Assembly (NCBI GenBank): GCA_947456815.1
Contig: CANGTL010000009.1
Location: 1 to 64,000 of the forward strand
Origin: Flavobacteriaceae bacterium
GTDB lineage: Bacteria; Bacteroidota; Bacteroidia; Flavobacteriales; Flavobacteriaceae
Direction: 5' to 3'
DNA length: 64,000 bases
Position 1 is the stretch's first letter. Every line of letters begins with the position of its first letter. Below the pieces are notes generated by a model. The model was not told the DNA's origin, searched no databases, and was given only the letters and a program-made list of their open reading frames with translations. Below are positions 1 through 64,000 of this stretch, one piece after another. The translations under genes were made by a program, and so were the position numbers.

Positions 1-13
1 TTATTTTAGTTTC

Positions 14-80
14 TGAGATTCTGAGTTACTGAGTTACTGAGTTGTTAATATACTCAGCGACTCAGGATCTCAGAATCTCT
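14..80. repeat. Intergenic repeat: TGAGTTAC direct repeats inside a perfect 11-bp inverted repeat (GAGATTCTGAG 15-25 / CTCAGAATCTC 69-79)
   Basis: Read directly; lies downstream of and into the 3' end of the NCS1 gene. Confidence 0.7.
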
Positions 81-1531
81 GTTTTATTTTTCATTAAAAT
101 CCAATAGATAAATCCGCTGATTCCGAAACCAACAAACCATGCATAACTGTACAAACTAGAAATCCATTCTGGGAAAACCGTGTTGTCAACTAGTTTTATG
201 GTGAGCAAGAATCCGGGAACATTCGGAACAATTCCGAGGAGCAACGCCCAAATTGCTTTGGTGTTGAATCCGTTAGAAAAGCTGTAAATTCCTTTTGTAT
301 CGTATAAATCATCAACTATCAACGTTTGTTTTCGAATGAAATAATAATCGACAATCATGATTCCACCTACAGGACCAAGCAGGCTCGAATAACCAACCAA
401 CCAAGTAAAAATATAACCTGTTGGATCAGCTATTAACTTCCAAGGGAAAATTAGAATTCCTATAATTCCAGTGATGTAACCGCCTTTTCTGAAGTCGATT
501 TTTGCCGGTGATAAATTCGCGAAATCATTAGCTGGACTAACAATATTTGCGGCAATATTCGTCGCTAAAGTTGAAATGGCAACGGCAATCATTGCGACAC
601 TTACCAATAATTTACTATCGAATTTTCCAGCCAAAACCACTGGATCCCAAATAGTTGTTCCGAACACTATGGCTGTTGCCGAAGTGACCACAACGCCTAC
701 AAAAGCAAACATCGTCATCGAGGTTGGCAGACCATACATTTGCCCATTAATTTGTGCTTTTTGAGAAGTGGCATAACGCGTAAAATCTGGAATGTTTAAG
801 GACAACGTTGCCCAAAAACCAACCATTCCCGTCAAAGCTGGAAAAAAGAAATGAAAGAAATCTGTGGTGTTAGCAAATTTTGATGGTGTTGCTAAAATGG
901 GTCCCAAACCATGCGCGGCAACCAAAGCCCAAGCCAGCAATGCCAATGCTGCCAATGGAAGAAAAATGGCTTTAAATACCAATAATTTTCGGATGCTATC
1001 TACGCCCAAATAAACGACGTACATATTCAACAACCAAAACACCAGAAAACAAATCGCTGGTCCGGTTTGTAAACCAAAAGAATCGGGGAATATTTGCGGC
1101 AAAGTTTCGATGCTAGGAATCCACAAACGCATCATTTGATAGATAGCAAAACCGCCAATCCAAGTTTGAATTCCGAACCAACCGCAAGCCACAATCGCTC
1201 GCAGCATTGCGGGAATATTGGCACCCATCGTTCCGAAACTGGCACGTGCAAAAACAGGAAACGGAATGCCGTATTTTGCGCCAGCATGTCCGTTTAATAT
1301 CATTGGAATCAGTACAATCGTATTGCCTAAGAAAATCGTTAGAATGGCTTGCCACCAATTCATTCCGCCTTCAATCAATGAACTCGATAGCATATAGGTC
1401 GGAATGCAAAGACTCATGCTGATCCATAAGGCCGCATAGTTCCAGGTGGTCCAAGTGCGATTGTTGGCTGAAATTGGAGCCAAGTCTTCGCTATACAAAG
1501 CGGTATTTGTGTGATTAAGGTTTTGAGACAT
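62..1531 (-). CDS. NCS1 family nucleobase:cation symporter (uracil/allantoin/cytosine permease type)
   Basis: 489 aa, ~12 hydrophobic segments; NCS1-like motifs (NYAALWISMSLCIPTYMLSSSLIEGGMNWWQAILTIFLGN; YGIPFPVFARASFG; GPVGGIMIVDYYFIRK). Confidence 0.88.
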   Translation of the reverse strand: MSQNLNHTNTALYSEDLAPISANNRTWTTWNYAALWISMSLCIPTYMLSSSLIEGGMNWWQAILTIFLGNTIVLIPMILNGHAGAKYGIPFPVFARASFGTMGANIPAMLRAIVACGWFGIQTWIGGFAIYQMMRLWIPSIETLPQIFPDSFGLQTGPAICFLVFWLLNMYVVYLGVDSIRKLLVFKAIFLPLAALALLAWALVAAHGLGPILATPSKFANTTDFFHFFFPALTGMVGFWATLSLNIPDFTRYATSQKAQINGQMYGLPTSMTMFAFVGVVVTSATAIVFGTTIWDPVVLAGKFDSKLLVSVAMIAVAISTLATNIAANIVSPANDFANLSPAKIDFRKGGYITGIIGILIFPWKLIADPTGYIFTWLVGYSSLLGPVGGIMIVDYYFIRKQTLIVDDLYDTKGIYSFSNGFNTKAIWALLLGIVPNVPGFLLTIKLVDNTVFPEWISSLYSYAWFVGFGISGFIYWILMKNKTEILRS

Positions 1532-1545
1532 TAGGAATTTACTGC

Positions 1546-2889
1546 TTAAATTACGGCTTCATCCGCTATTTTTAATGCTTCACTAATAATAGCCAATCCT
1601 TCATCAATTTGGTCTTTTGTAATACACAGCGGTGGTGCTATGAAGATATAACCCCAACGCACGAAAGTATACATGCCGAGTTCCTTAATCTTCGCTGCCA
1701 CTTTATTCATTACAGCCATTTCATCAGGCTTTGCGTTGAAAGGCGCCATCGGTTCTTTCGTGTTTCTGTTTTTTACCAATTCCAAACAGCCTAGCAAGCC
1801 GGTGTTTCTCCAATCTCCTATAGAAGGATGGATTTTCTTTAAGTCTTCGATTCTACTATTGAGATACGTTTCCATGGCGCGTGTATTCTCAATAAGTTTA
1901 TCATCTTCATAAATTTTTAATGTTTCTAAAGCGGCGGCGCATGCCACTGGATGCGCTGAATAGGTCAAGCCTAAAGCCAGAACAACATCGTCATATTTGG
2001 ACGCGATTTTATCGGAAACCATTAAACAACCAAAAGGCAAATAACCACAAGTGAGTCCTTTGGCCATGCAAATCATATCTGGAATAATATCATGATTTAT
2101 GAAACCGAACCATTTCCCTGTTCGTCCAAATCCGCTCATCACCTCATCAATGATGAGAAGAATACCATGCTGATCACATAATTTTCTCACCGCCTTCAAA
2201 TAACCAACTGGATATTTCAGGCAGCCTGAGGAACCACTTTCTCCTTCTAACAGAATCGCGGCAATATTTGCGGGTCCTTCAAAAGCGATCATTCGTTCTA
2301 AACTCGCTACCGTTTCTTTCAAAAGATTCTCTTCACCGTATTCCCAGCGATAAGCAATCGGAATATCAATGTGAATAAAATTGGGTGCTTGTTGGTTGTC
2401 TACCGGCAATTTTCTCGGATCACCACTGGCAGACATCGCACCAATAGATGCACCGTGGTAGGATTGATAGCGGGTTACAATTTTATGTCTTCCTGTATAA
2501 AGTCTAGCCAATTTAATAGCATTATCGATAGACGTGGCGCCACACAAGGTAAAGAATGCTTTGTTCAAATCCCCTGGACAAATTTCAGCTAATTTCTTTC
2601 CTAAATCACCACGAACTTTAGTCACACAACTTGGCGTAACATATGATACTTGTTGCATTTGTTTGACAACAGCGTCGGTAATTCTTTGATTTCCGTGGCC
2701 AATATTGACGTTCATCAATCCGCTGCTGAAATCGATAATTCTATTGCCATCATAATCATATAAATAAACGCCCTCGGCACGCTCGATCGCAATTGGCGCA
2801 ATACCTTTTTGTTTGCTCCATGAAAACATCGTAAAATCAGAATTGTCTTGAAGTATTTGATGTGATTGTGATATGGTATCTGTATTCAT
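1546..2889 (-). CDS. Class III (PLP) aminotransferase, probably omega-amino acid/beta-alanine:pyruvate type
   Basis: 447 aa; class III motifs (YDYDGNRIIDFSSGLMNVNIGHGN; LLIIDEVMSGFGRTGKWF; MAKGLTCGYLPFGCLMV); substrate inferred from neighbours. Confidence 0.85.
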   Translation of the reverse strand: MNTDTISQSHQILQDNSDFTMFSWSKQKGIAPIAIERAEGVYLYDYDGNRIIDFSSGLMNVNIGHGNQRITDAVVKQMQQVSYVTPSCVTKVRGDLGKKLAEICPGDLNKAFFTLCGATSIDNAIKLARLYTGRHKIVTRYQSYHGASIGAMSASGDPRKLPVDNQQAPNFIHIDIPIAYRWEYGEENLLKETVASLERMIAFEGPANIAAILLEGESGSSGCLKYPVGYLKAVRKLCDQHGILLIIDEVMSGFGRTGKWFGFINHDIIPDMICMAKGLTCGYLPFGCLMVSDKIASKYDDVVLALGLTYSAHPVACAAALETLKIYEDDKLIENTRAMETYLNSRIEDLKKIHPSIGDWRNTGLLGCLELVKNRNTKEPMAPFNAKPDEMAVMNKVAAKIKELGMYTFVRWGYIFIAPPLCITKDQIDEGLAIISEALKIADEAVI

Positions 2890-2949
2890 TGTTTCTATTT
2901 TGAATTTTAAATGATCAATTTTGAATGTGTTTATAATGATTCGAATGCC

Positions 2950-3060
2950 CTAGCCCCGATTGCAGTGAAAATCCTTTTTTGTTTTACGAAAAGCCCCTCG
3001 ACTGCGCTCGGGGAGACAAAAACAAAAAAGATTGCAACGTAAAGCGGGATTAGCTCCTAA
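2950..3060 (-). repeat. Dispersed structured repeat family 1, copy A
   Basis: CTAGCCCCGATTGCAGTG...TCCTTTTTTGTTTT...AAAACAAAAAAGATTG...AGCGGGATTAGCTCCTAA; oriented AGGAGCT-end toward the upstream gene's stop. Confidence 0.8.
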
Positions 3061-3076
3061 AAAAATTAATTTCTTT

Positions 3077-4534
3077 CTAGCTCATCCAGTTGACACCGGC
3101 TTCTGCGTTCCATTTGATGGTGCTTTTCTTCAATTTCGTCCAAAACTCGATGGAGCTTTTTCCGGTGATATCGCCCACGCCAAATTTGCTTTCGTTCCAA
3201 CCGCCAAAACTAAATGGCTCACGTGGAACGGGAACACCGACATTGACTCCGATCATTCCCGCGCTTGCTTTATCGATGATGTAGCGCGCCATACCGCCGT
3301 TTTGGGTGAAAACACTTGCTGCATTTCCGTATGGATTGGCATTTTCGATGGCTAAAGCTTCATCGACCGTATTGGTTCTCATGATGGAAATTACGGGTCC
3401 GAAAATTTCTTCAGTCGCCACGCTCATTTGAGGGGTTACGAAGTCGATGACTGTTGGCCCGACATAGGTTCCGTTTTCTTTACCAGCTACTTTGGTATTT
3501 CTACCATCGACCAGAATTCTTGCGCCGTCTTTTTCTGCTTGGGTGATATAACTTTCTATTCTTTCTTGTGATTCTTTGTTGATGACCGCACCCAAATTGA
3601 CACCAGGAATAATCTTGCGTGCTTCATCGCAAATTTTAGCAACAATCGCATCTACATTTCCTACTCCAATCATCGCGGAAGCTGCCATACAACGTTGTCC
3701 GGCGCAACCAGACATTGAGGCTGCGACATTTTGTGCTGTCATTTCTGGAATCGCGTCAGGCAAGACCATCAAGTGATTTTTTGCACCGCCTAATGACAAA
3801 CATCTTTTTAGGTTTTGGGTGGCGCGTTGGTATACAATTTTTGCCACTTTGGTTGAGCCGACAAAAGAAACAGCTTCGATGTTGGGATGATCACAAATGG
3901 CGTTTACGATTTCAACATCGCCGTGAATTACGTTAAAAACGCCATCTGGCAAGCCAGCTTCTTTTAATAATTCCGCTAATCTTCCGCAACTTAAAGGCAC
4001 TTTTTCCGATGGTTTGATGATCATGCAATTTCCTAGTGCAATTGCATTTGGAATTGTCCAATTCGGCACCATGGATGGGAAATTAAAAGGAACAATAGAG
4101 GCAACAACGCCAAGCGCTACGTGTTCTGTTCTGCATTCTACTCCTTTGCTCACTTCTAGCAATTCGCCAGTAATAAGTTGAGGTAATGAAGTTGCGAATT
4201 CGGTTAATTCGATGCACTTTTCAATTTCTGCTACCGACTCTCCATAGGTTTTCCCATTTTCTTCACTGCATAATTCAGCGAGTTCTTTGAGGTGTTTTTC
4301 CAGTAAAGTTTTATATCGAAAGAAAACTTGAACGCGCTCTTTGATGGGTGTTTTGCTCCACGCTGGAAAGGCGGCTTGTGCTGCTTTGACGGCATCGTCT
4401 AGATCTTGATTTGTCGACATCGGAACGGTTGATAGTAGATTTCCGTCGAGTGGTGAAACCACGTTCATTGTTTTTGTTGTTGAACTCGGAACAAACTTTC
4501 CGTTGATGTAATTTTGAATTGCAGGGTATTTCAT
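3077..4534 (-). CDS. mmsA: CoA-acylating methylmalonate-semialdehyde dehydrogenase
   Basis: 485 aa aldehyde dehydrogenase fold; MMSDH-like sequence (MVPNWTIPNAIALGNCMIIKPSEKVPLSCGRL; GCAGQRCMAASAMIGVG). Confidence 0.9.
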   Translation of the reverse strand: MKYPAIQNYINGKFVPSSTTKTMNVVSPLDGNLLSTVPMSTNQDLDDAVKAAQAAFPAWSKTPIKERVQVFFRYKTLLEKHLKELAELCSEENGKTYGESVAEIEKCIELTEFATSLPQLITGELLEVSKGVECRTEHVALGVVASIVPFNFPSMVPNWTIPNAIALGNCMIIKPSEKVPLSCGRLAELLKEAGLPDGVFNVIHGDVEIVNAICDHPNIEAVSFVGSTKVAKIVYQRATQNLKRCLSLGGAKNHLMVLPDAIPEMTAQNVAASMSGCAGQRCMAASAMIGVGNVDAIVAKICDEARKIIPGVNLGAVINKESQERIESYITQAEKDGARILVDGRNTKVAGKENGTYVGPTVIDFVTPQMSVATEEIFGPVISIMRTNTVDEALAIENANPYGNAASVFTQNGGMARYIIDKASAGMIGVNVGVPVPREPFSFGGWNESKFGVGDITGKSSIEFWTKLKKSTIKWNAEAGVNWMS

Positions 4535-4792
4535 TTACTTAATTTTTTTTGTACAAATAATTAATAAAAATAATAACAATTTCTTAATATACAAGTTTTG
4601 CAAGAGGAATATCCGCAATGTTGTCGTCTGATATTTAACAATAATATAAATTGAAATAAGCAATGAGCGGACTTTCTTTTTGGAACAGGTATAATCGAAA
4701 TTTCAACTATCAGATATTGAGTTGATTAATTCTATTTCGATTTGAAAGTCGTTGCTGTTTTTTGATGAGTATTTTTGATAAATTTAAAATAC

Positions 4793-4800
4793 TATCTTTG
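4793..4800 (+). promoter_or_regulatory. Bacteroidota -7 box TATCTTTG upstream of the CotH-like gene
   Basis: Matches TAnnTTTG 14 nt before the ATG; no well-spaced -33 TTTG. Confidence 0.5.
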
Positions 4801-4814
4801 AACAAATCTATTTA

Positions 4815-6233
4815 ATGAAACGATTCCTTCTACTTCTTCCGATAATTTTCCTATGCTACTGTAGCAACGTAGAAAATCCTGCTGTTGAAAACACGCAAAA
4901 TGGTCGTCCCACTGTACCTATTGTCGAATCGGGAATTTTTAATTTAAATGAAGTTTCTTCCATTACTATTGAAGTTTCTCTGAATAATTGGAATACCTTT
5001 TTGCAGAATTATGACCTAAATCCAGCGAATGACAAAAAAATAGTATCGAAATTCTCGTTCGTAAACAGATCTGGTTCGGTCGTTCTGGATAGTGTGGGAT
5101 TGCGACTAAAAGGGAATACGAGCAGACGAAGACCTGAAGGAAATACTGGTGAACTTCACAATGCAACGAATCCGGATTGGCATCACTGTCACTTTGGTCT
5201 GGATTTTTCGAAATATCGAGATGACCAACGTTTTAAGGGGCTAGATAAGTTGAATTTGAAGTGGTTTAAAGACGATGCAGCTTATGTGCGTGAGATTTAT
5301 TGTTACGATTTGTATCGGCGATTTGGATGTTGGAATGCCCCTCGAGCTTCGTACTGCAAAGTGAACATAAAAGTACAGGGAGGTGCCGCTCCAGCCTATT
5401 TTGGAGTATATGCAATGATTGAAAGTATGGATGAAGATTTTATTCGAAAGAACCAATCCAATTGGGGTTCAGGGCTTGGTTTTCTATGGAAAGGCGGTTA
5501 TAGCGGTTCAAACAACGCAAACTTTGTCTCGACAGAAAGTATTGGCGTTGAAAGTGTCAACATCAACCCTGCACTTTCAGTGTATTATGCCTATGATTTA
5601 AAGACAAGAAAAAGCGAGCTTCCAGCAGCAAAAGCAGAATTATTGCAATTTATTTCCGACCTCAATACTAAGACTGGTGCTGCGTTCCAAACTTGGGTTG
5701 AAGGCAGAATGGATGTTCCTCTTTTTCTACGAACCTATGCTGTCAATGTGGTAGTGGGTATGTGGGATGATTATTGGGTAAATGGCAACAACTTCTATTT
5801 CTACTTTGCTCCGAATGGAAAAGCCTATTTTATTCCGTATGATTATGACAACACACTAGGCACATCGCAAATAATTCCAAACGCAGGAACGCAGAATTTA
5901 CTAACCTGGGGCAATATGACACAACGTCCTTTGATTACCAAAATTCTGGCAATTCCGCAATACCAAACGTTATACAAAAACTACATTACGCAATTGACTT
6001 CGAATTCGAATGACCTATTTGTTTCCACTAAGAGTATTCCTCGAATTCAGAGTTGGCAAAATATGATTTCTCCCTACATCAGCAACGATACTGGAGAAGA
6101 TATGTTTATAGAAGACACACCAGCTTATTGGGGAAATCAACCCAACTACCGATTGAAAACGGGAAACAATCAAGGAGGAACCAACGGACCTGCCAATTAT
6201 TTTACCACTAAGAAATTGAGTGTTCTTTGGTAA
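4815..6233 (+). CDS. CotH kinase family lipoprotein
   Basis: 472 aa; lipoprotein signal (LLPIIFLCYCSN); CotH-like motifs (LRLKGNTSRRR; FKGLDKLNLKWFKDDAAYVRE; YFGVYAMIESMDEDFI; YFIPYDYDNTLG). Confidence 0.85.
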   Translation: MKRFLLLLPIIFLCYCSNVENPAVENTQNGRPTVPIVESGIFNLNEVSSITIEVSLNNWNTFLQNYDLNPANDKKIVSKFSFVNRSGSVVLDSVGLRLKGNTSRRRPEGNTGELHNATNPDWHHCHFGLDFSKYRDDQRFKGLDKLNLKWFKDDAAYVREIYCYDLYRRFGCWNAPRASYCKVNIKVQGGAAPAYFGVYAMIESMDEDFIRKNQSNWGSGLGFLWKGGYSGSNNANFVSTESIGVESVNINPALSVYYAYDLKTRKSELPAAKAELLQFISDLNTKTGAAFQTWVEGRMDVPLFLRTYAVNVVVGMWDDYWVNGNNFYFYFAPNGKAYFIPYDYDNTLGTSQIIPNAGTQNLLTWGNMTQRPLITKILAIPQYQTLYKNYITQLTSNSNDLFVSTKSIPRIQSWQNMISPYISNDTGEDMFIEDTPAYWGNQPNYRLKTGNNQGGTNGPANYFTTKKLSVLW

Positions 6234-6509
6234 AAGCTGAAGAGGTTAACCTAAGACAATAACCTTGATGATTTTAGAATCTTTATTGTCAGACTACATT
6301 CTCAAACAAAATCCTTCGTTTCTGCTGCCATCATGGTATCTTGCTACATGTGTCTCACCAAAATGCAACTGGCGTTGATTGTCTATTGCTGAAGTTTTTT
6401 TGCACCATAAATTTAACCTAATACGATGCCGAGTTGACCACGTTTTTCGTAACTTTAATGTAGAAAAGGTGACCAGCTTTTTCAGGAGTACGAAATAAAA
6501 AATTAAGTC

Positions 6510-6920
6510 ATGAAAGTAAAAAAAAGATTGGGCATTTGGATGGATCATTCTACTGCCTGTTGGATGGAATACCATGTGGATTCTTTTGAAGTCAACACGA
6601 TTGATGCTGACAGTGATGCTTTGGTCAATCAACAACCTTTACTACAAAGTGAAAGTGCGTTGCACAATAAAGAACAACAAACCCTTCATCGGTTTTACAA
6701 ATCACTGCTCGAAATAATCAAAAATTACGACGAAGTTTTGCTTTTCGGACCGTCAAACGCAAAGACGGAATTGTATAATCTAGCAAGAGCTGAGCATCGT
6801 TTTGACGCCATAAAAATTGAACCCAAATCAGCAACAAAAATGAGTTATAAAGAGCAACATGCCTTCATGAAAGATTATTTTGCGAAACTACTTAATTACG
6901 AAAGTACCTACAGCAAATAA
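6510..6920 (+). CDS. Conserved Bacteroidota protein, possibly eRF1/host-attachment-like (RNase H-like) domain
   Basis: 136 aa; GIWMDHSTA near N-terminus and YDEVLLFGPSNAKTELYNL; family assignment from memory of similar proteins. Confidence 0.5.
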   Translation: MKVKKRLGIWMDHSTACWMEYHVDSFEVNTIDADSDALVNQQPLLQSESALHNKEQQTLHRFYKSLLEIIKNYDEVLLFGPSNAKTELYNLARAEHRFDAIKIEPKSATKMSYKEQHAFMKDYFAKLLNYESTYSK

Positions 6921-6934
6921 GGTTGTCGCCAATA

Positions 6935-6964
6935 AAAAAGACCTGCTTCACAGTAGGTCTTTTT
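6935..6964. terminator. Bidirectional rho-independent-type hairpin
   Basis: AAAAAGACCT GCTTCACAGT AGGTCTTTTT between convergent genes. Confidence 0.85.
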
Positions 6965-6991
6965 CTATTTTATTTAAAGTCTAATTGATGT

Positions 6992-7795
6992 TTAAAATCT
7001 ATTGTCACCATCTAACAGATTTCCTATTCCTCCGAGTAAACTTCCCTCTTCGCGTGAACTTCCTCCGTTTTTCGGCGCGGATGCTATGATTCTGTCCGCC
7101 AATCTACTGAATGGTAGCGACTGAATATAGACTGTTCCCGGTCCACGTAGCGTTGCATAAAACATGCCTTCCCCTCCGAACAAAGTGTTTTTGACACCGC
7201 CTACAAATTCAATATCATAATCCACATCCTTTGTAAAGCCAACAATGCAACCTGTATCTACTTTTAAAACATCACCAGAGGCAAGTTCCTTTTTTGCCAA
7301 AGTTCCTCCTGAATGCACAAATGCCATTCCGTCTCCTTCTAATTTTTGCATGATAAAACCTTCTCCACCAAAAAGACCACGGCCTAATTTTTTAGAAAAT
7401 TCAATGCCAACGGAAACCCCTTTTGCGGCACACAAGAACGAATCTTTTTGACAAATAAACTTCCCTTGAAATTGCGCCAAATCGATGGCAATAATTTTCC
7501 CCGGATAGGGAGAAGCAAATGACACTTTACTTTTGGTGTTATTTTGATTGAGATAAGCAGTCATAAACAAACTTTCACCTGTCAACACTCGTTTTCCCGC
7601 AGAAAGCAACTTGCCAAACAAACCGCTTTGCTGTTGATCTGATCCGTCGCCGAAAATGGTTTCCATTTTGATTCCGTTATCCATCATCATAAAACTTCCC
7701 GCCTCTGCAACTACAATTTCTTGCGGATCGAGTTCTATTTCTACGTATTGCATTTCCTCACCATAAATATGGTAATCTATTTCATGAGCTTGCAT
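6992..7795 (-). CDS. TIGR00266/AIM24 family protein
   Basis: 267 aa; [24 protein letters not shown] and [27 protein letters not shown]. Confidence 0.9.
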
Positions 7796-7865
7796 AATTT
7801 CTGATTTTCAATGATTGAAACCATTAGTATTAGTCTCGGCTTCATTGTTACAGGTTTCCAAAACG

Positions 7866-8459
7866 CTAATCTCGTCTTAACCATCCCGTAACGCTCATCC
7901 GCCTTTCGTTGGTTATTAAGACCTCGTGTTCTAGTTCATCACTTTTAAAAAAGACTGTTTTACCTTGCGTAGGTGAAATATGTTGATTAGAATTAAATTG
8001 ATGAATGCACAACTCTCCTCCATCTTCAATTTTCCAATTTTCATTCAAATAGCAAATCATCGAGAATGCTCTACTCGAATTGTCTTGAAATTGATCAACG
8101 TGCTTTTGGTAAAAACTTCCTTTTTCATAGAGTGAATAATGAAACTCGTAACCGGTAATTCCCGCGTAACAACTTTCATTTAAATAAGTAATAAAGGCTT
8201 CTATGTGAATCAAAAACTCCGTCTCATATGCATTATTATGGCTCTTATCTAACCAGTAAATCACATCACTTCGAACCTTGTCGTTGCGAACGAATTTAGC
8301 CTCATTACCTGTCCCCGCGGCAACTAAAGCTTTTTGAAAATCTAATTTGAGAAGGTTCTGCCGCAAGTGTTGGGCCAAGTCGTCTGAGATAAATTTAGTT
8401 GCAATGCCAATCTTATCTTCCAAATAGGAAGCAATCAAGGTTTCGAAGGCGATTTCCAT
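7866..8459 (-). CDS. 2OG-Fe(II) oxygenase (SM-20/prolyl hydroxylase-like)
   Basis: HVDQFQDNSSRAFSMICYLNENW...DGGELCIH...GKTVFFKSDELEHEVLITNERRMSVTGWLRRD; start set at internal Met MEIAFE. Confidence 0.85.
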   Translation of the reverse strand: MEIAFETLIASYLEDKIGIATKFISDDLAQHLRQNLLKLDFQKALVAAGTGNEAKFVRNDKVRSDVIYWLDKSHNNAYETEFLIHIEAFITYLNESCYAGITGYEFHYSLYEKGSFYQKHVDQFQDNSSRAFSMICYLNENWKIEDGGELCIHQFNSNQHISPTQGKTVFFKSDELEHEVLITNERRMSVTGWLRRD

Positions 8460-8512
8460 AAAACAATGGATTGCCCGAATTGACTGACAATGGTGCAAGG
8501 TAGTCTAAATAA

Positions 8513-8548
8513 AAAACTATCTTAAAGTTTCCTCTAAGATAGTCTTGA
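8513..8548 (-). terminator. Rho-independent-type terminator of the porin-family gene
   Basis: ACTATCTTA...TAAGATAGT stem with T-run on the minus strand. Confidence 0.75.
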
Positions 8549-8566
8549 CTTATGATTTTTATTTGA

Positions 8567-9103
8567 TTAGAACTTAAAGGCCGCTCCCAATTGAATCACT
8601 TGGTTTTTAGCGTCTGAATCCTTAATAATTTCACTCAAACCTAAAGCATATCGAGCATTTATTGAAAGTCCCATCGGAAAGTTAAATCCTAAACCGCCTA
8701 CAAAAGCTGTGTCAAAGGTCTTAATTTCATTTCCGCCCTCTGGCACATCAAGATTGTCATTTATTTTGAATCCGACTTGTGGGCCAGCCTCTAAACTGAA
8801 TGTCTTCACCACATAGACTTTTGCTAACACCGGAATGTTAAGATAACCGATAGACACCTTTGTGTCTTCTACTTTATATCCTTGCATAGAATATTGTAAT
8901 TCAGGTTGCAAATAAACTAATTCCGGCACTAACGTAATTTCTTTAAAGACGCCAGCATAGAAACCAGTTAGCGGTTTTGTATCAGCATCTCCGCTAACGT
9001 TTGATATAGTAATACCGGCTCGGACACCTACTTTTTGCGCTTGCACTGTAGTGCTAATTGCAAGAATAAACATTGTAAAAGAAAGGACTTTGATAACTTT
9101 CAT
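8567..9103 (-). CDS. Porin family / outer-membrane beta-barrel protein
   Basis: 178 aa; signal peptide and VGVRAGITISNVSG...GFYAGVFKEI...LYLQPELQYSMQGY pattern. Confidence 0.8.
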   Translation of the reverse strand: MKVIKVLSFTMFILAISTTVQAQKVGVRAGITISNVSGDADTKPLTGFYAGVFKEITLVPELVYLQPELQYSMQGYKVEDTKVSIGYLNIPVLAKVYVVKTFSLEAGPQVGFKINDNLDVPEGGNEIKTFDTAFVGGLGFNFPMGLSINARYALGLSEIIKDSDAKNQVIQLGAAFKF

Positions 9104-9209
9104 AGGATTTTTTTTAGGGGTTATTTATTTCGATTTTTTTTCAAATGTAGCAATTAAAGAAAGTACTGTGTGATTCGATTTTAGATTTTGTAAACCAGTT
9201 TTAAACAAT

Positions 9210-10802
9210 TTACTTTTCTTCATTAAGATAATTAATTAGGCATTGGTCTCGACTGTATACATCATCATAAAAATGAATATCTCCTTCGTCATCAACCCAC
9301 GAGGTAAAATATCCTATATATACCGGTATTTTGTTTTTTAGCGTATACCAAATTTCTTTTTCGGAATGAAAGGCTTTATTTAGTTTTTCCATGGTCCAAC
9401 TTTTATCATCTTTTACTAATAAATAGGCCAATTCGATTGGCTTTTCTAGACGGATGCACCCATGGCTAAATGCTCTTTTCTCTTCATTAAATAAGCTCTT
9501 CGATGGAGTATCATGCAAGTAAATGGAATTCGAATTTGGGAATAAAAATTTCACCAATCCAAGAGAATTTCTAGGGCCAGGCTTTTGTCTGATTGCTCCA
9601 TCATTCCACTCCATATTATGCTGTGCTAAATAATTTTTATTTTTTTTGATTGCAGGCGTTATCTCTTTGTCTATAATACTTTTGGGAACATTCCAATACG
9701 GGCTAAAAACCACATACTGCAGCATTCCGCTGAATATTACCGTTTGATTCATTACTTTTCCGACGACCACTTTCGAATTCAATAGCGTTTTACCTTCTTT
9801 AATATAATTCATCTGATAAGATGGAATGTTGATGAAAATATATTCTTTGACTCGGTTGAAATCGCTTGAAATCCAACGACAACGCTCCATGCTCACTTCT
9901 ATACTACTAATTCGATCCGATATCGGCACATTTAACGAGGCAACTAGCCGAGAAGTAATTAGATCGTCGACAGTCAAACCCAAGTTTTTCTTGTATTTCC
10001 AAACTGACTGACTCAATTCCTTGTCGTACTTTAACGAATTTGTAGTCGATTTCAAATAACCCAACAAATGCAATCGCTCTCTGACTTTCAATACTACAAC
10101 AGAGGATGAACCAACTGCAATTGGATTTGAATTAGACATCACAATCGGTTGCCACTTGCCTTTTGCTTCAATTTCTCGGCATTTCTTGAGCGCATCTTTC
10201 AGACGGTAGTATTGCTTAAACATTTTACTCTCATTTTCAGAAAGCAAATCAGGTGTTTTGATTAAAGTATCTAAGTAAGAAACATACGACTGTGTTTTTC
10301 TTGGTATATACCATGCTAAATCCGTAGCGGTTCTATCTTCTAATCCTAAAAACACTTGCTGCGTATAAAAAAAATAGAGCGAAGCGATTAACAATTCTGT
10401 ATCAGAATTCGGAGTTAATTCTTCATTCGTCGGGAGAAGAAGCCAATCTAACTTTTCCTGATACGGCATTTTGATCCGTAAGCCTTCTTCCGATAGACTA
10501 CTAGCTTTTTTGAGCAACAATTGTCCTAGTTCATTAAGCTGACCTGAATGAAACCAAATTGGCTGATACTGCCGCAAACGATAGATTGAAAACACTTGCG
10601 ATTCGTAATTTGCTATTTGAGGATACTTGTGAAAAAAAGATCTAATGGTAATACTGTCTACCATTATTTCTGAACTTTCAAATGGAGATGAAGATGCTTT
10701 AAAGATGGAAAGCTGATGGGTTTTAGGTGTATCCCTTCCTTTACTGAATGAGAATAACCCAAAAGAGATTACGGCTAAGAGATATAATAGTCTGATTTTC
10801 AT
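9210..10802 (-). CDS. L,D-transpeptidase family protein (YcbB-like)
   Basis: Catalytic motif FSHGCIRLEKP; peptidoglycan-binding region; start set at internal Met MKIRLLYLL. Confidence 0.88.
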   Translation of the reverse strand: MKIRLLYLLAVISFGLFSFSKGRDTPKTHQLSIFKASSSPFESSEIMVDSITIRSFFHKYPQIANYESQVFSIYRLRQYQPIWFHSGQLNELGQLLLKKASSLSEEGLRIKMPYQEKLDWLLLPTNEELTPNSDTELLIASLYFFYTQQVFLGLEDRTATDLAWYIPRKTQSYVSYLDTLIKTPDLLSENESKMFKQYYRLKDALKKCREIEAKGKWQPIVMSNSNPIAVGSSSVVVLKVRERLHLLGYLKSTTNSLKYDKELSQSVWKYKKNLGLTVDDLITSRLVASLNVPISDRISSIEVSMERCRWISSDFNRVKEYIFINIPSYQMNYIKEGKTLLNSKVVVGKVMNQTVIFSGMLQYVVFSPYWNVPKSIIDKEITPAIKKNKNYLAQHNMEWNDGAIRQKPGPRNSLGLVKFLFPNSNSIYLHDTPSKSLFNEEKRAFSHGCIRLEKPIELAYLLVKDDKSWTMEKLNKAFHSEKEIWYTLKNKIPVYIGYFTSWVDDEGDIHFYDDVYSRDQCLINYLNEEK

Positions 10803-10937
10803 TTTTGCCGACCCATTAATTAGGTTATAAAAATAATGAATCAAATGAAGATGAATGTAATTTTCTTTGTTATTTACTTTATTAAGTACATTTACACAAT
10901 ATCAAAAATGTACTTTGTTTATTATAAAATCTCTATT

Positions 10938-11447
10938 ATGAAAAAAATACTCCTTTTTGCTACAGGATTCCTAATGTTGGTTTCATTTAATACAAAATCA
11001 AATATTGAGAAAACCGACGAAGAACAAATTACGCTTCTGCTAAACAATTGGCATGCTGCAGCAGCGAAAGCAGATGCGAAAAACTACTTTGGCGCGATGA
11101 CGGAAGATGCCATTTATATTGGGACAGACGCTACCGAGCACTGGAGTAAAACAGCGTTTCAGACCTTCGCAAAACCCTATTTTGACCGCGGAACTGCTTG
11201 GGACTTTAAACCTCTTGAGCGTCATATCTACATTAGTAAAGACAAAAAAACCGCGTGGTTTGATGAATTACTCGACACATGGATGAAAGTGTGTCGCGGT
11301 TCTGGTGTTTTGGTTAAGGTAGGTAACGAATGGAAAATTCAACATTATGTACTTTCGATGACCATGCCAAATGATGCTACAAATGATGCCATCAAAATAA
11401 AGTCGCCACTGGAAAATCCGCTGATAGAAAAGCTAAAAGCTAAATAA
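10938..11447 (+). CDS. SnoaL/NTF2-like (DUF4440-type) secreted protein
   Basis: MKKILLFATGFLMLVSF signal; LLNNWHAAAAKADAKNYFGAMTEDAIYIGTDATEHW; internal Met preferred to the ORF-track start. Confidence 0.75.
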   Translation: MKKILLFATGFLMLVSFNTKSNIEKTDEEQITLLLNNWHAAAAKADAKNYFGAMTEDAIYIGTDATEHWSKTAFQTFAKPYFDRGTAWDFKPLERHIYISKDKKTAWFDELLDTWMKVCRGSGVLVKVGNEWKIQHYVLSMTMPNDATNDAIKIKSPLENPLIEKLKAK

Positions 11448-12396
11448 AACTTGGATTTTTTCGTAGGTTATCAAGCATGACTGAGGTCATATTTGTTATG
11501 TCAAATTGATGCTGCCAGCCCCAATCTTTTCTAGCTTCACTATCATCAATACTAGCAGGCCAACTGTCGGCAATTTTTTGTCTAAAATCTGGCTTAAAAC
11601 TAATTGAAAACTCGGGCAAATGTTTTTTTATTTCAGCAGCAATTTCTGTAGGCGTAAAACTCATTGCGGCTAAATTATAAGAAGAACGGATTATTATTTG
11701 TTCTTTTTCCGCTTGCATGATTTGGATCGTCGCTTGAATTGCATCGTCCATATACATCATTGGCATTCTTGTTTCGGACGAAAGGAAACACTCATAATTA
11801 CCTTGATTTAAAGCTTTGTGGTAGATATCTACCGCATAATCTGTAGTTCCTCCGCCTGGCGCTGTGCTCCAACTTATCAATCCTGGATAACGGATACTTC
11901 TAACATCAACTCCGAAAATGTTATGGTAATATTCACACCATCTTTCACCCGCTTGTTTACTAATTCCGTACACTGTAGAAGGCTCCATAATAGTGTATTG
12001 AGGCGTGTTTTCTTTTGGCGTTGTCGGGCCAAAAACAGCTATACTAGAAGGCCAAAATATTTTTTTTATTTTTTTTGCTTTGGCTAAATTTAAAACATGA
12101 AACAAAGAGTTCATATTCAAATCCCACGCAAACGCAGGGTTTTTCTCGGCTGTCGCAGAAAGTAACGCCGCCATCAAATAAATATCGGTGATCTGGTGAA
12201 CCTCTACCAAATGTTCAATTTGATTAAAATCTAACGCGTTTACAACTTCAAATGGCCCTGAGTTTACCACTTCATTATTCATTTTTCGAATATCTGAAGC
12301 AATTACGTTTTCTGTTCCATAAATAGCTCGTAGACTAAAGGTCAGTTCGGTTCCGATTTGTCCACAAGCGCCAATAATCAAAATTTTTGTACTCAT
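11440..12396 (-). CDS. NAD-dependent epimerase/dehydratase, probably short-chain L-threonine dehydrogenase type
   Basis: 318 aa; GACGQIGTEL Rossmann motif; PSSIAVFGP; YGISKQAGE; PGLISWSTAPGGGTTDYAVDIYH. Confidence 0.82.
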   Translation of the reverse strand: MSTKILIIGACGQIGTELTFSLRAIYGTENVIASDIRKMNNEVVNSGPFEVVNALDFNQIEHLVEVHQITDIYLMAALLSATAEKNPAFAWDLNMNSLFHVLNLAKAKKIKKIFWPSSIAVFGPTTPKENTPQYTIMEPSTVYGISKQAGERWCEYYHNIFGVDVRSIRYPGLISWSTAPGGGTTDYAVDIYHKALNQGNYECFLSSETRMPMMYMDDAIQATIQIMQAEKEQIIIRSSYNLAAMSFTPTEIAAEIKKHLPEFSISFKPDFRQKIADSWPASIDDSEARKDWGWQHQFDITNMTSVMLDNLRKNPSFI

Positions 12397-12518
12397 ATTT
12401 CAAAGTTGTTTGCCTTGGTAAAGATAGCATTTTCAAAAAAGAACCTTTGTGCAAGATGGAATAATTTTATTTTACAAAATAAAAACAACAATAGCATTGG
12501 TCTTCTTAAGTTTCATTT

Positions 12519-12526
12519 TACCTTTG
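12519..12526 (+). promoter_or_regulatory. Bacteroidota -7 box TACCTTTG with TTG 19 nt upstream (12497-12499)
   Basis: TAnnTTTG plus spaced -33 TTG before the 12550 gene. Confidence 0.6.
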
Positions 12527-12549
12527 TATTTTAGTGTTCACTTTTTCCT

Positions 12550-13134
12550 ATGAAACAAATCTTAATTCCTTATTTGATGTGCTTCTTGTTTTTGCTAAGT
12601 TGCCAAAACAAAGATGAGCAACAAATTTTGGCACAACAGAAAGATGCTAAATCCAGAGCTTTAGTCTTTAATACCATTAGTAATGGATGGCATTTTGCGC
12701 CACCTTCTCTCAATCCGAAAACACAATCACTCATTCATAATTGGAAGGAACTAAACGAATTCAATAACGAACTCTATCAAATTCCTAAAAGCTCAATTGG
12801 TGCTTTTCAAAAAAAATCTAAAGATCTTTCTAAGAAAGTATTGGTCTTAAACGGCACCATTCCAGCACCATTCATAAAACCCGAAATAAAAAGCAGACTT
12901 GCCGTCTTAACGACAAAAATAAACGAGATTAATTTGTTTATAAATATCGATGCTATTCCAGCTCAAAAAGTAGTCGCATTGGTAAATGAAGTTAACGTTG
13001 AGTTGGGTTCTTTATACCGACAAATGGATGAAATTGTGCGAAAAAGCGAAATTCCAAAAGAAGAAGGCGAATCAGATATGATTCGAATGCTTGATACAAC
13101 TAGAGCAATTCCCACAACACCTAAAAAACCTTAG
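12550..13134 (+). CDS. Hypothetical lipoprotein upstream of mfd
   Basis: 194 aa; lipobox LFLLSCQN. Confidence 0.65.
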   Translation: MKQILIPYLMCFLFLLSCQNKDEQQILAQQKDAKSRALVFNTISNGWHFAPPSLNPKTQSLIHNWKELNEFNNELYQIPKSSIGAFQKKSKDLSKKVLVLNGTIPAPFIKPEIKSRLAVLTTKINEINLFINIDAIPAQKVVALVNEVNVELGSLYRQMDEIVRKSEIPKEEGESDMIRMLDTTRAIPTTPKKP

Positions 13135-13139
13135 ATCAT

Positions 13140-16100
13140 TTGAGCATACAGTCTCTTTTGCAACGCTACGAATCCTCTCCTAAAGTCAAACAAATTATAG
13201 ATAGTTTAGGAGTTCAAGGGCAAAAAATTCAACTCAACAATTTGATTGGGTCTTCACTTTCTTTTTTAATACAGTCGCTTTTCAAGAATTTAGATCGTCC
13301 TTTTTTAATTCTATTAAATGATAAAGAAGAAGCTGCCTATTTCTTGAATGATTTAGAGAAAATGATTGGTGAAAATGATGTGCTTTTTTACCCAGGTTCC
13401 TACCGTCGACCCTATCAAATTGAAGACACTGACAACGCCAACGTTTTACTTCGAGCTGAAGTTCTAAATCGCATCAATTCTCGCAAGAAGCCGTCTGTCA
13501 CGGTTACCTATCCCGAAGCGCTTTTTGAAAAAGTGGTGACAAAAAAAGAACTAGATAAAAACACGCTAAAAATCTCCGAAGGCGATCAAATGTCGATCGA
13601 GTTTATCAATGAAGTTCTGTTTGAGTACGAATTCAAGCGCGTTGATTTTATTACAGAGCCCGGAGAGTTTTCGGTTCGCGGTGGTATCATCGATGTGTTT
13701 TCCTTTTCTAATGATCATCCCTATCGCATAGAGTTTTTTGGCAATGAAGTTGATAGCATCAGAAGCTTCGATGTCGAAACACAACTGTCTATCGAAAAGC
13801 AAAAAAAGATTGCGATTATACCCAATATTGAAAATAAATTCTTCCAAGAAAACCGTGAGAGTTTTCTTGATTACATCCCAAAGGACACTGTAGTTTTTAT
13901 TCAAAACACGGAGTTTGTGGTGTCAATTTTAGAAAAGTTATTTCTTAAAGCGGAAGATATTTTTAAGAATCTAAATGCTACTATTCAACATGTTGAACCA
14001 AACAAAATATTCCTACAGCACAAGGAATTTCTTCGAAATGCATTAAACTTTTCGGTAGTAGAATTGAGTAGCAAACCCACTTTTGCAGTCACTAAGACTT
14101 TTGAATTTTATACGCAACCTCAACCCTCATTTAATAAGCAATTTGATTTGTTATTGAACAATCTCAATGACAATCATTTTAACGGATACAAAAACTATTT
14201 GTTCTGTTCGAATGCCGCACAGGAAAAGCGCTTTCACGACATCTTTGAATCGCTAGACGAAGCAAATCACGAGAGCATTCGCAAGCAATATCACACCTTA
14301 GTCTTCCCTTTATTTCAAGGATTTATCGACGAGGAAAATCAAATTGCGTGTTATACCGACCATCAGATATTTGAACGCTATCACAAATTCAATATCAAAA
14401 ATGGCTACGCTAAAAAGCAAACGATTACGCTCAAAGAACTCAATACGCTTGCTGTTGGTGACTATGTTACCCACATCGATCATGGTATTGGCAAATTTGG
14501 CGGTTTGCAGAAAATTCAAGTCGAAGGCAAAACACAAGAAGCCATCAAATTAGTGTATGCGGATAACGACATTGTTTATGTAAGTATACATTCGTTGCAT
14601 AAAATCTCAAAATATAATGGCAAAGATGGTGCGCCTCCAAAAATATACAAACTCGGATCGAACGCCTGGAAAGTTCTAAAACAAAAAACCAAAGCGCGCG
14701 TCAAGCATATTGCTTTCAATTTGATTCAATTGTACGCCAAACGTCGCCTAGAAAAAGGGTTTCGATATGCGCCTGATAGTTACTTGCAGGCAGAGTTAGA
14801 AAGCTCTTTCATTTACGAAGACACGCCAGATCAAACCAAGTCAACGTTAGAAGTTAAAGCTGACATGGAAAGTGATCGCCCGATGGATCGATTGGTTTGT
14901 GGCGACGTTGGATTCGGAAAAACAGAAGTGGCTATTCGCGCCGCATTCAAGGCTGTAGACAACGGTAAACAGGTTGCGGTTCTCGTTCCAACTACTATTC
15001 TTGCTTACCAACATTATCGGACTTTTACCGAACGATTGAAAGAAATGCCCGTTTCTGTTGGCTATCTCAACCGCTTTAGAACCGCAAAACAAAAGACAGA
15101 AACGCTCAAAGATTTGGCAGACGGAAAACTTGACATCGTGATTGGAACACACCAATTGGTCAACAAAAATGTCGTTTTCAAGGATTTAGGTTTACTGATT
15201 GTTGATGAAGAGCAGAAATTTGGTGTAAACGTAAAGGACAAACTCAAAACGATTGCGGCCAATGTTGATACGCTGACATTGACAGCAACTCCTATTCCGC
15301 GAACATTGCAATTTTCGTTAATGGCGGCGAGAGATTTGTCTGTCATTACCACGCCGCCGCCCAATCGTTATCCAATAGAAAGTCAAGTGGTGACTTTTAG
15401 CGAAGAATTGATTCGCGATGCGATTTCGTATGAAATTCAGCGGAATGGTCAAGTGTTCTTTATTAATAATCGAATTGAAAACATCAAGGAATTCGCTGGT
15501 ATGATTCAACGTTTGGTTCCCGATGCCCGTGTTGGCGTAGGTCACGGTCAAATGGAAGGCAGCAAACTAGAGGAATTGATGTTGGCTTTTATGAATGGCG
15601 AATTTGATGTTTTGGTTTCGACAACAATCATCGAAAGTGGTTTGGATGTGCCGAATGCAAATACCATTTTTATCAATAACGCCAATAATTTTGGATTATC
15701 GGATTTGCATCAAATGCGCGGTCGCGTGGGGCGAAGCAACAAAAAAGCGTTTTGCTATTTTATTTGTCCACCCTATTCCATGATGACCGAAGATGCAAGA
15801 AAAAGAATTCAAGCTTTGGAACAATACAGTGAACTCGGAAGCGGATTCAACATTGCGATGAAAGATCTTGAAATTCGCGGCGCGGGTGATTTATTGGGTG
15901 GTGAACAAAGTGGGTTTATTAATGAAATTGGCTTTGAAACATATCAAAAAATCATGAACGAAGCGATTGAAGAATTGAAAGAAAATGAATTCAAAGACTT
16001 GTACGAAACAGAAGATCAACCGGAAAAAGAATATGTCAAAGATTTGCAAATTGATACCGATTTTGAATTATTGTTCCCAGACGAATACATCAACAACATT

Positions 16101-16505
16101 TCTGAGCGACTGAATTTATATAACGAGTTGAGTTTGATTAAGACTGATGATGAACTCAAAGCGCACGAAATCAAATTAATTGACCGGTTTGGTCCGTTGC
16201 CAAAACAAGCGATTTCATTGTTGAGCAGTATCAAAATCAAATGGATTGCATCGCAAATAGGGATTGAAAAATTAGTGCTGAAACAAGGTAAAATGATTGG
16301 TTATTTTGTTTCGGATCAGCAAAGTGACTATTATACTTCACCTCAATTTCAAAAGGTATTGCAGTTTGTACAACATCAATCGCAATTGTGTCGAATGAAA
16401 GAAAAGCAAACCCCAAATGGACTTCGTTTGTTGGTTACTTTTGAAAATGTAAAATCTATTCGACGCGCTTTAGAATTGATTGAATTGATGGGAGGAAACA
16501 CATAA
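13140..16505 (+). CDS. mfd: Transcription-repair coupling factor Mfd (TTG start)
   Basis: 1121 aa; CarD/RID-like YVTHIDHGIGKFGG; helicase motifs GDVGFGKTEVAIRAAF, DEEQKFG, TATPIPRTL, GRVGRS. Confidence 0.97.
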   Translation: MSIQSLLQRYESSPKVKQIIDSLGVQGQKIQLNNLIGSSLSFLIQSLFKNLDRPFLILLNDKEEAAYFLNDLEKMIGENDVLFYPGSYRRPYQIEDTDNANVLLRAEVLNRINSRKKPSVTVTYPEALFEKVVTKKELDKNTLKISEGDQMSIEFINEVLFEYEFKRVDFITEPGEFSVRGGIIDVFSFSNDHPYRIEFFGNEVDSIRSFDVETQLSIEKQKKIAIIPNIENKFFQENRESFLDYIPKDTVVFIQNTEFVVSILEKLFLKAEDIFKNLNATIQHVEPNKIFLQHKEFLRNALNFSVVELSSKPTFAVTKTFEFYTQPQPSFNKQFDLLLNNLNDNHFNGYKNYLFCSNAAQEKRFHDIFESLDEANHESIRKQYHTLVFPLFQGFIDEENQIACYTDHQIFERYHKFNIKNGYAKKQTITLKELNTLAVGDYVTHIDHGIGKFGGLQKIQVEGKTQEAIKLVYADNDIVYVSIHSLHKISKYNGKDGAPPKIYKLGSNAWKVLKQKTKARVKHIAFNLIQLYAKRRLEKGFRYAPDSYLQAELESSFIYEDTPDQTKSTLEVKADMESDRPMDRLVCGDVGFGKTEVAIRAAFKAVDNGKQVAVLVPTTILAYQHYRTFTERLKEMPVSVGYLNRFRTAKQKTETLKDLADGKLDIVIGTHQLVNKNVVFKDLGLLIVDEEQKFGVNVKDKLKTIAANVDTLTLTATPIPRTLQFSLMAARDLSVITTPPPNRYPIESQVVTFSEELIRDAISYEIQRNGQVFFINNRIENIKEFAGMIQRLVPDARVGVGHGQMEGSKLEELMLAFMNGEFDVLVSTTIIESGLDVPNANTIFINNANNFGLSDLHQMRGRVGRSNKKAFCYFICPPYSMMTEDARKRIQALEQYSELGSGFNIAMKDLEIRGAGDLLGGEQSGFINEIGFETYQKIMNEAIEELKENEFKDLYETEDQPEKEYVKDLQIDTDFELLFPDEYINNISERLNLYNELSLIKTDDELKAHEIKLIDRFGPLPKQAISLLSSIKIKWIASQIGIEKLVLKQGKMIGYFVSDQQSDYYTSPQFQKVLQFVQHQSQLCRMKEKQTPNGLRLLVTFENVKSIRRALELIELMGGNT

Positions 16506-16509
16506 AAAA

Positions 16510-16534
16510 AAACCACTCGTATTAGGAGTGGTTT
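16510..16534. terminator. Bidirectional hairpin terminator between convergent mfd and metalloprotease genes
   Basis: AAACCACTC gtatta(g) GAGTGGTTT. Confidence 0.85.
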
Positions 16535-16553
16535 CTATATATATAACTTAAAA

Positions 16554-18731
16554 CTACATTTTCAATATTTTGAAATTGGCTTCTTTGCCGTTGAATTTCA
16601 ATTTGTAGAAATAGGTTCCAGACGCAAAATTTGCCATATCTATTTTAGCTTCAAGTGCATTCATTTTCTTTTGAAATAAAAGTCTACCTTCTAAATTATA
16701 CACTTTTACTTCATCAATAATTGTTTTGGAAGTAATATTAACAATCCCGTTTGTTGGATTTGGAGAATACGTAAAATCAATATTGGGCTCAAAAGTGGTG
16801 TTCCCTAACGAATTCTCACAGACGATATTTGCGACATATCCTGGAGCAACTACACCGCCATCTGAATAAAACTTCATTGTAAGTGACCCATCTGACGCTG
16901 AGGAAACAAATGGTCCTGGAACGTTATTGCCAGTAAATCCTCCATTGCTCAAGTCGTTAGCGCTAGTAGAATTCCCATCATACACATACAAATAATCATA
17001 ATCTAATTCTAAATCGAACTCAGAAAAAGTCAATTTGATTTTCTTATTTGATAAATTAGGAATAATAGTTCTTACATAGGTTTCAGAATCAGTATAATCT
17101 CCTTGTGTTCCGCCAGTGTCTGTAATTTCAACTCCAGAGCAATAATTTGTACTCGTAACTACTATTGTTTGTTCGTTTGGTGCCAATAAACCAAAACCGC
17201 AAATTGGACGAACTCTAACAATATAATAGCTATTTGGAGACAAACCTGTTGCCGAATAAGAATTGGTATTTACTTGCACCCATGTTGTATTTGAACTTCC
17301 GAAAGGCGTTAACGAAATTTGCCATGAAGTTGCAGTGCCAAGGTCTGACCAGGTGACTGTCGCAGAAGTAGCCGAAGTTGTTGTCGCCTGAATGTTAGCA
17401 ACAGTATTGATACAAGTGTTCACGCAATCAGTACTCAAGCATGTTCCTGCTGCAATCGAAGAAAGTATCCTCGCACTGGGCTGCGGTCCGAAACCATTAG
17501 CTAAGTTAATCCCAACTCCATTTACCAAATGACAATAACTCATAATAGTTCCTTGCACCGACCCGTCTGGAATTGGTCCTTCGGCACAATTTCCTTCGCT
17601 ATATCCTGCTGATTGTCCACATCCGTCGATAGCAGTGCTATTACCATTCCAATGGCAACCGTGTGTATGCGGTGATCCTAACAAATGACCCAACTCATGT
17701 GTAATTACCATTATGGTCCATGAGAAAGTTGGCACGGTGCTATAACTAAAATTGACATCCGAATAGCTAAAATTATCTTGTGTACAAAGTCCGTTAATTC
17801 CAACTGCTACTCCTCCCAATCCTCCAGAATCAATTCCTACCAATTGCCCTAAATCACCGTCAAAAACAGGACGGATTTCGTTGAACTTGTATAAATAATC
17901 GGACGAAGAACTTCCAATTCCGTCGTATGGGTCTTGAGTTGTCCAGATAAACATTGATTTTAATGCGGTCGTAATTCCATCATTGGTGTAAATCGTTTGG
18001 ACATTATTATAAACAGAAGTCATCCAATTTGTTGTAGTTGTAGGATTGCTGTTGTTTGCTTGATATAAATCGTTGTCGATCTCGAAATACATCGCTACAC
18101 ATTTGGTGCTGGATGGTGCGAGCGCATTTCTAAAATCTTGAGTGGTTGCATCTTGTATTGTTTTTACCTTACAATCAAAATCATTTTTTGCTTTCAAATC
18201 TATGTCGGAGTAAACAACATAGTCTGAATTATTGTTGGCTTTGTCTAATTTAGCAACAACTAAATTATGAAGTGTTTTACTTGAAATAACGGCGTTAAAT
18301 TCGTCCTTAAAAAAATTAAACGACACTAATGAATAATTGTCTCCCTTTACGATTCCTCTGTAGTAAGCCCCTTTTTCATAAGCTATTGACTTGCCTTTAT
18401 CAGTATCGATATGAAAACCTTCTGCAAATAAATTTACTTTATACAACTGAGTCGAAATGATTGTTCCTTGATATGGAATCTCTACTTCGATATAGTCTTC
18501 CTGATTAGCAAAAATTGCTGCAACAGCGGTCTGATTTATCTTGGCAAATGTCCCTTTTGAAATTGCCTTAGCAGTAGCGCCATTCTGAATGCTATTGTTC
18601 TCATTTAATACGCTATAACGCTGAAAAGTAGTGTTTTGAGATAATAGGTCATTCACTTTCTTGGCAACATTTCGTTGAGCGAAAGTTCCAAAACTTATCA
18701 GTAATACTGTGCATGCGATAATTCTTTTCAT
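16554..18731 (-). CDS. Secreted reprolysin-like zinc metalloprotease with Fn3-like and CUB-like regions and a T9SS type A sorting domain
   Basis: HELGHLLGSPHTHGC zinc motif; CSGVEITDTGGTQGDYTDSETY...YDYLYVYDG; C-terminal YSPNPTNGIVNI...ASGTYFYKLKFNGKEANFKILKM. Confidence 0.9.
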   Translation of the reverse strand: MKRIIACTVLLISFGTFAQRNVAKKVNDLLSQNTTFQRYSVLNENNSIQNGATAKAISKGTFAKINQTAVAAIFANQEDYIEVEIPYQGTIISTQLYKVNLFAEGFHIDTDKGKSIAYEKGAYYRGIVKGDNYSLVSFNFFKDEFNAVISSKTLHNLVVAKLDKANNNSDYVVYSDIDLKAKNDFDCKVKTIQDATTQDFRNALAPSSTKCVAMYFEIDNDLYQANNSNPTTTTNWMTSVYNNVQTIYTNDGITTALKSMFIWTTQDPYDGIGSSSSDYLYKFNEIRPVFDGDLGQLVGIDSGGLGGVAVGINGLCTQDNFSYSDVNFSYSTVPTFSWTIMVITHELGHLLGSPHTHGCHWNGNSTAIDGCGQSAGYSEGNCAEGPIPDGSVQGTIMSYCHLVNGVGINLANGFGPQPSARILSSIAAGTCLSTDCVNTCINTVANIQATTTSATSATVTWSDLGTATSWQISLTPFGSSNTTWVQVNTNSYSATGLSPNSYYIVRVRPICGFGLLAPNEQTIVVTSTNYCSGVEITDTGGTQGDYTDSETYVRTIIPNLSNKKIKLTFSEFDLELDYDYLYVYDGNSTSANDLSNGGFTGNNVPGPFVSSASDGSLTMKFYSDGGVVAPGYVANIVCENSLGNTTFEPNIDFTYSPNPTNGIVNITSKTIIDEVKVYNLEGRLLFQKKMNALEAKIDMANFASGTYFYKLKFNGKEANFKILKM

Positions 18732-18809
18732 TGATATTTTATTTGCAATTTTTATTCAAATATAATTAAATTATTCTCTGCTTCTGAGAACAGTTGTTAA
18801 AGTATGATT

Positions 18810-19169
18810 CTAAAAGTGAAGAAATGCATCTTCTAAATGTTCGATAATGAACTCATTACCGTTTTTGTGAATGGCTATAATGTCAAATCGCACTTCAACG
18901 TCATAGTCTTTGCTTTGCACAAATTCATTAACTGCTTTGACAAGCAATTGTATTTTTTTGGGCTTTACAAAATCTTGTGGCAAACCGAAATCGGTGCTCG
19001 AACGTGTTTTTACTTCAATGATAGCGAGGGTGTTTCCAATCTTAGCAATTATATCAACCTCCGCTTTTTGAAACGTCCAATTGGTTTCGAGGATTTCGTA
19101 GCCGTTTTTTTGAAGAAAATCTACCGCTAGTTCCTCGCCTTGTTTACCAAGTTCATTGTGTTCAGCCAT
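18810..19169 (-). CDS. YraN/UPF0102 family putative endonuclease
   Basis: 119 aa; GKQGEELAVDFLQKNGYEILETNW...VDIIAKIGNTLAIIEVKTRSS. Confidence 0.92.
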   Translation of the reverse strand: MAEHNELGKQGEELAVDFLQKNGYEILETNWTFQKAEVDIIAKIGNTLAIIEVKTRSSTDFGLPQDFVKPKKIQLLVKAVNEFVQSKDYDVEVRFDIIAIHKNGNEFIIEHLEDAFLHF

Positions 19170-19210
19170 TTTTTGAGATTATAAGATTGTACGACTGCAA
19201 GATTTTTAGA

Positions 19211-20185
19211 TTATTCGAATTTGACGGTGCTTCCCTTTGTAGTAACATCAACACTTACGGTTTTCCCTAATATCAAAGTGCGATTGTCTTTGATATGGCC
19301 TGCTGGGAAATTATAAATAATCGGAAACTTATAGTCTTTTAGAACATCTTGGATAATTTGTAGCGCATCTTTTCCCCACGCGATTTCATTGTCGTTCATG
19401 CTGGTCATACCGCCCACAATGACCGCTTTTACGCCGTCGAAGTAACCATTGCGTTTGAGGTTCATCATCATGCGGTCGATGTGGTATAAGTACTCGTCGA
19501 GGTCTTCAATAAACAGGATTTTTCCTTTATAATCGACTTCGGATTTGGAACCGATGATGCTGTACAGGACCGACAAGTTGCCGCCGACGATTTCACCCTT
19601 TGCCGAGCCTTTGACATTATATTCGTGGGATGAAATCGTATAAGTTAATTTTTCTCCGAACAAGGCTTTTCGAAAAGAATCTAACACTTCCGGATTAGCA
19701 GTTCCCGCATTCAACGCCATAAAAGAATGCATGGTTTCAATGCCCATATTATTGATGTGACTGTGCAACACGGTCATGTCGCTAAAACCACAGACCCATT
19801 TGGGTTTTTTCTTAAAATTGGTGAAGTCGATGCGGTCTATAATTCGAACGGTTCCGTATCCGCCTTTTGCCGCCCAGATGGCTTTTATTTTGGGATTGTC
19901 GATCATTTCTTGAAAATCGGTAGCCCGCAACCAATCTGGTCCCGCCAATTGGTTTTCTTCTTTGCCGATGGTTTTGCCAATCACCACGTGCAAGCCCCAA
20001 CTTTCGAGTAACTTAATCGCTGGTTGTAAAGAAGCTAGGTCCGCTTTTCTGGCTGTGGCGAGGATTCCGATGGTATCGCCTTTTTGTAAAAATTCGGGTG
20101 TAATCATTTTGCGTTGTGCTTGAGTGGTTTGAAATAGGAAAAGTCCAAATAAGAGGATTCGAAAAAAAGGTCTTGGATTTTTCAT
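19211..20185 (-). CDS. LD-carboxypeptidase (peptidase S66)
   Basis: 324 aa; IWAAKGGYGTVRIIDRIDF, GFSDMTVLHSHI, ILFIEDLDEYLYHIDRMMMNL. Confidence 0.92.
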   Translation of the reverse strand: MKNPRPFFRILLFGLFLFQTTQAQRKMITPEFLQKGDTIGILATARKADLASLQPAIKLLESWGLHVVIGKTIGKEENQLAGPDWLRATDFQEMIDNPKIKAIWAAKGGYGTVRIIDRIDFTNFKKKPKWVCGFSDMTVLHSHINNMGIETMHSFMALNAGTANPEVLDSFRKALFGEKLTYTISSHEYNVKGSAKGEIVGGNLSVLYSIIGSKSEVDYKGKILFIEDLDEYLYHIDRMMMNLKRNGYFDGVKAVIVGGMTSMNDNEIAWGKDALQIIQDVLKDYKFPIIYNFPAGHIKDNRTLILGKTVSVDVTTKGSTVKFE

Positions 20186-20211
20186 GTTGATAATGTTGAA
20201 ACAAATATAAA

Positions 20212-20239
20212 ATAATTGATAATTGATAATTGATAATTG
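20212..20239. repeat. Short tandem repeat: four perfect copies of heptamer ATAATTG
   Basis: Read directly. Confidence 0.9.
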
Positions 20240-20266
20240 ACCATTATTAATTTGAAACGGATTGCT

Positions 20267-20345
20267 CTAGCCCCGATAGGAACGGTATCCTTTTGTGCCG
20301 GTGTTCGGCGCAAAAGATTTAGTGGATAGCGGGAACTAGCTCCTA
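20267..20345 (-). repeat. Dispersed structured repeat family 1, copy B
   Basis: CTAGCCCCGATAGGAACGGTATCCTTTTGTGCCG gtgtt CGGCGCAAAAGATTTAGTGGATAGCGGGAACTAGCTCCTAA. Confidence 0.8.
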
Positions 20346-20404
20346 ATAAAATCCATAAAACTCTCGAATGTATTGCTTATTTTTGCAGTCAATTTGAATT
20401 ACTT

Positions 20405-22465
20405 ATGTTACAAAATCCAAAAAGATATACCATTACTGCTGCATTGCCTTATACCAACGGACCGATTCACATTGGGCATTTGGCGGGCGTTTACGTTCCT
20501 TCTGATATTTATTCGCGTTACTTGCGTTTGCTAGGAAAAGACGTGGCATTTATTTGCGGGAGCGATGAACACGGTGTTGCAATCTCGATGAAAGCCAAAA
20601 AGGAAGGAATCACGCCCCAGCAAGTCATTGATAAATATGACACCATTATTCGGAAATCATTTGTTGATTTTGGGATTTCGTTTGATAATTATTCGAGAAC
20701 TTCTTCTAAAATTCACCATGAAACGGCTTCGGCATTTTTTAAGAAATTATACGACGACGGAAAATTTATAGAAGAAGTCACTGAGCAATTGTACGACGAG
20801 AAAGCCGATCAGTTTTTGGCAGATCGATTTGTAATTGGAACTTGCCCGAAATGCGGGAATGAAGAAGCGTATGGCGATCAGTGCGAGAAATGCGGCTCGA
20901 CGTGGAATGCAACCGATTTGATCAATCCGAAATCGACTATTACAGGAACTACTCCTATTTTGAAAGCCACGAAACATTGGTTTTTGCCTTTAGATCAATA
21001 TGATGCTTTTTTAAGACAATGGATTTTGGTGGATCATGCCAAAGACTGGAAAACGAATGTCTTGGGTCAAGTAAAATCTTGGCTAGACGACGGATTGAAA
21101 CCTCGTGCAGTTACTCGCGATCTAGATTGGGGAATAGATGTGCCTGTTGAAGGTGCCGTTGGGAAAAAATTATATGTATGGTTTGACGCGCCAATTGGTT
21201 ATATTTCTTCAACCAAAGAATGGGCAGCTCATGAAGGAAAAGACTGGGAGCCATACTGGAAAAGTGAAGATACAAAGCTGGTACATTTTATAGGAAAAGA
21301 CAATATTGTTTTTCACTGCGTGATTTTTCCTGCCATGTTGAAGGCGGAAGGAAGTTATATTTTGCCTGACAATGTTCCGGCGAATGAGTTTTTGAATTTG
21401 GAAGGCAATAAATTGTCGACTTCAAAAAATTGGGCGGTTTGGTTGCATGAATATTTGGAAGATTTTCCTGGGCAGCAAGATGTGTTGCGTTATGCTTTAA
21501 CATCGAATGCGCCTGAAACCAAAGACAATGATTTTACTTGGAAAGATTTTCAAGCGAGAAATAATAATGAATTAGCTGCAATTTTCGGGAATTTTATTAA
21601 TCGTGTCGTGGTTTTGACGAATAAATACTATGATGGAATTGTGCCTCAACCAAACGCTTTTTCGGAAGTTGACGAGCAAACTTTAAAGGAACTAAAGGCT
21701 TATCCTGCGGTGATTTCAAGTTCGATTGAACGCTATCGTTTTAGAGAAGCTTTGGGCGAATTGATGAATGTAGCGCGGTTAGGCAATAAATATTTGGCGG
21801 ATGAAGAACCGTGGAAAATGGTCAAGACCGATCCGGAGAGAGTACAAACGCAAATGTATGTAGCCTTGCAAATAGCATCTGCTTTGCGTGTTTTATGTGA
21901 GCCTTTTTTACCATTTACCGCTGGGAAATTGGATGTCATTCTCAACCAGACCCACCATGGAAAAAGCTGGAGCGACGTGTCAGAACAATCCGAATTGATT
22001 GCGGTTGGACACAAAATTGGTGCGGCAGAAATCTTGTTTTCACAGATTGAAGACGAACAAATTCAGAAGCAAATTGACAAATTGGAAGCTACAAAAACTG
22101 CGAATAGTATGGAAAACAAAACGATGACGGCCCAAAAAGAATTGATCCAGTTTGAGGATTTCTCCAAAATGGATTTGCGCGTTGGAACTATTCTAGAAGC
22201 AGAGAAAATGCCGAAAGCCAATAAACTTTTGGTGTTGAAAGTAGATACAGGAATTGATGTCCGAACCATCGTGTCTGGCATTGCAGAGAGTTTTTCTCCT
22301 GAAGAAGTTGTTGGGAAAAAAGTCACAGTTTTAGTCAACTTAGCGCCTCGAAATTTGCGCGGCGTAGAAAGCCAAGGCATGATTTTGATGACGAACGATG
22401 TAGATGGAAAGTTGGTTTTTGTGAATCCAGATGCGGACGTCGAGAATGGGGAGACGATAAATTAG
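20405..22465 (+). CDS. metG: Methionine--tRNA ligase with C-terminal tRNA-binding domain
   Basis: 686 aa; [27 protein letters not shown]; zinc knuckle [24 protein letters not shown]-terminal [26 protein letters not shown]. Confidence 0.97.
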
Positions 22466-22470
22466 AGGTT

Positions 22471-22524
22471 AGCCACAAATGCATAAATTGTTTGTAAGGA
22501 AATAAGATTCGTGCATTCGTGGCA
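22471..22524. repeat. Intergenic inverted repeat GCCACAAATGCA...GTGCATTCGTGGC
   Basis: Read directly between metG and the HAD gene. Confidence 0.65.
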
Positions 22525-22539
22525 AAATAACAAAATAAG

Positions 22540-23238
22540 ATGAATTTAAAAGTAATTGCTTTCGACGCTGATGACACTTTGTTTGTCAATGAACCCTATT
22601 TTCAAGAAACTGAAGAAAAATTTTGTGCTTTGATGAGCGATTATTTGTCGCATCAAGGCTTGTCTCAAGAATTGTTTAAGACTGAAATTGCCAATTTAGA
22701 CTTATATGGCTATGGCATCAAAGGATACATACTTTCGATGATTGAAGCTGCGATGCGGATTTCAAATAATACGATTTCGTTGGAAGTGATTGAAAAAATT
22801 ATTGTTTTGGGAAAAGAGCTGCTGCAAAAACCAATCGAACTTTTGGATGGTGTCGAAGATACTTTGAAAGCGCTACATGGAAAATACAAATTGGTAGTTG
22901 CAACTAAAGGTGATTTGAAAGATCAACAACGCAAGTTGCACGATTCGGGTTTAGGCCCTTATTTTCACCACATAGAGGTGATGGCGGACAAGCAAGAACT
23001 CAACTATCAAAAACTGCTGAAACGTTTAGAAATAGCACCAAATGAGTTTTTTATGATCGGGAATTCTTTAAAATCTGATGTGCTTCCTGTTTTAGCAATT
23101 GGCGGACATGCGGTTCATATTCCTTTTCACACGACTTGGGAACACGAAAAAATTAGTCACAAAGTAGAACATCCCAATTTTAGAACTCTAGAACAGATAT
23201 CAGATGTCTTGCCTTTATTGTTGAAAGGTCGTCAATAA
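22540..23238 (+). CDS. HAD family hydrolase
   Basis: 232 aa; FDADDTLFVNEP, LVVATKGD, FFMIGNSLKSDVLP. Confidence 0.9.
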   Translation: MNLKVIAFDADDTLFVNEPYFQETEEKFCALMSDYLSHQGLSQELFKTEIANLDLYGYGIKGYILSMIEAAMRISNNTISLEVIEKIIVLGKELLQKPIELLDGVEDTLKALHGKYKLVVATKGDLKDQQRKLHDSGLGPYFHHIEVMADKQELNYQKLLKRLEIAPNEFFMIGNSLKSDVLPVLAIGGHAVHIPFHTTWEHEKISHKVEHPNFRTLEQISDVLPLLLKGRQ

Positions 23239-23663
23239 ATGTAAGTCCAATTTAGTCCGTCACTTATAACGGTTATCGTTCTATTGTTATCATCATACAT
23301 ATAAATTGAAGTTGCACCCGCAGTAGTTTTTCCTTTCCCGAACAACAATCCGGCTGGTGTAGTCAATTTTGCAGTATTAGTGTCATTAATATTTCTGAGA
23401 ATATACATTCGTCCAGGAAAAGCAATCGGACTTGGCAATACAAATTCTTGGTCCGTGGCCTGCGGATTTAGGGACAAGTAAAATCCATCGCTGATAGCCG
23501 TTGGCGAACCACTTCCCACAAGAATAAATGTTTTTACTGACACATTTCCGTTGATGTCTAAAGTACTTAGTGGATTGGTCGTATTTATTCCAACTTGAGA
23601 AAAACCATAATTTGAACTAAAAATAACAGACAAAACAATAAGGAAAGGCAGCACTTTTTTCAT
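23232..23663 (-). CDS. Small secreted protein with VGINTTNPLSTLDINGNV repeat-type N-terminus (fibre/adhesin-like)
   Basis: Signal MKKVLPFLIVLSVIFSSNYGFSQ; start set at internal Met. Confidence 0.6.
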   Translation of the reverse strand: MKKVLPFLIVLSVIFSSNYGFSQVGINTTNPLSTLDINGNVSVKTFILVGSGSPTAISDGFYLSLNPQATDQEFVLPSPIAFPGRMYILRNINDTNTAKLTTPAGLLFGKGKTTAGATSIYMYDDNNRTITVISDGLNWTYIY

Positions 23664-23798
23664 AACGTAGTTGTGTATTAAAAAATCGCACAAATAAAGA
23701 TATTTAATTTAATGCAATAAAAACGCCTCGAAAAAAAACAATTCTCACCGAAAACGTTTTCGTGTTGACAACTTTTTATGAAACATGTTAAAAAGACA

Positions 23799-23847
23799 AA
23801 AAAAAATCAAACGCCACAGTATTGCAAAACAACATTGCAGCGTTTGA
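23799..23847 (-). terminator. Rho-independent-type terminator of ssb
   Basis: Minus strand TCAAACGC...GCGTTTGA followed by an ~8-T run. Confidence 0.8.
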
Positions 23848-23857
23848 ATAATTAAAT

Positions 23858-24190
23858 CTACTTACCTAGTAACAATAATTCAGAAACCACTATTTCGGTT
23901 ACATACTTTTTGTCACCATTTTTGTCGTCGTACGAACGGTGTCTTAACTTTCCTTCTACTGCAATTTCTTTTCCTTTAGTTACATATTTTTCTACAATTT
24001 CTGCTGTTTTCCCCCACGCCGTAATGCGATGCCACTGGGTTTCTTCTACTTTTTCTCCTTTTTCGTTTTTGTACGTCTCGTTAGTGGCAATGGTTAGATT
24101 GGCCAGCTTTTTATTTCCTTCGAAAGATTTAATTTCAGGATCTTGTCCAACGTGTCCAATTAGATGGACTTGATTTCTTAGTGTACTCAT
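23858..24190 (-). CDS. ssb: Single-stranded DNA-binding protein, short form
   Basis: 110 aa; NQVHLIGHVGQDPEIKSFEGNKKLANLTIATNETYKNEKGEKVEETQWHRITAWGKTAEI OB fold; no acidic C-terminal tail. Confidence 0.93.
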   Translation of the reverse strand: MSTLRNQVHLIGHVGQDPEIKSFEGNKKLANLTIATNETYKNEKGEKVEETQWHRITAWGKTAEIVEKYVTKGKEIAVEGKLRHRSYDDKNGDKKYVTEIVVSELLLLGK

Positions 24191-24483
24191 GGCTTTTAAA
24201 AATTAAATTTATTGTCATTTGATTATTGTCAATGCATTTAGAATTGACGATGCGAAGTTGAAAAATTCACCAGTTAATAGTCGGTTGGTAACCGTTTAAT
24301 TTCGGTTGTAACTATTTGTAACCGTTTGCAAATGAATTTTAATTATTATATTTGAGTGGTTTTAAAGATAAATCTAGCCTGTTCTGTTAAGTCATCGACT
24401 GTCAGAATCATGTGCGTTTTCATTTTTAGAATTTGTGCAGAAAGACCTTTTCAAATCCATATAGTAATATAAATTTATAAGCC

Positions 24484-24837
24484 ATGAAAAACTGTTTAGA
24501 GTGCGGTGATGCCATTGCAGGCCGCGAAGACAAAAAATTTTGCTGTGACTGCTGCAGAAATAGCTACAACAACAAAATAAACAAAGACACCAATAATTAC
24601 ATGCGTAATATCAATAACAAATTGCGCAAGAATTACCGGATTCTTTCAGAATTAAATACCGATAAAAAGACAAAAACAACAAAAACCAAACTACTAAATA
24701 AAGGATTTGATTTTGAATTTTACACCAATCAACTTCAAACCAAAACCGGAAAAACCTACTATTTTGTGTACAATCAAGGCTACTTGAACTTAGATAAACA
24801 GCTGTTTGTTTTGGTAAAAAGAGACTTTAATACATAA
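24484..24837 (+). CDS. Zinc-ribbon-containing hypothetical protein
   Basis: 117 aa; N-terminal CLECGDAI...KKFCCDCCRNSYNNK. Confidence 0.65.
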   Translation: MKNCLECGDAIAGREDKKFCCDCCRNSYNNKINKDTNNYMRNINNKLRKNYRILSELNTDKKTKTTKTKLLNKGFDFEFYTNQLQTKTGKTYYFVYNQGYLNLDKQLFVLVKRDFNT

Positions 24838-24850
24838 TGATGTTATTGCT

Positions 24851-27241
24851 ATGAAAAAAAACAACAATTCTATTCTAGCTGCGGCTTTTATCGCAGTTGT
24901 AGTAGGGATTCTATATTATTCGATGATGCCGAATTGGGTATCGAATTCAACCAGTTTGTCTGAATTTTCGACGAATAAAGCATTAGAACACATCCAGTTT
25001 ATTTCCAAAAAACCCCATTACGTCGGTTCTAAAAACCACTCTGAAGTAGCAAATTATCTTGTTCAAGAATTAGAAAAATTAGGAATAAAACCTCAAATTC
25101 AAGAAGGAACTACACTCACCGAATGGGGCAATTTAGTAAAGTCAAGAAATATTATTGCCCGTATTGACGGTCGAAATCCATCGAAAGCCTTGTTGTTGCT
25201 TTCGCATTACGACAGTGCCCCACATTCTTTTTCAAAAGGCGCCAGCGACGATGCCTCCGGAGTGGCAACAATTCTTGAAGGATTGCGCGCTTTTCTCCAT
25301 CAAGACAAATCGCACAAGAATGACATCATTATTTTGTTCTCAGATGCAGAAGAATTAGGGTTGAATGGTGCGGCTCTTTTTGTTACAAAACATCAATGGG
25401 CAAAAGAAGTTGGGTTGGCCATCAATTTTGAAGCTCGTGGTACTTCTGGTCCAAGTTATATGTTGATGGAAGTGAATCGTGGAAATGCAGTACTTGTTGA
25501 TGGATTTAAGAAAGCAAACCCGAAGTTTCCTGTTTCTAATTCTTTGATGTACAGCATCTACAAAATGCTTCCAAACGACACGGACTTGACTGTTTTTAGA
25601 GAGAAAGGAAAGGTTCAAGGCTTCAATTTTGCCTTTATTGACAATCACTTTAACTATCATACGCAACAAGATTCGTATCAAAATGTGTCACCTAAAACTA
25701 TTGAACATCAAGGCTCGTATCTAATCCCCTTGCTGCGCTATTATTCAAATGCCGATTTGAAGGACTTGGATTCAACTGAAGATTTTATATATTTTAATAT
25801 TCCGTTCTGTTTTGTGACCTATCCTTTTTCGTGGATTTTGAACATGGTGATTGCAGCTTCGATCTTTTTTGCTTTCTTGGTTTTTATTGGGCTAGGGAAG
25901 AAAATCTTAATTGGGAAACATATTCTCAATGGCTTTTTAAATTTATTTGGAACACTGGTAACGACAGGAATTTGCGCCTATTTTGGATGGAACATACTAT
26001 TAGCCGCTTATCCAAGTTATAGCGACATACTTCAAGGATTTACTTATAACGGTCATTATTACATTGCGGCTTTTTCTTTTCTGGCGCTAACGATTAGCTT
26101 TCTTTTTTATTCAAATTCGAATACCACAACTTCAAATTTGAATCAAACAATTGCCCCATTATTTATTTGGCTTTTGATCAATTTTGGAATTGCTTTCTAC
26201 TTGCCTGGAGCCGGGTTTTTTGTCATACCCGTTTGTTTTAGTATATTGATGCTAGCCTATTTTGTACTTACACAAAAAACAAGTCTATTCTTCAATTTGA
26301 TATTCCTTTTACCTGCTATATTTATTTTTCTACCCTTTGTAATACAATTCCCAATCGGATTAGGTTTAAAAATGTTAGCAGGTAGCACCGCGCTATTAGT
26401 GCTAGTGTTTGCACTTCTACTTCCCGTTTTCGGTGCTTTTCCCAATAAGAAACAATGGGCAGCATTTTTCTTTCTAGTGTCACTTGCATTCTTAGTAGCC
26501 GCTCATTTTTCTTCGGATTATACGAGAAAACAAAACAAACCTAATAGTTTACTTTATGTTTTAGATGCTGATAAGAATCAAGCTAAGTGGTTGACTTACG
26601 ACACAAATTTAGATACATGGACCAAACAGTACTTAGGCAACAATCCAAAGGAAAATTCAAAAAATTTATTTGATGATTTGTTTAGCAAATACAATTCTGG
26701 AATCACTTATACCGCTAAAGCGCCTATAAAATCAATTGCTCGGCCTTCCATTTCATTTATTAGAGATTCTGTTGTTGGAAGTTTCCGTTACTTCAAAATT
26801 AAGATCTCACCGAATCGTTTTGTGAATCGATATGATATATTGGCGAATGAAAACATGAATATTTACCATCTTAAAGCAAATGGAGCAAAATCGCTTGATC
26901 AAGAAACCGATTTGTACAAAAGAACATCGTGTCGAGTACTAAGCTATTATGTAGTAGACAATGAGCCACTGCTTTTGGATTTCTGTATTCCGAAAAATAC
27001 GGCCTTGGACATGGATTTGCTCGAGAGTTCGTTTGACTTGATGTACAATCCAGTCTTTAAAATGAGTCCTCGAGAAAACTGGATGATGCCAACACCATTT
27101 GTTCTTACTGATGCGGTAGTGATAAAACAAAAAATTAGACCGACAATACCCAGTGCGCCAAAAACAGTCTTGCCAACCACAAATATGATAATCGCCAAAG
27201 ACAGCACCACACAAAATATTGATACATTAAAAACAAAATGA
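24851..27241 (+). CDS. M28 family metallopeptidase with C-terminal membrane domain
   Basis: 796 aa; LLLSHYDSAPHSFSKGASDDASGVATILEGLRAF, IILFSDAEELGLNGAALF, followed by several TM helices. Confidence 0.9.
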   Translation: MKKNNNSILAAAFIAVVVGILYYSMMPNWVSNSTSLSEFSTNKALEHIQFISKKPHYVGSKNHSEVANYLVQELEKLGIKPQIQEGTTLTEWGNLVKSRNIIARIDGRNPSKALLLLSHYDSAPHSFSKGASDDASGVATILEGLRAFLHQDKSHKNDIIILFSDAEELGLNGAALFVTKHQWAKEVGLAINFEARGTSGPSYMLMEVNRGNAVLVDGFKKANPKFPVSNSLMYSIYKMLPNDTDLTVFREKGKVQGFNFAFIDNHFNYHTQQDSYQNVSPKTIEHQGSYLIPLLRYYSNADLKDLDSTEDFIYFNIPFCFVTYPFSWILNMVIAASIFFAFLVFIGLGKKILIGKHILNGFLNLFGTLVTTGICAYFGWNILLAAYPSYSDILQGFTYNGHYYIAAFSFLALTISFLFYSNSNTTTSNLNQTIAPLFIWLLINFGIAFYLPGAGFFVIPVCFSILMLAYFVLTQKTSLFFNLIFLLPAIFIFLPFVIQFPIGLGLKMLAGSTALLVLVFALLLPVFGAFPNKKQWAAFFFLVSLAFLVAAHFSSDYTRKQNKPNSLLYVLDADKNQAKWLTYDTNLDTWTKQYLGNNPKENSKNLFDDLFSKYNSGITYTAKAPIKSIARPSISFIRDSVVGSFRYFKIKISPNRFVNRYDILANENMNIYHLKANGAKSLDQETDLYKRTSCRVLSYYVVDNEPLLLDFCIPKNTALDMDLLESSFDLMYNPVFKMSPRENWMMPTPFVLTDAVVIKQKIRPTIPSAPKTVLPTTNMIIAKDSTTQNIDTLKTK

Positions 27242-28041
27242 CACAAATCAGTATTTTAGGTTGTGGCTGGCTGGGTCTACCATTGGCACGAAAGTTAATT
27301 CAATATGGATGTGCAGTTAAAGGCTCAACTACTTCAGTCGACAAACTGACATTACTACAGCGTTCTGATATTATTCCATATAAAATTGCTATTTCTTCCA
27401 AAGAAATTGATGGTCCAATTTCCGCGTTATTAGACAACTCTGACGTATTAATTATTGATATTCCGCCTAAACTTCGTGGGGTCGAAAAGGACGATTTCGT
27501 TTCAAAAATTCAAGTACTAATTCCGAATATAGAAAAATCAAGTGTTTCAAAAGTAATTTTTGTGAGTTCAACTTCTGTGTATGGAGATGTCGATCACCAA
27601 GTAACGGAAGACTCTGTTCATGAACCTGCTACTGAAAGCGGAAGGCAATTGTTAGCCTCGGAGTTCTTATTAAAAGACAACGCTAATTTTCAAACTACAG
27701 TTGTTCGTTTCGGTGGATTAATCGGAGAAGATCGACATCCTATTCATTTCTTAGCTGGAAGAAAAAACATTGAAAATCCTGACGCACCAATTAATCTTAT
27801 TCACCTAGAAGATTGTATCGGAATCATCTCTAGTATTATTGAACAAGATTGTTGGGATGAAACTTTTAATGCTGTGACCCCTTTTCATCCTTCAAGGAAA
27901 GAATATTATTCGCAAAAAGCCCTTGAGATGAACTTAGATTTGCCAGAATTTGATGTTGATTCTATTTCAAGTGGGAAAACTATTTCAAGTGATAAAGTTC
28001 AAAATGTTCTTAAATACGAATTCAAAATAAACCCACTTTGA
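27238..28041 (+). CDS. SDR/NAD(P)-binding family protein
   Basis: 267 aa; SILGCGWLGLPLARKLI, VIFVSSTSVYGD; 4-bp ATGA overlap with the upstream gene. Confidence 0.82.
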   Translation: MTQISILGCGWLGLPLARKLIQYGCAVKGSTTSVDKLTLLQRSDIIPYKIAISSKEIDGPISALLDNSDVLIIDIPPKLRGVEKDDFVSKIQVLIPNIEKSSVSKVIFVSSTSVYGDVDHQVTEDSVHEPATESGRQLLASEFLLKDNANFQTTVVRFGGLIGEDRHPIHFLAGRKNIENPDAPINLIHLEDCIGIISSIIEQDCWDETFNAVTPFHPSRKEYYSQKALEMNLDLPEFDVDSISSGKTISSDKVQNVLKYEFKINPL

Positions 28042-28042
28042 T

Positions 28043-28972
28043 TTGAGAGCAAAGATAAAAAAAGCGGTTTCGTCAAAAATTGACGCCATCGGATTGCCAA
28101 TTCTCGCCTTGTGCTGGGTAAGTTTTTTCTGGGGAACCACGTGGATTGCCTCAAAAGAAGGCGTGAAACACATGCCTCCCATGCAGCTTGTAGCGATTAG
28201 ACAATTTCTCGGCGGAATTCTGTACGTAGGTTACTTTCTCATTAAAAAAACACCTTGGCCCAAACGGCAGCAGTGGCGAACGATTCTTATTTTAAGTTTA
28301 CTCAATTTTGTGTTGAGTAATGGATTGAGTACCTGGGGAATCAAATATATCAGTAGCGGATTAGGTGCTATTCTTGGTGCAATTTTCCCGATTTGGATTG
28401 TCATCATTATGTATTTCCGAGGTGAAAAACTAAATTCAAAAGCGGTATTTGGAATTGCCACTTGCTTTTTTGGCGTCTGTATTATTTTCTATGAACATTT
28501 GAAAGACTTTCTCGATCCAAATTTTAGTTTTGGTATTTTTTTGTCTTTAATCGCGACGCTTACATGGGCATTTGGCACTTTATACACAAAGAAAAAAGCA
28601 GCGAGTTTTAATCCATATTTTAGTTTGGGATTGCAGATGCTCATTTCGAGCTTATCGTTATTCGCGGTTATTGGCGCCACTGGAAACACGATTCCTTTAA
28701 CTGATATTCCTTCCAATTCATGGTGGTCGATTGCGTATTTAGTGATTATTGGTTCTGTCTTGACTTTTATCGCGTTTATATATGCCTTACAAAAACTGCC
28801 CGCGGAAATCAATAGTATTTATGCTTACATTAATCCTGTTGTCGCTGTGATATTAGGTGCAATTATATTCAATGAACCCTTAACTATGTATATCGCCAGC
28901 GGCGGATTTATCGTACTTGTTGGATTATATTTGGTCAATTTAGCGCTGAGAAAAAAAACAAATCCAATTTAA
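28043..28972 (+). CDS. EamA/DMT family transporter (TTG start)
   Basis: 309 aa, ~10 TM; WVSFFWGTTWIASKEGVKHMPPMQLVAIRQFLGG; SIYAYINPVVAVILGAIIFNEPL. Confidence 0.9.
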   Translation: MRAKIKKAVSSKIDAIGLPILALCWVSFFWGTTWIASKEGVKHMPPMQLVAIRQFLGGILYVGYFLIKKTPWPKRQQWRTILILSLLNFVLSNGLSTWGIKYISSGLGAILGAIFPIWIVIIMYFRGEKLNSKAVFGIATCFFGVCIIFYEHLKDFLDPNFSFGIFLSLIATLTWAFGTLYTKKKAASFNPYFSLGLQMLISSLSLFAVIGATGNTIPLTDIPSNSWWSIAYLVIIGSVLTFIAFIYALQKLPAEINSIYAYINPVVAVILGAIIFNEPLTMYIASGGFIVLVGLYLVNLALRKKTNPI

Positions 28973-28984
28973 TTTTTCACTATT

Positions 28985-30931
28985 ATGAAACTATTTCAAT
29001 ACACTTTACTGTTGGTCATCTTAAGTTCAACTTCTGCCTTTGCACAAGAAAAGAAAGATGCTGTTGCTCCCAATGAGAACTTGATTACAGAAAACATTCC
29101 GGAAATTTCGAAAGACTTGGCAAACAAAGTAAAAAAGTACACAGAAGCACGAGGCGCAACATTGGCAGCGGTACATCCCATTACCAATGAAATTGTTGTT
29201 TCAACACGTTTCGGAGCGACACCACAATTGCATCACGTAAAAAAACCGCTAGGCGACCGAACTCAAATTACCTTTTTTGACGAACCTATTAGCAATGCTG
29301 TTTTTGAACCTACAAAAGGGGAATATTTGATTTATTCGGCTGACGCAAGTGGCAATGAATTTGGACAATTGTATAAACTCGACTTAAAAACACTCGAATC
29401 AACCATGTTAACTCCTGGCGGCCGATCGCAAAACGGCGGTGTTACTTGGCGCAAAGACGGAAAAGGGTTTTATTATTCATCAACCAAGCGAAATGGTAAA
29501 GATCGCGACATCTATTTTTTGGATCCCGAAAATCCTGCTAGCGAGAAGTTAGTATTGGAGGTAAAAGGCGGCGGTTGGGGTATTTCTGACATTTCCTCTG
29601 ACTTTTCAAAATTACTTATTAGAGAGTCCATTTCCGCGAATGAATCTTATGTTTGGTTGTTAGAAATTGAAACGGGAAAACTTACGGAAGTAACCGATAG
29701 AAAAACGCCGAATATATTGCAAAGTGGCGCCAGTTTTTCAAAAAATAACAATGAAATTTGGCTTATGTCTGATAAAGACAATGAGTTTGAACGTTTGGGA
29801 ACATTTGATTTAACGACGAAAAAATTTACATTTTACACGAATTCTATTCCTTGGAATGTTCAAAATTATACGCTTTCAGAAGATCAAAAAACTTTGGTTT
29901 TCACCACCAACGAGGCGGGCTCTAGCAAGATGTATATCATGGACACTGCTACAAAATTATTCAATGAAGTCAAAAGTTTACCTCCAGGTTTACTTAGTTC
30001 CATGCGATTTACTTCTGATGATTCCGCTATTTTCTTTACGCAATCTACTGCAAAATCAGCTTCAGACGTATTCAAGTTGGTGCTGAAAACTGGAGAAATT
30101 ACCCGCTGGACTAAAAGCGAATTGGGTCAAATTCAAGAATCAGACATTTCCTTACCCAAAGCTATTTCATGGAAATCTTTTGACAAACTAACCATTACTG
30201 GATTTTATTATCCCGCTTCTACAAAGTTTAAAGGAAAAAGACCAGTCGTAATCAATATTCATGGCGGTCCAGAAGGGCAATCAATGGCTTCTTTTTTAGG
30301 TGCCAATAATTATTACACTAACGAAATGGGCGTGGCACTTATCGCTCCCAATGTTCGAGGTTCCTCCGGTTTTGGAAAAACATTTTTAACCAAAGACAAT
30401 GGGTATTTACGAGAAGATTCTGTGAAAGATATTGGCGCATTACTAGATTGGATTGCCTTACAGCCAGAACTTGACAAAGATAAAATTATGATTATGGGCG
30501 GAAGTTATGGCGGTTACATGTCGCTAGCAACGGCTTTTCATTATGCGGATCGAATTAAATGCTCTATAGATGTGGTAGGTATTTCCAACTTCAATACATT
30601 CTTAAAAAACACGGAAGACTACCGTCGTGATTTACGAAGAGTAGAATATGGCGACGAAAGAATTCCAGAAATGTCTGCGTTCATGGAAAAAATTGCGCCC
30701 ATCAACAATGTCGACAAGATCAAGAAGCCTATCTTTATTATTCAAGGAAAAAACGACCCAAGAGTGCCACTTTCTGAAGCAACTCAAATGCGTGATAAAT
30801 TGAAAAGTAACGGAAATATTGTCTGGTATTTAGAAGCCATCGATGAAGGACATGGTTTTAAAAGGAAACCCAATGTTGATTTTCAAAGACTGGCTGTCAT
30901 TCGATTTATGGAAGAATATCTATTGAAATAA
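28985..30931 (+). CDS. S9 family prolyl oligopeptidase
   Basis: 648 aa; GGPEGQ; catalytic GGSYGGYMSLATAFHY; HG near C-terminus. Confidence 0.92.
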   Translation: MKLFQYTLLLVILSSTSAFAQEKKDAVAPNENLITENIPEISKDLANKVKKYTEARGATLAAVHPITNEIVVSTRFGATPQLHHVKKPLGDRTQITFFDEPISNAVFEPTKGEYLIYSADASGNEFGQLYKLDLKTLESTMLTPGGRSQNGGVTWRKDGKGFYYSSTKRNGKDRDIYFLDPENPASEKLVLEVKGGGWGISDISSDFSKLLIRESISANESYVWLLEIETGKLTEVTDRKTPNILQSGASFSKNNNEIWLMSDKDNEFERLGTFDLTTKKFTFYTNSIPWNVQNYTLSEDQKTLVFTTNEAGSSKMYIMDTATKLFNEVKSLPPGLLSSMRFTSDDSAIFFTQSTAKSASDVFKLVLKTGEITRWTKSELGQIQESDISLPKAISWKSFDKLTITGFYYPASTKFKGKRPVVINIHGGPEGQSMASFLGANNYYTNEMGVALIAPNVRGSSGFGKTFLTKDNGYLREDSVKDIGALLDWIALQPELDKDKIMIMGGSYGGYMSLATAFHYADRIKCSIDVVGISNFNTFLKNTEDYRRDLRRVEYGDERIPEMSAFMEKIAPINNVDKIKKPIFIIQGKNDPRVPLSEATQMRDKLKSNGNIVWYLEAIDEGHGFKRKPNVDFQRLAVIRFMEEYLLK

Positions 30932-30935
30932 AACA

Positions 30936-30963
30936 AAAACCCCATCAGTATTGACGGGGTTTT
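30936..30963. terminator. Bidirectional hairpin terminator
   Basis: AAAACCCC atcagtattgac GGGGTTTT between convergent genes. Confidence 0.85.
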
Positions 30964-30974
30964 CGTTTATGATT

Positions 30975-33041
30975 TTACCAGATTTTCACTCGCTTTTCTG
31001 GAGCGAGATACATTTTATCTCCAGGTTTAATGTCAAACGCTTTATAAAAAGCATCAACATTCAATAACGGTAAATAACCTCTGATCTGCTCCGGCGAATG
31101 CGGATCTGTTTTTACTTGTGTTTTTAAAGCCTCTTCCCTAGATTTGCTTCTCCAAACCGTAGCCCAAGAAATAAAGAATCTCTGTTCAGGAGTAAAACCG
31201 TCAATCAGCGGCTGCTTGGGTTGCGATTTCAAATACATTTGCAATCCGTCGTAAGCTGCGTTCACACCACCTAAATCTCCTATGTTCTCGCCCAAAGTAA
31301 ACTTCCCATCTACATTTACACCAGGCAATACTTCCACCGCGCTATATTGATCCGCTAACGAAGCTCCAAGTGCTTCAAATTGTTTCAAGTCTTCTTCTGT
31401 CCACCAGTCAACTAGATTTCCGTCAGCGTTGTAACGCGCCCCGGAATCATCAAATCCGTGTGAAATTTCATGCCCGATAACAGCACCGATTGCGCCATAA
31501 TTCACAGCCTCATCTGCTTGATAATTGTAAAATGGGGTTTGTAAGATTGCAGCAGGAAAAACAATTTCGTTATACGATGGATTGTAATAAGCATTTACGG
31601 TTTGTGGCGACATAAACCACTCTGTTTTATCAACCGGTTTGTCTAATTTTTGCATATCATCATTGAAACTCCATAATGAAATGGCATTGACATTTTCAAA
31701 ATAACCACCGCCTTCGTTTGCAGCTTTTATATTTAATGAGGCATAATCTTCCCATTTATCTGGATAACCAATTTTGATAATTAGCTTATCCAGTTTTTGA
31801 ATTGCCTTTACTTTTGTTGCTGCGGACATCCATGTAAGAGCATTAATCCTAACTTTGTATGCCGCTATAACGTTTTGAATCATTTTCTCCGCTTTAGCCT
31901 TAGCTTCTGGCGGGAACATTTTGTCTACATATAACTTACCTAATGCCTCACCAATAGAATTATTCACCGTTTGTAATGCACGTTCTTCGAGTGGTCTCCT
32001 TTTCAAAATTCCATTTAAAGTTGTTCCATAAAAATCGAAATTTGCCTCACCAATCTTGTTTGATAATTGACCTGCAGTTCTATTCAACAATGCCCATCGC
32101 ATATATTGCTTGCAATCTTCCACTTTATTCGAAGCAAAAATCGTTTGCAAAGCTTGCATATAGAGGGGTTGTGATACGATGATGGTGTCGATTTTTTTGA
32201 ATCCTAATCCTGAAAAATAATCTACCCAATTAACAGCTGGAACCATTTTTTGTAATTCTGGCAGCGTCATTGGATTGTATTGTTTTCTACCGTCTCTGCG
32301 CTCGACTCTATTGAGTCTCGGTTTGGACATTTCTATTTCGAGATCAAGTACTTTCTGAGCTTTGATGAGATTATTTGCAGGTGTATCATCTTGAAAGAAA
32401 GCAAACATCTTAGCCAAATGCGTGACATACTTTTCGCGTTTTTCTTTCATATCTTTCTCTTCCGAAATATAGTAGTCTTGATCCGGCAGACCCAATCTCC
32501 CGGGCATCAAATTAACCGAATTCTTATTACTGTCTTTATCGTCGGCGCCAATTCCTATTGAGAAAAATCCAATGCCGCCAATAGGTTCCATTTCAATCAT
32601 TAGTTTGAGTAGGTCTTCGTTGTTTTTAATCGCGTTGATTTTCTCCAAATACTTTTTAATTGGATTAATTCCTTGTGCATTTCTAGAAACTGTATCAATA
32701 ATGGACTTATAAAAAGTTACTGTCTTCCCTTGGTCGGAATCAGCTGTGTATTTAGGATTATTAACCGCGTCTTTCAAAATATTCAGCGCGTCTTTTTCTG
32801 TTTTTTCAAATAGAATATAACTACTTCCATAAGAAGTTTTGTCACTGGGAATTTCAGTTTTGTCTAACCAAGCGCCATTTACATAGCGATAAAAATCGTC
32901 GTTTGGTTTAACTTTTTGATCCATGTCAGAAACATTAATTCCTGGATTTGTTTTCTTTTTCTCTGTTTGTCCATTAACGAACGTGGAGCCAAGTAGCAAC
33001 ATCATCAACAGCAGAAAATAATTTTTAGTTTGTGTATTCAT
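30975..33041 (-). CDS. M13 family metallopeptidase (neprilysin-like)
   Basis: VIGHEISHGFDDSGARYNADGNLVDWWT; GENIGDLGG; start set at MNTQTKNYF signal peptide. Confidence 0.93.
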   Translation of the reverse strand: MNTQTKNYFLLLMMLLLGSTFVNGQTEKKKTNPGINVSDMDQKVKPNDDFYRYVNGAWLDKTEIPSDKTSYGSSYILFEKTEKDALNILKDAVNNPKYTADSDQGKTVTFYKSIIDTVSRNAQGINPIKKYLEKINAIKNNEDLLKLMIEMEPIGGIGFFSIGIGADDKDSNKNSVNLMPGRLGLPDQDYYISEEKDMKEKREKYVTHLAKMFAFFQDDTPANNLIKAQKVLDLEIEMSKPRLNRVERRDGRKQYNPMTLPELQKMVPAVNWVDYFSGLGFKKIDTIIVSQPLYMQALQTIFASNKVEDCKQYMRWALLNRTAGQLSNKIGEANFDFYGTTLNGILKRRPLEERALQTVNNSIGEALGKLYVDKMFPPEAKAKAEKMIQNVIAAYKVRINALTWMSAATKVKAIQKLDKLIIKIGYPDKWEDYASLNIKAANEGGGYFENVNAISLWSFNDDMQKLDKPVDKTEWFMSPQTVNAYYNPSYNEIVFPAAILQTPFYNYQADEAVNYGAIGAVIGHEISHGFDDSGARYNADGNLVDWWTEEDLKQFEALGASLADQYSAVEVLPGVNVDGKFTLGENIGDLGGVNAAYDGLQMYLKSQPKQPLIDGFTPEQRFFISWATVWRSKSREEALKTQVKTDPHSPEQIRGYLPLLNVDAFYKAFDIKPGDKMYLAPEKRVKIW

Positions 33042-33142
33042 AAGGAAGATTTTAGTTGGGAGTAAAACTAACTTAAATAATTTTAAAGTCCCAAATGAAA
33101 ATAAGATACTGTTAAATTGAAAGCGTATATGTCTTGAATTAT

Positions 33143-33150
33143 TACTTTTG
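33143..33150 (+). promoter_or_regulatory. -7 box TACTTTTG with TTG 23 nt upstream (33117-33119)
   Basis: TAnnTTTG consensus before the SCO-family gene. Confidence 0.55.
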
Positions 33151-33165
33151 TTACAAATTATTACT

Positions 33166-33834
33166 ATGCTCGATTTCTTAAAAAAATTCCGAATCTTCTT
33201 CGGAATCATGACAGTGTTTTCCATCATTATTATTTTCTTGTTTTACCAAGCTTTAAAGCCCAAAAAAACATTGCCTATATTTAATCCCGCCGATGTTAAT
33301 CCTGAGCTGGTTGACAGCACGGTGCAGTATGTTCAAAAATATCACACTATCGCCGATTTTAGATTTACGAATCAAAATGGAAAAACAGTTACGCAAAAAG
33401 ACTACGAAGGAAAAATTTATGTGGCAGATTTTTTCTTTACCACTTGCGGTTCTATTTGTCCGATTATGACCACCAATATGGTTGATGTACAAAAAGCATT
33501 TGCAAATAATCCGAAGGTTATGTTGCTATCACACACTGTCTTTCCCGAAAATGATTCGGTACCAGTACTAAAAGCATACGCCATCAAGAAAGGTGTAAAT
33601 GATAAGAAATGGAATCTTGTTACAGGTGATAAGAAAGCGATTTATACGATGGCAAGAAAATCATATCTAGCGGTAAAGCTGGGAAAACCTTCTGAAATAT
33701 ACGATATGGTTCATACTGAGAACTTTGTATTGGTAGACCAAAAAAGACGAGTTCGAGGTTTTTATGACGGAACCAAAAAAGCAGAAATTCAAAGGCTAAT
33801 TGATGATGTCAATTGGCTGCTTACGCAAGAATAA
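33166..33834 (+). CDS. SCO family protein (copper chaperone/thioredoxin-like)
   Basis: FFFTTCGSICPIMTTNMVDVQKAF CxxxC motif; later VHTENFVLVD; start set at MLDFLKKF. Confidence 0.88.
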   Translation: MLDFLKKFRIFFGIMTVFSIIIIFLFYQALKPKKTLPIFNPADVNPELVDSTVQYVQKYHTIADFRFTNQNGKTVTQKDYEGKIYVADFFFTTCGSICPIMTTNMVDVQKAFANNPKVMLLSHTVFPENDSVPVLKAYAIKKGVNDKKWNLVTGDKKAIYTMARKSYLAVKLGKPSEIYDMVHTENFVLVDQKRRVRGFYDGTKKAEIQRLIDDVNWLLTQE

Positions 33835-33883
33835 AGTACAACTTTTATTAGTAATATATGCCTGATGATTCTATTTTTATATT

Positions 33884-33916
33884 TACTTTTGCAATCTTAA
33901 TTCAATCTAAATAAGA
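33884..33916 (+). promoter_or_regulatory. feoA promoter -7 box TACTTTTG (33884-33891) and candidate operator TCTAAATAAGA (33906-33916)
   Basis: 11-mer recurs exactly upstream of the TonB receptor gene. Confidence 0.5.
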
Positions 33917-33917
33917 T

Positions 33918-34160
33918 TTGAAAACTACCATTTCCAGTTTAAAAAAAGGGGAAAAAGCACGTATCGAAGCTTTTGACGTAGAATCCGTTCCATTAAAGTT
34001 GTTGGAAATGGGTTGCTTGCCAGGAAATGTAGTCGAGTTACTTCAAATAGCTCCTTTTGGCGATCCATTATACCTGAATATTAACGGTTGTCATCTCGCA
34101 ATTCGCTTGGAAACTGCGCGCGAAATTGAAGTCACTCTTTTGAAAAAAGATGTTTTATGA
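33918..34160 (+). CDS. feoA: Ferrous iron transport protein FeoA (TTG start)
   Basis: 80 aa SH3-like FeoA: LLEMGCLPGNVVELLQIAPFGDPLYLNINGCHLAIRLETAREIEV. Confidence 0.92.
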   Translation: MKTTISSLKKGEKARIEAFDVESVPLKLLEMGCLPGNVVELLQIAPFGDPLYLNINGCHLAIRLETAREIEVTLLKKDVL

Positions 34161-36259
34161 AAAGTAAACAAAACATCAATGTTGCCTTAATTGGAAATCC
34201 AAATACTGGAAAAACTTCCGTATTTAATCAGCTTACAGGTCTCAACCAACAAGTGGGGAATTATCCAGGTATCACCGTTGAAAAAAAAATCGGATTCTGC
34301 AAATTACCCAATAACATCAAAGCCAACATTCTAGATCTACCTGGAACATACAGTCTAAATGCAAGTTCAATTGATGAAAATGTTGTTATCGAGTTATTAT
34401 TAAATAGGAATGACAAGCTATTTCCAGACGTAGCGCTTTTGATTACCGATGTTGAAAATCTAAAGAGAAATTTACTTCTTTTTACCCAAATTAAAGACCT
34501 TGAAATCCCAACGATTCTGGTCATTAATATGGCAGACAGAATGAAATATAAGGGAATTTCGCTCGATATTCCATTATTAGAAGAAAAGCTAAAAACCAAA
34601 ATAGCATTAGTTAGCTCGCGCAAAGGGCTTGGAATTGAAGAATTAAAAAATCTAATCGTCCAGTACAAATCCATTTCAACAGCGCCATGCTTAAATGCCT
34701 CTTCGATTGATCCTGTTTATTTTGAAAATCTACGCAAAACTTTCCCAAATCAGTTATTGTACAAACTTTGGTTAGTAATTACGCAAGACGTTAACTTCTT
34801 AAATCTTGATCGAAATGAAATTCGAGGTTCTTTCACTAAATCACATGCTGATCTAAAACGCTTGCAACAAAAAGAAACAATCAAACGCTATCAGTTTATC
34901 AATGATGTCTTGAAAGAAGGACAGCAAATTGATACCGCCAATGCAAAAGATTTTCGAAGCAAACTCGATCGTGTTTTGACCCATAAATTTTGGGGTTACG
35001 TGATTTTCTTTTTGATTCTATCGGTAATTTTCCAATCTATTTTTGATTGGTCTAAAATCCCGATGGATGCCATAGATAGTGCTTTTGCCAACTTAAGTGC
35101 TTTGGCAAGCGAGAAATTACCTTCTGGCGTTTTGACAAATTTAATTGCGCAAGGCATTATTCCGGGTATCGGTGGGATTTTGATTTTCATTCCACAAATT
35201 GCTTTTCTATTTATGTTTATTTCGATTCTTGAAGAAAGTGGTTATATGAGTCGCGTGGTGTTCTTGATGGACAAAATCATGCGTCGATTTGGGCTTTCTG
35301 GAAAAAGTGTCGTGCCATTAATTTCAGGCACTGCTTGCGCTATTCCGGCGATTATGGCGACACGAAATATCGAAAACTGGAAAGAACGCCTCATCACCAT
35401 TTTGGTGACGCCATTTACAACTTGTTCCGCGCGATTACCTGTTTATGCGATTATAATTGCATTAGTCATTCCGGATCAGTATGTATTGGGAATTATTAAC
35501 TTACAAGGATTGACATTAATGTTGTTGTATCTTATAGGATTTGGCTCTGCGATTTTTTCAGCGTACCTATTAAATAAAGTGTTGAAAATAAAAGGCAAAA
35601 CGTATTTCGTCATTGAAATGCCAAATTACAAACTACCACTTTTTAAAAATGTTTTCATAAACGTGATAGAAAAAACCAAGGCATTTGTGTTTGGCGCTGG
35701 TAAAATTATTCTAGCGATTTCAATTGTATTGTGGTTTTTAGCATCTAATGGACCAGGTGAAGAATTTAATAATGCCGAAAACCTCATCAAAGAAAAACAT
35801 GCTAAAGAAGCAATATCTCATATTCAATTAGACAATGAAGTGGCTTCTCAAAAATTGGAGAACTCGTATATTGGTTTGATGGGCAAATCCATCGAGCCCG
35901 TGATTTCACCACTTGGATACGATTGGAAAATAGGAATTGCTGTAATTAGTTCATTTGCCGCTCGTGAAGTTTTTGTTGGCACCTTAGCAACCATTTACAG
36001 CGTGGGAGATACCGACAACGAAAGTACTATCAAAAACAAAATGCAAGCAGAAATCAACCCTATAACCGGCAAAAAAGTATTCAACTTTGCCTCTGGAGTT
36101 TCATTGTTGCTTTTCTATGCCTTTGCTATGCAGTGCGCTAGCACTTTAGCGATAACCAAAAAAGAAACCAACTCATGGAAATGGCCGTTGGCACAACTTA
36201 TTTTTATGAGTAGTTTGGCCTATGTTGTAGCTTTACTGGCGTATCAAGTTATAAAATAA
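34157..36259 (+). CDS. feoB: Ferrous iron transporter FeoB
   Basis: 700 aa; GNPNTGKTSVFNQLTG, DLPGTYSL; Gate domains (MSRVVFLMDKIMRRFGLSGKSVVPLISGTACAIPAIMATR); 4-bp overlap with feoA. Confidence 0.96.
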   Translation: MKSKQNINVALIGNPNTGKTSVFNQLTGLNQQVGNYPGITVEKKIGFCKLPNNIKANILDLPGTYSLNASSIDENVVIELLLNRNDKLFPDVALLITDVENLKRNLLLFTQIKDLEIPTILVINMADRMKYKGISLDIPLLEEKLKTKIALVSSRKGLGIEELKNLIVQYKSISTAPCLNASSIDPVYFENLRKTFPNQLLYKLWLVITQDVNFLNLDRNEIRGSFTKSHADLKRLQQKETIKRYQFINDVLKEGQQIDTANAKDFRSKLDRVLTHKFWGYVIFFLILSVIFQSIFDWSKIPMDAIDSAFANLSALASEKLPSGVLTNLIAQGIIPGIGGILIFIPQIAFLFMFISILEESGYMSRVVFLMDKIMRRFGLSGKSVVPLISGTACAIPAIMATRNIENWKERLITILVTPFTTCSARLPVYAIIIALVIPDQYVLGIINLQGLTLMLLYLIGFGSAIFSAYLLNKVLKIKGKTYFVIEMPNYKLPLFKNVFINVIEKTKAFVFGAGKIILAISIVLWFLASNGPGEEFNNAENLIKEKHAKEAISHIQLDNEVASQKLENSYIGLMGKSIEPVISPLGYDWKIGIAVISSFAAREVFVGTLATIYSVGDTDNESTIKNKMQAEINPITGKKVFNFASGVSLLLFYAFAMQCASTLAITKKETNSWKWPLAQLIFMSSLAYVVALLAYQVIK

Positions 36260-36324
36260 TAGCATATATTATCTGAATTTACCATAACACAAGTCAAAAT
36301 TTAAATTTTATTATTTTTAATTTG

Positions 36325-36352
36325 TCTAAATAAGAATTAGCGTTTATATTTG
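36325..36352 (+). promoter_or_regulatory. TonB receptor promoter -7 box TATATTTG (36345-36352) with upstream TCTAAATAAGA (36325-36335)
   Basis: TAnnTTTG match plus 11-mer shared with feoA. Confidence 0.5.
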
Positions 36353-36377
36353 CCAAAATTTTATTCGCTAAACGATT

Positions 36378-38615
36378 ATGAAACTACTTTTTTCCGCCGT
36401 CTTTACTTTCATTTCTTCCTTATTAATTGCCCAAGAAGATCTTTATGATCTTGCCTTAAATGACACTGTTAAGAAACTTTCAACGGTTACCATCACTGTA
36501 AAACAACAAACTCCAGAACGACTGCATGAAATAGAAAATAATGTGCTCTTTTCCGGAAAGAAAAACGAAGTCATTCGAATGTCGAATATCAATGCCAATT
36601 TTACCACTAATAATGCTCGCGAAGTATTTTCAAAAGTCCCTGGCGTTTCCGTTTGGGAAAATGAAGGGTCTGGAATTCAAATTAATGTGGGCGTGCGAGG
36701 CTTAAGCCCTAATAGAAGCTGGGAACTCAATACCCGTCAGAACGGCTACGACATTTCTTCTGATGTTTTTGGATATCCTGAAGCTTATTACAATCCACCT
36801 TTAGAAGCGGTCGAAGCCATTCAATTGGTTCGCGGTGGCGCCTCTTTACAATTCGGTTCTCAATTTGGAGGAATGTTAAATTATGTTCTAAAAAGAGAAA
36901 CGGAAAAACCATTCTCTTTCGAAACCCAAAACACAATCGGAAGGTACGGATTGATGAGCTCGTACAATGCCATTGGTGGAACTAAAAACAAATTTTCTTA
37001 CTACATATATAATCACTCACGATCTGGAAAAGGTTGGCGAGAAAACAGCGGATATGAAGTGCGAAATTCTCATGCCTATTTTGCTTACCAATTTTCGCCC
37101 AAAACCAAATTATCGCTAGAATACACCAACATGGATTATGAAATGCAACAAGCTGGTGGCTTAACCGATGCTCAATTTAAAGACAATCCGAGACAATCAT
37201 TGCGAGAACGAAATTGGTTTGGAACACCTTGGAATGTAGCAGCTTTAATTTTAGATACCAAACTGTCTTCTAATCTGACTCTAAATACCAAATTATTCGG
37301 GCTAATTGGCGAGCGAAACAGCGTTGGATTTACTGCAACACCAAATACTCCTGATGCGATAAGCTCGACCACGAATAACTACGCCAACCGCCAAGTAGAT
37401 CGTGATTATTACAAAAATTTGGGAATAGAAACTCGCAGTATTTTCACTTACAAGCTTGGAAAACAAAATCAGAATTTGGCTTTTGGAGCGAGACTTTATC
37501 AAGCCAAAACCACAAGGAAAAACCAAGGCAAAGGAACAACAGCATCTGATTTTGATTTAGAAATTGACGGTCGTTTTTCTCGCGACTTAGACTTTCAAAC
37601 AAACAATATTGCCTTGTTTGCAGAGAATCAATTTAAAATCAGTAATAATCTGAGTGTGACTCCAGGAATTCGTTTTGAAAACATCAAATCATCTATCGAT
37701 GGACGATTTGGTATCAACACTAGTGGAAACGATATAAATGTAACGCCAGAAAGCTTGAGTAGAAACAAAATCCTGATGGGAATCGGAATTGAATATAAAC
37801 TCCACAAAACTAATTTTTATGCTAATTTCTCCCAAGCGTTTCGACCCGTCCTGTTTTCTGATATCACGCCGCCAACTACTAATGACGTGATTGATCCAGA
37901 CTTGAAAGACGCTGATGGATTTAATGCCGATTTTGGTTATCGTGGAAATTTGTTGGGTTGGATTAACTTCGACGTTGGCTGTTTCTATCTGAATTACAAC
38001 AATAAAATCGGATTGATTCAAAAAATTGTCAATGATCCAACGCCAAGAACTTATCAGTTTAGAACCAATCTCGGAACAACAATACATAAAGGAATTGAAA
38101 GTTTTGTGGATTTGAATATTTCCAAAGCCTTGAAAGTGAATCAACAAATCGGAGACCTTCAATTATTTACAACGATGTCATTTATTGACGCACGCTATGA
38201 TGATTTTAGAGTCACTAAAACTTCAGGAACTGCGCCAACAATTGTACTTACTGAAAGTAATTTAAAAGGCAATCGTGTTGAAAATGCGCCTCGTTATATT
38301 CACAATTTTGGTATCACTTGGAGTTTTAGAAACTTTTCATCAACGATTCAAAACAGAAGAACAGGACTTGTTTATACAGATGCAAACAACACAAAAACTC
38401 CTTCTGCAAATGGTGTCACTGGAAAACTTGACGGTTATTCTGTGTATGATCTTTCGATGGAATATAGATTTCTTGAGAAGTTTAATGTTCGTGGCGGAGT
38501 CAATAATTTATCGAATACTATTTACGCAACCAGAAGAGCGGGTGGTTATCCTGGCCCAGGAATTTTGCCCAATGATGCGCGAACTTTCTTTATGAGCATA
38601 GGTGTTAAATTATAA
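36378..38615 (+). CDS. TonB-dependent receptor, probably iron/siderophore (FecA-like)
   Basis: 745 aa; plug domain NAREVFSKVPGVSVWENEGSGIQINVGVRGLSPNRSWELNTRQNGYDIS; C-terminal beta-barrel ending FFMSIGVKL. Confidence 0.92.
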   Translation: MKLLFSAVFTFISSLLIAQEDLYDLALNDTVKKLSTVTITVKQQTPERLHEIENNVLFSGKKNEVIRMSNINANFTTNNAREVFSKVPGVSVWENEGSGIQINVGVRGLSPNRSWELNTRQNGYDISSDVFGYPEAYYNPPLEAVEAIQLVRGGASLQFGSQFGGMLNYVLKRETEKPFSFETQNTIGRYGLMSSYNAIGGTKNKFSYYIYNHSRSGKGWRENSGYEVRNSHAYFAYQFSPKTKLSLEYTNMDYEMQQAGGLTDAQFKDNPRQSLRERNWFGTPWNVAALILDTKLSSNLTLNTKLFGLIGERNSVGFTATPNTPDAISSTTNNYANRQVDRDYYKNLGIETRSIFTYKLGKQNQNLAFGARLYQAKTTRKNQGKGTTASDFDLEIDGRFSRDLDFQTNNIALFAENQFKISNNLSVTPGIRFENIKSSIDGRFGINTSGNDINVTPESLSRNKILMGIGIEYKLHKTNFYANFSQAFRPVLFSDITPPTTNDVIDPDLKDADGFNADFGYRGNLLGWINFDVGCFYLNYNNKIGLIQKIVNDPTPRTYQFRTNLGTTIHKGIESFVDLNISKALKVNQQIGDLQLFTTMSFIDARYDDFRVTKTSGTAPTIVLTESNLKGNRVENAPRYIHNFGITWSFRNFSSTIQNRRTGLVYTDANNTKTPSANGVTGKLDGYSVYDLSMEYRFLEKFNVRGGVNNLSNTIYATRRAGGYPGPGILPNDARTFFMSIGVKL

Positions 38616-38648
38616 ACTTTAGGACAATTAAAGTCATACCTTTAAGCA

Positions 38649-38774
38649 ATGAATTTTCAAGAAATTGCAGTTTATATTATCCTAGGTTTTGCTGTTGGCT
38701 TTTTGGTCAGAAAGTTCTTTTGGAAAAAGAAATCAAAGAAAAACTGTGGCAAGGACGATTGCGGATGTCAGTAG
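38649..38774 (+). CDS. FeoB-associated Cys-rich membrane protein (41 aa, absent from the ORF track)
   Basis: Hand translation MNFQEIAVYIILGFAVGFLVRKFFWKKKSKKNCGKDDCGCQ*: one TM helix, basic stretch, Cys-rich tail. Confidence 0.8.
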   Translation: MNFQEIAVYIILGFAVGFLVRKFFWKKKSKKNCGKDDCGCQ

Positions 38775-38775
38775 A

Positions 38776-39198
38776 TTACTTAGCAATTTCTACTTTAATA
38801 CAATAGTCTTTGGGGTTAATTTTGATGCTGTCTTTCGGGTAAGGAACCAATCGAATAGATTTTATCTTAGTAATTGGAATGGCTAATGTTTTAGCCAACC
38901 ATTCTTTATTAACTTCTGTTTTTTTTGGAGAGAAAGTGATTATTTCTTCGTCAATCCATTTTTTGTTTTGATAAATTGACAAAAGCACTTGCGCCTCGCC
39001 TGCCCAAACACAATTCAATCCCTCGGGACAGCGCGCATCTGAAATTACTTGTTTCAGAACAAGTTGCGTTCCTTTTGCTTTTACCGTTTTACTTTGAGTA
39101 ATTGTAAAATCTACTAGTTTTTTTCCTTTTTTGTGTTTTTGCGCCTGCACAGAAAAAGTCATAATCGTTAGCAAAAAAAGAAATAGTGTGTTTTTCAT
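38776..39198 (-). CDS. Hypothetical secreted protein
   Basis: 140 aa; signal peptide; SDARCPEGLNCVWAGEAQVLL motif. Confidence 0.6.
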   Translation of the reverse strand: MKNTLFLFLLTIMTFSVQAQKHKKGKKLVDFTITQSKTVKAKGTQLVLKQVISDARCPEGLNCVWAGEAQVLLSIYQNKKWIDEEIITFSPKKTEVNKEWLAKTLAIPITKIKSIRLVPYPKDSIKINPKDYCIKVEIAK

Positions 39199-39217
39199 TG
39201 GGCTAATTTGAAAATAA

Positions 39218-39871
39218 TTAAGTCAACTTTACAAAAAGATTACTTGCAATCTTATTCGAAATTACCATTTCTTTTTTATCAAGGCTAATTTTTGAAGACA
39301 AATCAAAATCTTCTTTTGAAAGCAAAGTGATCTCAGAACCTAAAGCAATCTTATTCGTATCGAGATATTTTAGAAACGCCGCTGAAGAATCTTTAACACC
39401 AACGCAAATTCCGGTTTGATGAGGTAAAAGTTCAGATAGCAACACTTTCTCGATTGCGATGATATTTCCCTCGCTGTCGGGTATAGGATCTCCGTGTGGA
39501 TCCTTATTTGGATTCCCAAGAAAACTTGCTAATTTGTTGATGAGTTGCTCCGACTTGATGTGTTCTAATTGTTCGGCTATGTCGTGTACTTCGTCCCAAG
39601 GGAAATTCAATTTTTCAACTAGAAAAACTTCCCACAAACGGTGCTTACGAACAATCATTTTGGCGGCTAGTTGCCCTTTTTCAGTCAAGGAAACGCCTTG
39701 ATATTTTTTATAATGAATCCAGTCTTTATCCGCTAGCTTCTTTAGCATGTCTGTTACCGAAGATGCTTTTGTCTCCATTTTTTCAGCAATGGCGTTGGTG
39801 CTCACTTCAGCTTCTGAAACTGCCGTAAGATGGTAGATGGTTTTGAGGTAATTTTCTTCGGATAAGGTCAT
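39218..39871 (-). CDS. DtxR/MntR family metal-dependent transcriptional regulator
   Basis: MTLSEENYLKTIYHLTAVSEAEVSTNAIAEKMETKASSVTDMLKKLADKDWIHYKKYQGVSLTEKG; FeoA-like C-terminus; ORF-track N-terminus runs into a repeat. Confidence 0.92.
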   Translation of the reverse strand: MTLSEENYLKTIYHLTAVSEAEVSTNAIAEKMETKASSVTDMLKKLADKDWIHYKKYQGVSLTEKGQLAAKMIVRKHRLWEVFLVEKLNFPWDEVHDIAEQLEHIKSEQLINKLASFLGNPNKDPHGDPIPDSEGNIIAIEKVLLSELLPHQTGICVGVKDSSAAFLKYLDTNKIALGSEITLLSKEDFDLSSKISLDKKEMVISNKIASNLFVKLT

Positions 39872-39915
39872 TTTGATTTGGGATTTTAGATTTTGGATTT
39901 GGGATTCTAAATATG
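39872..39915. repeat. AT-rich degenerate tandem repeat (GATTTGGGATTTTAGATTTTGGATTTGGGATT)
   Basis: Read directly. Confidence 0.6.
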
Positions 39916-39923
39916 ACAGAACG

Positions 39924-40032
39924 CTAGCCCTGATGGCAGTGGCATCCTTTTTTGTTCTAGAAAAAGTTAGTGGTCTACGCTCGGGCTGATAAAACAAAAA
40001 AGATAGAACGAACAGCAGGTATCAGCTCCTAA
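39924..40032 (-). repeat. Dispersed structured repeat family 1, copy C
   Basis: CTAGCCCTGATGGCAGTGGCATCCTTTTTTGTT...AACAAAAAAGATAGAACGAACAGCAGGTATCAGCTCCTAA; overlaps the Nramp stop codon. Confidence 0.8.
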
Positions 40033-41900
40033 TTTTTAATAATAAACAACGGAATTTTGATTTCGTGACGGACCTGATCAACGGTTGTCCCGAAAATCAA
40101 ATCCTTGAATGTATGATGCCCGTGTGTTCCCATAATTAGAATATCAAAATCACCTTCATTGACTATTTTTGCAATGCTTTTCCCAGGTTTTCCAAAGCCT
40201 AATTTTGAAACGACTTGGTAACCTTTTTCGGTTAACATTTGGACATATTCTAGCAACAATGCTTCGTCGATCGTGGTTTCGTGATCGCTGACATCCTTTC
40301 CGTACATCATGGCACCAACCGTTTCGACAACGTGAATCAAGGTGTAATTGGCTTCTTTTCCTCCTAAATCTATCGCATGTTGCAGCGCTTTTTCATCGGC
40401 ATTTGAGAAATCGACTGTCACGGCAATATTCTTCTTAGCATTGCTCTCAAAATGAGAAAACTTCAATGCAATAGTATGCGGAGAATGGTTATCTATAGTT
40501 GTTTTGGCTTTTGTCAACAGCGGCTTAAAGACAATATAGAGCAGTAAAATTAGAAAGCCAATCGCCAAAGGCACGACGGTTAACCATAAAATAGTTGGGT
40601 TCTCTGTTGTTTCTAACCAGCCGGTGATTTCATCGAAAACGAGTTTGGCATTTAAGGAAACAATGATACTGGCAATAATCCACGCCGCAATTTGAGTGGC
40701 TCTGCCAATGTGAAACCCATTCATTTTCGATTTGTCGCTGACGAAATGGATCAAAGGGATAATTGCAAAGCCGAGTTGCAAACTCAAAATCACTTGACTT
40801 AAGATCAGCATTTTTCCGGTCACGCTTTCGCCATAAACCAAGATCACGATTACGGCTGGAACAATCGCAATGAGTCGTGTGATGATGCGACGAACCCATG
40901 GTTGAATACGTAAATTTAAATAACCCTCCATGACGATTTGACCTGCTAAAGTCCCGGTAATCGTTGAACTTTGACCAGCTGCTATTAAGGCAACTGCAAA
41001 CAATATTGGCGCCCATTTATTGCCTAAAACCGGTTCTAAAAACCGATACGCATCTTGAATTTCGGCCACTTCATACATGCCGTTTTTATAGAATGTGGCA
41101 GCGGCTAAAATTAAGATGGCTGCATTGATAAAGAAGGCTAAGTTTAGTGCGATAGTACTATCGATGAAGTTGTATTTTAAAGCTTGCTTGATGCCAGCTT
41201 TGCTTCGGTCGAATTTTCGCGTTTGCACCAATGAGGAATGTAAGTATAAATTGTGCGGCATTACCGTTGCTCCTATTATTCCAATCGCAATATATAAAGC
41301 TGTTTCATTGGGTAGCGATGGAATCAATCCGTAGATAACTTTAGGCAATTCCGGTTGGGCAAATATCATTTCAAAAATGAAAGAAAAACCAATAATGGCG
41401 ACGAGCACAATAATGAATGCTTCCATTTTCCGCATGCCTTTATTGATTAAAAACAGCAGTAAAAAAGTATCTAAAACAGTGATTATAACGCCATCGATGA
41501 GTGAAATACCGAACAGTAAATTTAATCCAATTGCCATTCCGAGCACTTCTGCCAAATCACAAGCGGCAATCGCAATTTCTGCTAAAAAGTAGAGAATATA
41601 GTTGATGAATTTTGAATACGTTTCGCGAGAAGCTTGCGCCAAATCGCGCTGGGTTACGATTCCCAATCGAGCGCTTAAACTTTGTAAGAGCAACGCCATG
41701 ATGTTACTCATCAGTAAAACCCATAACAAAGCGTAGCCAAACTGACTTCCACCAGCGATATCGGTAGCCCAGTTTCCGGGATCCATATAGCCGACGCTAA
41801 TCAAATAGGCCGGACCAAAAAAGGCGAGAATTTTTCGAAAAACTGTTGTTTTGTTTTGAGTAGGAACCGATTGGTTTACCTCTTCTAATGATTTACTCAT
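40029..41900 (-). CDS. Nramp family divalent metal transporter fused to a C-terminal universal stress protein domain
   Basis: 623 aa; AYLISVGYMDPGNWATDIAGGSQFGY and VMPHNLYLHSSLVQTR; C-terminal KKNIAVTVDFSNADEKALQHAIDLGG...GDFDILIMGTHGHHTFKDLIFGTTVDQVRHEIKIPLFII. Confidence 0.93.
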   Translation of the reverse strand: MSKSLEEVNQSVPTQNKTTVFRKILAFFGPAYLISVGYMDPGNWATDIAGGSQFGYALLWVLLMSNIMALLLQSLSARLGIVTQRDLAQASRETYSKFINYILYFLAEIAIAACDLAEVLGMAIGLNLLFGISLIDGVIITVLDTFLLLFLINKGMRKMEAFIIVLVAIIGFSFIFEMIFAQPELPKVIYGLIPSLPNETALYIAIGIIGATVMPHNLYLHSSLVQTRKFDRSKAGIKQALKYNFIDSTIALNLAFFINAAILILAAATFYKNGMYEVAEIQDAYRFLEPVLGNKWAPILFAVALIAAGQSSTITGTLAGQIVMEGYLNLRIQPWVRRIITRLIAIVPAVIVILVYGESVTGKMLILSQVILSLQLGFAIIPLIHFVSDKSKMNGFHIGRATQIAAWIIASIIVSLNAKLVFDEITGWLETTENPTILWLTVVPLAIGFLILLLYIVFKPLLTKAKTTIDNHSPHTIALKFSHFESNAKKNIAVTVDFSNADEKALQHAIDLGGKEANYTLIHVVETVGAMMYGKDVSDHETTIDEALLLEYVQMLTEKGYQVVSKLGFGKPGKSIAKIVNEGDFDILIMGTHGHHTFKDLIFGTTVDQVRHEIKIPLFIIKN

Positions 41901-41903
41901 AAC

Positions 41904-41969
41904 CTAATTTTTAGCAAATATAAAATTTAATTTGATTTGGGTAAATAATTTTTTAGCTTTGTCTAAAAA
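41904..41969. promoter_or_regulatory. Divergent promoter with candidate metalloregulator palindromes CTAATTTTTAG (41904-41914) and TTTTTAG-N6-CTAAAAA (41950-41969)
   Basis: Palindromes abut the -7 boxes TATATTTG (minus, 41915-41922) and TAGCTTTG (plus, 41954-41961). Confidence 0.5.
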
Positions 41970-41978
41970 TTTGTAATA

Positions 41979-42722
41979 ATGAACTATTCTTTGCTCCTTT
42001 TCGTTGCTTTGTTTTCTTATGGAACATTTGCGCAGCAAGTAGAACCCATTCAAGCGGATCGTCCAGATCAAACCGAAACGCCTTCCTTAGTTCCGAAAGG
42101 AATGTTTCAATTGGAAGCGGGTTTTACCTACCAGAAAAACAAACCCAACAGCACTTCATTGGCTTTGCCTACTGCTTTGTGGAAATACGGAGTCAATGAA
42201 AATTTCGAGTTGCGTTTGATTACTGAAGTTGCCGTTGACAAAGACTTTGACCAGCAGACATCTGGAATTAATCCGATATTAATAGGTTGCAAAATAAAAA
42301 TTGCAGAAGAAAAGGGCATTTTTCCTAAAACTTCTATTATTGGACATATGTCCATTCCAAATGCTGCATCAACGCCATATAAAACCGAATTTTATGCGCC
42401 TGAATTCCGTTTTGTCATGCAACATACCTTATCGGAGCGATTTTCTTTGAGCTATAATTTAGGGAGCGAATGGGATGGCATTACTCCTGAACCTACTTTC
42501 ATTTACACGCTTACGACAGGTTGTGCCATTACTGAAAAGCTTGGCTCTTATATCGAACTATTTGGGTTCGCTCCACAAAAACAAACCGCCAATCACAGTT
42601 TTGACGGTGGAATTACTTATTTGATTACAAACGATTTTATGCTAGATTTGTCCTCGGGTGTCGGGCTAACCGAATTGGCGCCTGATTACTATTGCGCTTT
42701 TGGGTTTTCATTTAGAATGTAA
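41979..42722 (+). CDS. Outer-membrane transporter-like beta-barrel (phenol/MetA-pathway-type)
   Basis: 247 aa; signal peptide; IQADRPDQTETPSLVPKGMFQLEAGFTYQK. Confidence 0.75.
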   Translation: MNYSLLLFVALFSYGTFAQQVEPIQADRPDQTETPSLVPKGMFQLEAGFTYQKNKPNSTSLALPTALWKYGVNENFELRLITEVAVDKDFDQQTSGINPILIGCKIKIAEEKGIFPKTSIIGHMSIPNAASTPYKTEFYAPEFRFVMQHTLSERFSLSYNLGSEWDGITPEPTFIYTLTTGCAITEKLGSYIELFGFAPQKQTANHSFDGGITYLITNDFMLDLSSGVGLTELAPDYYCAFGFSFRM

Positions 42723-42723
42723 C

Positions 42724-43869
42724 ATGCAACACTATCATTATATTTTCACCGGAACCGGATTGTCGACTTTGATGACGGTTCGTGAAATGATAGTTTCTGG
42801 AAAATTCAAAAACCAATCGATTTTGCTTCTCGACCAAGATGCTAAAAAAACCAACGACAGAACTTGGTGTTTGTGGGAAAAAGAAGCTTCGTTTCCAGAC
42901 TTGATTAATAAGAAATGGCCCAAAGCACTTTTCAAAAATGCCGTGCTCGAAAAGGAAATGGAGTTGAATCCATATTCCTATTTCATGTTGAAAGGTTTAG
43001 ATTTTTACAAATCTACTTTTGAGCTGATTTCAAAAGAACCCAACATCACTTTCTTGCAACAAAAAGTGACCGATTTTGAAGAACTCGGCGCGCATTGTTT
43101 AGTGAAAACCGAATCACAATCATTTACATGCAACAGAATCATCAACGCTATTTATAATCCTGAAATTGTCAAAAACCAATCGCGATTTCCTTTGTTGCAA
43201 CAACATTTTATAGGTTGGTTTATCAAAAGCAAAGAAGCTGTGTTTACTGATAATTGCGCGACTTTTATGGATTTTTCTGTGGCACAAAAAGGAAATACAC
43301 GCTTTATGTATGTGTTGCCTTTTTCATCAAACGAAGCGTTGATCGAATACACTTTGTTCTCGAAAGATTTGCTGGAGAAAAGCGAATATGAAAATGCTAT
43401 TAAAGATTACATCGAGCAACTCTGCATTTCCGACTATCAAATCATCGAAAAGGAACATGGCAATATTCCCATGACCTGTTATTCGTTTTGGAAAAACAAC
43501 AGCAAAAACGTCATCAATATTGGTTCTGCTGGCGGTTGGACGAAGGCTAGTACAGGATTTACTTTTAAAAATACGATTAAGAAATCTAAATTGTTAGTCT
43601 CTTTTTTGGCGACGGAAAAAGACTTTCGTCAATTTCATCAGAAAGATCGATTTTGGTTTTACGACTTGTTGCTTTTAGACATTCTAGAGAAACACAACGA
43701 AAAAGGCGCCGCTATTTTTTCTTCTTTGTTTCAAAAAGGAAAAGCTTCGTTAATTTTTAAATTCCTCGATGAAGAGACTTCCGTTTGGGAAGATTTACAA
43801 GTCATTTGGAAATGTCCGAAAGGGCTTTTTATTAAAGCGTTGTTTCGCATAATTGCAGGTCTGCGTTAG
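42724..43869 (+). CDS. Lycopene cyclase family protein (CrtY-like)
   Basis: YIFTGTGLSTLMTVREMIVSG...SILLLDQDAKKTNDRTWCLWEK; INIGSAGGWTKASTGFTFKNT; start set 1 nt after the previous stop. Confidence 0.88.
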   Translation: MQHYHYIFTGTGLSTLMTVREMIVSGKFKNQSILLLDQDAKKTNDRTWCLWEKEASFPDLINKKWPKALFKNAVLEKEMELNPYSYFMLKGLDFYKSTFELISKEPNITFLQQKVTDFEELGAHCLVKTESQSFTCNRIINAIYNPEIVKNQSRFPLLQQHFIGWFIKSKEAVFTDNCATFMDFSVAQKGNTRFMYVLPFSSNEALIEYTLFSKDLLEKSEYENAIKDYIEQLCISDYQIIEKEHGNIPMTCYSFWKNNSKNVINIGSAGGWTKASTGFTFKNTIKKSKLLVSFLATEKDFRQFHQKDRFWFYDLLLLDILEKHNEKGAAIFSSLFQKGKASLIFKFLDEETSVWEDLQVIWKCPKGLFIKALFRIIAGLR

Positions 43870-44000
43870 GGATTGTAGCATTTGTCTGAGTTCTTTTTGC
43901 GGCATGCAATAGAGCAAAAAAACGAGTGCGGAAAGCCCGACCCCGATTAGCACGAGATTACTTTGCAACGCCATTTTTCAAATCGGGGTAACGCCCTAAA
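43862..44000 (-). repeat. Dispersed structured repeat, family 2 (single copy in window)
   Basis: Minus strand GGGCGTTACCCCGATTTG...CTAATCGGGGTCGGGCTTTCCGC...TACAATCCCTAACGCA; arms self-complementary. Confidence 0.65.
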
Positions 44001-44061
44001 AATCTATGATTGGATAACAAATCTTTATGATTTCTTTAAATAGAACCTTTAGAAATCTGTT

Positions 44062-44069
44062 TATCTTTG
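44062..44069 (+). promoter_or_regulatory. -7 box TATCTTTG upstream of the bacilliredoxin gene
   Basis: TAnnTTTG match. Confidence 0.5.
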
Positions 44070-44109
44070 CCTTCGGAAATTGAATAGTATAAAATCAAAT
44101 ATCAAAATT

Positions 44110-44520
44110 ATGTATCCAGAAGAAATGGTTAAACCCATGCGAAACGAACTTTCTGAAGTTGGTTTCCAAGAATTATATAGCGCAGAAGCCGTAGAAAATG
44201 CTTTGAAATTAGAAGGAACTACATTAGTGGTCGTGAATTCTGTTTGCGGTTGTGCTGCTAGAAACGCGCGTCCAGGAGCAAAAATGAGTTTAGATGGTGC
44301 TAAAAAACCAGATCATTTAGTGACGGTTTTTGCCGGTGTTGATAAAGATGCCGTAGATGCCGCCAGACAACATATGTTTCCTTTCCCTCCGTCATCGCCG
44401 AGTATGGCTTTGTTCAAAAACGGAGAATTGGTGCACATGTTAGAGCGCCATCACATTGAAGGTCGCCCAGCGGAGTTGATCGCGGAGAACTTGAAAGAGG
44501 CTTACGAAGAGTTCTGTTAG
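44110..44520 (+). CDS. BrxA/BrxB family bacilliredoxin
   Basis: MYPEEMVKPMRNELSEVGFQELYSAEAVENAL; VVVNSVCGCAARNARPGA (CGC motif); PPSSPSMALFKNGELVHMLERHHIEGR. Confidence 0.94.
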   Translation: MYPEEMVKPMRNELSEVGFQELYSAEAVENALKLEGTTLVVVNSVCGCAARNARPGAKMSLDGAKKPDHLVTVFAGVDKDAVDAARQHMFPFPPSSPSMALFKNGELVHMLERHHIEGRPAELIAENLKEAYEEFC

Positions 44521-44525
44521 TTTTT

Positions 44526-44663
44526 AACCGCAAAGCGCGCTATGATTAACGCAGAGAGCGCAACGCAAAAAAAATTATTTATTAAAGGCACATTTATTTG
44601 TGTCTTTTTTTATTTAAAAACTTGGCGAACCTTGCGAAAAACTTTGCGCGCTTTGCGGTAAAA
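44526..44663. repeat. CGCAAAG-type intergenic repeat with inverted ends (ACCGCAAAGCGCGC ... GCGCGCTTTGCGGT)
   Basis: Read directly; a related copy lies at 53681-53781. Confidence 0.7.
44584..44610 (+). terminator. Rho-independent-type terminator of the bacilliredoxin gene
   Basis: AAAGGCACA tttatt TGTGTCTTT plus T-run. Confidence 0.75.
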
Positions 44664-44674
44664 CTTTATCTTTG
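44643..44674 (+). promoter_or_regulatory. Promoter for trhO: TTTG (44643-44646) - N20 - TATCTTTG (44667-44674)
   Basis: Matches Bacteroidota -33/-7 consensus and spacing; the -33 lies within the CGCAAAG repeat. Confidence 0.65.
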
Positions 44675-44731
44675 CCCTCGAATTCTTCCAATTAGAGTTC
44701 AACACATATTTCTCACTTAAACGTTTATAGC

Positions 44732-46090
44732 ATGCAACTGTACAACACTTTAAGCGCAGAAGAAAGAGCGCAGCTTATTGATGAAGCTGGCCAACAAAGA
44801 CTTACTTTGTCTTTCTATGCGTACGCCAAAATTGAAGATCCCAAAAAATTTCGCGACGATTTATTTATCGAATGGAACAAACTCGATGCCCTAGGCAGAA
44901 CGTATGTAGCCAAAGAAGGAATCAATGCGCAAATGTCTGTTCCCGCCGAAAATATCGAAGCATTTCGGGAAACTTTAGAGGTTTATGACTTTATGAAAAA
45001 CATTCGGCTGAATGTCGCAGTCGAACAAGACGATCATTCGTTTTTAAAACTAACCGTAAAAGTTCGCGACAAAATTGTAGCAGACGGACTCAATGACGAA
45101 ACTTTCGATGTGACGAACATTGGTGTTCATTTGAAAGCGAATGAATTCAACGAAATCATCGAAGATCCAAATACCATTGTGGTTGATTTTAGAAATCATT
45201 ACGAAAGTGAAATCGGTCATTTTAAAGGCGCCATAACACCTGACGTGGAAACCTTTCGAGAAAGTTTACCTATTATCAACGAGCAATTAAAAGACTTTAA
45301 AGAAGACAAAAACCTCGTGATGTATTGTACTGGCGGAATTCGTTGTGAAAAAGCGAGTGCCTTCTTCAAACACCAAGGTTTTAAGAATGTGTATCAACTC
45401 GAAGGCGGCATTATCAATTACGCCAAACAAATCAAAGAAGAAGGATTAGAGAGTAAATTTATTGGGAAGAACTTTGTGTTTGATCACCGTTTGGGTGAAC
45501 GAATTACGGACGATATCGTGTCGCAATGTCATCAATGTGGCAAACCGTGCGACAATCATACGAATTGCGAAAATGAAGGCTGCCATTTACTGTTTATTCA
45601 ATGCGATGAATGCAAAGCGGTCATGGAAAATTGTTGTTCAGTGGAATGCCAAGAGATTATTCACTTGCCTATGGATGAGCAAATCAGACTTCGTCGAGGC
45701 GTTTCCGTTGGCAATAAAATCTTCAGAAAAGGCAAATCCGACAAATTAAAATTCAAACATTCGGGCGAGTTGTCTGATGTTGCGCTCGCTGTTGCCGCAA
45801 AACCCACATCGATTCGGCAGAAAGTTAAATTTAAAAAAGTACTGATCGGTACCGCGCAACATTATTTTACCAAAGCCAGCGTTGCCCAATTTTTAGTTGA
45901 AAATCACGAATTGAAAAACGGAGAGAAGATTCTAATTTCTGGTCCAAGTACTGGAAATGAAGAATTGATTTTGGAAAATTTGTTTGTTAATGGTGCGGCA
46001 AATGACCATGCGGTTTTAGGTGACAAAGTTACTTTTCAAGTTCCTTTTCGCATTCGATTGTCGGATAAATTATTCAAAATCATCGAATAA
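44732..46090 (+). CDS. trhO: tRNA uridine(34) hydroxylase, rhodanese-like (YceA/TrhO)
   Basis: 452 aa; FYAYAKIEDPKKFRDDLFIEWNKLDALGRTYVAKEGINAQMSVP; rhodanese active site MYCTGGIRCEKASAF. Confidence 0.93.
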   Translation: MQLYNTLSAEERAQLIDEAGQQRLTLSFYAYAKIEDPKKFRDDLFIEWNKLDALGRTYVAKEGINAQMSVPAENIEAFRETLEVYDFMKNIRLNVAVEQDDHSFLKLTVKVRDKIVADGLNDETFDVTNIGVHLKANEFNEIIEDPNTIVVDFRNHYESEIGHFKGAITPDVETFRESLPIINEQLKDFKEDKNLVMYCTGGIRCEKASAFFKHQGFKNVYQLEGGIINYAKQIKEEGLESKFIGKNFVFDHRLGERITDDIVSQCHQCGKPCDNHTNCENEGCHLLFIQCDECKAVMENCCSVECQEIIHLPMDEQIRLRRGVSVGNKIFRKGKSDKLKFKHSGELSDVALAVAAKPTSIRQKVKFKKVLIGTAQHYFTKASVAQFLVENHELKNGEKILISGPSTGNEELILENLFVNGAANDHAVLGDKVTFQVPFRIRLSDKLFKIIE

Positions 46091-46110
46091 AATCGAATCA
46101 AAATAGATCT

Positions 46111-46148
46111 AAAAAGCTTGTTTCTACAAAAACGAAACAAGCTTTTTT
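46111..46148 (+). terminator. Rho-independent-type terminator of trhO
   Basis: AAAAAGCTTGTTTC tacaaaaac GAAACAAGCTTTTTT. Confidence 0.88.
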
Positions 46149-46277
46149 ATTGAAAAAAAAGGAACAACTTAGTGTTGTTGTACTTTAGCAACTTTAGCAA
46201 AAAATACTATCTTTACGCTCTAAACGTTTTTGTCTAGTAGTCTGCCTTTGGCGACGATCAATATATATTCAAGTTTT

Positions 46278-47513
46278 ATGGCATGTAATAGTTGTTCCAC
46301 TTCTGATGGCGGTGCGCCTAAAGGGTGTAAAAATAATGGGACTTGCGGCACCGATAGCTGCAACAAATTGACGGTTTTTGATTGGTTAGCCAATATGAGT
46401 CTCCCTAGCGGGCAAGAGCCTTTCGATTGTGTAGAAGTTCGTTTTAAAAACGGGCGAAAAGAATTCTACCGAAATACAGAAAAACTTACTTTAAGTATTG
46501 GCGACATCGTTGCCACTGAAGCTTCTCCAGGTCATGACATTGGAATTGTAACTTTGACTGGTGAATTGGTCCGCATTCAAATGAAGAAAAAAGGAGTCAG
46601 TATTACGAGTCCAGAAATCACTAAAATATACAGAAAAGCGTCTCAAAAAGACATCGATATTTGGTCGAATGCACGCGATAAAGAAGAGCCAATGAAAGTT
46701 CGCGCACGTGAACTGGCAATTTCGCATAAACTTGAAATGAAGATTTCTGACATCGAATTTCAAGGCGATGGTTCTAAGGCGACGTTTTATTACACCGCTA
46801 ATGACCGCGTTGATTTTCGACTTTTGATTAAAGATTTCGCCAAAGCTTTTAGCGTTCGTATCGAAATGAAACAAGTTGGCTTTCGTCAAGAAGCTTCCCG
46901 TTTGGGAGGCATTGGTTCTTGCGGAAGAGAATTATGCTGCTCTACCTGGTTGACTGATTTTAGAAGTGTAAACACTTCCGCGGCTAGATACCAACAGCTT
47001 TCTTTGAATCCACAAAAATTGGCGGGACAATGCGGAAAACTGAAATGCTGCTTGAACTATGAGTTAGACACTTATATGGATGCTTTGCAGGATTTTCCGA
47101 GTTTCGATACCAAACTGGTCACCGAAAAAGGCGAAGCGATTTGTCAAAAGCAAGATATTTTTAAAGGATTGATGTGGTTTGCTTACACCAATAATTTTGC
47201 GCAGTGGCATGTGCTGAAAATAGAGCAAGTCCGTGAAATTATCGAAGAAAACAAGCTTAAAAACAAAGTTTCCTCGTTAGAAGATTATGCTCTAGAAATC
47301 ACCACTGAACCGGAAAAAGACTTCAACAACGCCATGGGTCAAGAGAGTTTAACCCGTTTTGATCAGCCGAACAGAAAGAAAAAGAACAATAAAAAGAGAA
47401 AACCATCAGGCGATAAGAAACCTAATCCCGCTCAGGGAAATGGCGGTAACAACAACCCTCGCCCCGCTGGTAATAAGATAATTCCTGTCAATAGAAATGA
47501 ACCTAAGAAATAG
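46278..47513 (+). CDS. PSP1/RicT-like regulatory iron-sulfur-containing complex subunit
   Basis: MACNSCSTSDGGAPKGCKNNGTCGTDSCNKL; RELAISHKLEMKISDIEFQGDGSKATFYYTANDRVDFRLLIKDFAKAFSVRIEMKQVGFRQEA; GIGSCGRELCCSTWL; GQCGKLKCCLNYEL. Confidence 0.93.
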   Translation: MACNSCSTSDGGAPKGCKNNGTCGTDSCNKLTVFDWLANMSLPSGQEPFDCVEVRFKNGRKEFYRNTEKLTLSIGDIVATEASPGHDIGIVTLTGELVRIQMKKKGVSITSPEITKIYRKASQKDIDIWSNARDKEEPMKVRARELAISHKLEMKISDIEFQGDGSKATFYYTANDRVDFRLLIKDFAKAFSVRIEMKQVGFRQEASRLGGIGSCGRELCCSTWLTDFRSVNTSAARYQQLSLNPQKLAGQCGKLKCCLNYELDTYMDALQDFPSFDTKLVTEKGEAICQKQDIFKGLMWFAYTNNFAQWHVLKIEQVREIIEENKLKNKVSSLEDYALEITTEPEKDFNNAMGQESLTRFDQPNRKKKNNKKRKPSGDKKPNPAQGNGGNNNPRPAGNKIIPVNRNEPKK

Positions 47514-47979
47514 CGTCTTATATTTTCTAGTATTAATTGCGTTGGTCTCATGCGACAAAAAAAGGGTTTTTGACGAATACAAATCCGTTGGAAACGCTTG
47601 GAACAAAGACAGTATTGTGAGTTTTGATTTGCCTGCGATGGATGTTAAAAAACAGTACAATTTGTTTCTTAACATCAGAGACAATAATGATTATCCTTTC
47701 AATAATTTGTTTTTGATTGTCAGTTTGGAACAGCCCAATAAAAAAACTTTAGTTGACACCTTAGAATATCAAATGGCAAATCCAGACGGTTCACTTTTGG
47801 GAGAAGGTTTTACAGATATCAAGGAAAGCAAACTGGTTTATAAAGAACGCGTAAAATTCATTCCTGGCGCCTATAAAGTGCACATCAAACAAGCGGTGCG
47901 TCAAACCGGAAAAGTGAGCGGTGTAAAAGAATTAAAGGGAATTACAGACGTTGGATTTAGAATTGAAAAAATAGAGTAA
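47497..47979 (+). CDS. gldH: Gliding motility lipoprotein GldH
   Basis: 160 aa; lipobox ALVSCDKK; GldH-like FDEYKSVGNAWNKDSIVSFDLPAMDVKKQYNLFLNIRDNNDYPFNNLFLI. Confidence 0.92.
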   Translation: MNLRNSVLYFLVLIALVSCDKKRVFDEYKSVGNAWNKDSIVSFDLPAMDVKKQYNLFLNIRDNNDYPFNNLFLIVSLEQPNKKTLVDTLEYQMANPDGSLLGEGFTDIKESKLVYKERVKFIPGAYKVHIKQAVRQTGKVSGVKELKGITDVGFRIEKIE

Positions 47980-47984
47980 GTGTT

Positions 47985-50276
47985 ATGGCAGCTACAAAAA
48001 ACAACCAACCAACAAAAGATCTTGCTTACTACAAAAAGAAGTTTTGGAAGATCTACTTTTATACCTTAGGTGGCATCTTTCTATTCTTCATATTTGCTTC
48101 TTGGGGATTATTTGGCTCGATGCCATCCTTTGAAGATCTTGAAAATCCAAATTCAAACCTAGCAACCGAAATCATTGCGACCGATGGAGTAACCATTGGT
48201 AAATTTTACAACGAAAACCGAACGTCGATCAAATACGCTGACTTGCCAAAACATTTAGTTGACGCATTAGTATCTACAGAAGACGAAAGGTTCTACGAAC
48301 ACTCAGGTATTGATGGTAGAAGAACATTGGGCGCGGCAATTAAATTAGGCTCCAATGGCGGCGCAAGTACTTTAACGCAACAATTAGCCAAACTGCTTTT
48401 TCATGGCGAAGGCTCGCGATTCCTTCCCTTGCGTATCATTCAAAAAGCCAAAGAATGGATTATTGCCATCAAACTCGAACGACAATACACCAAAAACGAA
48501 ATCATCGCCATGTATTTCAACAAAGCCGATTTTGTGAATACTGCCGTTGGAATCCGTTCCGCTGCCAAAGTATATTTTGGAAAAGAGCCTCGTGATCTCA
48601 CCATCGACGAAGGCGCTATGTTGGTTGGAATGCTAACCAATCCTTCGCTTTACAATCCGGTGCGTAGGTTAGAAAAAGTTCAGAAAAGAAGAAATATTGT
48701 ATTGGGTCAAATGGTTAGAAATGGCTACTTGGAAGAAAGTGCTAAGAAAATTTTAGAGAAAAAGCCCATCGTACTTCATTTTCAACCTGAAAGTCATACC
48801 GACGGTATCGGAACTTATTTCCGCGAATACCTTCGTGATTTTATGAAAAATTGGGTGAAAGAAAACAAAAAATCAGACGGCACTGAATACGACATTTACA
48901 AAGATGGACTAAAGATTTACACCACCATCGATTCCCGAATGCAGACCTACGCAGAAGAAGCGATGAAGGAACATTTGCCGAATTTACAAGAAGAATTGTC
49001 AAGTCAACAAAAGGAAAATAAAAATGCGCCTTTCGTTAATATTTCTGAGGTCGAGACCAAGAAATTGATGATGAAAGCGATGAAAAATTCCTCTCGCTGG
49101 AAGTTAATGGAAGCCCAAGACAAATCAGAAGCGGAAATTATCAAATCGTTTGGCGTCAAAACCAAAATGAAAGTTTTTACTTGGAAAGGCGAAAAAGATA
49201 CGATGATGACACCAACTGATTCTATTCGCTATTATAAAAGCTTCCTACAAGCTGGGATGATGGCAATGGAGCCGCAAACTGGACACGTCAAAGTTTGGGT
49301 AGGTGGCATCAATTACAAATATTTCCAATACGATCACGTGGGCCAAGGTGCGCGTCAAGTGGGCTCTACTTTCAAGCCGTTTGTTTACGCCACTGCCATC
49401 GAACAACTAAATATGTCGCCTTGCGATTCTATCATCGATAGCCCGTTTATGATTCATAAAGGACGCCACAACGTAACAGAAGACTGGGAACCTAAAAATT
49501 CAGACAACGAATATCGCGGCATGGTCACTTTGAAAAAAGCATTAGCCAACTCAATCAACACCGTTTCTGCAAAACTCATTGATAAAGTCGGTCCAGAAGC
49601 GGTTGTTGAACTGGTTCATAAACTAGGCGTAAAATCAGAAATTCCTGCACAACCTTCCATCGCGCTTGGCGCTGTAGAAATCACTGTTGAAGATATGGTA
49701 TCGGCTTATAGCACTTTTGCCAATGAAGGTGTTTACATCAAACCGCAATTCATCACCCGAATCGAAGATAAAAACGGCGTTGTCATTTACGAACCTTCTC
49801 CTGATTCGCATGATGTGCTTAACAAAGACATTGCGTTCGCAGTCATCAAATTGCTAGAAGGCGTTACCGAAGGTGGCTCTGGAGCGCGACTAAGAACACA
49901 AGGCGGCGGCAACGGCTACAACAGAGTAACGGGCTATCCGTATATGTTTACCAACCCGATTGCTGGAAAAACAGGTACCACGCAAAACCAATCCGACGGT
50001 TGGTTTATGGGAATGGTTCCGAATTTAGCTTGTGGCGTTTGGGTCGGTTGCGAAGATCGTTCGGCGCGTTTCAAAGGAATCACGTACGGTCAAGGTGCCA
50101 CTGCAGCGCTGCCAATCTGGGCGATGTTTATGAAAAAATGTTATAAAGATGAAACGCTGCATGTTTCTAAATCCGACTTCGAACGGCCTGCCAATCTATC
50201 TATCAAAGTCGATTGTTGGGCGCCTGTAAAAGATACCACCGATTTTGAACAAAGCACAGATGAATTTGAAATGTAA
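47985..50276 (+). CDS. Penicillin-binding protein 1A (transglycosylase/transpeptidase)
   Basis: 763 aa; EDERFYEHSGID; GGASTLTQQLAK; QVGSTFKPFVYATAIEQ; GKTGTTQNQSDGWFMG. Confidence 0.95.
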   Translation: MAATKNNQPTKDLAYYKKKFWKIYFYTLGGIFLFFIFASWGLFGSMPSFEDLENPNSNLATEIIATDGVTIGKFYNENRTSIKYADLPKHLVDALVSTEDERFYEHSGIDGRRTLGAAIKLGSNGGASTLTQQLAKLLFHGEGSRFLPLRIIQKAKEWIIAIKLERQYTKNEIIAMYFNKADFVNTAVGIRSAAKVYFGKEPRDLTIDEGAMLVGMLTNPSLYNPVRRLEKVQKRRNIVLGQMVRNGYLEESAKKILEKKPIVLHFQPESHTDGIGTYFREYLRDFMKNWVKENKKSDGTEYDIYKDGLKIYTTIDSRMQTYAEEAMKEHLPNLQEELSSQQKENKNAPFVNISEVETKKLMMKAMKNSSRWKLMEAQDKSEAEIIKSFGVKTKMKVFTWKGEKDTMMTPTDSIRYYKSFLQAGMMAMEPQTGHVKVWVGGINYKYFQYDHVGQGARQVGSTFKPFVYATAIEQLNMSPCDSIIDSPFMIHKGRHNVTEDWEPKNSDNEYRGMVTLKKALANSINTVSAKLIDKVGPEAVVELVHKLGVKSEIPAQPSIALGAVEITVEDMVSAYSTFANEGVYIKPQFITRIEDKNGVVIYEPSPDSHDVLNKDIAFAVIKLLEGVTEGGSGARLRTQGGGNGYNRVTGYPYMFTNPIAGKTGTTQNQSDGWFMGMVPNLACGVWVGCEDRSARFKGITYGQGATAALPIWAMFMKKCYKDETLHVSKSDFERPANLSIKVDCWAPVKDTTDFEQSTDEFEM

Positions 50277-50279
50277 TTT

Positions 50280-50384
50280 TTAGGAGCTTATTCCTGCTGT
50301 TCGCTGTATCTTTTTTGCTGGTTATATAAGTGTAACAAGACGTTTATTAATAGCAAAAAAGGATGCCGCTGCCATCAGGGCTAG
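50280..50384 (+). repeat. Dispersed structured repeat family 1, copy D
   Basis: TTAGGAGCTTATTCCTGCTGTTCGCTGTATCTTTTTTGCT...AGCAAAAAAGGATGCCGCTGCCATCAGGGCTAG; begins 4 nt after the PBP1A stop. Confidence 0.85.
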
Positions 50385-50451
50385 GAAATCCAACAACCAT
50401 CAACATAAAACTAAACTTTGCGCCTTAGAGCCTTAGTGGCAAAAAAACAAT

Positions 50452-51153
50452 ATGATTAACAAAAAAGTAAACTCAGTACAAGAAGCAGTAAACGGAATCG
50501 AAAACGGCATGACACTCATGCTTGGCGGATTCGGTCTTTGCGGCATTCCAGAAAATGCAATCGCCGAATTGGTGAAAAAAGGCACCAAAAGCCTGACCTG
50601 TATTTCCAATAACGCCGGTGTTGATGATTTCGGTTTAGGCTTATTGCTTCAAAAAAAACAAATCAAAAAAATGATTTCTTCTTACGTAGGAGAAAATGCA
50701 GAATTTGAACGTCAAATGCTCTCGGGTGAACTCGACGTTGAACTCATCCCGCAAGGAACTTTAGCCGAACGTTGCCGCGCGGCTCAAGCCGGAATCCCCG
50801 CTTTCTATACACCAGCCGGATACGGAACTGAAGTCGCTGAAGGAAAAGAATCTCGCGAATTCAATGGCAAAATGCACATCATGGAACACGCTTTCAAAGC
50901 TGATTTCGCCATCGTAAAAGCCTGGAAAGGTGACGAAGCAGGCAATTTGGTGTTCAAAGGAACGGCAAGAAATTTCAATCCGTGTATGTGTGGAGCGGGA
51001 AAAATTACGATTGCTGAAGTTGAAGAATTGGTTCCTGTTGGTACACTCGATCCCAATCAAGTGCACATTCCCGGAATCTTGATTCAACGTATTTTTCAAG
51101 GAGAAAAATTCGAAAAACGAATCGAGCAACGTACAACACGAAAAAGAGAATAG
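50452..51153 (+). CDS. CoA transferase subunit A (3-oxoacid/succinyl-CoA transferase)
   Basis: 233 aa; [61 protein letters not shown]. Confidence 0.95.
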
Positions 51154-51155
51154 TC

Positions 51156-51815
51156 ATGGCATTAGATAAAAACGACATCGCAAAAAGAATAGCGCAAGAA
51201 GTACAAGACCGCTATTACGTAAACTTAGGAATCGGAATTCCAACACTCGTGGCGAATTACGTTCGCACCGATATTTCAGTTGAATTTCAAAGCGAAAACG
51301 GCGTTCTTGGCATGGGTCCATTTCCATTCGAAGGAGAAGAAGATGCCGACCTCATCAACGCTGGAAAACAAACCATCACAACGCTACCCGGAGCAAGCTT
51401 TTTCGATTCAGGATTTAGCTTTGGTATGATTCGCGGACAACACGTTGACTTAACTATTCTTGGCGCCATGGAAGTGGCCGAAAACGGCGACATCGCCAAC
51501 TGGAAAATTCCAGGAAAAATGGTCAAAGGTATGGGCGGCGCGATGGACTTGGTAGCTTCTGCCGAAAACATTATCGTTGCGATGATGCACGTTAATAAAG
51601 CGGGCGAATCTAAAATATTAAAACGATGCACTTTGCCCTTAACAGGGGTTGGTTGTGTAAAGAAAGTAGTGACAGAATTGGCGGTTTTAGAAATTACACC
51701 TAAAGGATTTAAACTGTTAGAACGCGCACCAGGTGTGTCGGTCGAACATATTATAGCTTCCACTGAAGCGGATTTAATTATTGAAGGAGAAATCCCAGAA
51801 ATGATTATTGATTAA
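51156..51815 (+). CDS. CoA transferase subunit B
   Basis: 219 aa; YVNLGIGIPTLVANYV...FQSENGVLGMGPFP; GGAMDLV. Confidence 0.95.
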   Translation: MALDKNDIAKRIAQEVQDRYYVNLGIGIPTLVANYVRTDISVEFQSENGVLGMGPFPFEGEEDADLINAGKQTITTLPGASFFDSGFSFGMIRGQHVDLTILGAMEVAENGDIANWKIPGKMVKGMGGAMDLVASAENIIVAMMHVNKAGESKILKRCTLPLTGVGCVKKVVTELAVLEITPKGFKLLERAPGVSVEHIIASTEADLIIEGEIPEMIID

Positions 51816-52194
51816 GATAATCTAATAAAACTTCCGACGCATTTCCAAAAGTATTTGCTTTTTCAGTAATGCTAACCGCACGTTTTTTATTGAGTTTATA
51901 AGTCAAATCAAATGCGGTGGTGAATAGTATGGCCGACAAAAACGGATTGTTGATATAATATAGTAAAGTGTCGCGCGCTTTGTCGATTGTGTGAATTTCA
52001 ATCTGCTCTTCTTGCTGGTATTTATATTTGAGCTCCATTTTTAAAACGCCATTTTCTACGATCGGGCGCGCATAAATATTCATCAAATCGGTATTGCCTA
52101 TTGTTTTTGCTAACGTTAATTTGGCAAAAGTGCCATCCGCTAAACTAGCTTTAACATGGTTGTAAAACTCAGAGAAGGATTCGGTAAATGACAT
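51805..52194 (-). CDS. Hypothetical protein
   Basis: 129 aa ORF, convergent with scoB by 11 bp; no family recognised. Confidence 0.55.
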   Translation of the reverse strand: MSFTESFSEFYNHVKASLADGTFAKLTLAKTIGNTDLMNIYARPIVENGVLKMELKYKYQQEEQIEIHTIDKARDTLLYYINNPFLSAILFTTAFDLTYKLNKKRAVSITEKANTFGNASEVLLDYLNQ

Positions 52195-52212
52195 TCTTTT
52201 TGAAATTATGTT

Positions 52213-53652
52213 TTAAAAAAACCATCCTGCGACGAAAATCGCGGTAACCACACAAATCACATCAACTATAAGCATCGTGCCCAAAGCGTAACGGGTGTTT
52301 TTTATATTGACCGAACCAAAATACACAGCAATCACATAAAACGTGCTCTCGGCACTACATTGGAAAATGCTACTTAACCTTCCAGTCATGGAATCGGCAC
52401 CAAAGGTATTCATCGAATCGATTAAAAATCCTCTGGATCCCGCAGAGCTAAAAGGTCTAAGCAGCGCCACCGGCAATGCATCTGTAATTTCCTTACTCAC
52501 GCCCATATTCGAAAATCCAAACGCGATCCAGTTGCTGATGATTTCAAATAAACCACTGTTTCGGAATAAGGAAATCGCTACCAACATCCCCAATACATAT
52601 GGAAAAATAGTGACGCCAGTTTTTATTCCATTGTTGGCTCCCGAAACAAAAGCTTCAAAAACAGTGGTTTTTGCCTCCGTGAATTTTTTCTCTTTCATAA
52701 AGGAAAATATCAAAGTAAAAGCAATAATAGTTACCAATATTAAAGCGGACAGATTAGAGGTGAAATAGTTTTTCCCGATCAAATCCAGATGGTTTACGTA
52801 CATCAGCAGTCCAACAATGGCGGCTATTAATCCCATTAATCCTAGAACCAAAGAAGCACTTTTGAAATTAATTTTCTGCTTGATTCCCACAATCAAAAAA
52901 GCGGCAATCGTACCGATAAAAGAAGTAATGATACAAGGCAGCATAACATCGGCTGGATTCGTCGCATTGGCAGCCGCGCGATAACCGATGATGGATGTGG
53001 CGATTAAAGTTAGTCCAGACGCGTGCAAACACAAGAACATGATTTGCGCATCGCTTGCCCTATCTTTCTCCGGATTGAGTTCCTGCAAACTTTCCATCGC
53101 TTTCAATCCAAATGGTGTCGCAGCAGAATCGAGTCCAAGGAAATTAGCAGCAAAATTCAAAGTCATATACGAGATAGACGGATGGTCTTTCGGAATACTC
53201 GGAAACACTTTCACGAAAACTGGACTCAGTACTTTAGCCAATTTCCCAGAAGCACCGGATATGATTAAAAGCTCCATTAATCCACAGAAAAAGGCCAGAT
53301 AGGCAATCAACGGCAGGATCAAATCGAGTAAAGTGTTCTTACAAGTTGGCAGCAATCCGTCTGATTTCTGGACGCCGCTGTAGATTTTGACGGTTTTATT
53401 TTTATACACATAGGTGCTGTCAATATTTAAAGTATCGCGATTAATCACCATGGTCATATCGGGTGCTTTTTCAATACTGTCCTTAACAAAAACCGGTAGT
53501 TGATTGAGGTATTTCTCCGACACTAATACCGGATCGTCTTTCTTTCCGTTTAAGACATAATCAATCGTATAACTGTTTCCAGCAAACAAGCTAAACACCA
53601 CAAACGTGATGGAAGCAATAAAAATCACCAACCAAAATCTACTTAAGACCAT
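52213..53652 (-). CDS. Nucleoside recognition (Gate) domain protein, SpmA-SpmB-like fusion
   Basis: 479 aa; LILPLIAYLAFFCGLMELLIISGASGKLAKVLSPVFVKVFPSIPKDHPSISYMTLNFAANFLGLDSAATPFGLKAM and second Gate FPYVLGMLVAISLFRNSG...VALLRPFSSAGSRG. Confidence 0.9.
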   Translation of the reverse strand: MVLSRFWLVIFIASITFVVFSLFAGNSYTIDYVLNGKKDDPVLVSEKYLNQLPVFVKDSIEKAPDMTMVINRDTLNIDSTYVYKNKTVKIYSGVQKSDGLLPTCKNTLLDLILPLIAYLAFFCGLMELLIISGASGKLAKVLSPVFVKVFPSIPKDHPSISYMTLNFAANFLGLDSAATPFGLKAMESLQELNPEKDRASDAQIMFLCLHASGLTLIATSIIGYRAAANATNPADVMLPCIITSFIGTIAAFLIVGIKQKINFKSASLVLGLMGLIAAIVGLLMYVNHLDLIGKNYFTSNLSALILVTIIAFTLIFSFMKEKKFTEAKTTVFEAFVSGANNGIKTGVTIFPYVLGMLVAISLFRNSGLFEIISNWIAFGFSNMGVSKEITDALPVALLRPFSSAGSRGFLIDSMNTFGADSMTGRLSSIFQCSAESTFYVIAVYFGSVNIKNTRYALGTMLIVDVICVVTAIFVAGWFF

Positions 53653-53680
53653 ACTTTAGTTTTTCGTAAATGTAGTTTTT

Positions 53681-53781
53681 TACCGCAAAGTACGCAAAGG
53701 AAGCGCAAAGTTCACAACGAATAAATACCTAATAAGCCTTTGCTTACCTTGCGTTTTAACTTAGCGCGCCTTGCGGTAAAA
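53681..53781. repeat. CGCAAAG-type intergenic repeat (ACCGCAAAGTACGCAAAGG ... CGCGCCTTGCGGTAAAA)
   Basis: Inverted ends; similar to the 44526-44663 copy. Confidence 0.7.
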
Positions 53782-53783
53782 TT

Positions 53784-54497
53784 TTAAACATGCAAAATTT
53801 CATCTTCAATCAACAAATCTTCTCTTCGAAACCTAAGGAAAACCTGCGCTACAGCAATGACATCTTTTTCGCAATAGGTAATGATGCGATCGATGTCGTT
53901 GTCGACATAATAGACGTGTCCAACTTGACTCCCATCGATGTCACCTTTAGAAGATGGAACGCCCAAAATTTTTGTCAATAATTTTAATGAGGTGAAATGC
54001 TTGTAATCACCAAATTTCCATAGTTCTAACGTGTCTAAATGCGGCACTTCCCATGGTTTTTTTCCAAATAAGTTGAGTTTATTGGGAATCGCAATTTGGC
54101 TGATAATCATCCTTCTTGCAATAAATGGAATGTCAAATTCTTTGGCGTTATGACCGCACAAAAGATGTTGCGCCTTGTCGAAATGATTGTTCATCAGGTT
54201 GCTAAAATCCTTCAAAATCTTCGGCTCGTCACCGAAAAAGGAAGTCACTCTAAAATTTCGAATGTCACCTTTGATGGTAAAATAGCCAACGGAAATACAG
54301 ATAATCTTCCCGAATTCTGCCCATATTCCGGCGCGTTCGTAAAAGTCTTCTGCACTGTAATCTTCTTTTCTTTGAAATTGGGTTTTGAGTTCCCAAAGGT
54401 TTTGCATTTCAGGATCTAATGCAGTGAAGTTTTCTTGTTCTGGAACCGTTTCGATGTCGATAAACAAGATGTTTTCGAGGTTTAATTTTTCAATCAT
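53784..54497 (-). CDS. 3'-5' exonuclease (DnaQ-like, RNase H-like fold)
   Basis: 237 aa; ILFIDIETVPE; LCGHNAKEFDIPFIARRM; YCEKDVIAVAQVFLRF. Confidence 0.88.
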   Translation of the reverse strand: MIEKLNLENILFIDIETVPEQENFTALDPEMQNLWELKTQFQRKEDYSAEDFYERAGIWAEFGKIICISVGYFTIKGDIRNFRVTSFFGDEPKILKDFSNLMNNHFDKAQHLLCGHNAKEFDIPFIARRMIISQIAIPNKLNLFGKKPWEVPHLDTLELWKFGDYKHFTSLKLLTKILGVPSSKGDIDGSQVGHVYYVDNDIDRIITYCEKDVIAVAQVFLRFRREDLLIEDEILHV

Positions 54498-54538
54498 GGC
54501 GTATATAAATTAAGTTAAACAATTACTCTTGGCTTGTA

Positions 54539-55696
54539 TTATTTTCTTTGTGCTAACATTTTGTAGGTTTCGTCGATGTAAACAAAAAAATCGTCACTAT
54601 GTGGACTTCCTTTCGTACTCGCTTGGTGCTGGTTCCCCAAACGAACGATAATCAAATCGTCTTGCGGAATGACAATCACGTTTTGTCCTAAGTGACCGCG
54701 CATATAAAATATCTTTTTGTCTTTGTAATTGCACAACCACCAACCGTAGCCGTATTCTGGCGAAGCTTGAAATCTTGCCGTTGTCGATTTGGCGATGAAT
54801 GTGCTATCTAACAATTGCTGTCCATTCCATTTCCCATGTTGTTTGTAGAGTTTTCCAAAACGCGCAAAATCTCTAGCATTGGATGCAAAACAACAATAGG
54901 CTTTGACTATTCCACCTTCATGATCCGTTTGCCATAGTGCTTCGTTTTCAGCTCCCATTGGTTCCCAGAAATTTTCGGCAACATAATCCGCGAGACTTTT
55001 GCCCGTTGCTTTTTCGATACACATCGCAAGCAGTTGGGTGTTACCGCTCAAATATTTATAGGCTTTTCCTGGTTCATCGACGCCTTTAAGTCCGAGAATC
55101 ACACTGTTTAAATCATCATCAAAATAGGCGCGTGTGGTAATTGAAAATGGACTGTAGTACGATTCATCCCAATCCAATCCAGAGGCCATTGATGATAGAT
55201 CGCCAACGGTCATATTGGCTGATTTTCCCACATTAAAAACAGGAAAGAAATCAGAAACCTTTTGATCTAAACTTTTGATTTGACCTTGCATGATGGCTTT
55301 TCCCAATGAAGCAGACACGATGCTTTTCGCCATCGAAAAGGAATTCGATTTGGAATTTTTATCATAATCGTCATAGTAGCTTTCGTTCCAAACGCTGTCA
55401 TTTTTGATGATTAGGAAAGCAACTGCTCCTAGTTTTTTGTGCCATTTTTCGAGTACCTCAGTTGGTTTGACACTATTAAAATCTTTGGCTGTTGCCCACG
55501 GTTGTGGTGTATGACTCTTAGAAATACTGCGGTTATCGAATTCTTTATAATCTTGGAGAAAGGCGGTTGTGTGACCTTTGAGATAGATCGTACGTACCGC
55601 TTTTATTAAATAATCAACTTGAAAAATATAGAGTATAGCAATAATCGTGGCGAATACGACAACAAACCAAAGAATGATTTTTTTAATAATTTTCAT
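54539..55696 (-). CDS. Serine hydrolase (class C beta-lactamase-like)
   Basis: 385 aa; SFSMAKSIVSASLG (SxxK); YKYLSGNTQLLAM; GYGWWLCNY. Confidence 0.9.
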   Translation of the reverse strand: MKIIKKIILWFVVVFATIIAILYIFQVDYLIKAVRTIYLKGHTTAFLQDYKEFDNRSISKSHTPQPWATAKDFNSVKPTEVLEKWHKKLGAVAFLIIKNDSVWNESYYDDYDKNSKSNSFSMAKSIVSASLGKAIMQGQIKSLDQKVSDFFPVFNVGKSANMTVGDLSSMASGLDWDESYYSPFSITTRAYFDDDLNSVILGLKGVDEPGKAYKYLSGNTQLLAMCIEKATGKSLADYVAENFWEPMGAENEALWQTDHEGGIVKAYCCFASNARDFARFGKLYKQHGKWNGQQLLDSTFIAKSTTARFQASPEYGYGWWLCNYKDKKIFYMRGHLGQNVIVIPQDDLIIVRLGNQHQASTKGSPHSDDFFVYIDETYKMLAQRK

Positions 55697-55760
55697 GTGC
55701 GGAAATTAATGATAGACGAATTTACATAAAAACTACGTCGCTTGTATCTGTGGATTGCTT

Positions 55761-56231
55761 TTAAAACAAACTTTGTTGTTTTGCTGAACTCTCATGTTCC
55801 AGCAACCATTTCTTACGCCACAAGCCGCCGGCGTAACCAGTTAATGAGCCGTCTGTACGGATTACTCGATGACAGGGAACAACAATCCATAATGGGTTTT
55901 TGCCGTTGGCAGAAGCTACGGCGCGAATGGCTTTGACATCGCCCAATTTTTTAGACAAGTCCATCTAAGAACACGTTTTTCCGAATGGAATTTCGAGTAA
56001 CGCTTGCCATACTTTTTGTTGGAATTCGGTGCCTTGTGGATTTATTTTGAAATCGAAATTGGTGCGCTTTCCGTTGAAATAATCTTGAAGTTGCTTGGCT
56101 GCTTCTTTTAAAACAGTTGGAATTTTTTTGGTAATTGTGCCCTCTTCTAAAATGGAAATAGATGCAATACCGTTGTCATCGCCGGTGATTTTGGCAGTTC
56201 CGAGTGGGGTTTTGATGAAGGTGGTTTCCAT
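55761..56231 (-). pseudogene. ogt: Methylated-DNA--[protein]-cysteine S-methyltransferase interrupted by an in-frame TAG
   Basis: Two in-frame ORFs: ...GTEFQQKVWQALLEIPFGKTCS* then [58 protein letters not shown]; the TAG (55965-55967) replaces the expected Tyr codon. Confidence 0.85.
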
Positions 56232-56292
56232 GGTGTAAATGTAAAAATACTTCGCCACAAAGACGCAAAGGCGCAAAGAAAATCGGATGCGT

Positions 56293-56429
56293 TTTTGCCC
56301 CGACAGCAGTGGCATCCTTTTGTTCTGGCGTTCAGAACAAAAGATTACCTCACAAGGTTAATATTTTAATTTGTGTTCGGTCAATTCGCTGCGCTCGGGT
56401 GTAACGTATGGCGGGACCCGAGCTCCTGA
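56293..56429 (-). repeat. Dispersed structured repeat family 1, copy E
   Basis: CCCCGACAGCAGTGGCATCCTTTTGTTCTGgcgttCAGAACAAAAGATT...TATGGCGGGACCCGAGCTCCTGAA. Confidence 0.75.
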
Positions 56430-56460
56430 AAGGGCGAATCGGCGAAGCAAATAGCTCCTT

Positions 56461-56484
56461 CCTTCGACTGCGCTCAGGATGACA
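56461..56484. repeat. Mini-repeat CCTTCGACTGCGCTCAGGATGACA; related copy nested in repeat copy A at 2994-3018
   Basis: Near-identical TCGACTGCGCTC core, both hairpin-forming. Confidence 0.6.
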
Positions 56485-56853
56485 TTACTTCAAATTCGAA
56501 TAAATATAAGCTTCAATCGCTTGCAATTCCTCATCGCTCATCATTTTGGTGATGGCAAAATTGGTTCTCATCACTTCGTATTGCGACGGATCGACAATGG
56601 GTTTGGATTCTTCTTTTAGGAAACTTACAATACTGGCATTTTGCGCTTGGTAAGTTTTAGCTATGTCTTGAATACTTGGACCTATCACTTTTTGATCTTT
56701 CAAATGACAAGCGACACAATTTCCCTTGGTTTCGAAAAGTTCTTTGCCCAAGACTATTGGCGTTTTAGCCGCAGCTTTTCCGAATGGTTCTGCGGATTCC
56801 TTCTTGCAAGAAACGACTAGAGCAAGTATAAAAATAAATGCAATTTGCCTCAT
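56485..56853 (-). CDS. Class I c-type cytochrome (lipoprotein)
   Basis: 122 aa; CVACH haem motif; lipobox LALVVSCKK. Confidence 0.9.
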   Translation of the reverse strand: MRQIAFIFILALVVSCKKESAEPFGKAAAKTPIVLGKELFETKGNCVACHLKDQKVIGPSIQDIAKTYQAQNASIVSFLKEESKPIVDPSQYEVMRTNFAITKMMSDEELQAIEAYIYSNLK

Positions 56854-56854
56854 A

Positions 56855-57844
56855 TTACGAAATCAATTTGACTACATCTTTGGCAAAATAACTGGCAATC
56901 ATGTCAGCTCCAGCTCTTTTTATCGCGGTGACTTGTTCCATCATTACGGCGTCATGATCGAGCCAGCCACGTTGTGATGCTGCTTTGATCATGGCATATT
57001 CGCCTGAAACTTGATAAACCGCCACGGGAACTTCCACGGCATTTTTGATTTCACGCACGATATCTAGATAGGAAATTCCTGGTTTTACCATGACGATGTC
57101 GGCACCTTCTTCGATATCCATGAGGGTTTCGCGAATGGCTTCGATGCGGTTGTGGTAATCCATTTGGTAGGTTTTCTTGTCTTTGGGAATGTTTTGCAAA
57201 TCGACTGGAGCGCTATCGAGTGCGTCGCGAAATGGACCATAATGTGCGGATGCGTACTTGGCGCTGTAAGCTAAAATCCCGGTATTGATATAGCCAGCGT
57301 GTTCTAAAGCGTCTCGAATTTCGAGAATTCTACCATCCATCATATCGCTTGGAGCGACAAAATCGGCACCAGCTTCGGCATGGGAAACGCTCATTTCTGC
57401 TAAGATTGCAGAGGTAATATCGTTGGCAATTTGACCATTTTCGACGATGCCGTCATGTCCAAAAGAAGAAAACGGATCGAGTGCGACGTCTGTCATAACG
57501 AGCATTCCAGGCGTGGCATTTTTTACGGTTTTGATGGCGCGTTGCATCAATCCGTTGGGATTTAAGGCTTCGGTGCCTTTGTTGTCTTTAAGATTGTCGG
57601 GTACTTTGACGAAAAGTAGTACTGATTTTAGTCCAAGTTTCCAAAGTTCATGCACTTCCTTCTCTATATTATCTAGGCTCATGCGGAAATAATTCGGCAT
57701 AGAAGGAATTTCTTCTTTGATTCCTTTGCCTTCTACGACAAAAAGTGGCACGATAAAGTCGTTGGGAGAAATAATGGTTTCGCGAACTAGGGAACGAATG
57801 GCTTCGTTGGTTCGTAGTCGGCGGTTTCTGTTGAGTGGGAACAT
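56855..57844 (-). CDS. hemB: Porphobilinogen synthase (delta-aminolevulinate dehydratase)
   Basis: 329 aa; NRRLRTNEAIRSLVRETIISPNDFIVPLFV; VAPSDMMDGRI; MVKPGISYLDIV. Confidence 0.96.
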   Translation of the reverse strand: MFPLNRNRRLRTNEAIRSLVRETIISPNDFIVPLFVVEGKGIKEEIPSMPNYFRMSLDNIEKEVHELWKLGLKSVLLFVKVPDNLKDNKGTEALNPNGLMQRAIKTVKNATPGMLVMTDVALDPFSSFGHDGIVENGQIANDITSAILAEMSVSHAEAGADFVAPSDMMDGRILEIRDALEHAGYINTGILAYSAKYASAHYGPFRDALDSAPVDLQNIPKDKKTYQMDYHNRIEAIRETLMDIEEGADIVMVKPGISYLDIVREIKNAVEVPVAVYQVSGEYAMIKAASQRGWLDHDAVMMEQVTAIKRAGADMIASYFAKDVVKLIS

Positions 57845-57854
57845 AGTTGTTAGT

Positions 57855-57892
57855 CTTTAGTTTACGGTTAACAGTTTACAGTTAACGGTTAG
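57855..57892. repeat. GTTAAC-rich repeat, left flank of the four-helix-bundle gene
   Basis: TTTACGGTTAACAGTTTACAGTTAACGGTT. Confidence 0.65.
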
Positions 57893-58248
57893 AGAGATGC
57901 ATTTATTTTTTTGATTAATGAAGCCAACATTTTTTTGATTTCTATCAATTCTGAAAGCAACTTTTCGGAAGTTTCTTTTTTAATAAAATTCAAATCTGTC
58001 GAGAGTAAAATTAAATATTCAAGTTCGTGAGCAGAACCAGATGAAATGTATAAGAAACGAATTAATTCTTTTTGCGTTTCTCTACCACAACCTTCGACAA
58101 TATTGGTCGGAATAGAAACAGCTGCTCTGTTAATTTGGGAAATTAAGTTGAATTGTTCTGTTTTTGGGAAATTTGTTGTTACTGCATAGATGTCAATCAC
58201 CAACCTATGTGATTTTTGCCAAACGTTATATTTTCGATAATCAACCAT
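57889..58248 (-). CDS. Four helix bundle protein (23S rRNA intervening-sequence protein family)
   Basis: 119 aa; YRKYNVWQKSHRLVIDIYAVTTNFPKTEQFNLISQINRAAVSIPTNIVEGCGRETQKELIRFLYISSGSAHELEYLILLS. Confidence 0.94.
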   Translation of the reverse strand: MVDYRKYNVWQKSHRLVIDIYAVTTNFPKTEQFNLISQINRAAVSIPTNIVEGCGRETQKELIRFLYISSGSAHELEYLILLSTDLNFIKKETSEKLLSELIEIKKMLASLIKKINASL

Positions 58249-58264
58249 AATTCAACTTTGTTAC

Positions 58265-58306
58265 TATTGACTGTAAACAGTTAACTGTGTGCCGTTAACA
58301 GAAAAC
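58265..58306. repeat. GTTAAC-rich repeat, right flank, inverted relative to 57855-57892
   Basis: ACTGTAAACAGTTAACTGTGTGCCGTTAACAG. Confidence 0.65.
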
Positions 58307-59211
58307 TAATTTACCCAATTTCTAGGCTCTGCTAACACTTCAATTAATTTTTCTTCTTCGCTTCCTGCTTCCGGATGATGGTCATAAACCCACTGCACAT
58401 ACGGCGGTAAGCTCATCAGAATACTTTCGATGCGGCCATTGGTTTTGAGTCCAAATAAGGTGCCCTTGTCGTGAACTAGATTGAATTCGACGTAACGACC
58501 ACGACGGATTTCTTGCCAAGTTCTGTTCGCCGCTGTATATGGCAATTCTTTTCTTCTTTCTACAATAGGAACATACGCTTGAAGAAAACTGTTGCCGACT
58601 TCTGTGACAAAGTTGTACCAATCTTCCATTTGCATGGCGTCGGTTGCCTTGCAATAATCGAAGAATAAACCACCTAGACCGCGGGCTTCATGACGATGCG
58701 CATTCCAGAAATAATCGTCGCATTGTTTTTTGTATTTGGGATAGAATTCAGGATTATGTTTGTCGCAAGCGGTTTTGCATGTTTGATGAAAATGAATGGC
58801 GTCTTCCTCGAACAAATAATACGGCGTCAAATCTTGTCCACCTCCAAACCATTGTTGAATGATGTTGCCTTTTTCGTCATACATTTCGAAATAACGCCAA
58901 TTGGCATGAACCGTTGGCACCATTGGACTTTTGGGATGAATAACGAGACTCAAACCGCAAGCAAAAAAATCAGCTTCACCGACATTGAACATCTTCTGCA
59001 TGGCTTCAGGTAATTTACCATGAACCGCCGAAATGTTGACACCTCCTTTTTCGAAAACGGTTCCGTTCTCGATGACGCGCGTTCTGCCGCCTCCGCCTTC
59101 GGGACGTTCCCAAAGATCTTCGCGAAATTTGGTTTGACCATCAACGGCCTCGAGCCCTTGACAGATTTGATCTTGAAGTTGGTGTATGTATTGGAGGAAT
59201 TTATCTTTCAT
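58306..59211 (-). CDS. hemF: Oxygen-dependent coproporphyrinogen oxidase
   Basis: 301 aa; GGGGRTRVIENGTVFEKGGVNISAVHG; WFGGGQDLTPYY; RGLGGLFFDY; GRYVEFNLVHDKGTLFGL. Confidence 0.97.
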   Translation of the reverse strand: MKDKFLQYIHQLQDQICQGLEAVDGQTKFREDLWERPEGGGGRTRVIENGTVFEKGGVNISAVHGKLPEAMQKMFNVGEADFFACGLSLVIHPKSPMVPTVHANWRYFEMYDEKGNIIQQWFGGGQDLTPYYLFEEDAIHFHQTCKTACDKHNPEFYPKYKKQCDDYFWNAHRHEARGLGGLFFDYCKATDAMQMEDWYNFVTEVGNSFLQAYVPIVERRKELPYTAANRTWQEIRRGRYVEFNLVHDKGTLFGLKTNGRIESILMSLPPYVQWVYDHHPEAGSEEEKLIEVLAEPRNWVN

Positions 59212-59303
59212 ATGTAGATACTTATTGTTTCTTATCGGTCATATGTAATTCGCTTATTACTTTTGGTGTTTAGATCTTGTTCAAGGTGATGCTCATTTCA
59301 TCT

Positions 59304-59681
59304 TTACTTTCCTGTGGTGTTTGCTATCTTCTGTGCAATATCCCAGGAAAAAGTTTTGCTTTCTTTTTGAATATATACGTAAATCACGCTTGCTTTTTCT
59401 GCTAAGGAAAATTTACTTTCGGGTAGTTTTGCAGCTAACACGATTAAGAAATCTGCAAATTGCTCCGCATTCTCCCAATCAAAATTAGATTTTTTAATGT
59501 AAAGGAAAAGCTCGTTTGTTGAAAAATCTAACAGTGTTTGCAGCTTCAATCCGATGTTAGCAAGGATTTCATCTATGATAACATTGCCATTCTCCGGAAC
59601 ATAATCGAGACCCATCAACCTTTTTAGGATGTTGTTGATTCGTTCGTTTTCATCGTCGCGAAGTCTTGCGGTTAGTGGCAT
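59304..59681 (-). CDS. Hypothetical protein in the haem cluster
   Basis: 125 aa ORF, co-directional with hem genes. Confidence 0.6.
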   Translation of the reverse strand: MPLTARLRDDENERINNILKRLMGLDYVPENGNVIIDEILANIGLKLQTLLDFSTNELFLYIKKSNFDWENAEQFADFLIVLAAKLPESKFSLAEKASVIYVYIQKESKTFSWDIAQKIANTTGK

Positions 59682-59714
59682 TTTAGTTATTACTTATGAA
59701 CTTTATTTTTAATC

Positions 59715-60140
59715 TTAATTATTGACATACTTTATTTTCTTGCCACTTTCCTGAATTTCAATTTTTGTAACTTCTGAAAAAGGCACCTTTGTAATCAATT
59801 TAGAAAAAAATCTAGCTTTAGACCCTTTGAGTGTATCATGTTCTAACTTCATACTGTCAAAGTAAATGATTTTACGTTTGCCGTTCTTCAAAGTAACTCG
59901 CATTTCCAAAGCTGGATCATTGTCAAGAACTTTCAAATTTCCTTCCTTAGTAATCACCTTTATATTTTTAATTACATAACCATTGTAATAAATAGGCCCT
60001 GACAATACCGATTTTGAGTATGATTCATCGTATTCAATGGTTGCAAATTGTTCTTTGAAACTTTCTGGCGTTATTGTGTATGTTTTACAAGAAAATAATA
60101 AGATACTTACAGAAATTAAAGTTAAGGTTTTCCACATCAT
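59715..60140 (-). CDS. Hypothetical lipoprotein in the haem cluster
   Basis: 141 aa; lipobox SILLFSCKT; 4-bp overlap with hemE. Confidence 0.7.
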
Positions 60141-61162
60141 GAATTGTATTCTTTGACCGCATCAATAAATGCTTTGGCGTGATCTACGGGAATGTTGGGT
60201 AAAATTCCGTGTCCAAGGTTGACGATGTATTTGTCTTTTCCGAAATCGTCAATCATTTGATGCACCATTTTCTTGATGGTCGGAATCGGTGATAACAATC
60301 GAGATGGATCGAAATTGCCTTGCAGCGTGATGTTTCCGCCCGACAAGTAACGGGCGTTTCTTGGAGAACATGTCCAGTCGACACCTAAGGCTGAAGCACG
60401 GCTTTTTCCCATTTCATTTAGTGCAAACCAGCAGCCCTTTCCGAATACGATAACGTGCGTATCATCTGCTAAAGCTTCTACAATTTGATTGATGTATTTC
60501 CAAGAAAATTCCTGATAATCGACCGGAGACAACATGCCGCCCCAGGAATCGAAAATCTGCACGGCATTGACGCCGGCTTTTACTTTTTCTTTTAAATAGA
60601 GAATCGTGGTGTCGGTGATTTTTTGCAACAAGACATGCGCCGCTTCTGGATGGGTGAAGCAAAAGCCTTTGGCTGTATCGAAACTTTTTGAGCCTTTTCC
60701 TTCCACTGCATAACAGAAGATCGTCCACGGAGAACCAGCAAAACCAATCAGTGGCACCTCATCGTTGAGCATTTCTTTGGTGAGTTTGATCGCGTCCATG
60801 ACGTAACCCAAAGTTTCGTGAATATTGGGAACGATCACTTTTTCTACGTCTTGCGGCGTACGAATTGGATTGGGTAAAAATGGTCCAACGCTTTCTTTCA
60901 TCAAGACTTCGATGCCCATAGCTTGTGGAACTACCAATATATCAGAAAACAAAATCGCGGCATCGGGAGCAATTCTGCGAATCGGTTGTACGGTTATTTC
61001 GGCTGCTAATTCCGGCGTTTGACAGCGGGTGAAGAAATCGTATTTGTCGCGCAAGGCTATAAATTCTGGTAAATATCTTCCTGCTTGACGCATCATCCAA
61101 ACGGGTGGACGTTCTACCGTTTCTCCTCGTAATGCTTTTAAAAATAGGTCGTTTTTGATCAT
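60137..61162 (-). CDS. hemE: Uroporphyrinogen decarboxylase
   Basis: 341 aa; [46 protein letters not shown]. Confidence 0.98.
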
Positions 61163-61199
61163 AATATTTATTTTATTCGAAGACGCAATGGCGTCAATC

Positions 61200-61871
61200 T
61201 TAAACTTCGTTGTAATATTTTAAACATTGAATAATTACGTTTTCAATCGATGGTTGATTGACAATAATGCAATGCGATGTTATTTTTTCGACTGGTTCTG
61301 CGGTGGTTTTTCCGATGCAGAAACATATTTCATCTGTAATGGTGTTGGCTTGTAAGTAACTTTCTACTGCAGATGGACTAAAAAACAAAATTCCATTTGG
61401 TTTTGAGGTTATGGCGTGCGGCGTGAGCATCGTTTGGTATACTTCAATTTCTTCAAATTTTACCTTTGCTAAGGTTAGTGCTTCTGGCAGAATTTCCCTT
61501 CTTAGATTTCCACTAAAAAATGTAAAACTGTCCTGCGTATATTGATTGCAAATGATAGATGCTAATTCGGAGGCATAATCTGCAGTTTCTAGAACTTCGA
61601 AACCATGAAGCTCTAAAACTGCTTTTGTTTTTTGGCCAACGCAAAAGCACTTTTTGCTTTTTAATGACTCTAATTTACTATTCTTCAGCAGACTCTCAAC
61701 TGCATTTTGACTCGCGAAAATAAGAAATCTAGCGTCCCGATTAACGGAAAATTGTTTAAGTTCGATTGTAACAAAATCAGCTTCAATGACCAAAAAATTG
61801 GCATTTAGCAAAAACTGTTTTTGATTCGGCAGCAACTTCTTGGTAGATACTATTCGAACTTGACTTTCCAT
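61200..61871 (-). CDS. hemD: Uroporphyrinogen-III synthase
   Basis: 223 aa; [42 protein letters not shown]; position downstream of hemC. Confidence 0.9.
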
Positions 61872-61874
61872 CGC

Positions 61875-62798
61875 TTAAGCTTTCGGTTTGAAATGATTTC
61901 GGAGTACTTCCATGATTTCCTTTCCTCCGTTTTTTAAAACTTCTTGCGCTGAATAATAACCCAATTTCTTCCATTCTTGAATCGGAACTGATTTTTCGAC
62001 GAGTACTTTTTCCTTTCCATCCAAAGAAAACAAAACGCCTTTAAAGAGAATATCGTCTTCAATAATTCTGGCAATGGCTCCAATTGGCGCGGTGCATCCA
62101 CCTTCTAGTGTTTTAAGAAATTGCCGTTCGATATGCGTGCACACTTCGGTTTCTACATCATTCAATTCCGAAACCGCATCCAAACAATAATTGTCATTTC
62201 CCATTGCAACAACAATCATGGCGCCTTGTGCTGGCGCGGGAATCATCCAATCTAAATTGATATAGTTTTCTGGTTTGATGTTAATTCGTTCCAATCCTGC
62301 AGCGGCAAAAACGGCTCCATTCCAGTCGCTGTCTTGGAGTTTCTGCATTCTGGTATTGACATTGCCTCTAAGGTCGACCACGGTGTGATTTGGATATCGA
62401 TGCAACCATTGCGCTTGGCGGCGAAGGCTTCCTGTGGCAATTGTTCCGTTGGAATTTAGGAAATCTAAGTTGCCTTTATGAACCAAAATGTCTAAAACAT
62501 TGGCACGTTCTAAAACGGCCGCTTGAACAATTCCTTGTGGCAAAGCGGTTGGTACGTCTTTCATCGAATGCACGGCAATATCAACTTGCCCATTGATCAT
62601 CGCAATGTCTAAGGTTTTGGTGAAAATTCCCGTGATTCCTAATTCGTATAAAGGCTTGTCCAGAATAATATCTCCTTGCGATTTGACCGCAATGATTTCA
62701 GTTTTATACCCTAAATCTTCTAGTTTGTTTTGAACCGTATGTGCTTGCCAAAGCGCCAATTCGCTATCGCGCGTTCCGATGCGTATGGTTTTGTTCAT
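61875..62798 (-). CDS. hemC: Hydroxymethylbilane synthase
   Basis: 307 aa; RIGTRDSELALWQA; HSMKDVPTALPQG; TGSLRRQAQ; LEGGCTAPIGA. Confidence 0.98.
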   Translation of the reverse strand: MNKTIRIGTRDSELALWQAHTVQNKLEDLGYKTEIIAVKSQGDIILDKPLYELGITGIFTKTLDIAMINGQVDIAVHSMKDVPTALPQGIVQAAVLERANVLDILVHKGNLDFLNSNGTIATGSLRRQAQWLHRYPNHTVVDLRGNVNTRMQKLQDSDWNGAVFAAAGLERINIKPENYINLDWMIPAPAQGAMIVVAMGNDNYCLDAVSELNDVETEVCTHIERQFLKTLEGGCTAPIGAIARIIEDDILFKGVLFSLDGKEKVLVEKSVPIQEWKKLGYYSAQEVLKNGGKEIMEVLRNHFKPKA

Positions 62799-64000
62799 TA
62801 TTTGGAAGTCGTTTCGATTTGAAAAATTTTCTCAATCCATTCGATGCTTTCATCGACTTCGGTATTGTCATCTTTCAAATGATTGGCAAAATGGTTGGTG
62901 ATTTTTTGGATAATTCTATTGCTGATGAGTTCCGCTTGCTCTTCGTCGAAGTTCGACATTTTCTTGCGCTGGAAATTCAATTCGCCTTCTTTGATAGAAT
63001 TTAGTTTTTCCTTCAACGCATGAATGGTTGGTGCAAATTTTCTGGCTTTTGTCCAAGCGACAAATTCTTCTTTGATTTCCTCAATAATCGCCTCGGCTGC
63101 GGGAATATGCGTTTTTCTTTTCTCTAAGGTTTCATCTGTCATTTGAAAAAGATGATCCATGTGGATTAGCGTCACGCCTTCTAATTCCTTTACATTTTCA
63201 TTGACGTTTTTCGGTATCGACAAATCAAGAATCAAAACTGGTTTCTTGAGGTTCAAAATAGCTTTGTCGATGGTTGGGTTTTGAGCGCCTGTTGCGACAA
63301 CGACTACGTCTGCTTTTTGCAATTCAAGATGCAATTCGGAATAATCTTTTACAATCAAATTGAGCTTTCCAGCCAATTGTTCCGCCTTGTCTTTGGTTCT
63401 ATTGATTAATGTGATGTGCTCGTTTTTAGTGTGTTTCACCAAATTCTCGCACGTATTTCTGCCTATTTTTCCGGTTCCGAAAAGCAGTATGTTTTTGTTA
63501 CCGATGTTTTCTACATTCTTGATGATGTATTGCACTGAGGCAAAAGCTACCGATGTGGCTCCTGAACTAATTTCGGTTTCGTTTTTAATTTTTTTGCTCG
63601 CTTGAATGACAGCGTTAATCAATCGATCTAAGAAGGTATTGATTAAACCAAAAGATTTGGCTTCGTTGAAACTTGACTTAAGTTGACTGATGATTTCGAA
63701 ATCACCTAAAATTTGACTGTCCAAACCGGTTGCTACTCGAAACATATGGTTGACTGCTTCATGATTTTTGTAGACAAAACCAACTTTTTGAAAAGCTTCT
63801 ACGGTTCCTCTACTGTGTTCACAAATCAATTTAATAAGCTGAAACGGATGCTCTGCAAATCCGTAAATTTCTGTTCTATTGCAAGTGGAAGTAATAATCA
63901 AACTTTCGATGCCTTCCGCTTTTGCTTGGGCTAGTACATTGGTCTTTGCCTTTTCATCGAGACTAAATTCACCTCTCATTTCGGCATCTGCTTTTTTATA
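62798..64000 (-). CDS. hemA: Glutamyl-tRNA reductase, 5' end beyond the window
   Basis: STCNRTEIYG; LDSQILGDFEIISQLK; frame stays open (YKKADAEMRGEF) to base 64000, so the ORF-track start is probably internal. Confidence 0.96.
   Translation of the reverse strand, partial: YKKADAEMRGEFSLDEKAKTNVLAQAKAEGIESLIITSTCNRTEIYGFAEHPFQLIKLICEHSRGTVEAFQKVGFVYKNHEAVNHMFRVATGLDSQILGDFEIISQLKSSFNEAKSFGLINTFLDRLINAVIQASKKIKNETEISSGATSVAFASVQYIIKNVENIGNKNILLFGTGKIGRNTCENLVKHTKNEHITLINRTKDKAEQLAGKLNLIVKDYSELHLELQKADVVVVATGAQNPTIDKAILNLKKPVLILDLSIPKNVNENVKELEGVTLIHMDHLFQMTDETLEKRKTHIPAAEAIIEEIKEEFVAWTKARKFAPTIHALKEKLNSIKEGELNFQRKKMSNFDEEQAELISNRIIQKITNHFANHLKDDNTEVDESIEWIEKIFQIETTSK

Follow-up and report, generated by a model that had tools for sequence, protein, structure and literature searches.

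Flavo-1 hairpins of a Flavobacteriaceae genome form a strand-specific intergenic repeat family whose copies appear to be replaced in place

Flavo-1 shares features with several families of bacterial DNA repeats and recombination sites. ERIC and BOX repeats are intergenic imperfect palindromes of about 100 bp that have no coding capacity and carry insertions in their centre, and we know of no mobiliser for them. The same can be said of the Flavo-1 elements studied here, with the proviso that the likeness is one of general description, and that in Flavo-1 one copy seems to take the place of another when close relatives are compared. The attC sites of integrons, which are recognised as a single strand folded with some bases unpaired and capped by a variable loop, can be likened to Flavo-1, but no attC core boxes were seen in the Flavo-1 consensus and no gene-cassette context was seen. 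Like Flavo-1, the REP sequences associated with TnpAREP (PMC8266576) are imperfect hairpins present in many intergenic copies; both have a tetranucleotide 5' of the stem, mismatches that are conserved, and strand specificity. Yet Flavo-1 is two to three times longer, no Y1 transposase was detected in the genome, and its tetranucleotide is YTAG instead of GTAG (a G occupies the first position in 4% of the copies, so that the consensus does not match that of REP). It also differs from MITEs by the absence of a target-site duplication and from intrinsic terminators by the absence of a T tract after the stem.

The five hairpins found in the window, i.e., the whole stretch of 64,000 nucleotides that was analysed, are copies of Flavo-1 (Rfam RF01705), a high-copy intergenic repeat of flavobacteria described by Weinberg et al. 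in 2010 (PMC2864571). The full-length model matches, and the fold and the taxa are identical to those of the copies found here. The first-pass annotation had listed five copies, all of which are present (Table 1), and had pointed to similar elements in Flavobacterium; this was right, since these elements are Flavo-1, and the element in the window is thus not an undescribed one. Four of the five copies score between 61.8 and 74.0 bits with the covariance model (gathering score, 42). The fifth, copy E, falls below this score owing to an interrupted 3' arm: its inner hairpin is complete, but about 50 additional bases with a palindromic stretch split the arm after GATTA. The copies run past the Rfam model at both ends, with a weak 5' box, TTTGAAAacGAATGCCC, which is also present in other species, and a conserved CTCCTAAA at the 3' end. 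Our search for literature on flavobacterial palindromic repeats returned nothing of relevance.

Table 1. Copies of Flavo-1 in the window, with neighbouring genes named by Pfam.
Feature	Position	Strand	RF01705 match	Score (bits)	Neighbouring genes
Copy A	2942..3064	+	2948-3055	71.9 (own model, 89.5)	aminotransferase, 1546..2889 (-); aldehyde dehydrogenase, 3077..4534 (-)
Copy B, short loop	20259..20350	+	20265-20340	74.0	LD-carboxypeptidase, 19211..20185 (-); metG, 20405..22465 (+)
Copy C	39916..40036	+	39922-40026	61.8	MntR/DtxR-type regulator, 39218..39997 (-); Nramp-type transporter, 40029..41900 (-)
Copy D	50276..50392	-	50286-50386 (minus strand)	69.2	PBP1A-type, 47985..50276 (+); CoA-transferase subunit A (scoA-like), 50452..51153 (+)
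Copy E, damaged	56286..56429	+	56292-56422	36.7 (E 1.9e-6)	

The family is abundant well beyond the window. The 2.69-Mb genome has 145 matches to RF01705, of which 142 are above the gathering score, and the same covariance-model search gave no match in 14 control genomes, so that the family is far more frequent than chance would allow. G150 and G115, both at about 90% identity to this genome, have 145 and 142 matches, respectively. Most of the congeners examined have tens of copies and a few have none or one. The latter include the Flavobacterium genomes G018, G020, and G024, while others carry well over a hundred; such poor congeners beside rich ones could be useful for finding a partner gene.

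The Rfam strand forms one long hairpin, starting with the unpaired YTAG and ending with AGCTCCTAAA. The outer stem is made of short runs of Watson-Crick pairs interrupted by conserved G.A positions. Inward of it come one C in a bulge, an inner hairpin rich in T and A, and a loop that can be replaced. We aligned 106 copies of this genome to a model of our own (R1) and found standard pairs in 95.0% of the cells, against 78.3% in shuffles. The covariation score was 0.43, compared with 0.14 in shuffles (0 of 500) and 0.04 to 0.13 when the arms were slid, and 18 of the 22 pairs change on both sides. Loss of pairing among copies elsewhere in the genome had been named in advance as the outcome that would tell against a structured element; the pairing is kept across the 106 copies. 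The central arms vary and yet pair, and the outer arms are shared, as the first-pass annotation proposed, but the compensatory changes, which it described for the central stem, occur outside that stem too. At the outer-arm pair 16/223, for example, we counted CG 42, TA 40, GC 12, and AT 11 times, with not a single G.T or A.C among 105 copies. The broader proposal of the first-pass annotation, that the hairpins covary and that selection or a mechanism of propagation acts on them, is supported by these pair statistics and by the replacement data given below.

The covariation of the outer arms was not foreseen, nor was a fold made specific to one strand by conserved G.A mismatches. Four purine mismatches (A18.G221, G21.A218, A23.G216, and G26.A213) are kept in at least 96% of the copies on each side, while G.A and A.G alternate at position 28/211. 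Of 102 copies, 80 fold more stably on the Rfam strand than on the complementary one when RNA parameters are used, and 94 do so with DNA parameters. G.T pairs outnumber A.C pairs by 29 to 9 in the copies of this genome and by 20 to 8 in orthologs, and this excess is found in the inner hairpin only; in the outer arms of the orthologs at the scoA site the two are equally rare (four each). The share of G.U is 1.4% in the outer arms and reaches 3.6% for the element as a whole; the SRP RNA of the same genomes, a small control with few variable pairs, has 7.7%.

The copies are almost exclusively intergenic (102 of 106, with simple gene calls) and show no preference for a class of gap: they occupy 62 of 268 codirectional, 19 of 76 divergent, and 11 of 57 convergent gaps. 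Such similar occupancy is unlike what one finds for a terminator or a leader. The orientation of the element is not wholly neutral, since the structured strand is antisense in 44 and sense in 21 of the copies between codirectional genes. The 3' end often adjoins a stop codon, which its reverse complement TTAG can provide, as in the Nramp-type transporter gene next to copy C. TAnnTTTG motifs are enriched 30 to 90 bases outside the element, pointing away from it on both sides, and one lies between copy B and metG; the scan of the surroundings for this motif pointed to no promoter of the element's own and to no enrichment peculiar to the structured strand. Neither did we find a strand bias between replichores in the complete genome G010 (25 of 55, assuming the origin at dnaA, with an unclear skew) or a target-site duplication (flank direct repeats of 3.66, against 3.76 in shuffled pairings). 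The two ends of the element show no more than a short YYTAG/CTAAA correspondence.

The comparison of relatives locus by locus, which involved few and mostly fragmented genomes, suggested an unexpected mode of change. Among the shared sites examined, the orientation is kept in 31 of 33 cases and inverted in two, and three copies of relatives have no counterpart in this genome. We ranked the occupants in relatives by their similarity to the 106 copies of this genome, and not to possible donors within the relative, in the 31 same-orientation comparisons; these are not all independent, as a few relatives could contribute to the same site. The positional counterpart was among the top three in 12 comparisons (mean identity, 0.89), and it ranked below the 20th in 15. 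In these 15, the occupant had a mean identity of 0.61 to its positional counterpart and of 0.86 to the best other copy, with adjoining 40-base flanks that were 0.70 and 0.76 identical (0.56 for unrelated flanks). The site at 50280 is a case in point: this genome and G115 have a common version (0.86, rank 1), and G150, which is 91% identical around the site, has another subfamily (0.57, rank 72), with flanks conserved right to the edges of the element. Hence, about half of the shared sites have a non-orthologous occupant in the same orientation between similar flanks, as would be seen if one copy were frequently overwritten by another without a change of site. Such a swap could introduce several two-sided "compensatory" changes in one step, and many of the two-sided differences between orthologous sites may thus be whole-copy replacements instead of stepwise compensation. 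Copy exchange leaves the kept mismatches and the pairing unexplained, and selection on the folded strand is still needed to account for them.

Some sites have been occupied for a long time. Nine other metG loci, that of F. psychrophilum among them, have the element immediately upstream of the promoter motif, and relics of it are found in two. The gap between the PBP1A and scoA-like genes has Flavo-1 in the same orientation in 29 of 29 related loci (the best matches to the query, a set that stops short of the more distant congeners), with inner stems and loops that differ strongly among them. In contrast to these old sites, others differ by the presence or absence of the element: the Nramp/MntR gap has it in 6 of 24 syntenic loci. 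The site of copy A was traced over a short range, its neighbours being common to few congeners. Since one site stayed occupied in every relative examined, some sites probably matter to the host too, and the PBP1A/scoA-like gap is a natural place to test such a function.

In view of these observations, we favour the reading that Flavo-1 is a DNA-level, strand-specific intergenic hairpin repeat whose copies are kept alike by non-allelic conversion, and not a gene for a small RNA, a reading to which we would give an even chance. Non-allelic gene conversion between dispersed copies, with the orientation kept, would be the simplest mechanism of exchange; alternatively, a recombinase might swap the copies. 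A putative factor acting in trans could recognise the folded single strand and in this way keep the hairpin intact, and two-sided changes would come in together because whole copies are exchanged. A more specific version, in which a dedicated system of replacement ("swap, not jump") that keeps the orientation depends on a factor recognising the folded single strand, is tentative and on balance improbable. If it were true, part of the published covariation would be a product of copy exchange. The identity of the element was known, but we have not seen descriptions of the in-place replacement or of the case for a DNA-level role of its strand-specific fold. Flavo-1 has been known since 2010 as an abundant structured element of flavobacteria. 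Should its copies replace each other in place, covariation between them would speak less strongly for an RNA function than has been assumed, its Rfam type ("Gene; sRNA") would lead annotation astray, and complete genomes of closely related strains would offer a way to test the matter.

One must count against a DNA-level role that the strict conservation of the G.A mismatches and the excess of G.T over A.C also fit an RNA. A serious rival, even if we regard it as unlikely, is a cis element acting at the level of RNA, i.e., a hairpin within transcripts, on one or both strands, that would affect mRNA stability, processing, or the uncoupling of neighbour genes. The conserved G.A mismatch loops and the excess of G.T over A.C on one strand would be expected of it. 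The long-term occupancy between PBP1A and scoA also fits, as does the presence of an unrelated strong hairpin (z of -3.5 to -11.5) in 11 of the 18 syntenic Nramp/MntR loci devoid of Flavo-1, as if any hairpin could serve. However, the structured strand is mainly antisense to codirectional neighbours, divergent gaps are occupied as often as the others, G.U is low, and the promoter motif between copy B and metG places this element outside the 5' UTR. Furthermore, in the transcriptome of F. psychrophilum, Flavo-1 matches are sense or antisense to transcribed regions and many lie outside any such region (PMC9723704). The latter observation also weighs against the independent small RNA gene implied by the Rfam type, which the strand-specific fold would suit, but which we consider highly improbable given some 145 copies and promoter motifs that are not enriched for the structured strand in particular.

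Among the DNA-level alternatives, the hairpins could be sites serving the host, bound by a nucleoid, topoisomerase, or repair protein in a role comparable to that of the BIMEs of Escherichia coli. Their intergenic, high-copy, and class-neutral distribution and the long preservation of some sites make this conceivable. Yet copy numbers vary widely, down to none or one in the poor congeners, and a protein binding the duplex has no need for strand-specific mismatches; we regard this explanation as rather unlikely. Mobilisation of a REP-like element by a Y1 (TnpAREP/RAYT) transposase is suggested by the likeness to REP (PMC8266576) of an imperfect hairpin that comes immediately after YTAG and keeps its mismatches. 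This idea is much weakened and now very unlikely: Y1_Tnp (PF01797) gave no match in this genome (completeness, 91.6%) or in G004, G011, G012, and G016, four further genomes with Flavo-1, and G018 and G024 present nearly the reverse situation. The tetranucleotide is not GTAG and there is no replichore strand bias. We rejected a Y1 transposase as the mobiliser, since it does not co-occur with Flavo-1 among the genomes compared. Finally, a long hairpin near many stop codons could evoke a bidirectional terminator, but this is the least probable of the explanations and is not supported: in the consensus the stem is not followed by a T tract, whichever strand is read, there is no terminator-like site at copy B, and convergent gaps are not enriched relative to divergent ones.

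The loop deserves separate mention. That of copy A contains a second palindrome, CCCCTCGACTGCGCTCGGGGAGACA. In the part of the genome sequence that was sampled, Flavo-1 loops contained 34 of the 46 REP-like palindromes (TCGACTGCGCTCGG type), two of them flipped relative to the other 32, which suggests that the loop carries a second palindromic module travelling with a subfamily of Flavo-1. The palindrome CCCCTCGACTGCGCTCGGGGTGACA was found at positions 2990-3030 of the window and in 33 other Flavo-1 loops, with copies outside the element at, e.g., position 56464 of the window and 5808 of L116.

Other observations concern individual loci. The Nramp/MntR gap, which has Flavo-1 in other species, is filled by several unrelated families of palindromic repeats (CTGAGTTGCTAAG/CTTAGCAACTCAG, CTCTGTCAGGGTT, and ACAAAGGGACAAAG types) in L278-L300. 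In two gaps a close relative has a Flavo-1 of another subfamily in the opposite orientation (L121 1192-1284 compared with L215 and L214, and L121 9286-9376 compared with L205); a CTAGGGCCCTAG junction in the latter gap points to the remains of a copy arranged head to head. The split of the 3' arm after GATTA(C) by 40 to 60 extra bases was observed in the window (56292-56429), L034 (9774-9924), and L182 (2771-2910), at different sites of different genomes, with extra bases that include TACCTCACAA and further on TTGTGTTCGGTCAGTTCGCT in two of them; insertion may have recurred at this point, or the three may belong to a composite subfamily. An extra small ORF (MYTFSFEKLEVWKNSREFIIKIYDL...) adjoins Flavo-1 at about 1350-1750 of L121, where the gap of G115 and G150 has the element alone, and by eye its product resembles S23/four-helix-bundle proteins.
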